64,000 nucleotides of DNA, from positions 1,872,501 to 1,936,500 of the forward strand of contig NC_091675.1 in the NCBI RefSeq assembly GCF_042453785.1, written 5' to 3'. Shown here piece after piece: positions 1 through 64,000 of the stretch. Numbering within the stretch: the stretch's first letter is position 1; each line of letters starts with the position of its first letter. Source of the DNA: Malus domestica. Lineage: Eukaryota > Streptophyta > Magnoliopsida > Rosales > Rosaceae. Both the position numbers and the translations under genes were made by a program. The notes below the pieces were generated by a model. The model ran no database searches and had not been told where the DNA came from. It worked only from the letters and a program-made list of their open reading frames with translations.

Positions 1-3000
1 GAGTTGAGAAGTTGCAATCATTTGCACTTTATCCAGGCTCTGGAAGGTGGTTTAGTGGTAAAGACTCTGAATGTGGCTCGCGGACAGCCAGTACTCAGAT
101 TCAAGGAGTTGAAAGACATACATGAAAGATTAGATGCCAAAAATGGTGATTCATTCCCAAGAATTCCGCCAAAAGATGAGTTCAGGGGATCAGTTGTCAA
201 CGGAGATAGGGTCATGGGTGAAAGTCCAAGTAGGCGTACTGTGGGGAATGTGACAGTCAAAACTGAACCTGAAGTTTACGATTTTGATAGCAGTGATGGC
301 AATGCCGGAAGAAATAATGATTTGGATGGTTTTGGTAATATTACACTGAAGCAGATTAAAGAGACATGCAAGGACAAGAAAAGAAAACGTTCAACATCTG
401 GTGATTTGAAAAAAATAGAAACGTGCTCACCTGTAAAGCATGAGTTTTTTAAGTTGCAAACTGATGAAGAGGATGTTGATCTCATAGAGCCTCTTAGTAA
501 GTGGAAACTCTCAAAGAAGGCAAAGGCCAATACTAAGAGTAAACATAAAAAAAAGGGTTTCTCTTCAATGTCTCAAAGTTCCATATCGACTATCACATCA
601 GAACACATCCCAAGTGAGCCGGAATCTGGTCTGAACATTAAAGTAGAGGTTCCTGAAACTGAGTTTTCAGATATCCAAAACACAATTCCTGCTGCTGGTG
701 ATACCTCTTTGGCTTGTGATAATCAGGAGGGTTCTTGCGGAGTGGTGCCTGATGAATCTCCTGCGATAGCTGCTGATTGTGTTTTCGAGACCGAGTTGCC
801 AATTTACGAAACAAATGAAAGTCAGATTTGTGTTGTAAATGAAGTCTGCTACGAAGATATGGAATGTGCAGATCCCACACCTATTCAGATTGTAACGACC
901 TCAGAATGGGATATTGTTGAGGTTGATGATTCAGAGTTCAATAGTGACGAGTGCTTGGATTTGCCTCTATTAGAATATAACATTGAAGGACATATCACGA
1001 ATTCAGTTCACCCTGACAACTTCATTGAAGCAATATGTTCGGCGCAAGATCAAAATTTTGATCTGCACGACACTATCTCCTCTGAGGATGAAAGGTTATG
1101 TCAGACTAACAGCGAGACCCAGGTTCGAATATCTGAGGTGGTGGGTGATGATCTCTTTCAGTGCATGGGACCTGTTAACGGAACTGATTCATGTCTATCT
1201 GAGCCTGACATGAATGATGATTCACCTTGGAATGTTGAATCCAGTGCTGGGTCTGGTAGCGGTTTTGTTTCTGTTGCTGATGATTCCCCCGTGGCTGAGG
1301 AGGAGAAGCAATCCCCCAAGTCTGCCTGTGCTGGTGCAGAAAGAAACTTGTCTCCAGGGATCTTTTCTTCTGATGCTACTGACGAGCTTACGACACTAGT
1401 GAGTGGTGGGAGTCCTAGTTTAAACGAGCAGCGTCCTCCTCAAAGGCTCTTTCCGACCAGAAAGGTATGTAACATCTATTCTCGTTTTTTTGCTTTATCA
1501 TAGAGTGGAGTCTGTTTCTCATAAACTGTTTTCATGTGCAGGTGATTTCACCAACTTCCCAAGAAAAACTGTGCAAGGCCATGAAGTCAATTGAGTTACA
1601 CGGTGAAGAACATCCCGGTAAGTGTACAAAGCCTGTTGTGCTATTCGAATGATTAGGATCGTAGGCTCGTAGCATACTCTGCCAGCCAGATGCTACAATG
1701 ATGCAGTAAAATTTAAGTTTCATTCTTGAAAGTACAGAAGAAATTTGACATTATTAACCATAAAAGTACTAAGCATATATTTTATTGGCCATGAAAACCT
1801 ATTGATGATCTGATAAAAATTTGACATTATTAACCATAAAAGTACTAAGCACATACTTTATTGGCCATGAGAACCTATTGATGAGCTGATAATCGATCTC
1901 CGCTGTGTTTTGATGTTCTCTATACTGCGGTGTTATGTAGTCCGTTGACATGTACAATGCTAATCAATTCTTGTGGCCCAGGTACACAACTGAGTGTTAT
2001 TCTAGAATACTACAAATTTCTTTCTGTCTGTTTGAATTAAATTGCTAGAGTTTTCGATATCCAGAATTGGGTTGTGCGGCTGGACAGAAAATAGGAGTTT
2101 TGACAACATTAGGGGAGGATTTACCTAGATGGCTTAAACCATTCTTTTGTGACTGATGGCTGTTGCCTGTTGGTGTTTATTGTACTGTAACTTGTATGTT
2201 TTGCTGTGTAACTGTTTCCTTTTCAGGCCAACTGTGTAGCTGTTTGGTTTGTTTTCTTGTACGACACCTCAAAACAAAATTTTCTATGTTGGTTTAACTG
2301 ATTTTCTGTTACTCTTTTATCGGAAACAAAATGTTGTTCAATTTTTCTTAGTATTTAAGCTTTCCATTGCTTTTGCATTTTCATTACAAATTCATTACGA
2401 ATGCCAAGAAATTGTTTGGGTACTTTAAAATTAAATTTCGTTTTTGTGTTCATTACTCCATTTGCAAATTGCACACATTGCTATTCCCCTCTTCTCATTC
2501 ACCATGTATTTGACTTTCATGGTTTTCTGATTATATCAGGTTGTAAGGCGAATCTATGTTTTGGAAAACAAACCGAGAGGACGATTGGCGGAGGTCAAGG
2601 GCCTGATCAGATCAAGAGAGCGAAATTGTCTATCAAAGTGCAAAACAACGGGAATCCGAAGAACGAGAAGATTAATTCCCACCCTAAAGGCATCCCTAAA
2701 GCTTCCAAGGTTTCTGCAGCACCACCGCGTTTTACCACCGGGTGTACTTCAATCCGAACCTGTTCGGAGAGTGCCATTGCATTCTCGCAACGCCAGATGC
2801 AGGACATTGAATCCCTTGCAACAAAACTCACGATTGAGTTACAGACCATGAAAGAAATTGCAGAAGAAAGATTACTGCCTGAGGCCTATCATGCTACACC
2901 CTTGAAATATAATGCAAATGAGGTACCCTAACATACTTTTTTTTCAGATACGTTTTCTCACGCAACCCCTTTTCTACGTGAATGTGCAAGAATAATTGTG

Positions 3001-6000
3001 TGCTCATCTGTGTGCTTCCAATGAAAAAATGCAGGTGCAGATGGCTATTAGGAACGCAACGAGAGTCGAAGCATCTGCGAAAAGATTGCTTTCCATGATG
3101 TCAAGGGACTGCAACCAACAACAACAACAACAACAAAGCCTTTTCCCACTAAGTGGGGTCGGCTATATGAATCCTAGAACGCCATTGCGCTCGGTTTTGT
3201 GTCATGCCCTCCGTTAGATCCAAGTACTCTAAGTCTTTTCTTAGAGTCTCTTCCAAAGTTTTCCTAAGTCTTCCTCTACCCCTTCGGCCCTGAACCTCTG
3301 TCCCGTAGTCACATCTTCGAACCGGAGCGTCAGTCGGCCTTCTTTGCACATGTCCAAATCACCAGAGCCGATTTTCTCTCATCTTTCCTACAATTTCGGC
3401 TACTCCTACTTTACCTCGGATATCCTCATTCCCAATCTTATCCTTTCTCGTGTGCCCACACATCCCACGAAGCATCCTCATCTCCGCTACACCCATTTTG
3501 TGTACGTGTTGATGCTTCACCACCCAACATTCTCTGCCATACAACATCGCTGGCCTTATTGCCGTCCTATAAAATTTTCCCTTGAGCTTCAGTGGCCTAC
3601 GACGGTCACACAACACGCCGGATGCACTCTTTCCATCCAGCTCGTATTCTATGGTTGAGATCTCCATCTAATTCTCCGTTCTCTTGCAAGATAGATCCTA
3701 GGTAACGAAAACGGTCGCTTTTTGTGATCTTCGCTAGATTGCTCCGGTCATTAGTGTGGATAAGTATATAAATGGATAGAGATAGGAAAGCAAACACAAG
3801 ATGTACGTGGTTCACCCAGATTGGCTACGCCCACGGAATAGAAGAGTTCTCATTAATTGTGAAGGGTTTACACAAGTACATAGGTTCAAGCTCTCCTTTA
3901 GTGAGTACGAGTGAATGATTTAGTACAAATGACATTAGGAAATATTGTGGGATAATGATCTCGTAATCACGAAACTTCTAAGTATCGGAGTGTGGTGTCG
4001 TCTTGACTTGCCTTATCTGTCTCATAGGTAGATGTGGCATCTTCTCTGGAAGTACTCTTCCTCCATCCAGGGGTGGTATCTTTAACTGGTGGAGATGCAC
4101 AAGGTAATGTATCAATTTCACTTGAAGCTTACTTGTAGTTTCAGGCTTGGTCAAGCGCGATACAAACCATGTAGTAGGAGTCCCCCAAGTCGCCGAGCTA
4201 GGGGGTCTGCTGAAAGAGGTGACAGACAAGGTAAGCAATCAGAGCTCCGACTGATTGTTCACCTTCTCCCCATCTTGCAGCAGCATGAAGGATAAAGAGA
4301 AGAAAAATGAGAAGAGATGATATGAGATACTTTTGCTTTTGAAGAAGTAACTTTCCACAGGCTTATTCTTGAACTGAGCTGGAGGGTTTTCTGGTTTTCT
4401 CCAGAGTATAAGGCCGACTGAAGAATTTGAGGGTCAAAACAAGTCCATCAAATCTAGAGTACGTTCCACCCTGCTGATATGGGATACTTTTGCTTTTGAC
4501 AGAGTAATGGATGTATCGGCACGTGTGCTGTTACGCTTGTCTCCACATGCTTCCTTGTATCCTTCGCACTTGCCCTATCTGTTCCTCAAGCAGATGCGGA
4601 ATCTTCCCTGGAAACATAAGATGATGAAGATGAGTACTCGAGAGCAATGCCAGGTAAGTAATCAGGTAAGGGGTTCCAGGCAGTCAATTCCTGGCTGGAA
4701 GCTTGATTCCAAGTACTGACTGATTGCTCTCTTTCTCCTTGTCTTGCAGGTAAAAACAAGGCCAAAAGAAAAAACAGGGAAAAAGCATGATATGAGATAC
4801 TCTTGCTTTTAACCCTGATGATATGAGATATTCTTGCTCTAGTATAGCTTGTTTGCAGAGGTATTATCGGGGGGAAAGAAAGCTGAATATTTCGAAAGGC
4901 TCTGTTGGGAGTGCCCTCTCAGATATGATGAAGGGTTGAGCATTTTTGCAGGTCTGCCTGTCCGTTGGGGATGGAGGTCGACATATATAGGAGTCTCCCT
5001 AACAACAAGTAGTAATGCTATTCCTTCACCCTGCTTGGTCATAGCACGGTAGTGGGAGCTGCCAGTTTCACATGTTTTAACTCTGTCAGAGCACTTTGAA
5101 AAAGTGGTCTGTGGTATCTGGCTCTCGAGATTCGGAGAACGATGCCTCTTCGATTTTTGAGAAAGCAATCATGCTGGGGGTCTGACTCTCGAGATTCGGA
5201 GAGCAGTGTCTCTTCGATTTTTGAGGAAGTAATCATGTTGGGAGTCTGGCTCTCGAGATTCGGAAGGCGGTGCCTCTTCGATTTTGGAGCAAGCAATCTT
5301 GTTGGGAGTGTTGTCTCGAATGTGAGTAAAGGTTGGACATGTTTGCTAGTCTACCTTGCCACGAAGCACAAAGGTTGACACACAGGGACTTTCCAATTAT
5401 CCAGCAATGGTACTGTTCCTTTACCCTCTCTTCGATTTTGAGAAAGTAGTCATGTTGGGAGTCTGGCTCTCGAGATTCGGAAGACGGTGCCTCTTCGATT
5501 TTGGAGCAAGCAATCTTGTTGGGACTGTTTTCTCGAATGTGAGTAAAGGTTGGGCATGTTTGCTAGTCTACCTTGCCACGAAGCACAGAGGTTGACACAC
5601 AGGGACTTTCCAATTATCCAGCAGTGGTACTGTTCCTTTACCCTTGTGGGTAATAATATGGTAGCTAGACCTTCAAAATTTATGTGTCTAAACTTTGTTA
5701 GTGCTGTTTCTTTGCTATTCTTTTACCTTTCTTGGTCAGAGCGATGTAGTGGGAGCTGCAAGCTTCACGTGCTCAACTTTGGCAGAGAACTTTGGCAAAG
5801 TGATCTGTGGTACCCATGAGTTATTGTTGCGTGTGGGAAGTGGGTGATTGAACAGTAAGATTCATGTGCTTTCTACTTCACCAGAAGTCTTCGACAAAAT
5901 GCCCATAATTTCTGCAAAGCTGAGTGTGCGTGTGACAGGTGCTGACAAGGCTAGAAAAGTAGGTGCCTCTTCGATTTCTGAGATCGGCCCTCGTGGTCTC

Positions 6001-9000
6001 TGAGCAGCCCAGCTTTTGAGAAAGCGAGCGCCTCTTCGATTGATTCGGAGAACGGTGCCTCACCGATTTTTGAGAAAGCAATCATGCTGGGAGTCTGGCT
6101 CTCGAGATTCGGGGAGCAGTGTCTCTTCGATTTTTGAGAAAGTAATCATGTTGGGAGAGTGGCTCTTCAGATTCGGAGGGTGGTGCCTCTTCGATTTTGG
6201 AGCAAGCAATCTTGTTGGGAGTGTTTTCTCGAATGTGAGTAAAGGTTGGGCATGTTTGCTAGTCTACCTTGCCACGAAGCACAGAGGTTGACACACAGGG
6301 ACTTTCCAATTATCCAGCAATGGTACTGTTCCTTTACCCGCTCTTCGATTTTTAAGAAAGTAGTCATGTTAGGAGTCTGGCTCTTTAGATTCGGAGGACG
6401 GTGCCTCTTCGATTTTGGAGCAAGCAATCTTATTGGGAGTGTTTTCTCGAATGTGAGTAAAGGTTGGGCATGTTTGCTAGTCTACCTTGCCACGAAGCAC
6501 AGAGGTTGACATACATGGACTTTCCAATTATCCAGCAGTGGTACTGTTCCTTTACCCTTGTGGGTAATAATATGGTAGCTAGACCTTCAAAATTTATGGG
6601 TCTAAACTTTGTTAGTGCTGTTTCTTTGCTATTCTTTTACCCTTCTTGGTCAGAGCGATGTAGTGGGAGCTGCAAGCTTCACGTGCTCAACTTTGGCAGA
6701 GAACTTTGGCAAAGTTATCTGTGGTACCCATGAGCTATTGTTGCGTGTGGGAAGTGGGTGATTGAACAGTAAGATTCATGTGTTTTCTACTTCCCCAGAA
6801 GTCTTTGACAGAATGCCCATAATTTCCGCAAAGCTGAGTGTGCGTGTGACAGGTGCTGACAAGGCTGGAAAAGTAGGTGCCTCTTCGATTTCTGAGATCG
6901 GCCCTCGTGGTCTCTAGGGAGCCCAGCTTTTGAGAAAGCGAGCGCCTCTTCGATTTCTGAGATCGGCCTTCGTGGTCTTTGAGCAGCCCAACTTTTGAGA
7001 AAGCAAACGGCTCTTCGATTTCTGAGATCAACCCTCGTGATCTCTAAGCAGCCCAACTTTTGAGAAAGCAAACGCCTCTTCGATTTCTGAGCAGGCGCCT
7101 CTTTGATTTCTGAAGCTCCGTCGAGTGCAGATTTTTATAGAGGCTGGCATTAAGTTCCAAAGCACACTTGAATCTCCACCAGTAGAAGCTTCATTCTTGC
7201 ACTTCTAATATCTTGATTTGTCCGACCTCTTCTCTCTTCAACACCTTTGAAAATGTCTGGTCCCTCCGACCGTCGTTTTGACTTGAACCTTGTTGAAGAG
7301 GCAGCCCCGCCTTCTCCAGACAACATATGGCGCCCATCCTTCGTCTCCCAAACTGGTCCTCTTACCGTTGGGGATTCCGTGATGAAGAATGATATGACCG
7401 CTGCGGTGGTGGCCAGGAACCTTCTCACTCCCAAAGATAACAGACTACTTTCCAAACGGTCTGATGAGTTAGCTGTTAAGGATTCGCTGGCTCTCAGTGT
7501 TCAGTGTGCAGGTTCTGTGTCTAATATGGCCCAACGCCTATTTGCTCGAACCCGCCAAGTTGAATCATTGGCGGCTGAAGTGATGAGTCTCAAACAGGAG
7601 ATTAGAGGGCTCAAGCATGAGAATAAACAGTTGCACCGGCTCGCACATGACTATGCTACAAACATGAAGAGGAAGCTTGACCAGATGAAGGAAACTGATG
7701 GTCAGGTTTTACTTGATCATCAGAGATTTGTGGGTTTGTTCCAAAGGCATTTATTGCCTTCGTCTTCTGGGGCTGTACCGCGTAATGAAGCTCCAAATGA
7801 TCAACCTCTGATGCCTCCTCCTCCTAGGGTTCTGTCCAGTACTGAGGCTCCAAATGATCCCCCTCCGGTGCCTTCTCTTTCTGGGGCTCTACCGACTGCT
7901 GAGACTTCTCCTAAGCAACCTTTGTGAAGGCTCCCTCTTGTGTGTTTATTTTGACTCATGTATATGTACATATTTGTAGCTTATCGGGGATATCAATAAA
8001 TAAGCTTTCCTTCATTTCAACGTATTGTGTTAAATACACCAAAGCCTTCTTCGCTAAGTTCTTTGAATTTTCTTTTGTTGAAGCTTGTATGTTGAAGCTT
8101 TCTGAGTGGAGCATGTAGGTTGGGGTAGTGTTCCCTTAATTTCCCGAGTGAGGAAAACTTCTTGGTTGGAGACTTGGAAAATCCAAGTCACTGAGTGGGA
8201 TCGGCTATATGAATCTTAGAACGCCATTGTGCTCGATCCTGTGTCATGTCCTTCGTTAGATCCAAGTACTCTAAGTCTTTTCTTAGAGTCTCTTCCAAAG
8301 TTTTCCTAGGTCTTCCTCTACCCCTTCGGCCCTGAACCTCTGTCCCATAGTCGCATCTTCTAATCGGAGCGTCAGTAGGCCTTCTTTGCACATGTCCAAA
8401 CCACCGTAACCGATTTTCTCTCATCTTTCCTTCAATTTCGGCTACTCCTACTTTACCCCGGATATCCTCATTCCTAATCTTATCCTTTCTCGTGTGCCCA
8501 CACATCCAACGAAGCATCCTCATCTCCGCTACACCCATTTTGTGTACGTGTTGATGTTTCACCGCCCAACATTCTGTGCCATACAGCATCGCCGGCCTTA
8601 TTGCCGTCCTATAAAATTTTCCCTTGAGCTTCAGTGGCATACGGCGGTCACACAACACGCCGGATGCACTCTTCCACTTCATCCATCCAGCTTGTATTCT
8701 ATGGTTGAGATCTCCATCTAATTCTCCGTTCTTTTGCAAGATAGATCCTAGGTAACGAAAACGGTCGCTCTTTGGTATTTCTTGATCTCCGATCCTCACC
8801 CCTAACTCGTTTTGGCCTCCATTTGCACTGAACTTGCACTCCATATATTCTGTCTTTGATCGGCTTAGGCGAAGACCTTTAGATTCCAACACTTCTCTCC
8901 AAAGGTTAAGCTTTGCATTTACCCCTTCCTGAGTTTCATCTATCAACACTATATCGTCTGCGAAAAGCATACACCAAGGAATATCATCTTGAATATGTCC

Positions 9001-11414
9001 TGTTAACTCATCCATTACCAACGCAAAAAGGTAAGGACTTAAGGATGAGCCTTGATGTAATCCTACAGTTATGGGAAAGCTTTCGGTTTGTCCTTCATGA
9101 GTTCTTACGGCAGTCTTTGCTCCTTCATACATATCCTTTATAGCTTGGATATATGCTACTCGTACTCCTTTCTTCTCTAAAATCCTCCAAAGAATGTCTC
9201 TTGGGACCCTATCATACGCTTTTTCCAAATCTATAAAGACCATGTGTAAATCCTTTTTCCCATCTCTATATCTTTCCATCAATCTTCGTAAGAGATAGAT
9301 TGCCTCCATGGTTGAGCGCCCTGGCATGAACCCGAATTGGTTGTCCGAAACCCGTGTCTCTTGCCTCAATCTATGCTCAATGACTCTCTCCCAGAGCTTC
9401 ATTGTATGACTCATTAGCTTAATACCCCTATAGTTCATGCAATTTTGTACGTCGCCCTTATTCTTGTAGATAGGCACCAAAGTGCTCGTTCGCCACTCAT
9501 TTGGCATCTTCTTCGTTTTCAAAATCCTATTGAAAAGGTCAGTGAGCCATGTTATACCTGTCTCTCCCAAAACTTTCCACACTTCGATTGGTATATCGTC
9601 TGGGCCTATTGCTTTTCTATGCTTCATCTTCTTCAAAGCTACAACCACTTCTTCCTTCCGGATTCGACGATAAAAAGAGTAGTTTCTACACTCTTCTGAG
9701 TTACTCAACTCCCCTAAAGAAGCACTCCTTTCATGTCCTTCATTGAAAAGATTATGAAAATAACCTCTCCATCTGTCTTTAACCGCGTTCTCTGTAGCAA
9801 GAACCTTTCCATCCTCATCCTTGATGCACCTCACTTGGTTTAGGTCCCTTGTCTTCTTTTCCCTTGCTCTAGCTAGTTTATAGATATCCAACTCTCCTTC
9901 TTTGGTATCTAGTCGTTTATACATATCGTCGTAAGCCGCTAACTTAGCTTCTCTGACAGCTTTCTTCGCCTCTTGCTTCGCTTTTCTATACCTTTCACCA
10001 TTTTCATCGGTCCTCTCCTTGTATAAGGCTTTACAACATTCCTTCTTAGCCTTCACCTTTGTTTGTACCTCCTCATTCCACCACCAAGATTCCTTTTGGT
10101 GTGGGGCAAAGCCCTTGGACTCTCCTAATACCTCTTTTGCTACTTTTCGGATACAACTAGCCATGGAATCCCACATTTGGCTAGCTTCCCCCTCTCTATC
10201 CCACACACATTGGGTGATTACCTTCTCTTTGAAAATGGCTTGTTTTTCTTCTTTTAGATTCCACCATCTAGTTCTTGGGCACTTCCAAGTCTTGTTCTTT
10301 TGTCTTACTCTTTTGATATGTACATCCATCACCAACAAGCGATGTTGATTAGCCACGCTCTCTCCTGGTATAACTTTGCAATCCTTACAAGTTATACGAT
10401 CCCCTTTCCTCATTAGAAGAAAATCTATTTGTGTTTTTGACGACCCACTCTTGTAGGTGATCACATGTTCTTCCCTCTTCTTAAAGAAGGTGTTGGCTAA
10501 GAAGAGATCATATGCCATTGCAAAATCCAAGATAGCTTCCCCATCCTCGTTTCTCTCCCCAAAACCATGGCCACCATGAAAACCTCCATAGTTGCCTGTC
10601 TCCCTGCCCACGTGTCCATTTAAATCTCCTCCTATAAATAACTTCTCCGTCTGAGCAATTCCTTGCACCAAGTCTCCAAGATCTTCCCAAAATTTCTCCT
10701 TCGAACTCGTATCCAACCCTACTTGAGGTGCGTACGCACTAATCACATTGATAAGTTCTTGTCCTATTACAATCTTGATTGCCATGATTCTATCTCCTAC
10801 CCTCTTGATATCTACAACATCTTGTACCAAGGTCTTGTCCACGATGATGCCAACACCGTTTCTCGTTCTATTTGTGCCCGAATACCAAAGTTTAAACCCG
10901 GAGTTTTCTAGATCCTTTGCCTTACTACCAACCCACTTAGTTTCTTGTAGGCACATAATATTTATCCTTCTCCTCACCATAACTTCCACTACTTCCATAG
11001 ATTTTCCCGTCAAGGGACTGCAACCGGTTTTGTAAAATCATGGTTTGCTCCTCACCCTATTTCCTTTCATTTATCCGGATTCTGTTGTCGCAAGTCTAAA
11101 ATAATCATCACGCATTCTTCTATTATTTGAAATGAGGTAGAGAAGTGCACGATGACTATTTCGACGTGCTAATAACAATTCTATTTTCTTCCTCGGTCTT
11201 GTTTTCAGGCATGAATTTGATCATTTCTGTTTATCCATTGCAGAAAATGGCTGATATCGACGTCGATGCTTCTGAAAATGTTGCAAACAAGGACAAGGAG
11301 GGGAAGAAGATTGTGTTTGCTGATGAAGCTGGGGAAAAGCTCTGCCATGTCAAGTTTTTTGAGAATGACTTGGCAACATTTTCGGATCAAAATCTGGATT
11401 TTCTGGTTAAATAA
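1..11414 (+). CDS. Unrecognised acidic protein with C-terminal RVxF-like motif; 5' partial and split by a LINE
   Basis: I do not recognise this gene by name. The frame is open to the window edge, so the start lies outside. Visible exons are about 1-1464, 1542-1617, 2540-2922, 3035-3116 joined to 11026-11043, and 11244-11414 (stop). All junctions are GT-AG and keep phase. The first part is long, acidic and low in complexity, with lysine-rich patches near residues 120-180. The fourth exon is predicted helical and follows a helix that starts [11 protein letters not shown]. The last exon carries [10 protein letters not shown] followed by LCHVKFF, which resembles the RVxF-plus-FADxxG segment of protein phosphatase 1 regulators; that link is inference. 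A 7.9 kb LINE composite lies inside exon 4. Reading into it adds about 33 foreign residues and stops, so the last exon would be lost. A second, intact copy may exist elsewhere in a duplicated genome. Confidence 0.7.
1741..1892. repeat. Two-copy tandem duplication, 76-bp period, in an intron
   Basis: Bases 1741-1816 are repeated almost unchanged at 1817-1892. Each unit begins with AAATTTGACATTATTAACC and ends with a segment reading CCTATTGATGA. The repeat lies in the intron between exons 1542-1617 and 2540-2922 of the first gene. It looks like a simple slippage or unequal-exchange product and has no visible coding content. Confidence 0.85.
3117..3735 (-). mobile_element. Second RTE LINE 3' end with TTG tail
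   Basis: This stretch matches 8188 to about 8770 over roughly 600 bp at about 94% identity by eye. It covers the last ~200 codons (from KSDRFRYLG onward), the stop, a very short 3' untranslated region and a TTG repeat (CAA repeat on the plus strand at 3117-3136). It is not the direct continuation of the intact LINE body, because the two copies differ at many positions and an LTR-type segment lies between them. Homology stops near 3735. Confidence 0.85.
5095..7110 (+). repeat. Nested tandem repeat array inside the LTR-type element
   Basis: Short units of about 60-70 bp recur with the core GCCTCTTCGATTTTTGAG followed by a CTGGCTCTCGAGATTCGG block. A larger unit of about 914 bp is duplicated: 5550 to about 6030 corresponds to 6464 to about 6945, including a shared stretch with GGTAGCTAGACCTTC. 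Near 6880-7090 a further unit of about 60 bp (GATCGGCCCTCGTGG type) is repeated several times. Frames through the array are accidental and give look-alike short peptides, so none is annotated as a gene. Confidence 0.8.
7253..7927 (+). CDS. Gag-like coiled-coil frame of the LTR-type element
   Basis: A 224-residue frame starts [13 protein letters not shown]. Residues about 90-150 are heptad-rich ([16 protein letters not shown]), consistent with a coiled coil, and the C-terminal part is proline-rich with a repeated EAPND motif. I remember closely similar short proteins scattered in apple gene sets, where they track transposable elements. No protease, polymerase or zinc knuckle is present. It is treated as part of a fossil element and not as a host gene. 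Confidence 0.55.
   Translation: MSGPSDRRFDLNLVEEAAPPSPDNIWRPSFVSQTGPLTVGDSVMKNDMTAAVVARNLLTPKDNRLLSKRSDELAVKDSLALSVQCAGSVSNMAQRLFARTRQVESLAAEVMSLKQEIRGLKHENKQLHRLAHDYATNMKRKLDQMKETDGQVLLDHQRFVGLFQRHLLPSSSGAVPRNEAPNDQPLMPPPPRVLSSTEAPNDPPPVPSLSGALPTAETSPKQPL
8188..11008 (-). CDS. RTE LINE endonuclease/reverse transcriptase ORF, slightly 5' truncated
   Basis: About 940 codons are open without a stop. The first third is an apurinic endonuclease-like domain: LQETKWVG near residue 21, GGDLNGHVG near 128 and [14 protein letters not shown] near 194. The reverse transcriptase follows. It shows [10 protein letters not shown], the FGFMPGRST block, the [11 protein letters not shown] block and the catalytic [10 protein letters not shown], with FADD in place of the commoner YADD. 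The open frame begins at the insertion junction, with no upstream methionine inside the element, so a short N-terminal piece is missing. It ends TQ-stop at 8188, where homology to the other LINE 3' end stops. The long intact frame suggests a fairly young insertion. Order of domains, lack of a separate gag-like ORF and the TTG tail favour RTE over L1. Confidence 0.85.
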
Positions 11415-11820
11415 CTTGAAAACCTTGTTTCTTGTATAAGTACAATTTTTTTTTTTGTTATCATCGAGGCTGCACCTTAATTTAACCTGGATCCTTTCCG
11501 TACCATCAGGAAATCCAGATTCTTGATTTGTGTGGAAGAGAAATTGGTATCTTTGGTTTGTATGAGGTGAATCAAGAAAATGGGTTAATAAGGTCCGTCG
11601 AATTTAGTTTGAGTGATTCAAATTGCTTGATTTTTTTGCTCTGGAGAGTAAAATCCAAAGTGAATTTTTGTACATGCATTTCAATGATTAGAATGATTTA
11701 TTACTGGTGAAAACTTGACAACATACATTTATGAGTATTGCTAAGATCACATATTTAACTTATAATATTTTTACATTAGTAATTTAGTAAAACAATTATG
11801 GGCAAAAACGACAATATCAG

Positions 11821-12846
11821 TTAATTCAAATTTCCCACTTGGTCCGAAGGGTCGGAAAACAAGAGCTCCCAAATCTCAGAAAACGCCTCCACAATAACGT
11901 CCTGGTAGTGGCGGGAATTCAAAGTCAAGAAACAATGGAGGAGCCCTTCCAACTCCTTGGCCTCGAATATCTGTTTTTCCATGATCATCTCCATCATCGA
12001 CCTCCTAAAGTCCTCGAAGGGATCCTCCGACTTCTTCACCACCGCCACGCTCTCCCTCACCTTCCCCTCTTCCCCACTGCACGCCCTCATCGGCCGCAGC
12101 ACCGTCTTTATCTTTCCGAACTCGCCGCCCGTCGTCCCCGCCGATTTCTTCGAATCCGAATCTGAATTCGATCTACGAACCTTATCGTAATCGCCACTGT
12201 TAGGTCTCCTCTTGCTGCTCTGCTTGTGCGGCGGTCCCGAGATCTTCTGGCCTATGGTGTCCATCACCAGCGAAAATTCGGTCGAGAAGCTTCTGGAAGA
12301 GTAGATCGGAGTTCCGCTTTCTTCGCTGATCTCTTCGCCGCCGTCGAATTCGCCGCTGAACCAGTTTCCGGACGAAATATTTATAAACGGAAGCTCCGGT
12401 TTCGCTTTCAATTTCGATTGCTTCTTCTTCGTCTTCCTCTTCTCCTTCTTCCGCTTCTTCCTGTAATAATTCTCGGTTTCCGAAATCGGCGACATAAGAT
12501 TATTATTATAGTTATTATAATTATGATTAAGTTCGTCATTATCTGCGGATGATTTGATTTCGACGTTGCAGTCGGAGATGAATCGCGTGGATGACCGGGA
12601 CCGGCACGATCCGCAGCCGAGGGATTTGGTGGGCTTGGATGACACGTGGCACTTTACGGAGGGGTCCTCCGGTGTGGACGGTGGCGGGGCCGGGAGGGTG
12701 AGGCTGGGGAAGCCGATGCCCATGGCTTTGGCGTTTACGGGGGACAGCCGGTAAATTGCCGGTAAAGTGGAGTTGCGTTTGGGGCGACAGAGTTGGATTA
12801 GCGGGATAACCCGAGGGAATTTGAGCTTAAAGGAGCGTTTAGCCAT
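11821..12846 (-). CDS. OVATE family protein (OFP7/8-like transcriptional repressor)
   Basis: Single-exon gene of 341 residues, start MAKRSFKLKFPRV. The N-terminal basic segment, with IPLIQLCRPKR and RLSPVNAKAMGIG, is typical of OFP7/OFP8-type proteins and probably binds DNA or directs nuclear import. A lysine/arginine-rich tract lies near residues 128-150, next to an asparagine-rich stretch. The C-terminal OVATE domain covers about residues 270-332: it begins VKKSEDPFEDFRRSM and includes LLHCFLTLNS, then a HxxVIxAF-like block and EIWELLF. OFPs repress transcription, bind TALE homeodomain proteins and TRM proteins, and influence organ shape. A TRM-type gene lies about 40 kb away, but I infer no direct link from that. 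The subgroup assignment is from memory of the N-terminus. Confidence 0.9.
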   Translation of the reverse strand: MAKRSFKLKFPRVIPLIQLCRPKRNSTLPAIYRLSPVNAKAMGIGFPSLTLPAPPPSTPEDPSVKCHVSSKPTKSLGCGSCRSRSSTRFISDCNVEIKSSADNDELNHNYNNYNNNLMSPISETENYYRKKRKKEKRKTKKKQSKLKAKPELPFINISSGNWFSGEFDGGEEISEESGTPIYSSRSFSTEFSLVMDTIGQKISGPPHKQSSKRRPNSGDYDKVRRSNSDSDSKKSAGTTGGEFGKIKTVLRPMRACSGEEGKVRESVAVVKKSEDPFEDFRRSMMEMIMEKQIFEAKELEGLLHCFLTLNSRHYQDVIVEAFSEIWELLFSDPSDQVGNLN

Positions 12847-14914
12847 TAATTAAGCTCGGGATTAAGCGGGATTAAGATGGAGGATTTGGGGTTGGATTAT
12901 ATAGTGAGGTGAGGCCGGCTGCAGATGCAGAGACAGTAGGATGGGATGGCTAAATTAAGAGGGATGAAGTGTGCATGGAATTCTGTCTAGCGATTGTATG
13001 GATCGAAAATGTGTGTAAAATAAATGGCTTGGTTTATGATTAATTAATTGATAATCAAATCACTAATCAGGTTGAAAGCTACTTAAAAATCAAATTAAGG
13101 AATTTGATCTATGATTCAGGTGGAGGATGCGGTTGGTTGTATCCAGTTCTGATAGGTTGACGAGTTCCATGCAAAGACTTGATCATACAAAGGGCCAAAC
13201 CAATCTCATTACCGTACATAATGGTATCCACATAGCATCGATATAGTACAGAATAATGATAGATACTGTATCAATAGTAAAACGTCACCAACTACCCTGT
13301 TGTACAAAAAGTTGAACCTTTTCACATCAAGGTGTTGCTCATATGAAATAGACTTTTTCCCCTGTAATGGACGGGCCAATTTGCACTGAGTTGGAGCTCA
13401 CCCAAATTTCAAAGTGTTTCATCCTTATTGTTATCGTTACAAAATTTAACGTTTAAAAATGATGAATGTCCTGCTTGAAAACGAATGATTTCGTTTTCCA
13501 TATGAGAATTAGATTCTCTCCGGATCTCTTCACTGAGGATCCGAATGATCAATTAATATCAACCGTTCATAAAAAATCGTACAACCACAATTGAATGTTT
13601 TATTATATTTTTAAAGGTAAAACAATCTCGTTTTGCATAAAAAATATTAAAAAAAAAAACAAAAAATTATAACCGCATAATCTTTAATAAACGGTTATTA
13701 TTAATTGATTTCCGGAAACCTAATTCCTACCATATGAATTGAAAGCCACTAGTTGACAAATTCGTTGAGGAGCTGGCAGCCAGATAGATACAATTCTGTA
13801 TGACACGTGTACAAGCAGATATCACTACAAGACAAAGTGTAGAAAGTTTCTTCTACTATACAATACACACACGCGCTTTGACATCTTGACTTTGCACTAT
13901 GGGTAGGGCTGGAGGCAAATACCAATTTGGTCAAGCTCCCCCTTTGCCATATTTGCCGACTGCAATGATTCAGGCCAGTCACAGGCAGCGTCAACGACAC
14001 AACCGCAACCGAGGTGTGGCTAAGCTTGGGTGGGTGGGGTTGGCAGATGACGGACGGGGGCGGGGGAGATGCTCCTGAGATAATGTTTTGTTTTTGTTTG
14101 CTGTTTGTTTATTAACTTGGCTTCTATTTTTTTTTTCAAATAAATGATTTTTCACTGTCTACGTTGTGTGGGCTCTTAGTGTGCCACGTCAACAACCTAA
14201 CAGAAAATTGACGAATCTAGACGACAAGGACCAAGTTGATGTGTGCTGGGGAAAGTTATGGATGACATTGATTGATTTTCAAATTAAGAGATCAAAACGA
14301 TGAGTTAGATTTCATAGACCATTTGTAATAAAACCTTTAAAATTATTTTTGCAGCATAGGTTTAATTACGTTGGTCAGAGCAGTGTGTTCCATCATTTGC
14401 ACTCAAGTTCAAATCTATTTTTATTAAAATTTAAATGAACTTAATGTAATTACTGTATCATTCACAAACATAGAATAACAAATATTGTCATACCACGATA
14501 AGAATATGTATGACAAGTTGAAATTAACTTAGTTACCTGGACTTGATGATCAATGCTAATTAGTTGTGGTAGGGGTTAAGGGGTCCTAAAATATGAATGT
14601 GATGTGCCCTTAAATGGTTCCAAGCCACGCGAGACCTACGCGCAAGGAGCACCTTAGGCAACATTACCTCCCTCCCCCACTCTTACCTTCTCATTTCCAA
14701 TACCAACTTAATCTCCCACTAATTAAATTAAAATTTCCACCAAAAAATACCCCTTATCTCTTCAAATTTTCAAATACCCTAGGGTGAGAAGGGGAAAAGT
14801 TTCGCTTTTCCTCTTTCTCTAATTTAATCAATTTACCTCCTCCTCTATTCCCTCACATATGTTCCTCAAATATTTAATTGTTACACTTTTACTTCACAAT
14901 TTAATTTAATTTCC
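12847..14914. other. Intergenic spacer, no gene seen
   Basis: This holds the upstream region of the OFP gene and the upstream region of the DUF620 gene, which are divergent. Most is AT-rich. Short frames near 13749-14000 look like chance. Around 13510-13740 there is transposon-like sequence with CTCTCCGGATC and TTTCCGG ends that I could not delimit. A CTCCCTC-rich pyrimidine stretch at 14670-14850 precedes the DUF620 start and may be its leader. Confidence 0.5.
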
Positions 14915-16376
14915 ATGCGGAAGCTATGCCCTAACCTAGACAAAGAAGATGGCCTGGATACCGTCCTCGAGGTGCCTATTCCGGAGGAAATGTTCACCAG
15001 CATGGGCAGCAACGTCGTGTTGCGGTTGGCGAATCTCTGTTCTTTCATGAAAGATCAGTCCCACGTCGAGAAAAATTCAAGATCATCTCATCCCTCGTCG
15101 GGATCAAATAATGAGTTCATGGCATTGCTCAAGCTTGTTGGTTCTCCCCTCATCCCCCTTCAGGTTGATTGCGACAGTGCACTCTCCCGCCCTATAAAAG
15201 ATTGTTCCATTGTACGTAATATTAACCTAATTTACCACATTATATAGTTTTCAGCTTTCACTTTTCATTACGTACGTACGTAGTTTGATATTGCATGCAT
15301 GCATGCGGGCAGGAGGGTTCTACGGCGAAATATATAGTGCAACAATATGGGGCGGCAACCGGGGGACTGGCGGCGTTGAAGTCGGTGAATAGCATGTACG
15401 CCGTTGGGGAGGTTAAGATGGTGGGATCCGAAATGCGCCAAGGTGATGATAGTGTACACGTTCAGAGCAAAGTCAATAGCGAGGTTGGTGGGTTTGTCCT
15501 ATGGCAAAAGAATCCCGACTTGTGGTACTTGGAATTGGTTGTTTCCGGCTTGAAAGTCAGTGCTGGAAGTGATGGCAAGGTCGTGTGGAATCAATCTGGC
15601 TCACAACCTTGCCGTGCGAATAAAGGCCCTCCAAGACCCCTCCGTCGTTTCTTTCAGGTATATACAGTTTTAGGTCGCAATCATCTTAAATATTAGGACT
15701 CATATGGAACTAATGTTGTATAAAGCCTTTTGCTTAGAAACTCTTTTTTCTAAATGTACTTTTGTTTAGAAATATGTTGAACTTTTTAATAAAGTCTCAA
15801 ATGTTTAACGAAAACTGTGGTTAAGGAGCGCAGTCAACTTAAAATCGTGATTAAGGAACAACATTAACAATTATTTGTTGATTAGGGTTTGGGCCCCAGG
15901 AGCACTGCCAACTTGTTCCTAGATGCAATGTGCACAGGAGAGAAAAACATCAACAAAGAAGAATGCTTCATCCTCAAGCTCAAAACCCCCACGGAAATAC
16001 TCCAATCCCAAAGCAGCCCCCAGACTGAAATAGTCCATCACACCATCTGGGGCTACTTCAGCCAGCGGACGGGACTGCTAATCCAGTTCGAGGACACCAA
16101 GCTGGTCAAGATGAGGTCGCGAAACGACGACGTTTCTGGGAGACGACGATGGAGACGGTGATCGGGGACTACAGATACGTCGACGGGATAAACATAGCGC
16201 ACGGCGGTAAAACGTCGGCTTTGCTGTACAGGTACGGACACGCTTACAACCAGAAGAGGAGGATTGGGGAGACGTGGAAGATTGACGAAGTGGATTTTAA
16301 TATATGTGGGTTGTCCATGGATTGCTTTCTGCCTCCGGCGGATCTTAAGAGGGAAGATGGCGGTGGAGATCAATAA
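14915..16376 (+). CDS. DUF620 family protein with apparent frameshift
   Basis: Three exons: 14915-15211, 15313-15657 and 15886-16376, with GT-AG junctions in phase. The protein starts MRKLCPNLDKEDGLD. It contains the family blocks TAKYIVQQYGAATGG, GGFVLWQKNPDLWYLELV and FQGLGPRSTANLF. In the last exon the frame carrying KLVKMRSRNDDV ends in a false tail. The next frame resumes at once with ETVIGDYRYVDGINIAHGG, the expected continuation, down to FLPPADLK. One T appears to be missing near 16135 (GTTTCTGG where GTTTTCTGG would keep the frame). Either the gene is recently inactivated or the assembly has a one-base error. Function of DUF620 proteins is not established. A pyrimidine-rich leader lies upstream. 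Confidence 0.85.
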
Positions 16377-16756
16377 CACGTACGATACGACTGTGTTTTG
16401 TTTGGTCAATTTATTTTTACAGAACCAATACAAAAAACAAAGAAAGAAAAAAGAAAGGAGGACTAAGGAAGAAGTGCATGTACATATAGGTAAAAAGCAA
16501 AATTGTTTTTTATGCATTGAAGCCTGTGGTTTTTGAAATTAGAGAGCAAGAAGAAGAGAGATTAACATCATTTGACCACTAAATTAGCATGAAATTAAAG
16601 TAATTGGTCATATGTGGAGGTTCAATAGGATTTTAGGCCCCATGGTTTTGCGCTATGAAACCTGGAGAAACACTGAGATAAGTCGTGCGTGTGAGTTGAT
16701 CTTGACCATTCACAATGTTTAAACCCACGAAATTAGGGTTTAGTAAACTTTACAAC

Positions 16757-16945
16757 TGGGCCTAACAAAAGTTGGACTATTATAATTTTATTAAAAGCCC
16801 ATAGAAAACCCCAGATTTCCATTCAAAGCCCAAAACGAAAAGGAGTGGGCCGCGCCACCAAAATATCAAATCTGTTCGTCAGATGGGTAAAACCCTAATT
16901 CACATAAACCCCTATATAATCTCGATCCTTCTCCTATCCGCCTCC
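16757..16945 (+). promoter_or_regulatory. Site II, telobox and TATA promoter of the snoRNA cluster
   Basis: TGGGCY site II elements are visible at 16757-16762 and 16846-16851 on the plus strand and at 16796-16801 and 16827-16832 as AGCCCA. A telobox (AAACCCTAA) lies at 16890-16898 and a TATA box (TATATAAT) at 16913-16920, so transcription should start near 16945. This set is known from plant ribosomal protein and snoRNA genes. The following pyrimidine-rich leader and the C/D snoRNAs downstream fit a polycistronic RNA polymerase II transcript. Confidence 0.75.
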
Positions 16946-17291
16946 CATTCTTCCCCTTTCTCAGTCGCCCTTCAAATTTCAATCTCCGCAGATCTGATTG
17001 TGTTTCGGATCTGAATACTTAGCGTCTGTGTTTTCTGAGTTTTGGTTTCGATTTTCTGTGTGCGCGTCTATGTTTGTTTGTCATGCATCTGTTTACCCTC
17101 TCATTCCACGCAAAATTCAATGGTGGAGGAGCTTAGAACGGATGCAGATATCGATTGGTTGGCTTACCAGCTCACTGCAGATTGTTTGAGTTTGCTTTTG
17201 GGTCAAATGGACCTACCGATATACTTATATGCTTAATTATGTTTAATTTATTTTCTTAATTATGTCTAGTTTTGTGTGGGTCGAATATCGA

Positions 17292-17377
17292 ATGGCAAAT
17301 GATGAATAATCTTTTCCGCTTATTGATATACTGAATCTTCTGTGTTGACATAAACTCCGCTTATTATCTGATGCCAT
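17292..17377 (+). ncRNA. Box C/D snoRNA guiding 25S rRNA (U44/U48 region)
   Basis: The terminal stem ATGGCA (17292-17297) pairs with TGCCAT (17372-17377). Box C is ATGATGA at 17299-17305, box D is CTGA at 17368-17371, and a D' CTGA lies at 17331-17334. The D' guide TCCGCTTATTGATAT is a perfect 15-nt complement of the 25S rRNA 5' region AUAUCAAUAAGCGGA. By the plus-five rule it targets U44 of plant 25S, counted on the Arabidopsis sequence from memory. The D guide CTCCGCTTATT covers the same stretch shifted and points to U48. This agrees with the plant snoR44 type; the name is from memory, the pairing is read directly. Confidence 0.85.
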
Positions 17378-17443
17378 TTTTCTATCTTTTTATTTATTTA
17401 TTTGGTTTTTTTTTAAAATTTTTTTTTTGGGAAGAAATGGAAG

Positions 17444-17533
17444 GGCAAAGCGTATGATGCAAAATATTATCACTTATACTACACACCGAAATAAATGTGG
17501 ACAAAATCTCCGCTTATTATCTGAAGCTTTGCC
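17444..17533 (+). ncRNA. Box C/D snoRNA, second 25S rRNA 5'-end guide
   Basis: The terminal stem GGCAAAGC (17444-17451) pairs perfectly with GCTTTGCC (17526-17533). A C-like box GTATGATGC is at 17452-17460 and D box CTGA at 17521-17524. The guide before box D, TCTCCGCTTATTAT, matches that of the previous snoRNA and complements 25S AAUAAGCGGAG over 11 nt. The C box departs from RUGAUGA, so this copy may be weaker. It appears to be a diverged paralogue of the D half of its neighbour about 150 bp upstream. Confidence 0.7.
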
Positions 17534-17612
17534 ATATTTTATTGATTTTTAATCAAATTAGTAATTTCTTTTTTTGTAAATTTTTAGTGACAGTTTTGTT
17601 TATGGTGTTAAA

Positions 17613-17714
17613 AATGGTTTCGATGATGAGGAAAAGCAGACGGGCGGACAGAATCTGATGCTGTGTAGATTGTCTGCAATTTCCACGTATGTGGAATTGT
17701 CTCTGAGGATTATT
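17613..17714 (+). ncRNA. Box C/D snoRNA candidate, target unknown
   Basis: Box C ATGATGA is at 17623-17629, box D CTGA at 17703-17706, and a D' CTGA at 17655-17658. The flanks AATGGTTT and GGATTATT can pair with several G-U wobbles. An internal hairpin TTCCAC-GTAT-GTGGAA sits at 17681-17696 just before the D guide. I found no convincing complement in rRNA from memory for GTGGAATTGTCT or GACGGGCGGACAG. Position, length and boxes support it as part of the cluster. Confidence 0.6.
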
Positions 17715-17829
17715 TGTTTTTGGTTTTTAAATTGTATTAAAATTGAGTTAATAGTAATTAGAAGTGAAATGTGTGAGTTAATTGCATTTGATTAGTAGTT
17801 TAATTGTTTGGATTATGTTTTCCTGAGTT

Positions 17830-17912
17830 GGTGCAGTGATGATGTTGCTCTAATATATGTCTGGACATATGAGATTAAAACAGTGATATCACATGCAACA
17901 CTTCTGAGCGCC
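17830..17912 (+). ncRNA. Box C/D snoRNA candidate, target unknown
   Basis: Terminal stem GGTGC (17830-17834) pairs with GCGCC (17908-17912). Box C is GTGATGA at 17836-17842 and box D CTGA at 17904-17907. An internal hairpin ATATGT-CTGG-ACATAT lies near 17855-17870. The D guide ATGCAACACTT has only about seven matching bases in 18S rRNA that I can recall, which is too few to call a target. It is the last member seen in the cluster; downstream there are only three short repeats of AATCTGCTGAATGTG (17967-18090). Confidence 0.65.
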
Positions 17913-18818
17913 CTAAAAATTTGATTTCTTCAAGTTTTGTTTTATTGATACTTTTTTGTGTTGTAAAATCTGCTGAATGTGTGTAGTGGAATAAATAAAA
18001 CATGATACAATATTTACTAGGTTTCTCTATAATGTGACTAGTGGAATAAAATCTGCTGAATGTGTGTTGTAAAATCTGCTGAATGTGCGTATTATAATTT
18101 GGGCAAATATGAAAAATTAAATGAGAAAATTGTTGCAATAATCTTTTAATTTTAATCTAATTTGTAGCAATAGTTCTTCAAACATGACTTGTTTTGATTG
18201 AAGTTTTGGGGGAATTGAAGAACTATAGTTGCATAAACTTATGATCACGAATTTTTAGCTGAAAAACCGTAGTTAAGGTTGGAGATCATTTCTTCAATTC
18301 AATACAGTATTAATGGAGAGAATATCGGTTTGGTAATAAGGATATAGAACAATTTAGGGAGTTTCCTCATAAAATTCTTCTGTTGGGCTTAAAGAAAATA
18401 TCAAAGTTATGGGTTGAGTCATTCATATCTCTCCCTAAATAGGCTACTTGAAACCCTATGTCGGCCCTGATTGAAACATAAGTGGGTTGTTAGTTCCGGC
18501 CCTGTGACGAATAACGTTGGTGAACCTAATTACGAATTAGAAACTGAAATTAAATAGTTTAGTTTATTTATTTATTTATTTTTAAAAAATGAATAACTGG
18601 TGGCAATTTATGATTATTCATCTCTTTTTAAACCTGGGGAAATTATAGAGAATTTCAACATGCCCGAAGCCACGGTCAAATAGACTCACCAGCTAGAAGC
18701 ATTGAACTCAAGACCTCACAATTTATTTACTTATTAATGAGCTGCAGTCCGCGCACTTACCATTGAGTCATTTACTGTTGCTTTTAAATGATTTTATTCG
18801 AGTTTAACAAAAAAAAAA

Positions 18819-18962
18819 GGGGTGTGCTAACCACACACCTCATTTTACTTCTCACACTTTTTGATAATTTATATCCGTTGATCTTTTCAATTTATCAGAT
18901 CCAACAATCGTATATTAAAAAGGTGTGTGAGAAGTAAAATGGAGTGTGGATATCACATTCCA
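18819..18962. mobile_element. MITE, family with GTGTGCTAWCCACAC ends, copy A
   Basis: Imperfect terminal inverted repeats of about 40 bp: the left end reads GGGGTGTGCTAACCACACAC and the right end is its near complement, ending GGATATCACATTCC. The two arms share CATTTTACTTCTCACAC. A related copy lies at 49120-49267. There is no coding capacity. Confidence 0.75.
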
Positions 18963-18991
18963 AAAAAATAAAAAGAAATGCTTTATTTAAG

Positions 18992-19146
18992 AGGAAAACT
19001 AATGAAAATGGCTTGAAAATTTTGAGTTTTAATGATAATGTCAAAATAAAGGGTAAAGTGAATAGTACCTGGATTGACTTTTTAGTATAAAAATATGATT
19101 TTTCGTTAAAGTGAACGGTAACAGAACATTTTCGTTAAAGTTCCCT
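18992..19146. mobile_element. MITE-like repeat (TTAACGAAAA family), copy A
   Basis: About 155 bp starting AGGAAAACTAATGAAAATGG and ending GTTAAAGTTCCCT, with an internal GTGAATAGTACCTGG motif. It is closely similar to the reverse complement of 49943-50097. I know this sequence type as very common in Rosaceae intergenic DNA. It is non-coding. Confidence 0.75.
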
Positions 19147-19644
19147 TATTTAAGTGTTGTTTGTTGTCGGTTAATTATTTGGTGCGACTTGCGAGTTGGT
19201 GGTCCTAATTAAATTAGGCTACTGTCATTGCTTAGATGTCAAATCGGTGGCCCTACTCACTTTTGTTTTCAAATTTTTTGAATGTCCAACGCTTAATAGC
19301 CACATTTTTATCTCTTACAATTCGTAATTAGTCTGATATTTATTTTTTTATTTCGCGCGTATAAAAAAAAAAAAGAATTAGAATAAAAAAATAATTGTGG
19401 TAGGTGTGCGTGGTCGGTACGAGTCAAAGGATTAATCTATCAATCGTATTTACAGTCAACAATGGAGGAGTGAGATCAACGTACATCAACTAAGGTAAAG
19501 ATTGTCCTCTAAAAAGTTCACCTACCACAAGTTGACATAATTTAATGGTATCTAAGTATTTCTTAATAAAATTCATAACTACCATACATAAAAAGCCTAA
19601 AAACAAGAGAAAAACTTGAGTATGAACGTTGGACTAGACTAATC

Positions 19645-20462
19645 TAGGGATGGGTAACGGTTATGGTGGGTGGGTAACCGTGGTTATTTACCCATAACCG
19701 TTTATGCTCATACCCACATAACCGTTTACCTGTTGGGTAATTGCCTAAACAGTTATACTCATATCTATAACTGTATACCCATTTAATCGTAACCGTTTAA
19801 TACCCGTTTACCCATTTATCATTTTTAACCCGTTTATCTTTTTTTTTTACCATTACCCTTTTTTCACCCGTCTACATGTTTTTTAACAACTTGAAAATTA
19901 AAAAAAAAATTGTCATAATTTTCTTTTTCTTTTTTTACAATTAAACACCGTTATAGGTACATTCATCATACATTTCCATATTTTAATTTTTTTTAAGTCC
20001 TTATATCATTCCAATAATTGAAATAATAGTTTACGGACGATATATTTAACTGTTACCAATGAAGGTAAATATAATATTTTATTATTGGGTTACAAAAATT
20101 GTTTAGAAGACATTTCTATCAAAACATTTTTGTCAATTTCACGGTTACCCACAAGGAAATTTAAATTAATTTGGTCAATTCCTTGATGATGAGAATCATC
20201 ATTCCTATAGCAGTGTTACTGAGAGAATGACCGATGAATTCCTTGTTAATTTATTGGGTGCTAAGTATTATTGGATCGAGAACATGGTTTGTATTAGTTT
20301 TACATATATAAAATAAATAAGTAAACGGTTACTCGTTTATAACCGCCCATTTAAATTTCGTGGGTAAACAGTTATGGGTATAACAGTTTATTTATCTAAA
20401 CAGTTACCTATAACCGTAACCGTTTAATTTAAATGAGCGAGTAACCGCGATTACCCATCTTA
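19645..20462. mobile_element. Non-autonomous hAT-type element with 8-bp target duplication
   Basis: The left end TAGGGATGGGTAACGG mirrors the right end, which reads CGATTACCCATCTTA. Flanking 8-mers are GACTAATC (19637-19644) and GACTAACC (20463-20470), one mismatch apart, as expected for hAT superfamily insertion. Internally, GTAACCG/CGGTTA motifs recur many times near both ends, giving subterminal repeats typical of hAT transposase binding sites. It has no transposase frame. Confidence 0.75.
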
Positions 20463-21472
20463 GACTAACCATAACAAGTTTCTGAAGAAAAAATTTCATA
20501 AGTACCATGATCGTGATGGAGGCTAAAAATGACAGGAAAACTTGAGTACGAATGCCGACCACACTAATTAAATACAAGACTATATATTTCAATCGTATTC
20601 CATATACACGATCACATTCAAGATGACAGCAGGTGATTAAAACCAGCCCTCAATGCCAAACAAACAGGTGTCGTGACGATTGGAAATGATTTGTGTAATC
20701 GGAATTTTTTTTTATTATGACCGGAATATAAGGGGTACACCATATATTTTTATATAAATGATGAAAAATTTTATTTTTTAAGTTATTAACTTTTTAACAC
20801 ATATATTTCACTATATGTGTAATAACACGTCGTATACCACTTTATATATCGATCACACTAAAAAATTATTGTAGTCGACAGATTATACCCCTCCCGCGTC
20901 CAAGTGGACCCTGCGTTGGCCGTTCGCACATACTTTGCTGGGTGCTGTCGCCACAAAACCATTCAGAAATTTCGGAAATGGTAGCTCGCAAAGCACTCCA
21001 CGATTTCCCTTCCCTTCCCATATCAAAATCCAATTTCAAAGCTTGTCTCGTGTCTCGTTCCGTTGACTAAAAGCATTCATCGCCAAATTCGAGATTTCGA
21101 GTTTGATTTTCTTCACCTGGTAATCGTATCGTCTTGCTAGGAACTTGTCGTTCAATTAAATAAGAGTATTTACCACAACTTGAGGTTTCTAATTCGATTT
21201 TATTCATCTCAAATTGTCTTGGTATGAGTTGGCTGATTAGTTAAACTCGAGATCTCAAACTTCTTTTTCTCCACCCCACCGTCTTGTCGCTAAACTGAAC
21301 CTCAAGTCACAAGTTTTATTTTTCCAAACTCGTATGTCGCAGTGACACTGAGACGGCTCACGCACCCATGATCTCGTGATCCCAACATATTAATACAAAA
21401 TTTATTACACCACACCCACAGTCCTACACTCCCCAGTACCCAAACTCTGTCTATCCGCTCTTACTCTAAATC

Positions 21473-21474
<2 letters not shown>
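20463..21474. other. Spacer upstream of the DUF1195 gene
   Basis: No gene is seen here. The sequence is AT-rich with no repeat that I could delimit. The pyrimidine-rich part from about 20980 to 21330, with repeated TTCAAATTCGAGATTTC-like phrases, may hold the promoter and leader of the DUF1195 gene. Confidence 0.4.

Positions 21475-21537
<63 letters not shown>
21475..21537. repeat. TA/GA microsatellite in a leader
   Basis: About six TA repeats are followed by a GA run of roughly 26 units ending at 21537. It lies 28 bp before the ATG of the DUF1195 gene, so it is probably in the 5' untranslated region and is likely length-variable. Confidence 0.9.
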
Positions 21538-21539
<2 letters not shown>

Positions 21540-21565
21540 CAACAGTGAAACTTCATCTTCTAAAA

Positions 21566-23081
21566 ATGAAGGACAACGATTCACCGACACTGATAACAAT
21601 CTCATCATCAACGGTGATCAGGAAGGACACCTCGTCGTCTTCGTCGTCGAAAGCCGGAGTCTTTCTCGACAAGAATCGCTACAAGTTCTCGGTTTTAGCT
21701 GCGATTCTCCTCCTCGCTTTCTGGTCAATATTCACCGGGTGCGTCACCCTCAAATGGTCAGCCGGCAACTTATCCCACGTCTCCGACGACCTCGATATAC
21801 CGACCTTCGACGATCTCGACATTCTGGTACGTAAGTTTACATCTTTCTCGTACTTGGGAGCTAACCCTTTTGCTCAATTTCTCTGTTAATCATTGTGGAA
21901 TTGGAATTAAACAAATTAATACTGGATTAATGATTTGCAGGAGGTGGAGGAGAGAGAGACGGTGGTGAGGCACATGTGGGATTTGTACACGCAGAGCAGC
22001 CGCACCAGCACGAGTCGACTGCCGCGGTTTTGGCAGGAGGCTTTCGAGGCGGCGTTCGAGCATTTGAGCAGCGACGTTGCTGCCGTACGAGACGCCGCTG
22101 TTTCGGAGATTGCCAAGATGTCCATCCGCTCCATCGTCCTTGATCCCATCCCACTTCAATCAACGGTTAGTATACCCTCTAATTTGTATAATCAAGTCTC
22201 TCCCTTATGTTCACGTGTGATTATTTCTCTACTAAAATTCTAATTTAGGGTTTAGTAAAGTTTTTTGGAAATGATCATCTCCGGATCTTTTTCATTTAAG
22301 CCTCATGATCAATAATTTTGGATCCTTAAAATTTGATCCAAGCTAAAGTTATTATAACTTTAATAAGTCCTGTTTTTAACCGTTGGATCAAATTTTAAAG
22401 GTTCGAATTTGTTGATCATGAGGCTCTGGTGGAAGGGATCCGGAGAGGATTCCTTTCCAAGTTTTTTAACTTCAAATAATTTCCTGTTAAACTACTTTAC
22501 TCTGTTTTTGTATTCTCAGTTGACCTGTTGACCCGTTCTATGTAAGTCCTTCTTCAGCTTTAGGCTTCTTTTGATGATTTGCTTGCTCTCTGATGATGCA
22601 AGATTAGCTTTAGCCACGAAAGTTTAGTGAGCTAAACAATTTGAGTAAAAATTAGTACAAGTTCAAGAGCTTGAATAGTAGATGTAGGTCAGGTGAGATG
22701 GTCGAGGTCTCTTGCACCGGAGTTTGAATCCTCATTTCGGTAGACTAGAATAATTTAGAATATAATATCGTCGTATAAAAGAAACATAAAATTGAGTTTG
22801 TTTGTGCACGAACAACGTGAACCTCTTTATAAACATCGACCCAATTTGTGATAACTGTTGTAAATTTGTCGAAACATAGCGAAAATTTCCAACCGAAAAA
22901 CATGTGCAATTTTCAAGTGATGGAGTTCACAAATTCGTATACGAGCCTTAGTAATATGTGTTTGCGATTTGTGACGAATTGTGTTTGTTATTGTGTCCAG
23001 AACATAAGAGAAATGCAGAAGAAGAGATCCAAGAAAGCGGAGGAAAGCAAGAAGGTGACTACATTACGTAGTAGCAGTTAG
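21566..23081 (+). CDS. DUF1195 family membrane protein
   Basis: Three exons: 21566-21826, 21941-22165 and 23001-23081, together 188 residues, in phase with GT-AG introns. The ATG at 21566 (MKDNDSPTLIT) is chosen; the frame is open slightly upstream only through a non-ATG codon. Residues about 46-65 form one hydrophobic segment, VLAAILLLAFWSIFTGCVTL. A soluble helical domain follows, with the conserved MWDLYTQ, RLPRFWQEAFEAAFE and EIAKMSIRSI blocks, then a lysine-rich tail, MQKKRSKKAEESKK. Family members are often labelled sugar or polyol transporter, but one membrane segment in 188 residues does not support a transporter. The function is unknown. Intron 2 carries a small MITE. Confidence 0.85.
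22268..22458. mobile_element. Small MITE in an intron
   Basis: Inverted ends of about 20 bp: GGAAATGATCATCTCCGGATC on the left, and the near complement GGATCCGGAGAGGATTCCTTTCC on the right. Inside, CCTCATGATCAA also pairs with TTGATCATGAGG. Related end motifs (CTCTCCGG) occur near 13515 and 32540, so this is likely a repeated family here. Confidence 0.65.
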
Positions 23082-23473
23082 AATCCTCCGTTTCATGTGC
23101 TTGCCGTCGAACTCAGTGCTTAAAGTTTCGTCGGAGAACGGTGAACACGCGCCGGGACTATGTGCACGGTTTATACATAATTAGGGTTCAGGTCAATCCC
23201 CTTCTCAGATTAAAAGAAAAAGATCCATATATGAAAACTTGTCTCTGAATTGTCCTCCTGTGAACCCCATTAGTTGGGGAACTTGGGACATTAGAAAATC
23301 CAATTTATTGGGATTTGATTTACTTGTATATTTTATTTTTAATTAAGAGTAATAAAAACAGTAAAATTTCCAGTCCTGTAAGTGTGAAAATTGTGTTCGT
23401 TTTCGAGTTAAAAATCACAGCAAACTGATATATATCATTTTTCACAAAAAATGTGAGCTATTTATACGTTCTA

Positions 23474-23886
23474 AGAGCAACTCCACCCATGTGGGTTGCT
23501 CGGGGGACAGTGGAGAAGAAGGGGCCGGAGGCCCGGTGGAGAGAGGTCCAGCCGTGTGGAGGCCGAGTGACGGTGGGAGCCCGAGCAAAGGGGGGGTGGG
23601 GAGTCGATGGGCCTGTCGCTCGAGGGCGTTGCAATTTTTTATTTTTTTTGTGTCAGAGAGAGAGGGGGGGACCGGAGCATTTGCAATTTTTTATTATTTA
23701 AACAAACAAAAAAAACTATTATTTTAATTGCTTATTGCCAAGGGGAAGGGTTCCAAGGGTGGAGATGTAAATGGCAATTACTGTTCATTAATGGTAGTTA
23801 CTATTCATTTAAGGCAGTTACTGTTCAATAGGGTGGATTGAATAGTGGATTGCCAGGGAGGAGGGCTCCATGGGTGGAGTTGCTCT
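23474..23886. mobile_element. MITE with AGAGCAACTCCACCCATG ends and 8-bp target duplication
   Basis: The terminal inverted repeats AGAGCAACTCCACCCATG and CATGGGTGGAGTTGCTCT are perfect. Flanks are ACGTTCTA (23466-23473) and AAGTTCTA (23887-23894), one mismatch in eight, which suggests a hAT-type MITE. The interior is G-rich on the left and includes three TACTGTTCA-type repeats on the right. Short frames inside are chance. Confidence 0.85.
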
Positions 23887-23894
23887 AAGTTCTA

Positions 23895-24827
23895 ACTGGT
23901 TTTGTGGCCAAAAAAGAAAAGATTTCATGATGGTAGATGTAGGAATTTGCAAAATCGTTTAAAAAGCATTGAATAGTCTAGATTAACGAGACCATACTAA
24001 AAGTAATAATCTAAACCAATTTAAGTCGTCCAATACTCAAGTATTTAATGATACATAACACGAAAGAATTGTTCTACAATTTTGGTAAAAAAATGTTATT
24101 TTTTAGTCGTACAATAACTATTTCGTTAGAAAATTATTATAAGCCCTCATCTAGAAGCAGTCACAAAATGTAATTTTTCTGTTAGATTTGACTCCCACAA
24201 TATAAACACCCAATTTTCAACATACATTCCACAGTGGTTCCAAAAAAAGGCACCTTGAGTTTGATTCATATTACATTATTATCACGAACGATGATGTAAG
24301 CTTGATACATTTTTATCACAATGTTGCATAAGTATTACTCATGAGTTCAACATATATCGAACTCAAAAAATAAGAATCACTCTCATAAGTTATATCCCAC
24401 AAATTTCCTGCCCATTGTAAAAATCTATTTCCTATATTATTCATATCACTCAATTTTCCGGCTGAGTTTCGAAAAAGTAAGTAGAAATAGAAATCGGCGA
24501 AGTTACAACTCAAATTAATCAAATTTAAAATTGATGGAAAAATATAGAAACTTGGGTACGTCGATTGAAGAATAAATATAAATCTCCCGCAGGATCTCAA
24601 AAAGCGACGAGATTAAAAACATGACTATAATTTAAGGATACACAAAATCGCTCGAGCAGAAAAATTAGCACTGCTGCTGGCTGGCTGGCTGGCTGGCACT
24701 TACTACTACTAGTCTACCACTACGACTACATCATTAGAAGAAGAAGAAGAAGAAGAAGATATGACAGTCCAAAAGCCAAAAACCTATTTACAACTGCCCT
24801 TCTCATCTTTAAACTCCATCCTCCTCC
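23895..24827. other. Spacer and 3' flank of the GYF gene, with a GAA microsatellite
   Basis: There is no gene in this stretch. An AGA repeat of eight units lies at 24736-24759 and a GGCTGGCTGGCT run at about 24680-24697. The last 100-200 bp are probably the 3' untranslated region of the minus-strand EXA1-type gene. Confidence 0.5.
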
Positions 24828-27800
24828 CTAATCTTCCAGTGTCTGGATCTCGCCCATCATGATGCGGTTACTCACGACGTTAAATCCCAAGACAGCCGGA
24901 CTAACCTTCTTTCCTTTCTTTCCCTTCTTCTTGCCAACCCCTTTGGAGGACGCGTCTTGGTCCGCATCCCCAACATCTGCACCGTACGAATTCACATCTC
25001 TGCCGCTCAACCCAGCGACCCCTTGGTCATTCCCTTTTTCAAACGCAATTTCAAGGACATCAGCCGGTAGCAACTCCTTGTAGTTGAGAAATTTGTCAAT
25101 GAATTCGTGATCGGGATCATACGACCCTAGGTTCTCTTTCAGAAGCAACTCAGCCTCCGATTTGGATTGCTTCAGGCAAAACTCAAGGAAACTCGTATCT
25201 GGAAAGCAAAATATATGACAAAGCCAAGAATAAGACTTTGAAAGGACGAATTCTTCTGAACAAACTCTAGCAAATCTTATAATTCTCAGATCAGTAATCC
25301 AATTATGAAACTGAATATCACGACAAGGAATGGAGTTGGACCAACACAATGACAAATATCAATTCACCTTTTTAAGCTACGAAGAAAGCAAAATCATTAT
25401 AGCAAAAACACCTGGTTCTATGGAATTTGCCCACTATTTAATGAAGTTTAGTACTATTATGCAGGTCAGAAGGTCAAAAATACCTTTCGTGCCAATAAGC
25501 CTAACGCACTCATTCTTGCACCAATCTCGGAAGCCCATGGCCTCTGCAAAGGAAAATAAAACAACGTAAGTAGGTGACAAGAAATATTTCTGACAGAAAA
25601 TCAACAGTACCATGACTGGCTTACCTGATTGCTTGGTCATGGCATCTCTTTTTCCTTTCATAGATGACTGAGACGGTGAGGATGAAAGTAATCGCTCAGT
25701 TGCTTTTCGACCCACTGATTTCTGCCCGCCTAATGAACCAGCTGAAGTTCCTTTACCAGGAGTAATTTTCACTCCCCGACTGCCCTGGCTTGCAAGATGA
25801 GGAAAATCTGCCCTGCTCACAGAAAACCAAACAAAAACACAAGCTCCAGGTCAAACTAGGTCAAATTAGTTCCCTGCAGATGCAAAAGATGTGAGCCAAC
25901 CCCATGTATATGCATTCCGACAATATAATTAAGTGAGGCTCATAAAGCTTTCCGTCTCAAAGCAACATAAAGCGGACACAACCACACGATGAATTAATAT
26001 AAAATAAAGCAAAGAAGTAATATCATACTGCTTATTTTCTTGCTTTGCTTGATCAATTGGGCCCCAGAATAAGTCATCTTCTACTTTATTTCTCGACTGA
26101 GAAGCATGGGAATTAATCGCGATGGGAGATGCAGCCTTAGATGGAGATGATGCTGAAAGTGACCATGACGGAGCACTACTGCGGGTGACTTGAGGTGGCT
26201 GTGATTTCTGAGGAGTTGGAATCTGATTTTGGTGCTGAGTAGCAGCAACCCTCTTCTCCTGCTCCTTTTGGATATCTCTTAAAGATGTGGGTTTAGAAAT
26301 CTTCCCAGAGTCTGTAGACCATGCTGGAGAAGGAGCAGGGTTAGCTGTTTCTCCTTTCCAAAGAACAAAATCTCCCAATGAAGGCCCTGATGGAATTGCA
26401 GGCGATACTTCATTTTCCTGATGTACAGAACGGGAGCTTTTGACTTTCTCAGTGGGGCTTGAACTAACAGGCACATCTACAGCAGTGACTGATACTGAGG
26501 GCTTGGTTCCAACACCCTTTGATTTTGCTGACCTTTTGCGACTTTTTTTGGTGTCTTTTGCCTCAATAAAGTTATCGTCATCTACAGATTCTGGCCGGGT
26601 GGGCATAATTTGTGAAGGATGCTGAGTTGATACACCATTAGGAATTTCAACATCTCTTTCACTAGACTTGGCCAAAACCTCCTCTGCTAATAAATCATGT
26701 AGCGGGCTCTTCTTGCTCTTTGAGTTTTGAGAAGTTTTGGGCTTCCCAACATTTAAGTCATGAATACCTGCATCTACCGGAGTTTCTGTAGATATTTTTG
26801 GTTCTGAATTGACTACAACCCCAGCCCAAGGAGTTGACAAACTGGGGGAGTTGATGATGACCTCAGGTATAATCACTTCTGTCCGTGCCTTCCTCTGTTC
26901 TTCCTGTTGAATTTCTAGTAACGATTTCGCCTTAAAACCAGGAGCAGGTTTCCAACCTCGCTGCCCAATCTGTGTTCGAGTACTTTGCCCAGAAACAGAC
27001 TCAACTAACTTAGAATCACCCCTGAATTCATTATGTTCCTTATCACCTCCAGAAACTTTTACAGGTTCTAGATTTTCAGCTTGTCGGGATTCCAAAGCCT
27101 CTGCTGTAACAATTACAGACTTACTGCCTCGGTTGCCTCTCGTCTCCAATTTTGTGTCGCTAACAACAGGCTTTTCAGCTTCAGACTGTGCACTGGATGC
27201 TCCTTTTGCTTGATCACCAGAAGACTCTACCTTGGCAGATTTTTGCTTTTTGGACTTCTTCTCAGAAGTCTTTCTTTGCCCTCTTACTTCAACATTCTTT
27301 GCTTCAACTACTGTAGGAGCCTCATCATTGCATTTTTCCCTTTCAATCCGCTGTTCTTCAATTTGATTGCCTGATTGAACATTCACATCATTAATATACT
27401 CATGTACATCTTTCTTGAAAGCTCCCAGTGATGGCAAAGAATCTGCAACACCCTGAGAAATTGAAACCCCAACAGATCCGTCAGCTATGAAAGTGTTTTC
27501 AGCTGCCCATTCCAGGGGTTTCACAACATGGAAGTCAGAATCAGGTATGTCCTGCGCAAGGGACACCTCTCTAGATTTGGTCATCACATCAAGCAAAGGT
27601 GAGCTCTCAACACTTGTCGACATTGGCAACGACTCCTGCTGAATAGAAATTGGTGCCGCCATATTAACATCCAGACTTCTTTGATGAGTAATATTCTCAA
27701 GCACTTGATGAGGTAACACTACTGAGGATGCTCCCTCACTAACATTATGACTAATATCTTGGGTACCTTGGGGAGGCAAAGTCATATAACTACTAGTGAG

Positions 27801-30800
27801 TTCATTTTGTGTATTGGGAACTTGCACATTTGTACCAACTGGAAACATTTCTCGTGATGACTGAAGCCAGGAAGGATCTATCCCTTTCAGCACTGCAGAA
27901 GCCTGCATCTGTCCAAAAGATGGCTCAGTAAAATGCTGTCGAGATTGATGCTCTGACATAACCTGGGAAAGCAGCTGCTGTTGTTGCCTTAACAAACTTT
28001 GCTCCTCCTCCTGTTTCTGTTGCTGCTGCTTCAGCAACATGAGCTTATCCAACAATGTCATTTGTTGTGTTGGAACAGGCGCTTGGGAATGTAACTGCAA
28101 TAAATACTGCTGTTGCAACATGCCCAACACTTGTGGATCTTGTAATAAACCAGAAGAAAGTAATTTCTCTTGCGTTGAAATACTTGAACTATCCATAGCT
28201 TGGGAAAGTAAAGATTGTTGATTCTGAGGATGCAGCCTCTGCTGTTGGAATCCAAGAGGGACCTGGGGAGGAAAGTTAATCTGGAGTGGGGCTTGGGGAG
28301 GCAAATTACTCTGGAGTGGGTCTGAGCCACCTTGGACAGGAAAAGTTGACCGACCAGCAGCACTATTATGTATGGCCAATGATGACCGGTCAGTTAATCC
28401 TTGAAGGATGGACATGATGTCAGAACTTTGGGTATGAGGAGGCTGACTAGGACTTTCTGCCACTGAAGAGAGGAGGTTTGCATCTGCAACAATCTCCGAC
28501 TTAGGTATCACAGATGAAACATCTCTCCCGGGCCAATATTGATAAGGATTAGGAAAAGACCTCTGTTGTTCAAGAACCATTCTCTTGGCGAACAGATTAT
28601 CTAATCCAGTATGAAGATTGTTTCCCATAAATCCTTGTAAACCTAATAACAAAACATATAGATCCAAGTCACAAGAAGGCAGTATGTGATATGCAGAACA
28701 AATGAAAACAAAGTATGAATAAAGCTTCAGAAAGTATGAAAATACTATACTCGAAATGTAAAAGATACGTTAATATCACCAACCTTCCGTAAAAGGAAAC
28801 TTCTGAAGTGGTGAGCCACTCGGATTACCAGACATTAGTGACTCCAGAAACCTATTCTCAGCTTCTGCTGTTGAACCCTGTTTATTCCTTAGATCATTTA
28901 TTGCCATCTCTGCCTCACTTAAGCCAGCTTGCATCATCCTAACATTACCAAAGTTTGGCCTACTTGATGTATCCGCAACCTCGGGTTTAGGTGCAGTAAA
29001 TCCAGGTGGTGGTCTAGCTTTAGCTCGTAAATGAGGCATAACATCACCAAGTGCCAAAAATGGCGTATCATTTGATGCACCTGCTATGCGAACTAGCAAA
29101 TCTATGCCAAAATATCCAGCCTCAAACCAGCCAATAATGTCAGCCCCAGAGAAAGGACCTTGAATTATACCCTGAGGATCTTTATAATAAAGCTGCAGAT
29201 CCTCTGGAGAAAGCTGCTGAGGTTTTCTCAATTCTTGTTCCCTATCTAGAATTCCAGATGGCTGCCTCCTTATAACTGGATCGTCACTGGTTTTCCATCT
29301 TGCCTCATCCCTACTTTCCCATTCGTTATTAAGATCTTTCGGTCTTAGTGACCAGCCCATATCAGGAGTTCTTGACTTGATATCACCAGGAATCTCTTTC
29401 CAATCATGCAAGACTGTATGTGAGCACTCTTGTAATGGAGCTCTCCATGGAGAGCCAAAGTGAGCAGTACTACCTCCCTGCATGCTCAAATCTGCACCAA
29501 CAGGTACCTCCTCAACCCTTCTGAAAGGACCACTGTCTACTCTAAAAGCTGCAAACAGAAAGTAAATTGAGTAAATTTAAACAGGGAAACCCATCTCACG
29601 TCAGTAACATGTCTGAAAAAGGCCAGTGCCAGTTTCCTTGTTTTTTTTTTTCTGAAACATAATCTCAAGAAAGAATGTAAGATTCTAAATCAAGAATCAA
29701 GTAAACCAGTTGTTCATGGGCACTGAACAATAGGTGAATTTAAACCATCTAGCCCAAACTTTTCCAGCCCACCCTAGTAACCTTTACCAACATGCATACT
29801 GATGTTGTTTCAACATCCTTTTCATGTCGTACATCAACATACCTTCCCCTCTGAAATTGCTCTCTGAGTATGGTTTCTGCTCCAGCGATGTTTCTGCTTT
29901 TAGGCTGGATCCATGATGGAGCACCTGCCTTTCATAAGAAAAGCCCTCTGAATAAATAGGAAGACCACCTTTTGAACTAGCAGTACTTTCATCTTTAGAG
30001 TCACTAAGTGCGAGGGGTATATCTTCTCTACTGCCTGCTCAAACAAGACAGTTCAAATACAAGTCAATTCCCAAATGAAAAGAATCATGCATGTATAGTT
30101 TTAAAATATCATGAGCCAGTAAACTACCAAGCTTCGGTCTTCTTGACTGTGTAAAATCATTTGGGTTCCTTCCATCTTTAGAAGTCTGGGGTGCACCACT
30201 ACTTACTATATCTCCTTTGTCAATTCCCTTCAAAAGAGCCTGCACAAACAAAAAAATATTCAACTGCACTGATGAAAGTATCAGAAGTAATCACAAAATA
30301 ATACAATGAATCTGCATTACCATTTCCTCAGAATTCGGTGCACAAAGCGCCAGAGGCTCCAATGGTTCATCCACCATAAGAGAACTCATTTCTATAAACC
30401 CATCAACTAGTTTTTGATATGATTTCATATCAGCCTTCCTGTATACATCAATCAGCTTTGTCCTACTATACCTTAATGGATAAGGCTCTCCATGTTCACT
30501 TTCAACTTTGTCCAATACAGTTCCTATAGACTGAGGAATAGTGGGACTGCTGTTCATAGAGCCTCCACCAGAGCTACCCCTTCCACGACCAACAGAAAAG
30601 GTGGGAGGTGCATTTTCCCCGCGCCCCCAATTAGATGAATATATAGGAGCATTCTTGTTTGTTGTCTGGTTATGAGAAGGATCTCCCCTTCCTCGGGCTT
30701 GGGATGAATTTGATCTCCAAGGCCGGTAGTGATCCCCATCCTTCTCATCCTTTACATGATTTCCAACATGAGACAAACCCTTATCAAGATGCATGCTAGC

Positions 30801-32189
30801 ATCTCTACCAGAGTCTGCCCACTTGTCACGCAAACCTTCTGCCTCCTTGTCATCAGGCCCCCAACGCGTGTTCCATTTGCTCTCTCGCCGTTGCTCATAA
30901 TTGGATTCCTTGTTACTTGAGTCAGTCCACCGCTCAGGTGGGGCACGACGTGCTTCCCCAAAGTGCTTTGCAGATGAATTTTCCATCCGTCGATCCATCC
31001 TGCGAGTGTCACCAATTTCCTTATCCCCATCCCTCCAACGATCTTTGCGTCCTGAGGAGTTGGTGTCTCTTTCTTCATCACGCCAGCGTTCACGACGACC
31101 ACCAGCTTCCATATCCATCAAGGATGGCCTGAAAACATCCTTCTTCTTCTGGGTATCATGAATTTCATCACCATTACCTGATGATTTCATGGTATCCAAG
31201 CGACTGCCAAAGGATGGATTTGGGCTGGGAAGTTTTTCCTGCATTTATTTTTAAGAAATGAATAACAGAGAAACTCTGAAGCAATATTCCAAACTTATTT
31301 TAATAACTAAGATAGAGGTGCAAACTGGAACAAATGTAACAAAATTTTCTTCTGAAACTAAGCAGCAATTGAGGTAAGCAGATTAATATACAATCATGAA
31401 AGCGATGATAACACACCCCGGTTAACATTCCCTGCTTACTCTCCCCCGGCTTAGGCAGAAGCCATTGCGGTGAAAGGGGAATAGGATTCTCAGAACCTTG
31501 TCCACCTGTGTACACCAGAAATAAACACAATTTAGAATTATGTGAAAATTATCAAACAAATCCAACTAGAATCACAGTTATTCGATGAAGCACCATTATT
31601 TCGGAAAAAAAAGGGGGGGAACCTAAACCACCAAAACAGGATCGAATTTAAAACATCATAACATTACTTATCCACATCAATCAAAATATGAACTGAGAAA
31701 AGACTTTTGTCAAAACTTGAACTTTGATAAAGTTTATGATGCAAAATACTACTACAACTGTCGAGCATGGAAATTCTTATGGTGAACCAAATTACGATAT
31801 TCCTGGAGCATCATCATTAAATTCATAATATTATTTCTTCCAACCAATAAACGGGAAAATGTAAAATTAATTGCATTTACCAAGATTAATCAAAACCCTA
31901 GGCACAAAATATTTATCAAAACCCTAACTAAGGAATATTTATCAAAACCCTAAAATCAGCCATGTAAAACAACAGCGATTATACGAACGACAAAGAAAAC
32001 GATAAATGTGCGAACTTTATCAGAACCACCGCAAAAGTCTAGGGTTTTGGTAGAAAAACGGGGGGTGGAGGCGGAATGCGAAAATCGAAGACGGCAAAGG
32101 AGGTCGATGGAGAAAATACCTTTGGAGATCTGGGGCGTAGTGGTGACGGAGAGCTGGTTGCGGGAGGCGGAGCTGGAAAGGTCGGCCAT
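24828..32189 (-). CDS. EXA1: GYF domain protein, EXA1/PSIG1-type translational repressor
   Basis: Ten exons on the minus strand: 32189-32120, 31505-31417, 31238-30321, 30239-30128, 30034-29843, 29548-28784, 28642-26029, 25812-25625, 25543-25484 and 25198-24828. They total 5379 nt, that is 1792 residues plus stop. The start is [14 protein letters not shown]. Residues about 100-220 are rich in RDRW/ERW repeats and RGRG motifs. A canonical eIF4E-binding motif YSRTKLI (YxxxxL-hydrophobic) is at about 310-316. The GYF domain is at about 578-635, with [14 protein letters not shown] and the WFEAGYFG core that binds proline-rich ligands. A long glutamine-rich middle follows, then a KQKSAK-type basic part, the WCKNECVRL block and a lysine-rich C-terminus. 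In Arabidopsis this family (At5g42950) binds eIF4E, limits translation of immune receptor mRNAs and supports potexvirus accumulation. Orthology is inferred from domain order and length. Confidence 0.93.
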
Positions 32190-32534
32190 GGATGATCAGT
32201 TGAAGTTGCAGAGAGCGAGCGAGCCAAAGAAACCCTTTTGCGCTTTGAGAGTGAGGTAAGACGGGGAGAGAAGGCGAAGGGTTGGAAATAAGGGCAACAA
32301 AAAAGACGGGAGATGAATGTGACAGAGGTAATTTAGGGATATTGCCCAACCGGCTCACGTTAGCAAAGCATCGATTTGTAGTACCACACATCACCCTACC
32401 AACACTTTTTAACCTTTTCAGATATTATCCACAAATGTCTGAGTAAATCAACCGTTTTTATAAACACAACAAGTATGAAAATGTAAAAACGTCTGAGCAG
32501 ATCAACCTAAAAACATTGTCGATACAATGAAGCC

Positions 32535-32770
32535 AACAGGATCCTCTCCGGGTTATTTTGGTGAGAATCATAGGAATTTGTAAATTGTGTTTGTTTATCA
32601 TATATCGTACAATTAGTTTTTATTAAGTATTGTTTGTATTTATTTTTAAATAAAAATATTTAAAATAGTTTCTGATCCACGATGTACAATGAACAGACAC
32701 AATTCACAAAATCCTATGATCCTCACTAAAAAGATCTGGCAAGGATCCAGACTCACAATGAAGAAGATGT
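32535..32770. mobile_element. Probable MITE with CTCTCCGG-type ends
   Basis: The left part contains GGATCCTCTCCGGGTT and, near GTGAGAATCATAGGAATTTGT, an arm whose complement (ACAAAATCCTATGATCCTCAC) appears near 32705-32728. The right end reads AAGGATCCAGAC. The central part is AT-rich. The ends are not exact, and no target duplication was found, so limits are approximate. Confidence 0.5.
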
Positions 32771-32828
32771 AAAAAGAAGAAACACAAGTACAAAAGTAAG
32801 ATTCCAACTAAACTATGTGAACAACAAT

Positions 32829-32876
32829 TTTTTTTGGGGGGGGGGGGGGGCCGGGCCGGGCCGGGCGCGGGGGGAT
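32829..32876. repeat. Poly-G and CCGGG block of abnormal composition
   Basis: A T run is followed by 15 consecutive G (32836-32850), then CCGGG three times and GCGCGGGGGG. The rest of the spacer is AT-rich. The block could form G-quadruplexes, but is just as likely an assembly or sequencing artefact at a homopolymer. No coding meaning is seen. Confidence 0.8.
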
Positions 32877-33462
32877 TAGTAAGTAGAGATGAATTTCACG
32901 TCCGTATGCTACACTATTTTTTTTGAGTTCGATTTTTTCTACTGATAAATTACACAATGGTTGACAAATAAAACTGAAATACTTATGTGAAACTTCTTAA
33001 CCTCCAAAATGATATTTTCATTATCATATACAATGAGTGCGTGCAACGTACTGTGTCGTAAGGGATGCATGTTAATAAAACGTTGAACAATTTTAGTTTC
33101 GAATCTTTAGGCACTTGAGTTGCAAAAGATATAATACTAATCAGATTGTGGTATAAGTTGTATGTCAAAGTAGTGAAGTGGTTGGAGTGTAAAGCTCGAT
33201 CCTTACCAACCAAGCGAGATGTCAAAAAGTTACTGATTATTAATTTAGTGATACTTTTTTTCTCGATTCAATTTCTTGCCTTCTTATTTATGAAATTGTA
33301 TTGTTAAGGGCTTTCTTTTCACAAGTTTTTTTTATCTTTAAAAAATAATCTGTTGGTGATTTCATCACGGTAGACTACTATTTCGGGAGCCAGAAACGCT
33401 CATAGAAATATTTCAAAAGCTTTAATTTGGTAAATCTTTTCAAAAGCTATCATACTTATGCC

Positions 33463-33796
33463 TGGTTTGGTACTGAGGTGATTGTGAAAAAGGCTGGTAT
33501 AAAAAAAAGGTGGGAGTTTTTTTGTGTTTGGTAAACATTTAGCTTCAGTTTTTTTTTTCACAGTTTTGGGTGGAAAAAAACAAAAAACAAGAAGCTGCAA
33601 AACCCATATTTGAAAAACCAACTTTTTCACATTTATTTTACATAAAAGTTTACCAAACACTATAATACTGTTTTTTTTTTCAAAAGCATTTTTACAAAAA
33701 AGTTTACCAAACACTCTACAGCTTTATTTCATAGCCGCTTATTCTCACAGCACAGCAAAAGCAGCTTTTTTTTCAAAGCACAGCAATACCAAACTA
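33463..33796. mobile_element. MITE with TGGTTTGGTA ends, copy A
   Basis: The left end TGGTTTGGTACTGAGGTGATT and the right end GCACAGCAATACCAAACTA frame an A/T-run-rich interior containing several TTTACCAAACA phrases and AGCCGCTTATTCTCACAGC. It is the inverted relative of 55635-56002. There is no coding capacity and no clear target duplication. Confidence 0.7.
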
Positions 33797-34170
33797 GCTC
33801 TTAGGATTCTTAAGAAAAGCTTATTACCAAGATGAAAAAATCTCAGTGACCATAAATCAATAAATAAACTTGATCGCTTCCAGACCAACTTGGGCTGGGC
33901 TTTTAAGTGAATTAAAACTGACTGGGCTGTTGATCTTTCTTTCCAGACTATTGGGCTGAGATTCCTTTACATTTTAAAAGATCAGCCGAAAAGAAGCCCT
34001 AAGATTCAGTAGTGATGAATTGCTTCCGAAAAAAAAGCATTTTGATATAAGCTCGTTTTTTAATTTTTAAGACTAAGCATACATTATTTTTGAAAATTTG
34101 ATCAAACATTTTCCTAAAATTTTGGTTCTTAATTTCAGTTCCTATTATCCCTATATTATTGCATTTATTA

Positions 34171-35292
34171 GGGAAAATTAGAATGCCCTACATATTTTCT
34201 ATAGTTGTTAGATTAAACATTGATCCCTTTTAAAGATTTGATAAGGTGCTTCAATCAATTGCCACCTAAATAATTTTCTATTTATTTAATTTCCATGTCA
34301 TTAATTTAAATGCATTTATATAGAGGCATAAGGTAGCTTAGCAACTAATTGCCTATAATATAGGAATTTAATTTTCTCAACTCCCTTATGCGCATTAAAT
34401 GACATTTTTTTAATAAAAAAAAAATTAATTAACTAATTCCTCATTTCCTTATTATCAGTATTTAAAAAAAAAATACTATTTCTATTAAAATTGTATCAAT
34501 AAAAAGTCTTCAAACATATTTTTTTCATTTATAGATATATAAAAAATATACTTAAAACTTATGGTACAATTTGAGAACAAAAGTATCAACTTTTGGTACG
34601 TTTAGATTTCAAATGTATCGAGAAACCAAATGTGCCCATTGTCAGGTAATCATGTTGGTACGTTTAGATTCCTATTGTACCAAAAGACCAAATGAACAAA
34701 AAATCTCAAATGTACCACAAAACCAAATGTCTCTATCAGATAACCTTTTTGGTACATTTACATTCCAAATGTACCAAGAAATACAAAAAATCAAATCCAC
34801 TATAAAACTAAATGTGTCCATATTATAGGTAACTAGACGTAGCTATATAATCAAACAAATCTTTACCATGTGTTGGGTCTTCTAAATAATAAAATTTGAC
34901 AATTTTTTTTATAAATATTCTACTATATTCACACAAAAAAAGTAAATATTATAACAAACAATAAAAAAATGCATAGAGATGGATAATAAATGCATAAATA
35001 TAGGGATAATAGGAAAAGAATAAAAAAGAAAACGAAATGCCCATGAGATGGATAATAAAAAAAATGTCATTTAATGCGTAGAAGGGGGTTGAGAAAATTA
35101 AATTTCTATATTATAGGCAATTAGTTGCTAAGCTACCCTCTATATAAATGCATTTAAATTAATGACGTGGAAATTAAATAAATAGAAAATTATTGAGGTG
35201 GCAATTGATTGAAGCACCTTAATCAAATCTTTAAAAGGGATGAATGTTTAATCTAAAACTATAGAAAATATGTAGAGCATTCTAATTTTCCC
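34171..35292. mobile_element. Non-autonomous element with ~240-bp terminal inverted repeats
   Basis: Bases 34171 to about 34412 are repeated in inverted orientation at about 35053-35292, with only scattered mismatches by eye. The outer ends are GGGAAAATTAGAATGCCCT and the complement. The middle is AT-rich and carries several copies of a GGTACRTTTAGATTCC...TGTACC phrase around 34595-34770. Such long inverted repeats without a gene suggest a Mutator-like or foldback element. No target duplication is visible. Its right end lies about 170 bp before the dUTPase ATG and so may overlap that promoter. Confidence 0.75.
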
Positions 35293-35462
35293 TCCGAAGG
35301 AAATTTGAAAATTGGCTGAAAACTTTGGAGCTATTGCGCGGTAAAAGCCATTGTTCGCGACGCTCTCTTATTTAAACAAACCCTGTCTTCCCTCTTGCCC
35401 CCCATCTGGTTTTTGGCAAATACCCAACGCATTGCCGTCGCTTTCTCCCGCAAGCTCTCAGA

Positions 35463-36169
35463 ATGCCCCAGCAAGACGTGCAGAACGGAAGCCATGAAGT
35501 CAAAGAGCCGACTCCCAAGATCGCCAAGCTTCACGAAAACGGCGACGTTTCTGGAAACTTTGCCCCATTTTTCCGGGTGAAGAAGCTCTCTGAAAAGGCA
35601 GTTTTGCCGGCCAGAGGTTCCCCTCTCTCTGCAGGCTATGATCTCTCAAGGTGAACCCCAAAACCCCTAAGTTTATATTCGATTTTTATTTGAACAATCA
35701 TCGGAATTTGATGTGGATTTTTGTGTAGCGCGACGGAGACGAAAGTTCCGGCCAGAGGAAAAGCCCTGGTCCCAACCGATCTGAGCATTGCCGTCCCTGA
35801 GGGAACCTATGCCCGAATTGGTAAAAATCCTAATCCCCAAATTTCCTGCTCAATTTCGATAAATTTTGATCTCTTGGCATACAGAATTTAAATGGGTTTT
35901 CTGTATTGTCTGTTGGGTGTGTAGCGCCACGATCGGGGCTGGCATGGAAGCACTCGATTGATGTCGGAGCTGGTGTCATCGATGCAGATTACAGAGGTCC
36001 GGTTGGGGTGGTGCTGTTCAACTTTTCTGATGTTGATTTTGAGATCAAGGAGGGTGACAGGATTGCACAGCTGATCATTGAGAAGATCATCATCCCTGAT
36101 GTTGTGGAGGTTGAGGATTTGGATTCCACGTTCAGAGGTGCCGGAGGGTTTGGGTCTACCGGTGTTTAG
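35463..36169 (+). CDS. DUT: Deoxyuridine 5'-triphosphate nucleotidohydrolase (dUTPase)
   Basis: Three exons: 35463-35650, 35729-35820 and 35925-36169, giving 174 residues with intact phase. It hydrolyses dUTP to dUMP and pyrophosphate, keeping uracil out of DNA and supplying dUMP for thymidylate synthesis. The five trimeric dUTPase motifs are present: motif 1 near SPLSAGYDL, motif 2 with [16 protein letters not shown], motif 3 split by the second intron and containing [20 protein letters not shown] with the catalytic aspartate, motif 4 GDRIAQLII, and motif 5 [10 protein letters not shown] at the C-terminus. The start [13 protein letters not shown] gives a short hydrophilic N-terminus and no obvious organelle signal, so nuclear or cytosolic location is inferred. 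It converges with the isomerase gene, their stops being about 460 bp apart. Confidence 0.96.
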
Positions 36170-36628
36170 AACCCTCCCCCAGCCACTCTACTGGTGGGAT
36201 CTGGGGCTTTGGGAACAATGTAGTTGGGTAGTTTTGTTGAAGTTGTAGGTGACCGGTCTACTCCCTTGACACAAATGTTTTCAGTCAATGAATGAGTAAC
36301 TAGTTTTATTTTGAACATCTATGTCTTCTTTAATTTGCTCCAGTTTGAAGAACAAACACGGACGATGACTGAAAACATAAAGATTCAATACGTGATTCCG
36401 TGATTGCAAAATTGCTAGAGATATATTATATGCATCTATTTGTTTGGACAGCATTTCTTGGAACCCAGAATTGTATCAATTCGACTACAATTATGATCAA
36501 TGTAAGGTATTAGAAAATTGCAAGCAAAACCGGTACCGCGTTATGCCGTATTGATTGTAGTTGATATACATGAGGTTAATTTATTCGTTCAGCTGACTTT
36601 AAAGTTGATTAACTCCGGCAAAAGGCAA

Positions 36629-41972
<5,344 letters not shown>

Positions 41973-42008
41973 TTCAGATTATGCTGAAACACTTCTCAAC
42001 CAAATTCC

Positions 42009-42875
42009 CTGCATTGAAAAATTGTGTTATTTTTCGACCAAAATTAAATAAATTTTCATACTTTTACCCAAAAAAACACTGAAATTTTTTATTAGCTCTC
42101 ACGTACTGCCTGGAGCAGAAAAATTGCAGCAAATATTCTATCTTTTTCCTAGCGTTTCCCGGGAAGCAAACAGAAAATACAATCAAATTGCCATTCTTTT
42201 CGCGTTTTATTTTCGCCTGATCCTTTTTCTGCTAACGATATTCAAAATTGAATGCCTTCTTTTGCCGACTGCGTGTCATCTAAGATTGCGACAGCCCGTC
42301 GTACTCAATAATTGACCCAAAGTTTCGATAAATAAAGCTGGCGTGAGAGAAACGCGAATAAAATTTGGATCAAATCCGAATGAAAATAAAGAAATTGAGT
42401 AAATTGGCATTTCTAGGGAACCAAACAGGAAAAAGAAATATCAAATTGGCACTGATTCTGCTTTTTTAAGCCGATCCTTCTTCTGCTATCAGAGTACACA
42501 AAATCGACTAAAGAATTTCACTGACGTCGTACTCAATGCTTTACACAGAACAAAATTTCGATCTTTTCCTAGCGTTTCTCGGGAACCAAACAGAAAACAT
42601 GATCAAATTCGCATTTTTTTCCCGGCTTTTTTACCGGAATTTTTGTTACAACACAAATTACAAATCGACTGTAAAATAATACTGAATTGCGTATCCCCTG
42701 TGATTGCAACAGCACATCCCCATTAACAATTGACCAAAAATTCGATAAATAAAGCTGGCGTGAAAGAAAAGCGAATAAAATTGCGATCGAATCCGACTGG
42801 AAATAAATAAATTGATAGAACAAAATAAATAAATAAAAAACTTTAAAAATTAATAAAAATGGAGATGATGTCTAC
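42009..42875 (-). other. Probable 5' leader intron of the isomerase gene, with internal duplications
   Basis: On the minus strand a donor CCAG-GTAGAC at 42876/42875 and an acceptor AATGCAG-GGAATTTGG at 42009/42008 frame this stretch, 36 bp ahead of the ATG. Inside, the phrase CTGTTTGGTTCCCGAGAAACG, common just after donors of plant leader introns, occurs around 42570-42600, 42415-42430 and 42150-42175. The block with ATTTATCGA and CGCCAGCTTTATT occurs near 42735-42770 and 42315-42345. So the intron seems partly built from a repeated unit of about 420 bp. Leader introns of this type often raise expression; that is inference here. Confidence 0.6.
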
Positions 42876-43126
42876 CTGGTGGAGCTTCGAGAAGAAGAAA
42901 TTCTTGGTGCAGAAGAAGATAGATTTGTTGATTGGCAGAAGGTTTGGAAGTACGCTAAAAGGAAAGAGAGAAGCTTCGGCCTCCAAGTGTCACCGGCCCT
43001 ACTCGGTGAATCGGTGACTCGGTCACGTGAAAGCCGAAACTGTGGGGTGCTTTTTCGGATGGATCGGACGCGTGGCAAAGTACGATTGCTTAGAAAACAG
43101 GAAAAAAGATGCAAAAATTAAAAAAG

Positions 43127-43198
43127 TTCCGTTGCCGGGAATCGAACCCGGGTCTCCTGGGTGAAAGCCAGATATCCTAACCGCTGGACGACAACGGA
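43127..43198 (-). tRNA. trnE-UUC: tRNA-Glu (TTC)
   Basis: A 72-nt cloverleaf on the minus strand. The acceptor arm is TCCGTTG paired with CAACGGA, plus discriminator A. The D arm holds CCAGCGGTTAGG. The anticodon arm CTGGC-TTTCACC-CAG has anticodon TTC. The T arm is CCGGG-TTCGATT-CCCGG. No intron. All stems pair, so it should be functional. It lies a little upstream of the isomerase leader exon and is transcribed in the same direction by RNA polymerase III. Confidence 0.95.
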
Positions 43199-44068
43199 TT
43201 TGTTGTTTACGTTACCTCACTAAAATTATTTATTAGAACATGGAAGAGAAGCTTTTGCATCGAAAACTTATTTTTTCACACCTTTTGTTACGAGTTATTT
43301 GTTATAAATGGGAAAAGTTAGGAGATAATCATCACTAGGGACAGGAGAAAAGCAATCGCAAAATATTATACTATTTAGTTTCGTAATTATAACACAAAAT
43401 GTTGCAAGAAAAGAGAAAGGAAGAGATACTGATATTATTACTTTCACTTCTTTTCTTTCATGTGTATTGTAATCACACACATAGTGCTTTTTATATAGAG
43501 CCACATCCGTAACAAAACAAAAGTGAGATGATTGCTCTTTTTGAAAGCTTTACATAATAACAATCATACTACTGTGACTTTTTTGAAAACATCACATAAT
43601 AACAATCACATTACTGTGGGCATTCATTCTCACAATTTTACAACATTATTTTTATTTTTCACAACTTTTACCACATGGAAATCGTGCCTATATAAAATGG
43701 GAACAATAATCTCAAATGGACTAAGATAAAAAGAAACATTTACAAATTAGAATTCATCATATATGGTACTTAAAAAGAGGTATATTTCCATTGTATACAT
43801 GTTTATAGTTTTGTTTCTAAAGGGACTTTTCACTGCATTTCAGGGTTATGCTATGGTGTTCTTCCCTCCATTCCCGATCCGATCCGGCCGCGTTTGAGCC
43901 TCTAAACTTTCTCTGCAAAACTTTGTTTGAGTTTGACAACTTCTGCTGCAAAATGAAACATAAATTCTTGCTATCATTCCATCAACCCAAATACAGCAAA
44001 AAGTTTAAAAAAAAAAAAAAGGGCCAGCGAAGTGCGTTCTCATCTCTCACCATTGTAGAAACATATCA
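43199..44068. other. Spacer between tRNA-Glu and LIKE-COV gene
   Basis: No gene is seen. Around 43530-43640 the phrase TTTGAAAACATCACATAATAACAATCACA is present in two diverged copies with ACTGTGG. The segment nearest 44068 is the 3' flank of the minus-strand LIKE-COV gene; it contains an A run at about 44008-44020. Confidence 0.5.
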
Positions 44069-46131
44069 TCATACTTGTAGCTCTTCAAAGTGGGGAACTC
44101 TTCTGGGTGTAAGGACTTGTGCATCCACCGTAGTTAAAAGTTGCGGTATTGACAGACCTCCTGAGATGACAATTTCTGCAGCGACCGAAAACCAAATGAA
44201 AACAACTATGAGAAGGCGAGATACATAATTAGATAGTACATTATGTTGCAAATATTTCTGTACAAAAAGTCATACCAATCCCCTCTCCAACTGACAGATT
44301 TGGTCTCAGAATATCCTTGGGACTGATCAGAAAAATGTCTCCCAGATAAAGATGGTTGGTAGGTACATAAACGCAGCATAGCTCTTCTCCTACGTTTCTT
44401 TGATCAAGAACAACTGTTGAAGTGATAAACCCTAATGCATACTCCCCGATTCTTGGATGCCTTATGATCGCCACTTCCTTGAAGGCGTTTATGCTCTGAT
44501 CTGCAAAGTGATGTAAAATGAGTGGAAAATTCTGGAACATGGGAACTTAGACTACGATTTATTGTATGGTTTGCAATGTACCTGGTGATATTGCTGTGCT
44601 AATTTGCTTTGATGCAGCATAGATATAGCTTATAAGTGGCATTTTCGTAATAAACCACTCCCATAGAGTAAGAACAGAAGTTCCCAACCACGACTGCATG
44701 AAAACGCCGACTAAGAAGATGAAGACGAGGGAGGTGGCAAATCCAAGACCTGCATATTGACGTCAACATTGTACATGTTTTGTTTCGTAAACTAGGCCCC
44801 AAAAAATGAATGAAACAGCCTTCCACTAAACACATTGCAGATCCTATGGGAGTTCTCAGGGTTGGAGTTAAGTCTTTTGCTTTGCTCAGAAGATTGATTA
44901 CATCTTCAAAGTTTATGCCTACTTACCCATGTCGACTAACCCAAGCAACTCACGCTAAAACTCGAACGATGATGAGTTTGTAACACAAACTTGAATTCTT
45001 CTACTCTTTGGAGATAAATTTATAAGACAGAGGAGCAATTCTGCTTACCGAAAATATTGACTCCTAGGTGGTTGTAGATTGGGGAGAATAAACCATCAAC
45101 AAATTTAATGAAAGCCCATGTGATGTAGAACGTAATAGCTATTGGAAGAAGAATGACACTGCAAAGGAAAAACAAATCATGGAACATATCACAAAAAATG
45201 TCGATTTTGACAGTAATTTGTATACATTTCAAGAGAATCTATGAATCAATTTGCTTTGAAATATTAAATTCTAGTAAAATACCACTTAACTAATATTTGA
45301 GTTTGCAGATACGGGTTAAGTAAGTTGGTTAGGGCAGAGTGCCCACCCTAGCACTCGAGTTCAAATTCCCCCTCCGTACATTAGAGTATTTACTTGACGC
45401 CAAGTACCAACAAAGCGTTCATTTTCATAATATGTGAATGTTAACCCATCATTTAATTGGGATTAAGCGACTAAGCATGTCAGATTAGGGATCGTTGTGG
45501 CAGGTACCCGGAGTAAGTCCGGCTTCATTGGAATCAGACCGAGTGCAAATGCCACAGAGCAACTAAACAGTGTTGAGTAAGAATTAAGAGGGATTAGAAG
45601 AGATAATATGTTACCATCCTGTCATAAACTTCTTGGAAGCCCAGCTCCGAATAACTTTCGAAAATGCCTATACAAAAGAACAAGCAAAGAATTTAATTTC
45701 ATGCAACTTTCTGAGAAATATTTGATCTAACGTCACTAGACAAGTAACAAAACAAGGATATGAACAACGAGATCACACTATTTTCAAGTTACGTTAGAAT
45801 TTAAGCGTCAAACCTAAAACCAATTTGCGAACGAGACATACTAGACTTTCATCGTTCGATATGAAAACGGATCAACCATAACAACCATAATCTATTTTCA
45901 CATTTCATCCGTATTCATATGATTATGCAATATTTATAGACCTAATTGGGAAAGGCAAGAAGGCAAATGAAATTGGACGAAAACCTCGTGGCCGGTTTGA
46001 TGATGGGAATGGGAGGTGGTGGGAGGTGGGGAGTTTGGTGGGGAGGAGGATTTGGAATCTCCTCCGTTTTCGGAAACGGCAGCGACTGGGATGAGGAGCT
46101 CGAGATCCCTTTCTCTCCCTCTCGTCGCCAT
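44069..46131 (-). CDS. LCV: LIKE-COV protein (DUF502 membrane protein)
   Basis: Six exons: 46131-45985, 45667-45615, 45158-45049, 44749-44582, 44500-44276 and 44175-44069. They total 810 nt, or 269 residues, in phase. The N-terminus MATRGRERDLELLIPVAAV is followed by a serine/proline/histidine-rich stretch. Two membrane segments follow: CVILLPIAITFYITWAFIKF (about 68-88) and LGFATSLVFIFLVGVFM (about 105-121). The conserved DUF502 body then includes IPLISYIYAASKQ-like sequence (here MPLISYIYAASKQIS), VAIIRHPRIGEYALGFIT, CCVYVPTNH and an ISGG motif near the C-terminus. Arabidopsis COV1 restrains vascular differentiation in the stem and members locate to the trans-Golgi; orthologue assignment within the family is not possible here. 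A tRNA-like repeat lies in the third intron region. Confidence 0.92.
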
Positions 46132-46897
46132 TGTTGTTGCTTTGCGTCTGCGTCTCTGCCTCCCTTTGTTTTTCAGGAATGCTCGGAAGTCGGACCACTA
46201 ACTGAAAATCAAATTTAACCAGTCATAGCTTCCTCAGCTGTGGTTACTTATATTTCCCGGGTTGAACCGGGTCCAAATAAACAAGCCCATCACGTTTATA
46301 TAGTATAGTCCAACATTTTTTCGCTTCTTATTGGATGAATTGTAAGATGTGAGATAGGCTTTGATGTTATAGATAAGACATTGGTGAAGGGGAGATGTTG
46401 AATCCAAGGAGTACGTAGGATTATTAACAGTTGTCCGCGGTGCTCGTTGGACTCGTTTGAAAGTTATTTTAAAATGATTGAAATCACTTTTGATGAAAGT
46501 GTTTTTGAGTTCAAAAAGCACTCTCATAAAAAAACATTTCCAGTTATTTTAAAAGAACTTCCAAACGAGTTGTGATACCATAAATATAACATGTACATCA
46601 ACATAACTCTTTAAAATCACAATAATACGTAATGTGAATAGGAATAAGTTGATAAAAAAAATTAACATCACAGACACGTAATCACAAAGATACATAATAC
46701 ATCAAGGTAGAAATTTGAGTACACCAAACCATGACATCAAACTCTTCAGCTCTCTCGTAGAATCAGTAATAGTCACTTACCAAAATGTACAAAACATTTC
46801 TTCACAAAGAATCCTAAATCCTAAGCAAACATACATATCAAGGAGGCAGATTAACTGATATCCCTCCGTATACATTTCTGAGTCTTCCCAAGTTCCT
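46132..46897. other. Spacer with a short MITE (46451-46570)
   Basis: It contains the upstream region of the LIKE-COV gene and the 3' flank of the glucanase gene. A 120-bp inverted-repeat element lies at 46451-46570, with ends ACTCGTTTGAAAG and CTTCCAAACGAGT and an interior reading AAAATGATTGAAATCACTTTTG. A related half-element is at about 60868-60988. Nothing else is recognisable. Confidence 0.65.
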
Positions 46898-48952
46898 TCA
46901 TACATCTTTAGTACTCCCACCTGGGTAGTTGCAGCTATCATAGCCTACGCAACACAGAAGGGTACAAAGTTTAATAAATGAAAAAAGAAAAAAGAAAAAA
47001 GATCAAGATTAAAAACTTACTAGGGTTGTTGGACGTCAGTGTGGCGGTTTGCGAGAAATCGCAGTTCCAAGGATTTCTGCCAGCGGTTTGATATAGGAGA
47101 TTCATGGCGTAAGTAGCATGGGATTTTACTGTGTTTGGTTCAAAACAAGACCCTCCGGGTTGAATTGGAGTGCAATCAAAACCATGTCCACAAACATAAT
47201 CTATATTAGCCTGTAACTGAGAGTCTGATACGCCGGCCTTGGGCACACAATATGATCCTTTCTTTGGCTTTGGCCCCGATGGATTCGCTGGCGTGGGGGG
47301 CGTGGATGGCGTGGTGGGCGTAGATGGCGTGGCGGGCGTGGTAGGGGTCTGAAGCAAAATAAATCAAGTTAAATTTAAACACTGCAACAAAAACATTTAG
47401 AACATATGTCAGTCCCTTTGTAACTTGTTACTCCTCGGCTTTGGAATGCAGTAGCTGATACTATAATCAATTTCGATTGGCCCTAGCTAAGTCCGTCAGG
47501 GTTTGTAGTACAACTAAAGGTCAACATGTCTGAAGCTAATCGACAACCGGTTGGATCAGCATATCAAAATTAACCTAAAATCACAAATTGATGATAGTGA
47601 TATCGTGATTTTTACCTGGCTGCTCTTAGAGAGACCAACATCATAATTCATGGTGAGGTCAGGCTTGAAGAGACCAAATGCTCTCTCTGACACGGGGCCA
47701 GGCTTCAAGTTCTCATCGTAGAGTGCAAAGAGGTAAGTGTCCACAGACTTTCCCGGCATCAATGGCGTCCCAACCATTGATCGAAGGTGCGCAATCAGGT
47801 TTCCGTTATAAGCTTTCGCGTTCTGGACACTTGGACCAACCTCATTGTCGTCCCCTTTGTACGGCCATCCGGTCTCCGCCACCACAATTTCCACCCCCTT
47901 GAAGCCTATAGAGTCCAATGCCGATCTTATTGCATCCACCTATACAGAATTGGGCGGTAACATTTTTGAGTTCGTTCGCCATGTTAACTAGAGCAAACGA
48001 GTTCTCATGTACTCGAATTCAAATTTTTATCACTGAAGCGTAGATTGATTTAAAGTTGAATATCGCTCGTAAAAAGAAACAAACGGAACAAATAAATAAC
48101 TGTCTTGGACTGGACAAGACCGGTGGAGATAATTTACCTGAGCATCGAACATGTTCATGTACTTAATATTTGTGTTGGAGTCGAACCGCCCATTATTCGG
48201 CTGAAATAGGCAAAAAGCCAGTGTCTCGGGTCTCGGGTCACTCCGGTACGCGAAATACGGGTACGGGTTGATAGCGAAAGGCGAACCGGTGGCGTTATTA
48301 AACCCAAGCAACTCCTTTATGACGTCACCAAAACCCGGGTCGAACCTTGCGGAGGACGGCGGCTCGGAATGCTTGAGCATCGCCATGGAGTGTACGGTGG
48401 AGACCTTGATTTTCCCGCCAAGAGACAGGGAAGTGAGGGCGTCTTGAACATTCTTAATCGCCGGGACCAGCTGAGAAATCAGGCCCTGGTCGCCGTAAGT
48501 CAAGACCTCGTTGCCGACGGTGATGAGGATGATGTTGCTCGCCGGGTAGAAAGGGGACACGTTAGCTCCAACCCAGCTCTTGGCGAAACTGGGGTCGGAT
48601 GCGAGACCCGGGATGTCGCCGTTCGACGCTCCGATGACGATACCCAAGCCGGTGTTCGCCAGGGCTTTGATTATGGCCGGGTCGGAACCGTAAAGCCGAA
48701 CCTTCTGGATTGAAGTTGACTGGAGCAGCTTCGTGGTGGACGACGGTGGCGGTAGGTTGTCGGCAACTTGGCCGTAGTTTACACCGATAAATGATTGGCA
48801 ATCTGCATTAAAAACAGAGCAATTAAATTATGGGGTTTATTTCTTTTGAAAAAGATATTAGGATTGAATCAATCAACATTTTTTACGAGCTTACTTGCGA
48901 GGTTAATGGATAAAACGAAAAGTGCTAATGTATGAAGAAATGTAATCGCCAT
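46898..48952 (-). CDS. Glucan endo-1,3-beta-glucosidase, GH17 with X8 (CBM43) domain
   Basis: Exons 48952-48895, 48802-48138, 47939-47616, 47348-47021 and 46944-46898 give 473 residues. The signal peptide is MAITFLHTLALFVLSINLA. The GH17 barrel runs from about residue 24 (FIGVNYGQVADNLP) to about 335. The proton donor is Glu118 in ITVGNEV, and the nucleophile is Glu263 in VVAETGWPY. A threonine/proline linker of TPTTP/STPPT repeats (about 350-375) joins to an X8 carbohydrate-binding module, YCVPKAGVSDSQLQ through NPWNCDFSQTA. It should hydrolyse callose in the wall or at plasmodesmata. The C-terminus ends YDSCNYPGGSTKDV without a hydrophobic tail, so no GPI anchor is predicted. Exon phase is intact. 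Subfamily is not assigned. Confidence 0.95.
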
Positions 48953-49119
48953 GGCTGACGACAGACTGCTCTGTTTCTGTGAAGGTGAAAAGAATGGAGG
49001 GAGAAAATTAATAGGAAAGTTCAAGACTTGGGGGCAAAATCGTAAAGTGACGTTTCGGTAGGCTTCGACTTTACAAAAGCACACATTTTTTTTTTCCAGT
49101 AACATGGAAGAAGAAAAAT

Positions 49120-49267
49120 GAAGTGTGCTATCCACACATCTCTTTTTACTTTTCACATATCTCTTGTTAATTTCTGTCATTTGATCTTCTTTAATTCATC
49201 CGATCTGACGGCCGAAAATTAAAAAGGTGTGATAGAAGTAAAAAAGGATGTGTGGATATCACACCCC
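49120..49267. mobile_element. MITE, family with GTGTGCTAWCCACAC ends, copy B
   Basis: The left end GAAGTGTGCTATCCACACATC and the right end GGATGTGTGGATATCACACCCC are near complements. Shared inner arms are CTTTTTACTTTTCACA and GAAGTAAAAAAGG. It is related to 18819-18962 and lies just upstream of the glucanase gene. Confidence 0.75.
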
Positions 49268-49619
49268 AAGAAAAAAAATCCAATAAAGAACAATTAGTCT
49301 AGTTCTAGCCACTTCAGAGCAGTCATCGAAAAGAAATTGGCAAGCTCTTGAAAATTCATCTCGTCTTTTAATTTCAATTGGGCAAGTCAGCTCCAAAACT
49401 ATGTTCTATGACATGCTACAAATTACAAATCTAGTTCTCTATGATCAAACTTCTGCACTCCAAATCATAACACTTCGTAACGATGTTTCGACTTAAATAT
49501 TATACTAAATATATAGTTATTGCTCAACAAATCATAAAACTGCTTCCAAATTTCTTAAAATTTTTAACTTAATGCTCAAAAAAATATTTTGCGAAAATAA
49601 AAAATTTGCATTTTTTTCA

Positions 49620-49860
49620 AAACGCATGGGTGTTAGAGGGCTCGACTCACGCAAAACGAGGCTGGCTCCGTGCACGCCAAAATGGTGCGGGCTCCATGGA
49701 TAGAAAAAGGAGCGGGCTTCGGGCACCCAAAACAATGCGGACACCTCACATGCAAAACAAGGCGAACCTAAACACACAAGACGAGGCATGGTCCGGGTAA
49801 GCAGAATGAGGCGAACTTCTGGGTACTTAGAAAATGAGTCGGGCTCCATGCATGTAAAAA
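49620..49860. repeat. Degenerate minisatellite, about 28-bp unit
   Basis: Eight or so irregular units contain GCAAAACGAGGC / CCAAAATGGTGC / GCAAAACAAGGC followed by GGGCTCCATG or a variant. The block is GC-richer than its flanks. A frame can be read across it on either strand, but the repetition explains it, and no protein is called. Confidence 0.65.
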
Positions 49861-49942
49861 TATATTTCGTAGAACATGAATATGATATTTTGTAATAGTG
49901 GTGAGAGAAATAAAAGAAAATTGCACAAAAATGATTCAAATA

Positions 49943-50097
49943 TGGGAACTTTAACGAAAAGCACTCGGTACTGTTCACTTTAACGAAAAACCACATTTTT
50001 ACACTAAAAAGTCAATCCTGGTACTATTCACTTTACCATTTATTTTGTTCTTATCATTAAAACTCAAAGTTTTCAAGCCATTTTCATTAGTTTTCCT
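49943..50097. mobile_element. MITE-like repeat (TTAACGAAAA family), copy B
   Basis: This is the reverse-orientation relative of 18992-19146. It begins GGGAACTTTAACGAAAAGC and ends TTTTCATTAGTTTTCCT. The shared centre reads AAAAGTCAATCCTGGTACTA. It is non-coding. Confidence 0.8.
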
Positions 50098-51457
50098 TTC
50101 AAATATTTATAATTTTGAATCATTTTTGTACAATTTTGTTAATTTTTCTTTTGTTTTTCTTATCACCACAACAAACTATAATATTCATATTCTTCAAAAT
50201 AAATTTTTTCATGCAAAATCTATTATAATTCGTATTTGAACACTTGTAATCAATGATTTAAAACCTAAATTTAAAGATATTTGAACCTTTTTTTTTGTTA
50301 ATTTTTCTTTTATCTAAAGCTACACTATATATTTATATAACCATTTTTGTTAACCAAAAGAGGGTGAAAGACTGTTTAACAAAACAAAATTTTGCTATTT
50401 TTTATTTAAGCGTCGCCCACATGTGATTTTAACATCTCTAATTTTTTTTAAATTAAAAATATATAACTAAATATACATTTTAACATCTCTATATTTTTAA
50501 CTTATTTTTTTTACTGAGAAAGAGCATCTTAGCACATAAGTAATGACAACAACAAACATTGATTTTTTATAATCAGTTCAATATGTTAATCAAAAGAACA
50601 ACAAAATCTAAACCCAAAACCATTTTATCTCATTAGCAAAAGAACGGGAAAAACAAAAGCACTTTTTGTGAATCTACGGTCTACCAAAATCAATACCAGC
50701 CACATTACACAAAGCGAAATTTTCTTCCTTAGTAAGAAAGAAGCACTTCGTTTTAGAAAGCGAGGACATTTCCAGCTTAAAAGAACTTTGAGCAACATAA
50801 ACGAAGCAAGGTATTTGCCCAAGAAAGCACTGTGAGAAAAAGTGCTTCTCATATATTAGTAGTATATTAATTTGGTCACTTGAGGAGCAACAAACGCACA
50901 AAGGTAAGCTGACTTTGAGAAGTTGGGTATAATTGGCGCGCAAGTAACCTTTTGAATAATGCTAAGAATAATGGAAAGGAAACAAGATTTCGAACATTCA
51001 AAATTAAGCTTTCTGCCTACCACTTCTCCAAGGCTTTAATTAAACGGTTCATGAAAGAAATTCCGGTTCGGGTGGAGCAAGAGCAAGCGGAGCTTGGCGA
51101 TGATGTTAACCGGACAAGTAGAGCAACAAAAGTAACCAGTACGGGTTCATGTGGCGCTTTCACCCTTGCGGAACTTGGGCTCAATAGTTTACCAATAACT
51201 TGCGCAAGGGCTTCATAAATTCGTAGCACTAGACAAAGCCAATCAAAATCGCATAAATTTTTTGGACCGGATGGCAGTCATGGCCTAATACAATTGTTCG
51301 CTTAGTCCTTGGATTCTGGTCTCAGAGCGAACAAACGAAGATCAATTTGTTGGAAGCTAACTGGTACGGAAAAGACGTCGAAAATGCAGAATTAAATGCA
51401 TAGATGTTACATTATTCATCTCTTGCAAACCCAAATATGAATTTCTTATTCACTAGG
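50098..51457. other. AT-rich spacer downstream of the TRM-type gene
   Basis: No convincing gene. An A-rich region with AAGCACTTT and TTCTCACAGTGCTTT phrases near 50640-50850 may be a decayed inverted-repeat transposon. A segment at about 50940-51230 can be read in either direction for 70-88 codons without resemblance to a protein that I know. Confidence 0.45.
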
Positions 51458-54400
51458 TTAATGTATCGCTGAAAAACCCGTGCGAAAGAGGTCTCTGGTA
51501 AGCTCATCTACAAGTCCACCGAGCACAAGCCTCTCCAAATCTTTCACAACTTCATCTACTTCAACAACTGCAAACATAGTTTTATCCCAACCCATATCCC
51601 ACATGCAATTCAGTTCCGGCTCCCAGCTATGCATATCGCTTTCCAGCATTTTGGGCAGATACGCTTCCGCCTCACATTCATATTTTCCTTTTCTCCCGTA
51701 GAACTTCAGAGTCTCGAAATCTTTATGCAGTTGCCTAACCAGCTCATTCAAGGACCGTATTTTGACAAAACTTATTGATGCCTTCTCGCATTTAGGATGA
51801 ACATTGAGCTCGTGCCTTATCCCTTTTCGTTTCATTACTTCGTAGGCACAGTCTAATGTGAGCTTGCTGTCTACATCTGGGTTGCAGTCGCGGCCGCTGT
51901 CGTGAAGAATGCTGAAAGGGATGTCGAGCTTGAAAAGTGCTTCTGCTGTGTTGAGGAAATGATGGCTCTTGATCACTACCTGCTTCAGGTGGTTTTCAAT
52001 TTCTGTCGGCTCTTGTTTTCTCAGGTTGAGTGCTTTATGGTGCTCCAATACTTCTGCATAACAAATGTCACGGTTTCCTGCAACTTTTAGAAACTTAATG
52101 AGTTCGCATTTTGTGTAAGACGAGAAAACTTACCTGCAACAAGATGCCACTGTGGCTTGTATTTCAAGCTACTAACGCATTGTCATACTTTTAACTTACC
52201 CACGTTGCAGTGATTGGCTTGAGATACTGCCACAGTGACATTCTCCGTTGCAGAGAAGTTTTTCTCTTGTAAGAAGGGAAGTTGAATTGAAAGAGGTTCT
52301 ACTTACCATTAACTGTAATTGATGCAGTTATGCACTCATCATCTCCGAAAGCAGGTGCTTGATCTTGTTGATCATACTGCATAACGTACAAAAAAGCTTA
52401 AGTCAGTTGCCAGCCTATTTCGAATTAGACAAAATTTTGCAACTGAATAAGTATCTTTTGTTTAGAAAGTTATCGATTTTCAGATTTTGTAAAGATGGAC
52501 ATACACTTTCCTTTGGAAGTAGAGTTTGTGATTTTTCGAGTCTTCGACTTTCAACTTCATTGGGATCATACAAAGTGGGAGCCTCCAGCTCTGCTTCTTT
52601 ATGTTGGTTTTGCCCTGAATCTAGTGGTTGAACGCTTGCTGTTGATTTGTTGGACTTGACGATGTGTGGCTCAGCTTGTTTTAGCCTGCTGGCTCTAACT
52701 TTTTCTGTTGCATTGTGACTACCACGTTTTTCATAGCTTCGTCTGGTTGCCACTTCATCGATTCTTTGAGGCATTTCGCTTTTATTCACTCTTCTAGATT
52801 TTGCCTTCTGCAGTGGTGGTGCTGCATGAACTGATCTCTCCTCCATAGCCGGTAGAGTGCCAAAATTTTCTTTTGCTTGTTGAGGATCCAAGGAGTTTGG
52901 TGAAAAATCTTTCTTGTTGAAATTCAAGTCAGCGGAACTTTTGCTTCTGACCAGATTTTCATGATATTTGCCATTTGGAACTCTTGTGGATTGCACTGTT
53001 GCAGCGGCTTCTCTAGCGATTTTCTTATTTACCCAAGTTTGCTCTGCAAGTGTCTGCTTCTTTTGCAAATCTACTGCCCCTTTTGACTTTCTTCTTGATA
53101 TCATTTCACTTCTTCGTTGTTTCTTCGCCACCAACTTTGGTTGTGGAATTTGCCGCTCCTTCGTCTCCTGTCTGCGCTTTTCTTTCGGTGACTCAGATTT
53201 CAAAGCCATGGATTGCTGCTGGAGTTCAACATCGTATGGGGGCTTATGCTGCTGATTTCTTGGGAGAACGTTGTTCCCATTTTGCTTTTCCACTGGAACC
53301 CGAATTTCCTTGAACCCTGGTTTTGCTTGCATCACAGGTTTATCCTGTTTGAAGGTCTGACTAGGTTTTTGGTGCTTATCTGATTTGATGGTTGCATTTC
53401 CTAATATTGCCACGGGTTTAAATTCTTCCGGATCATGAACAACTACCCCAATGCTGATATTATTGGCAAGCATTCTTTTCTCTGCTTGCGAAACAAACGT
53501 CATATTCTGCATCAAAGGATCCTTAGTCTTAACCCCAGAAATCTTACTGCTTTCATTTGTTGTTTGCTCTATCACGTGCCTTTCTCTTTTTGACTTGGAA
53601 CTCAAGTCTTCCTCCGCGGTGTGCTTCAAGTTTTCGTTTTTTGGAAGCTCATTCAGCCCCATTAGTTTTGCAATTACAATTGGAATCCTCTCCTTTTCTG
53701 GTTTAGACTCTTTCTGTTCTGTTGATGGATTCTTGACACCTCCGGTATAGCTGACTGATTGCCTCTGAGAAACTGATGTTGAGGAGGTTATTTTCCCTTG
53801 CTTTTCGCGGTTTAAGCCACTACCTTCTGTAGTGTAGGTTAGAGCTGCAGTCACCTTCTGCTCGAACCCGGGCCTTCCAACTTCTTGATTTTTACGCGCG
53901 TGTCTCGAACCCTTGTCAAAGGAGAAGTTTGGCAGATCAATTTGCTTTTCCTCAGCCATTTTGACAGCATTATCTTCCTCATCTAGCAATGTGATCTGAT
54001 TTTTCCTCTGAGAGCTGACTATGTAACCAGAAGTTTCCTGCAGGTTTACAAGCATTCTCAAGGACTCTTCCAAATCCATTGCCTCTTTCACTAACTCCTT
54101 CCCAACTTCTATTGAAAATCTATCAACATTAAGTCCATTCGAGCAGGCCTCTAGGATCTGATTCAATTTATGTGCTCCTCTCGATATTTCTTCGATATGG
54201 TGATGAGAAAGGTTAGGAAAATGGTTACTTGAACCGAAGTGCCTATTGACGCTACCTTTTCCTTCCATCTCGCTGAACTCCACGGCTCCCCTCCCAATTT
54301 GATTCAAAAATCCTAGCATTGGACTTCTGCTAGATGTATCCGCTTTCCCGAGCTTTCCTCCATTTTCAAGTGCAAAAGCCAATGCCACGGAAAAATCTCC

Positions 54401-55058
54401 CATTGGTTCTGAGCTCCTACCTCCTCTCCCGTAAGCAACAATCTGATTCGAACCCTCTTGAACAATCGGTGTTCTGCTACTTCCTCCGGAGCCAATCTGC
54501 AGTAGTTGGAAAGAAAAGAAAAATATTTGGACCAAATTAACGAAGTTCATTCAGTCCTGATTTCTCATCTAATTACAACAATTTCACGTAAGATTACTTA
54601 CCGGTCCATTGGTGCTTACATCCGCTCTTCCTCTATGATTCTGCTCGGAACAAGCATATGCATCTGGATGAACACATGAAAAAGACATAAACTTTATTTC
54701 GACCGATCCTTTTTACCTTGCATCAACTTTTTCAACCCATGATTACTTGCAATAAAAAGCACACATAACTGGATTATTTCCTTGAGAATTATTTTTGTGG
54801 TTAAATTTCTACACTTGTTGCTGCTATAACTGCAGCCTTTATTCGTGCTCTTTGATAGTGACGAACAATTAAACATTTTCCTCATTAAGGACTAATCAGT
54901 GAGATCAATAAACTTTCAATATGGTAGACAACTTAGATTAGAAACTTACCTACTGCCATTGAAGTCCAACGGTTTGAACTCTGAGGCGCACCCATTTTCT
55001 CCTTGCGGACGCGAAGATCGTCCAGCAGCTTCTGCGCAAAATCCGATCTCTTTGCCAT
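51458..55058 (-). CDS. TRM/LONGIFOLIA-type protein (DUF4378)
   Basis: Five exons: 55058-54950, 54663-54602, 54496-52505, 52376-52307 and 52077-51458. They total 2853 nt, that is 950 residues, in phase. The start is MAKRSDFAQKLLDDLRVRKEKMG. A VARLMGL-like box, IPIVIAKLMGLNELP, lies at about residue 330. The middle is disordered, lysine- and glutamine-rich, with EKRRQETKERQIP. The C-terminal DUF4378 domain is at about 750-950, with LTLDCAYEVMKRKGIRHEL and DLERLVLGGLVDELTRDLF, which resembles the C-terminal motif that recruits TON1 in TRM proteins. TRM proteins bring TON1/PP2A to microtubules, and LONGIFOLIA members drive organ elongation. Which TRM it is I cannot say. The frame in exon 3 read past its 3' splice end is intron. 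Confidence 0.88.
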
Positions 55059-55229
55059 GCTGTGCTTGCAGTTCAGCTCGCAGCTACATCATATGTTTCA
55101 GCAAGAAATTGGAAGACTCTGTTGGGTGGGGCATTAAATTCAATGACAAAAAAAATAGAGAGGTGAGAAGGGAAGCTCAGTGTACATAATTTGTGGGTGG
55201 ATGGAGGGATCCTTTCAAAGTTTGGTTTA

Positions 55230-55300
55230 GGTCATACCTCTCTGTCTCTCTCTCTCTCCCTCTCTCAGCTTTCTCTCTCTTACTCTCAACTCCGTTACCT
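55230..55300. repeat. CT-rich microsatellite in the TRM upstream region
   Basis: TCTCTGTCTCTCTCTCTC is followed by further CT runs up to about 55290. It lies 170-240 bp upstream of the TRM-type start codon and may be in its leader or promoter (GA-rich on the gene's own strand). Confidence 0.7.
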
Positions 55301-55634
55301 ATACCGCTGTGGTAGTGTGAGTGACCAACTTATATTCCAATCTAAGCAAAGGCTGAGGATTTTTCAATGGGCCTTTCGCTTTCAACCTCTCTTTTTCGTT
55401 AACTTTTTCCTGTTTGTATGCATGGTTTAAAGCCTTAAATCCATGATTAGTAGAAGACAAATCAAGACGTACTGATAATAACCAAGAAACACGCATGCAA
55501 ATTTCTCAAGCTAATTGACTTAATTGATTAAAGGGTCCTTATTAGAAGCAACACATAATTGCTGAATCCACACTAATTGCTGCTTATTGGAGTATCTCCA
55601 CCGCTTCCCAATTGCCTCTGCAATTGGATTAGGG

Positions 55635-56002
55635 CTGGTTTGGTATTGCTGTGCTTTGAAAAAAAACTGATGTGAGAATAAGCGGCTGTGCTGTGAGAAT
55701 AAGCGGCTGTGAAATAAATCAGCAGAATGTTTGGTAAACTTTTTTGTAAAAGTGCTTTTGGAAAAAAAAAAAAGTCTGATAGTGGGTCTTTTCATTAAAG
55801 GAGCACCGTAGTTCTGTGTGCTTTGAAAAAAAGCCAGTTTTCCAAAGCTACAAATGGCAGCTTCAGCTTTTTCCTTTGATTTCAGCTTATTCTCATAGCA
55901 GCTTCCAAAATAAGCCCTTTTTTTTTAGTTTACCAAACACCAAAAACACTCCCAGCTTTTTTTCACAGCAGCTTTTTTTAAAATCACCTCAACCCCAAAC
56001 TG
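55635..56002. mobile_element. MITE with TGGTTTGGTA ends, copy B
   Basis: It begins CTGGTTTGGTATTGCTGTGC and ends AATCACCTCAACCCCAAACT. It contains two adjacent copies of GTGAGAATAAGCGGCTGTG near 55672-55713 and several TTTACCAAACA phrases. It is inverted relative to 33463-33796. Confidence 0.7.
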
Positions 56003-57419
56003 GGGCTGAATTGCCTCCAACCCAAAAAAATATTTTCCACCAGTCCAAAAATGAGAGGGCAATTGGGCCAAGGGCTTGCGTCCTTTCAATTGCCCTTACA
56101 ATTGTTGCTCAGACTTGCGCCATTTGAATTAGCAGAAGGGAATGGGAGGGCCACACCCACGCCACGTGACAGCCCACCCCCCTTCAGCACAGCCTAGCGC
56201 CTTGCAAACCCTTGGATTTCCAACAGTCCTTTCATTTGGAAAGTTGGATTTTCAAAGTGAAAAAAAAAAACAAAAAAAAAACCAATGTCTTTTAACAACA
56301 CTCTTAAAATTAGACACACTAAGAAACTTAAGAAGTTCAACCATCTTCTTCATTAAGTTCAACCACCTTCTTCATTTGCCTTTATTTTTTATTAATTTCT
56401 AACTAATTATTTTTGTTTTAAGTAATTATTTTTAACTAAATATGCTTACAAGGCATAAAATATTAAAAGAAATACATTTGTGAAAGTAATCGCCCTTGTC
56501 ATTGCCTTTCATTTTCTCAAACGGATGGACATACAAAAAAACAATTACTATTTATAATGAATAGTAAGGAAAATTTCATTGCCCTTGCCTTTGACGTGCC
56601 CTTAAACGGGTGGTGATGACCTTAGAGAACCAAGAAATACTGTTAATTCCCAAAAAGTACCACTAATCGTGTACTTGATCTCCTATCATTTGGGTCACCA
56701 GCCAAGTCTGCATCACTTAAAGCTTTTAGAGATGACTAATACCACGAGACACAACAATGAATTGAGACTCCATTCGAGAGTGCATGAATTGGCAGACTTA
56801 GTGCACACAAAAAAAAAAAAAAAAACAATATTAGGTCTGGTTATTACTAAATACCGCAAGACACCAACAATGCTTCTATATAAAGCAGGATTAATGAATG
56901 ACTTCCCATCATCTGGTAAAAGTCTGCTATAACATCCTAAATGAGTTACCTACACTCAGCTACACTACGATGGCATCCCAAATGTAACGTGATGCCATAT
57001 GTGTTTTCACGTATGAGTACGGTATTGTATGGTGTACACCTGAATACTTGATTTGATATTTACGTTTCGGAAAATACTTCTACAAAAAGAAAAATACAAA
57101 TGTTGTATAATGTATACATAAATAAGTAGACAAGTAAAATTTCCAATGTACAACATTCCCATTGAACTGTCATTTCTTGAGTCTACAAAATAAGATAATA
57201 TAATACAAAAAATAAAATAAAAAGAACTGGTGCATATGAACAAGAAAAACGATACACAACAATGCCAATATCTAAATTAAAACATCCCAACTAAATTCGA
57301 ATGGAATTTTTTTTAGATAAAATAAATTTAAATTTTGCAAATAACATGTATGGTTCGAGATATGCAGATTGACCCAGAAAAGGTTGTGGCAGATCGCCAA
57401 TCCCGAATTCGGGATTGGA
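56003..57419. other. Spacer downstream of BZR1-type gene, no gene seen
   Basis: AT-rich sequence with homopolymer A runs (56265-56281, 56809-56825). Short frames such as 56669-56932 are not recognisable. A stretch at 56460-56620 has repeated CCCTTGCCTTTG-type phrases resembling a decayed MITE. Confidence 0.4.
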
Positions 57420-58440
57420 TTAAATCCGAGCCTTACCATTTCCAAGCGTGAGCTCCAAGTCATCAAGTCCCACCTCGTGAATCTTCTCTCCGATCCACGG
57501 CTTTACGTCCGGAATTTGATCCGCGGGAATATTCTGGTGAGCAAAAACAGGCTTCACAAGATTGAAGGTCGGAGAGGCCGGCATTGCCGACAGAGAAGGA
57601 GCAAATCTCTGGAAGCAAACCCATTGGCCGGAATCTGCGGTGGAAGTATCGGACTCGTCACATTCCGGGATAGTGGCAGCTGGAGGATGAGTATAGTGGT
57701 GGCGGGTCGGGCTCGCCGGAGCGGAGATGGCATAAAACGGGTAATCGAAAGAGCCCATGGACTGTTTAGCGATGGAGTCCCAGTTGGGAATTGGGTTGGG
57801 GCGTTTGGAGGTCGGGGAGGAGAGCGGCGGGGTTACAGGGGCACTGTTGGAAATTCGCAGGGGAGGAAGAGGTGATGGGATTGTAGAAGGGGGATAGTGG
57901 CAGGGATTGGATGAATTAGTGCTGGGATCGAAACGGGGGGGACTGGGATAGCACGAAGACGAAGGACTGACTTGGTAGGACGGGATTGGACTCGGATTTA
58001 GCGAAGAGTATGGGCTTATCTTGGTCGATGCGCCCGGCGTATCATTTTGAATTGGCTTCAATCCCTGTACAACAACAAACACAATCCAATTAATTGAATT
58101 TATCGTAATTTTCCATGGATCTAAGCTACGAGTAATTGACAATTAATTAATTAATTATAAATTAAATAAGGATTTGAAATAATTAAAGAACGGCGACCTT
58201 TCGGTAGGTGGTGCCGTCCACCTCGACGGTCCAGCCGGCCTGGAGGCAGAGAGCTTTGAGGACCTCGTTGTTGTCGCAGTGCTTGGGCAGGTTGAAGTTT
58301 CCCTGAGCTCGGAGGCCGGTGAATATCTTCGCCGCGATGGCTCTCCTCCTCCTCTCTCTCCGCCGGTTGTTCTCCCTTTCCCGCCACGACGGCTTTCTCC
58401 GCGCCGTCCTCGCCGCTGACGTTGCTCCGTCAGACGTCAT
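57420..58440 (-). CDS. BES1/BZR1 homolog transcription factor
   Basis: Two exons, 58440-58198 and 58064-57420, give 295 residues. The start [19 protein letters not shown] leads straight into the conserved DNA-binding domain (about 20-85): [39 protein letters not shown] and [15 protein letters not shown] serine/proline-rich stretch follows, with many SP/TP sites and SxxxS arrays fitting GSK3 (BIN2) phosphorylation. Near the end lies an EAR-like motif, LELTLG. The family mediates brassinosteroid responses by binding BRRE and E-box promoter elements. The domain order and intron after TYRK are typical of plant BES1/BZR1 members. The exact orthologue (BEH subtype) is not determined. Confidence 0.95.
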
Positions 58441-59788
58441 TCTCCGAACCAATTAGCTCCCTCTACCTCTCGCTCGGTCGCAGAGATTGTAAATAGTCGA
58501 GCTCAGGTGCGTCGCAGGGGATTTAAGCCATGCAGAATCACGAGAAATGCGCTTTCGCTTTTTCGCTGGTTTGTGTGGAAGAATCTCTTTCTCCCCCTTC
58601 TCAGAGTTAGCAGAAATAAAGATGAAGCTGAGAAGTGATAGCACGTATCGCGGCTGCACTCAAAAACCTAGTGGTCGGCGTTTTTAATTGGTTGTACCCG
58701 TACTTGTTTTACAATTCTTTGATCAAGGACCGTAAGATTAGGGTAGTGGAATATATACCGTCGGTGATTGAGGACCTACCTTAATCATGTGCTTCTATTG
58801 CAGGCGAATGATTCTCTGATGAGAGAGTGTGAGAAAGGAATACTTTTCGCCGCGTGGATGTTGATTATTTAACTGTTTATTTTCCTGCCAAACCAATAAT
58901 TCTCCCGCGTTTCCGGCCTTTTTAGTGGGACCTAAATGGGACCCACTTTTCTGGACACTGGGTTTTGCTGTTTTTGTTCTCTGTATGGGGACTGCATGGG
59001 GATTTGGGTTGGACCAAGAGAAGAAGGAAAGGAAATGGGCTTTTGAGTTGTAATGTTTTAACAACCAGTCCACTAGGCCCAACCCAAAATTCTAAGTAAT
59101 AGACCAAACACGCTCTAAAACTGAATTGTATTCTTACATTTTGATGGGGAAGAGTTTGCATTTAGCTGGAACGCTCATGCCATCTATAATGGAGAGGGTT
59201 AAGGGTATAAAAGCTAAAAAATAGCCTAATTTGTTTAAAAATTTATTTTCAACTGATATTTGGATTATAATTCTATAAAACTCACGAGATCATTATTTGA
59301 CCGAAAGGGCACTAGGATGTCCTATGGTGATGACATCTTAAACTGCTCATAAAATGTTATGTCAGCAAACTAAAATGCATGGTGGTACATGAGAGGCTTG
59401 GAATACCGCCACTTTGTAATCCCAATTCTCTTAAGTTTCTCTCATGTTTTCACAAGTTTTTGAGACAACAATTGAGAAAAATATTAACTCGTGCATGTAA
59501 TGGTTATCGTGTCATTTAGGCCCCATTTGGCGGCTAAGATTGGAAATGATTGGAACTGGGTTCATTTCAGTATTACAAATTTTCTCACCATTAGAAGGGA
59601 ATGCTTAGGAGAGAAACAATGAAGACGGCCAGTAACGAAACGGATTAATTGTCCTCCTCTCTTCTCTATTCTTGTCTTCCTGCTACTCGTTCGCGCGAGC
59701 ACATGCTTTTTCACTCTCCAATATCCAAATCAATGTCAACGACATGTTGTCAATTGTGTTAAAAAGATAAACTTTGAAAAACAAAAAC
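58441..59788. other. Spacer upstream of BZR1-type gene
   Basis: Bases 58441-58700 probably hold the BZR1 leader and promoter. The remainder is AT-rich, without a gene. Short frames near 58795-59161 are chance. Confidence 0.5.
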
Positions 59789-59860
59789 CGCCGCTGCCGG
59801 GGATCGAACCTAGGTCACCCGCGTGACAGGCGGGAATACTTACCACTTTACTACAACAAC
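59789..59860 (-). tRNA. tRNA-Asp (GTC), degenerate
   Basis: A 72-nt minus-strand cloverleaf with anticodon arm CCCGC-CTGTCAC-GCGGG (anticodon GTC). The acceptor arm GTTGTTG pairs with CAGCGGC only by using three G-U pairs. The T arm reads CTAGG-TTCGATC-CCCGG, with an A-C mismatch and a G-U pair where the usual plant sequence has CCGGG. The D arm has AAAG in place of ATAG. Compared with the usual tRNA-Asp I count about five changes, mostly in stems, so it may be a pseudogene. Confidence 0.75.
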
Positions 59861-59879
59861 ATTGCTGGCAAAATTTGCA

Positions 59880-60610
59880 TGTCCTTTAGTTCTGGTGGTG
59901 AAGTTGTGAAAGTTAAACCTTTCCCTTCCCCTCCTCTTTCACCATCACAAAACCCATTTTCCTCTCCTTGTCACCATAACAAAGCCCATTCCCTTTTCCA
60001 CTTCCCCTCCTCTGTCTTGTCTTCTTCATTAGCCTTCTCTTCACCAACACCAACATTCGTACATTCAGTGACTCGGAATTCAAATCAGCAGCCTCCGCCT
60101 CCTCGGGGACCACTCGATCATTTTCAATCTCAATTTCAGAAACCGCATTGCTGCCACTGCTAACGGTAATTTCATCTTCAAGTTCAGAATTCGAATTATT
60201 ATCACCGCCACCATTCTCCGGAAGAACCTCAATTTCTTCATTACTGGCATGCTAATGCTAATTTCATTTTTGGGTTCAGAATTCAAATGATCGCCACCGG
60301 GGTTATCCGGAAGAACCTTAATTTCTTCACTAATTTCAGATTCGACCATGGTCGATTGGACTCATTGCCGTTCGACAAAATGCCTAGCTCAAAACTCGTC
60401 CCTCTCAATTCGTACGTGCTCTTACATATCAATCCCCCGACTTTAAGCCCTCTCTCGAAGCACTCCAAGCACTTAACAAACTCCTGATCAGACCCAAGAC
60501 TAGCCAACACGTTCTCTCTCTCTCTCTCTCTCTCACAATGCGCAGAAGGATCAAGAGCAAATGCGGGAATCAGATACACATACGGTATGTGACATACCTT
60601 CTCCGATCAC
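59880..60610 (-). pseudogene. Remnant of an acidic repeat-containing coding region
   Basis: Read on the minus strand, three frames in succession show related acidic phrases. One starts MVESEISEEIKVLPDNPGG (60349 downward). About 100 bp on, a second frame gives EEIEVLPENGGGD, and it is followed by SGSNAVSEIEIENDR. The DNA behind these is a tandem duplication of TTCCGGAAGAACCTYAATTTC units (about 60215 and 60308). A further frame upstream reads VKCLECFERGLKVGG. I do not recognise the protein. The frame changes and lack of a full-length frame suggest a decayed gene or gene fragment. Confidence 0.35.
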
Positions 60611-60867
60611 GGAACTTCTTCGCCTTAAACAACGCCGTGATGCGTTTGTAGCTGAAAATCCGAATCTGAGGAGATCACTGTTGACAAGCTAAGTCTTCAG
60701 GCCAATACCAGCCCAAATAAAAATGACATGGTTTGCATGCCTACTGGTTCGTACTGCATTGTTGTAAACTGTGTGTCCGCATTGTCACGTCATATAACCA
60801 TAGGTTACATGCATGTTGAAACGGGCATGGCAAAACAATTAGGGTGTCAATGATTAAGGGCTCGTTT

Positions 60868-60988
60868 GGATGTGCTTTTAAAATGACTGAAAGCATTTTT
60901 AGAGAAAATGTTTTTTGGTTCCAAAAGCACTTAAAGTGCTTTCTGCAAGAAGCACCAGTTATGTGCTTCTCCCAGGAAGCACTTTGTT
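60868..60988. mobile_element. Left part of a MITE cut by an LTR element
   Basis: The sequence GGCTCGTTTGGATGTGC onward is clearly related to the element at 46451-46570 (shared TTTTAAAATGAYTGAAA and TTCCAAAAGCACT). The expected closing inverted end is absent because LTR-type sequence starts at about 60989. The missing half would be expected beyond the LTR element. Confidence 0.55.
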
Positions 60989-61653
60989 TATACCATATTT
61001 AGGGCCTCGTATTTAGATCTCGTACAAATACTCAGGAGACTTAAATGTAATTATGGGATAAAGGAAGGGGCAAATATGTAATAAGTGAGGAGTCCTTATT
61101 CTATAAAAGGACCCCTCACCCTCACAATTGGAGAAGCCGGACTCTCACTCTCAGAGGCCATTTCAGAAGCCTCTCACCCCCTCTCAAAGCTTCCTCACAC
61201 CCCCTAAGCTCTAAGCTCTCTCTCTCCCTCTTCAACAGAGAAATACAACATAATCAGTGTGGACGTAGCCCAAACCTTGGGGTGAACCACGATAAAATCC
61301 TTGTGTTCTTTGTGTTCTTTGTGTTCTTCGTGTTCTTGAGCGTTTGTGCAGATTCACGGTCGGATTTACGTTGTTCCAAGACCACCCCGGTTTTGTGCAT
61401 CAACATTTGGCGCCGTCTGTGGGAATCGACACGAAAAGCTATGTCGGTTCTTTTTCATTTTTTTCATCAAATCTCACCTCCACCTTGAAACCTGCACAAA
61501 CCCAAGCAAAAAACCAAAAGTACCATCCTGTGAACATCAACGTATGGTAAACCAATTTTTCACAAACCCTCCAAAAGCTTCTTAATTTCCCCTGATTTTC
61601 GATCGCCAAATCAGGCCCAATTCCCTGGATTAGGATTTTTGCGGTTTCCAATC

Positions 61654-61967
61654 ATGTCCTCTGAAGAATTGGGTCTGGTTCGCACCCAGAACGGGCCCAA
61701 CTCGCCACTCTCCGATGCCACAACCCGGCCCAATCCTCCCTCCTCCTGATGGATGTGATAAAGCAGTCGCAGATCTCGCTTCGAAAAGAAGCGGAGCTGT
61801 TGTCGTACGACCCAGACGACACGCCGCTGCCGAATCTGCCTTCCGTCAAAGAAACACTAGCGGAGTTGGATCCATCCCCGCCGTACCTGAGGTGCAAGCA
61901 TCGCAAAGGGGGGCGGCTGAGGGGCGTTCAGACGCTGACCTGCGTCTTCTGTGGCAGAAAACACTGA
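61654..61967 (+). pseudogene. Captured fragment of a host gene with a Cys-rich segment
   Basis: The translated sense strand gives a hydrophilic start of MSSEELGLVRTQNGPNSP type, then LLSYDPDDTPLPNLPS, ETLAELDPSPPYLRCKH and a terminal CVFCG motif. The phrase looks like the N-terminal part of a plant nuclear gene with a CxxC-type metal site, which I cannot name. It lies inside the LTR element, is incomplete and not in one frame. Confidence 0.6.
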
Positions 61968-62129
61968 TGAACCAATGGCCCAGCAGCAGCAGCTAACCAA
62001 GTGCAGCACCTGGTCCACCGCTCCCAACCTCAATCTTCCCCGCCAGAACACCCAGTGTTTCACCTTTCCCAATGCCAGGCGCTAAAACCCAAATTAGAAG
62101 ACCAAGAGTCTGAATTGGCGGATGCGAGG

Positions 62130-62600
62130 GTTTGGGAATCATGCGAGGGCCGACAGGCCAAGGTGGCGGAGAATACGGTGGTCGAAAAGCCGAAACTGCA
62201 GCCCTTTCAGGTATCTCAGGGTCATCCGAGTCCGCTCGGTGCCACGGCGCGTGATGGCGGGATTAACTTCGCCTTCTATTCCGGCAATGCGTTTTCCGTC
62301 ACTCTCTGATCACTCTCTCCGATTTAGAGGGGGGTAAAGTTACTGAGCAGATCCTTCTTGATCCTTTGACCAACAAGACCGGAAATGTGTGGCATGTATT
62401 TCTCAAGGGAGATTTCAAAGATATCCTTTACGGATACAAATTTGATGGAAAAATTTTCGCCTGATGAGGGACACTACTATGACTCTTCTAGAATTGCATT
62501 GGATCCTTATGCAAAGGCAGTTATTCGTAGAGGAGAATTCCGCAAGCTAGGTCCTGATGGTAATTGCTGGCCTCAAATGGCTGGAACGGTACTTTCTTTT
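62130..62600 (+). pseudogene. Captured fragment of isoamylase 3 (ISA3-like)
   Basis: Frames here give VEKPKLQPFQVSQGHPSPLG followed by ATARDGGINFA. Further on come DPLTNKTGNVWHVFLKGDF, YGYKFDG, SRIALDPYAKAV and [12 protein letters not shown]. These are the N-terminal beta-sandwich region of plant isoamylase-type debranching enzyme 3. The stretch reads through without visible introns, which suggests capture from spliced RNA; I do not know the intron positions of the source gene. It is degenerate and inside the LTR element. Confidence 0.85.
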
Positions 62601-62614
62601 GACGATCAGAAAAA

Positions 62615-62745
62615 ACAGCGGCAAGCTCATAAGGAGGCTCAGGCTGCCGGAGAACGCGAAGATTGATCAGGTGAAGGCAGCAATGGAGAATGGGGTGTTG
62701 ACTGTGACTGTGTGTAAAGAGAAAAAAAAGAAGAAAGACAAGTCG
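62615..62745 (+). pseudogene. Captured fragment of a class I small heat shock protein
   Basis: The frame reads [20 protein letters not shown] then GVLTVTV, a hallmark of the alpha-crystallin domain end of class I sHSPs. A lysine-rich tail follows. Only about 35 residues are present, abutting the isoamylase fragment without a gap, in the same orientation. Confidence 0.85.
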
Positions 62746-63334
62746 ATGCCCCCGCCATCTGCAATCTGCAAAGTAAAGAGAACTTTACTTTACTTTTGTC
62801 TGCCATCTGCAAAGTAAAGCAAAGGCTAATGCACATGGACCTCAACAACAGAATAATAAATGCAGCAAAAGAACGGTGCGGTGGAAAAGAGCAAAGCAGA
62901 AAGCATGGCTACCCTTTCAACATGAGATTTGCGGTGGAAAAGAGCAAAGCAGAAAATATGGCTACCCACTGAAATAATTACAAAAGAGAAAAGAAGACAG
63001 AAACAAAAGCAAAAGTAAAGCAGAAAAGAAAAAGAGAAAAGAAGAAGAGAGTGCAGCAGAAAAACACTGCAAAAAACAAGTAATAAACACCCCACCCGAA
63101 TGATGTAATTTATTTTTATTATCTTTCGGAGATATCTGTATAAACCCCATCAGAGGGTAATATATATAAACCCCATCAGAGGGTCAAAAAAATAAAAATA
63201 AAAAAAAAAGAAAAAAAAAAAAAAAGAAAAAGGAAAAGCCCAAAACAAATGGGCTGACATGTTGTGGAGGGCAAAGGCCCATAGGCTTGAAATAGCACCA
63301 ACCAGGTCATCACAAGTACGCCTAGTACTCCAAA

Positions 63335-63640
63335 TCATTCATGAGCATCACTCATGACAATCATACATAAACATTCATGACCTTCATTCATGTCAACATT
63401 CATGAGCATCACTCATGTTAACATTCATGAGCATCACTCATGACAACATCCATGAGCATCACTCATGTCAATCAATATAAACATTCATGAGCATCACTCA
63501 TGTCAATCAGCTTCAAAAGCTTCATTTACAGAGCTCTAGATTCAAAAGCTTCATTTACAAAAGCTCCAGCTTCGAAAGCTTCATTTACAGAGCTCTAGCT
63601 TCAAAGCTTCACTTGCAAAGCTTCACCTACAAAGCTTCAG
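63335..63640. repeat. Two adjacent short tandem arrays inside the LTR element
   Basis: From 63335 to about 63505, units of about 25-28 bp contain CATTCATGAGCATCACTCATG. From about 63508 to 63640, units of roughly 15-35 bp contain TTCAAAAGCTTCATTTACA or GCAAAGCTTCACYTACA. The unit sequences are irregular and there are no unique spacers, so this is not CRISPR-like. Confidence 0.8.
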
Positions 63641-64000
63641 TGCAGGGTATACAAATACCGCCTCCGCACAACCGCCACTTCGGCCCATACATGGATTCAA
63701 TTTGAAGTCTCCAGCCAACAGACTCTATTGACCGAAGACTTGGGGGACTACATTATGTACCATATATTGGGCCTCAATTGGGCCTCATGAAAAATATTTG
63801 GGGGACTTAGCCCATTATTTATGTATTAAGGAGCGAGCCCTTATTCTATAAAAGGGACTCCCTCACCTTCATTAGAGAGAAACGCCGCCAGCTGAGCAAC
63901 CGCCTCGCCGCGAGCATCAACTCTAGCCCATCATTTATGTATTGAGGAACGAGCCCTTATTCTATAAAAGGGACTCCCTCACCTTCAACACCACAAGCCG

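Follow-up and report, generated by a model that had tools for sequence, protein, structure and literature searches.

A probable polycistronic C/D snoRNA cluster of the snoR16-U43 type behind a telobox/site II promoter in apple

The 64-kb stretch of apple (Malus domestica) DNA analysed here (contig 15, contig positions 1872501-1936500; hereafter the window) very probably carries a polycistronic plant C/D snoRNA cluster in which RNAs 1-3 represent an apple-type snoR16-U43 arrangement. A fourth C/D RNA at its end, RNA 4, is judged from its sequence to be probably a working guide as well. Boxes, terminal stems, guide matches at the +5 position and conservation between copies were observed at the locus, and the features are listed in Table 1. 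In the proposed mechanism, RNA polymerase II would transcribe a non-coding gene from a telobox/site II promoter, and the shared precursor would be cut into four C/D-box snoRNAs. Once assembled into fibrillarin particles, these would act as guides for ribose methylation. RNA 1 would direct modification of 25S U44 (D' guide) and U48 (D guide), RNA 2 of 25S U2456 (D') and U48 (D), the U43-like RNA 3 of C1645 in the decoding centre of 18S, and RNA 4 of 18S C1219.

Table 1. Features of the apple snoRNA locus, in positions of the window.
Feature	Position	Strand	Evidence and assignment
Site II motifs, four (TGGGCC 16757, AGCCCA 16796, AGCCCA 16827, TGGGCC 16846)	16757-16851	+	Motif scan
Telobox AAACCCTAA	16890-16898	+	Motif scan; kept on contig 8
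TATA box TATATAA	16913-16919	+	Motif scan; identical on contig 8
Putative precursor leader	16945-17290	+	Start placed from the TATA box; includes a conserved block at about 17120-17236
RNA 1, snoR16 copy	17291-17378	+	Rfam 66.9 bits; predicted D' guide for 25S U44, D guide for 25S U48; 7-bp terminal stem
RNA 2, snoR16 copy	17446-17531	+	Rfam 57.4 bits; predicted D' guide for 25S U2456, D guide for U48; 6-bp terminal stem
RNA 3, U43-like C/D RNA	about 17617-17712	+	SNORD43 alignment, 16.8 bits; guide GACGGGCGG with ACAGA D' box, predicted for 18S C1645
RNA 4, C/D RNA	17830-17910	+	Guide TATGTCTGGAC with D'-like ATGA, predicted for 18S C1219; 5-bp terminal stem

A first-pass annotation of the window had described site II elements, a telobox, a TATA box and then four C/D RNAs within 1.2 kb. 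Our motif scan, which used the telobox and site II definitions in the available text of PMC3022908, placed the promoter motifs at the positions given there, and the boxes of the four RNAs followed in order. The telobox and the TGGGCY motifs lay within 1 kb upstream of the first snoRNA. At least one telobox together with at least three site II motifs per 250 bp occurred at a single place in the window, accounting for 22 of 6375 overlapping 250-bp steps, every one of which started within 16581-16791. In the alignment with the homeologous copy on contig 8, the telobox, the TATA box and all site II motifs but the first kept their positions. According to the available text of PMC3022908, a telobox accompanied by a site II or TEF box is present at 34 of 40 non-intronic Arabidopsis snoRNA loci, and the part of PMC4660826 available to us describes the telobox and site II combination as already used for finding snoRNA genes. 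Upstream of the cluster, a DUF620 protein gene on the same strand ends at 16376.

The four RNAs are all encoded on the plus strand, separated by spacers of 67, 85 and 117 nt, and each has the D box CTGA. A C box RUGAUGA and a D box CUGA 50-115 nt apart, enclosed by a terminal stem, were found in strict form in three of them, RNAs 1, 3 and 4. When both strands of the window were scanned for RTGATGA followed by CTGA with a terminal stem of at least five pairs including G-U, four matches were obtained on the plus strand (these three RNAs and 7379-7464) and none on the minus strand. RNA 2 was absent from the strict scan because its C box, ATGATGC, is one base off consensus; despite this it fits the snoR16 model with its 6-bp stem. 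The match at 7379-7464, outside the cluster, is C/D-like with a 5-pair stem and had no Rfam match. The window also contains two tRNA matches on the minus strand, 43127-43198 (64.9 bits) and 59789-59860 (44.0 bits, with two mismatched stem pairs).

Terminal stems had been claimed for all four RNAs. Those of RNAs 1, 2 and 4 were present in the predicted folds (7, 6 and 5 bp, respectively). The stem of RNA 3 was recovered by the scan only; it is longer, rich in A-U and G-U pairs, and absent from the predicted minimum-energy fold. C/D RNAs usually fold little more stably than shuffled sequences, and the fold stabilities of RNAs 1-4 relative to shuffles (z from -0.62 to -1.30) were of this kind.

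The comparison with covariance models suggested in the first-pass annotation was run as an Rfam search. RNAs 1 and 2 exceeded the gathering cut-off of snoR16 (RF00296), which is 45 bits, and RNAs 3 and 4 stayed below every cut-off. Genome-wide searches covered the 651-Mb apple assembly of 19 contigs. At least four snoR16 matches were found there, namely RNAs 1 and 2 and their partners on contig 8, with none elsewhere among the matches listed; this number is a lower bound because 86 of 44691 candidates were scored. RNA 3 had at first been recognized from its boxes alone, and it was read as U43 because of a weak SNORD43 (RF00221) match and a guide for C1645. Since it scored 16.8 bits with SNORD43, whose cut-off is 45, it is called U43-like rather than a member of the family. 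RNA 4, with its degenerate D' box ATGA, had no Rfam family above cut-off. SNORD72, with a cut-off of 43 bits, was considered for it at 29.3 bits and dropped, because the background is of similar size: three other C/D families reach about 25 bits on RNA 1.

Guide targets were predicted on rRNA. No intact 25S or 18S sequence was found in the assembly, only decayed or cut fragments (L023 1971-4565 and L024 2593-4001), and the copy on contig 1 runs into N; the fragments were therefore used as targets. Contig 1 supplied the 25S 5' end, 5.8S and the 3' part of 18S, and contigs 16 and 17 supplied 25S copies in a decayed state; smaller remnants, likewise decayed, and a yeast-like 18S (L035) completed the set. 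The targets were rRNA alone, covered apart from about 400 nt of 25S (an estimate) and parts of plant 18S. The yeast-like sequence comes from BMQD01000062.1 (L035), which is titled Planomonospora parontospora and contains yeast-like rDNA (18S, 5.8S, the start of 25S and 5S), probably as contamination.

The D' guide of RNA 1 (17310-17329) formed a 20-bp duplex, including two G-U pairs, with the contig-1 25S fragment and placed the +5 base opposite U44; with the yeast-like 25S, 17312-17329 formed an 18-bp duplex, again including two G-U pairs. Within the longer duplex, 17315-17329 at the 3' end of the guide formed 15 Watson-Crick pairs in a row, the perfect 15-nt match to 25S that had been reported for the first RNA. 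Its D guide formed 11 bp with +5 at 25S U48. In RNA 2, the D' guide formed 14 bp with +5 at 25S U2456, and the D guide formed 11 bp plus one G-U with +5 at U48. Direct counting on the contig-1 25S fragment, with the base before CGACCCC taken as nucleotide 1, gave 44 and 48, in agreement with the two sites named in the first-pass annotation, and 2456 was obtained on the contig-17 copy with Arabidopsis G2410 as anchor.

For the 18S targets, the guide of RNA 3 formed 9 bp with +5 at yeast C1639 (Arabidopsis C1645), in the yeast-like and the apple 18S alike; RNA 3 has the guide for the decoding-centre cytidine that is expected of U43. The guide of RNA 4 formed 11 bp with the contig-1 18S fragment (10 Watson-Crick pairs and one G-U) and 9 Watson-Crick pairs with the yeast-like 18S, with +5 at yeast C1215, which by offset and alignment is the equivalent of Arabidopsis C1219. 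The +5 rule was checked for 18S on the yeast-like 18S and the apple 18S 3' part, and for 25S on the fragments. Six of the eight D and D' elements agreed with it; for the D guides of RNAs 3 and 4, no target was accepted. The six amount to five distinct sites, and each of the five is a mapped 2'-O-methylated nucleotide (Nm) in Table 1 of the Arabidopsis RiboMeth-seq study (PMC8053127). The same study assigns U48 to SnoR16, U2456 to SnoR16.1, C1645 to U43, U44 to SnoR120 and C1219 to SnoR166. In the available text of PMC11542601, Um44, Um48 and the equivalents of C1219 and C1645 are mapped in tomato and tobacco, and Um2456 in tomato only.

Since the five sites coincide with mapped Arabidopsis methylation sites, the earlier interpretation of the locus was supported and could be extended. 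Rfam, conservation in the homeolog, the numbering of guide targets and a published snoR16-U43 cluster are all compatible with a polycistronic plant C/D snoRNA gene. Added here are the RNA names, snoR16 (twice) and U43-like, and the guide for 18S C1219.

Shuffled controls were made for RNAs 3 and 4. The known sites were put on the yeast 18S by simple number offsets, under which 31 of 35 mapped bases had the expected letter. Any known 18S site was reached by 3 of 150 letter shuffles of RNA 3 and 5 of 150 of RNA 4; with a score of at least 10, the counts were 1/150 and 0/150, respectively. The best box-adjacent pairing of RNA 3 scored 11.0, at an 18S position outside the known Nm sites, and its pairing at C1645 scored 9.0. 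RNA 4 scored 10.5 at C1219, a value that 10 of 60 shuffles attained when no known site was demanded, and 9.0 at the equivalent of A796 in the yeast-like 18S.

Several other pairings were considered. The A796 pairing of RNA 4 (the SnoR25 site, 9 bp in the yeast-like 18S) was rejected on two grounds: a C that we take plant 18S to have there, which would break the pairing, and the missing methylation in tomato and tobacco. No Nm at the A796 equivalent is given for either species in the available text of PMC11542601. No apple 18S covering the A796 region was found in the assembly. The D guide of RNA 4 formed 10 bp with 25S, only in the decayed contig-16 copy; this target was rejected because GTGTCGCAATAG in the contig-17 copy breaks the pairing. 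The D-side guide of RNA 3 matched yeast 18S at A579, and a 12-nt match lay near yeast 18S position 73; neither is a known Nm site.

The homeologous copy on contig 8 (L009 3203-3705) preserves the arrangement of promoter, leader and RNAs 1-3. Identity to contig 15 was 100% for RNA 1 (88/88 nt), 94% for RNA 2 and 96% for RNA 3, and 46% and 79% for the spacers between them; this excess of RNA over spacer conservation was equalled by 3 of 858 alignment rotations. The leader as a whole was 0.88 identical, with parts as conserved as the RNA genes. On contig 8, the D box of RNA 2 is CTTA, the C box of RNA 3 is ATGAAGA, and no match to RNA 4 was found. Further copies were found on contigs 3, 10, 12 and 11 (L010-L015). 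Contig 3 has RNAs 3 and 4, with RNA 3 conserved and its C box again ATGAAGA, and contig 10 has half of RNA 3 together with RNA 4; boxes are altered in both. Part of RNA 4 is present on contig 12, and shorter pieces occur in three repeats on contig 11. Upstream of the contig-3 and contig-10 copies, a stretch of about 1.2 kb contained neither a telobox nor a site II motif, and neither was present in the upstream stretch scanned at the contig-12 copy. The exact U43-type guide with its D' string occurs three times in the genome: in RNA 3 here, on contig 8, and on contig 16, where it is not preceded by a C box. For the RNA 4 guide pattern there are seven occurrences, and by eye an exact C box precedes it only at RNA 4 of this cluster.

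These copies bear on an alternative in which RNAs 1-3 are the only working snoRNAs and RNA 4 is in decay or resembles a C/D RNA by chance. In its favour, RNA 4 lacks a contig-8 partner and a family above cut-off, its relatives on contigs 3, 10 and 12 have altered boxes, its D' box is degenerate, and 10 of 60 shuffles attain its raw pairing score. However, the copy in the cluster retains a C box, a D box and a 5-bp stem, its 11-nt guide meets a mapped Nm site at +5, where none of the 150 shuffles scored 10 or more, and the guide stretch is unchanged on contigs 3 and 12. We regard this alternative as unlikely and favour RNA 4 as a guide.

A conserved leader block (17120-17236) follows the promoter and precedes RNA 1. 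Of its 117 positions, 5 differ between contigs 15 and 8, and one frame, of 38 codons here, is open in both copies. As a structured RNA it was rejected at a fold z-score of -0.63. As a protein it was rejected as well: four of the five differences change an amino acid, and the block had no match among Pfam and PDB sequences. The conserved block and its shared open frame could be taken for the first exon of an unannotated host gene with the snoRNAs in its introns, instead of a stand-alone polycistron, and the available text of PMC3022908 describes intronic snoRNA loci behind promoters of this type. Yet the observations on amino-acid changes and protein matches argue against this reading, no good splice sites were seen by eye, and the usual Arabidopsis form, in the same text, is the stand-alone locus, so that an intronic origin appears improbable. 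That the contig-15 cluster is silent or pseudogenised and the contig-8 copy active instead is very unlikely: copies with no telobox or site II motif in the scanned stretch do exist on contigs 3 and 10 and the RNA 2 C box here is one base off consensus, but the losses are on contig 8 (RNA 4 absent, RNA 2 D box CTTA), and contig 15 retains its promoter motifs and four CTGA D boxes.

Within the preferred reading, a stand-alone polycistronic cluster, RNA 1 has guides for both U44 and U48. Both would pair with one stretch of rRNA, shifted against each other by 4 nt, and RNA 1 would therefore have to bind twice, never with both guides at once. A pattern with 14 fixed bases, which would miss guides that pair over a shorter length or whose D box is a variant, had six matches in the genome, and by eye a C/D frame was present only at RNA 1 and its contig-8 twin. 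We tentatively suggest that in this lineage one snoR16 copy may have gained a second guide and become the sole guide for 25S U44 and one of the guides for U48, in which case a separate SnoR120 would no longer be needed. In the literature on snoR16 and 25S, SnoR120, and Um44 and Um48, as far as its text was available (most subscription papers lay outside the search), no report of a dual U44/U48 guide RNA was found.

The analysis provides coordinates and predicted targets for four RNA genes that are invisible to protein-based annotation, two of which, RNAs 3 and 4, fall below Rfam cut-offs. The locus offers a small test case for a target shift in a duplicated snoRNA, and another for the division of losses within a homeologous pair after genome duplication. 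The local features of the locus are the duplicated snoR16, the U44 and U48 guides on one RNA, and the uneven losses on contig 8; the kind of cluster is already known, and knowledge of snoRNA genes in general is unchanged by it.

A rice U43a-snoR16 cluster (cluster 66) and an Arabidopsis snoR16.1-U43.1 cluster are described in the available text of PMC5122169, and since such clusters are known in these two plants, the apple locus most likely represents this cluster in a further species. Malus is not mentioned in the main text of that paper. It regards U43a of the rice cluster as a recent gain confined to the BOP clade, yet names the Arabidopsis cluster as the same; such a restriction sits oddly with the Arabidopsis and the apple clusters. 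In all three plants, snoR16 and a U43-type RNA occur together, and Arabidopsis SnoR16, SnoR16.1 and U43 are assigned to the same sites, U48, U2456 and C1645. Compared by description rather than by sequence or order, apple differs in having snoR16 twice and a fourth RNA, the predicted C1219 guide.

At the level of single RNAs, RNAs 1 and 2 match Rfam snoR16 from end to end and share its D guide for U48. Relative to the printed consensus, RNA 1 adds the D' guide for U44, whereas the D' side of RNA 2 is nearer to the consensus. RNA 3 has in common with the SNORD43 alignment the guide, the ACAGA D' box, a UGUG...GAUUGUC block and the target 18S C1645; it is longer, has an inverted repeat before the D box and scores below the family cut-off. 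Arabidopsis SnoR120 and SnoR166 have the target nucleotides predicted here for the D' side of RNA 1 and for RNA 4, respectively, and the U44 and U48 guides, which are divided between SnoR120 and SnoR16 in Arabidopsis, are on one RNA in apple. Arabidopsis U15, whose D and D' guides act on A2282 and G2289, too close for simultaneous binding (PMC8053127), is a precedent for one C/D RNA with two mutually exclusive sites. The sites of RNA 1 differ from those of U15 in lying 4 nt apart, with both guides pairing to overlapping bases.
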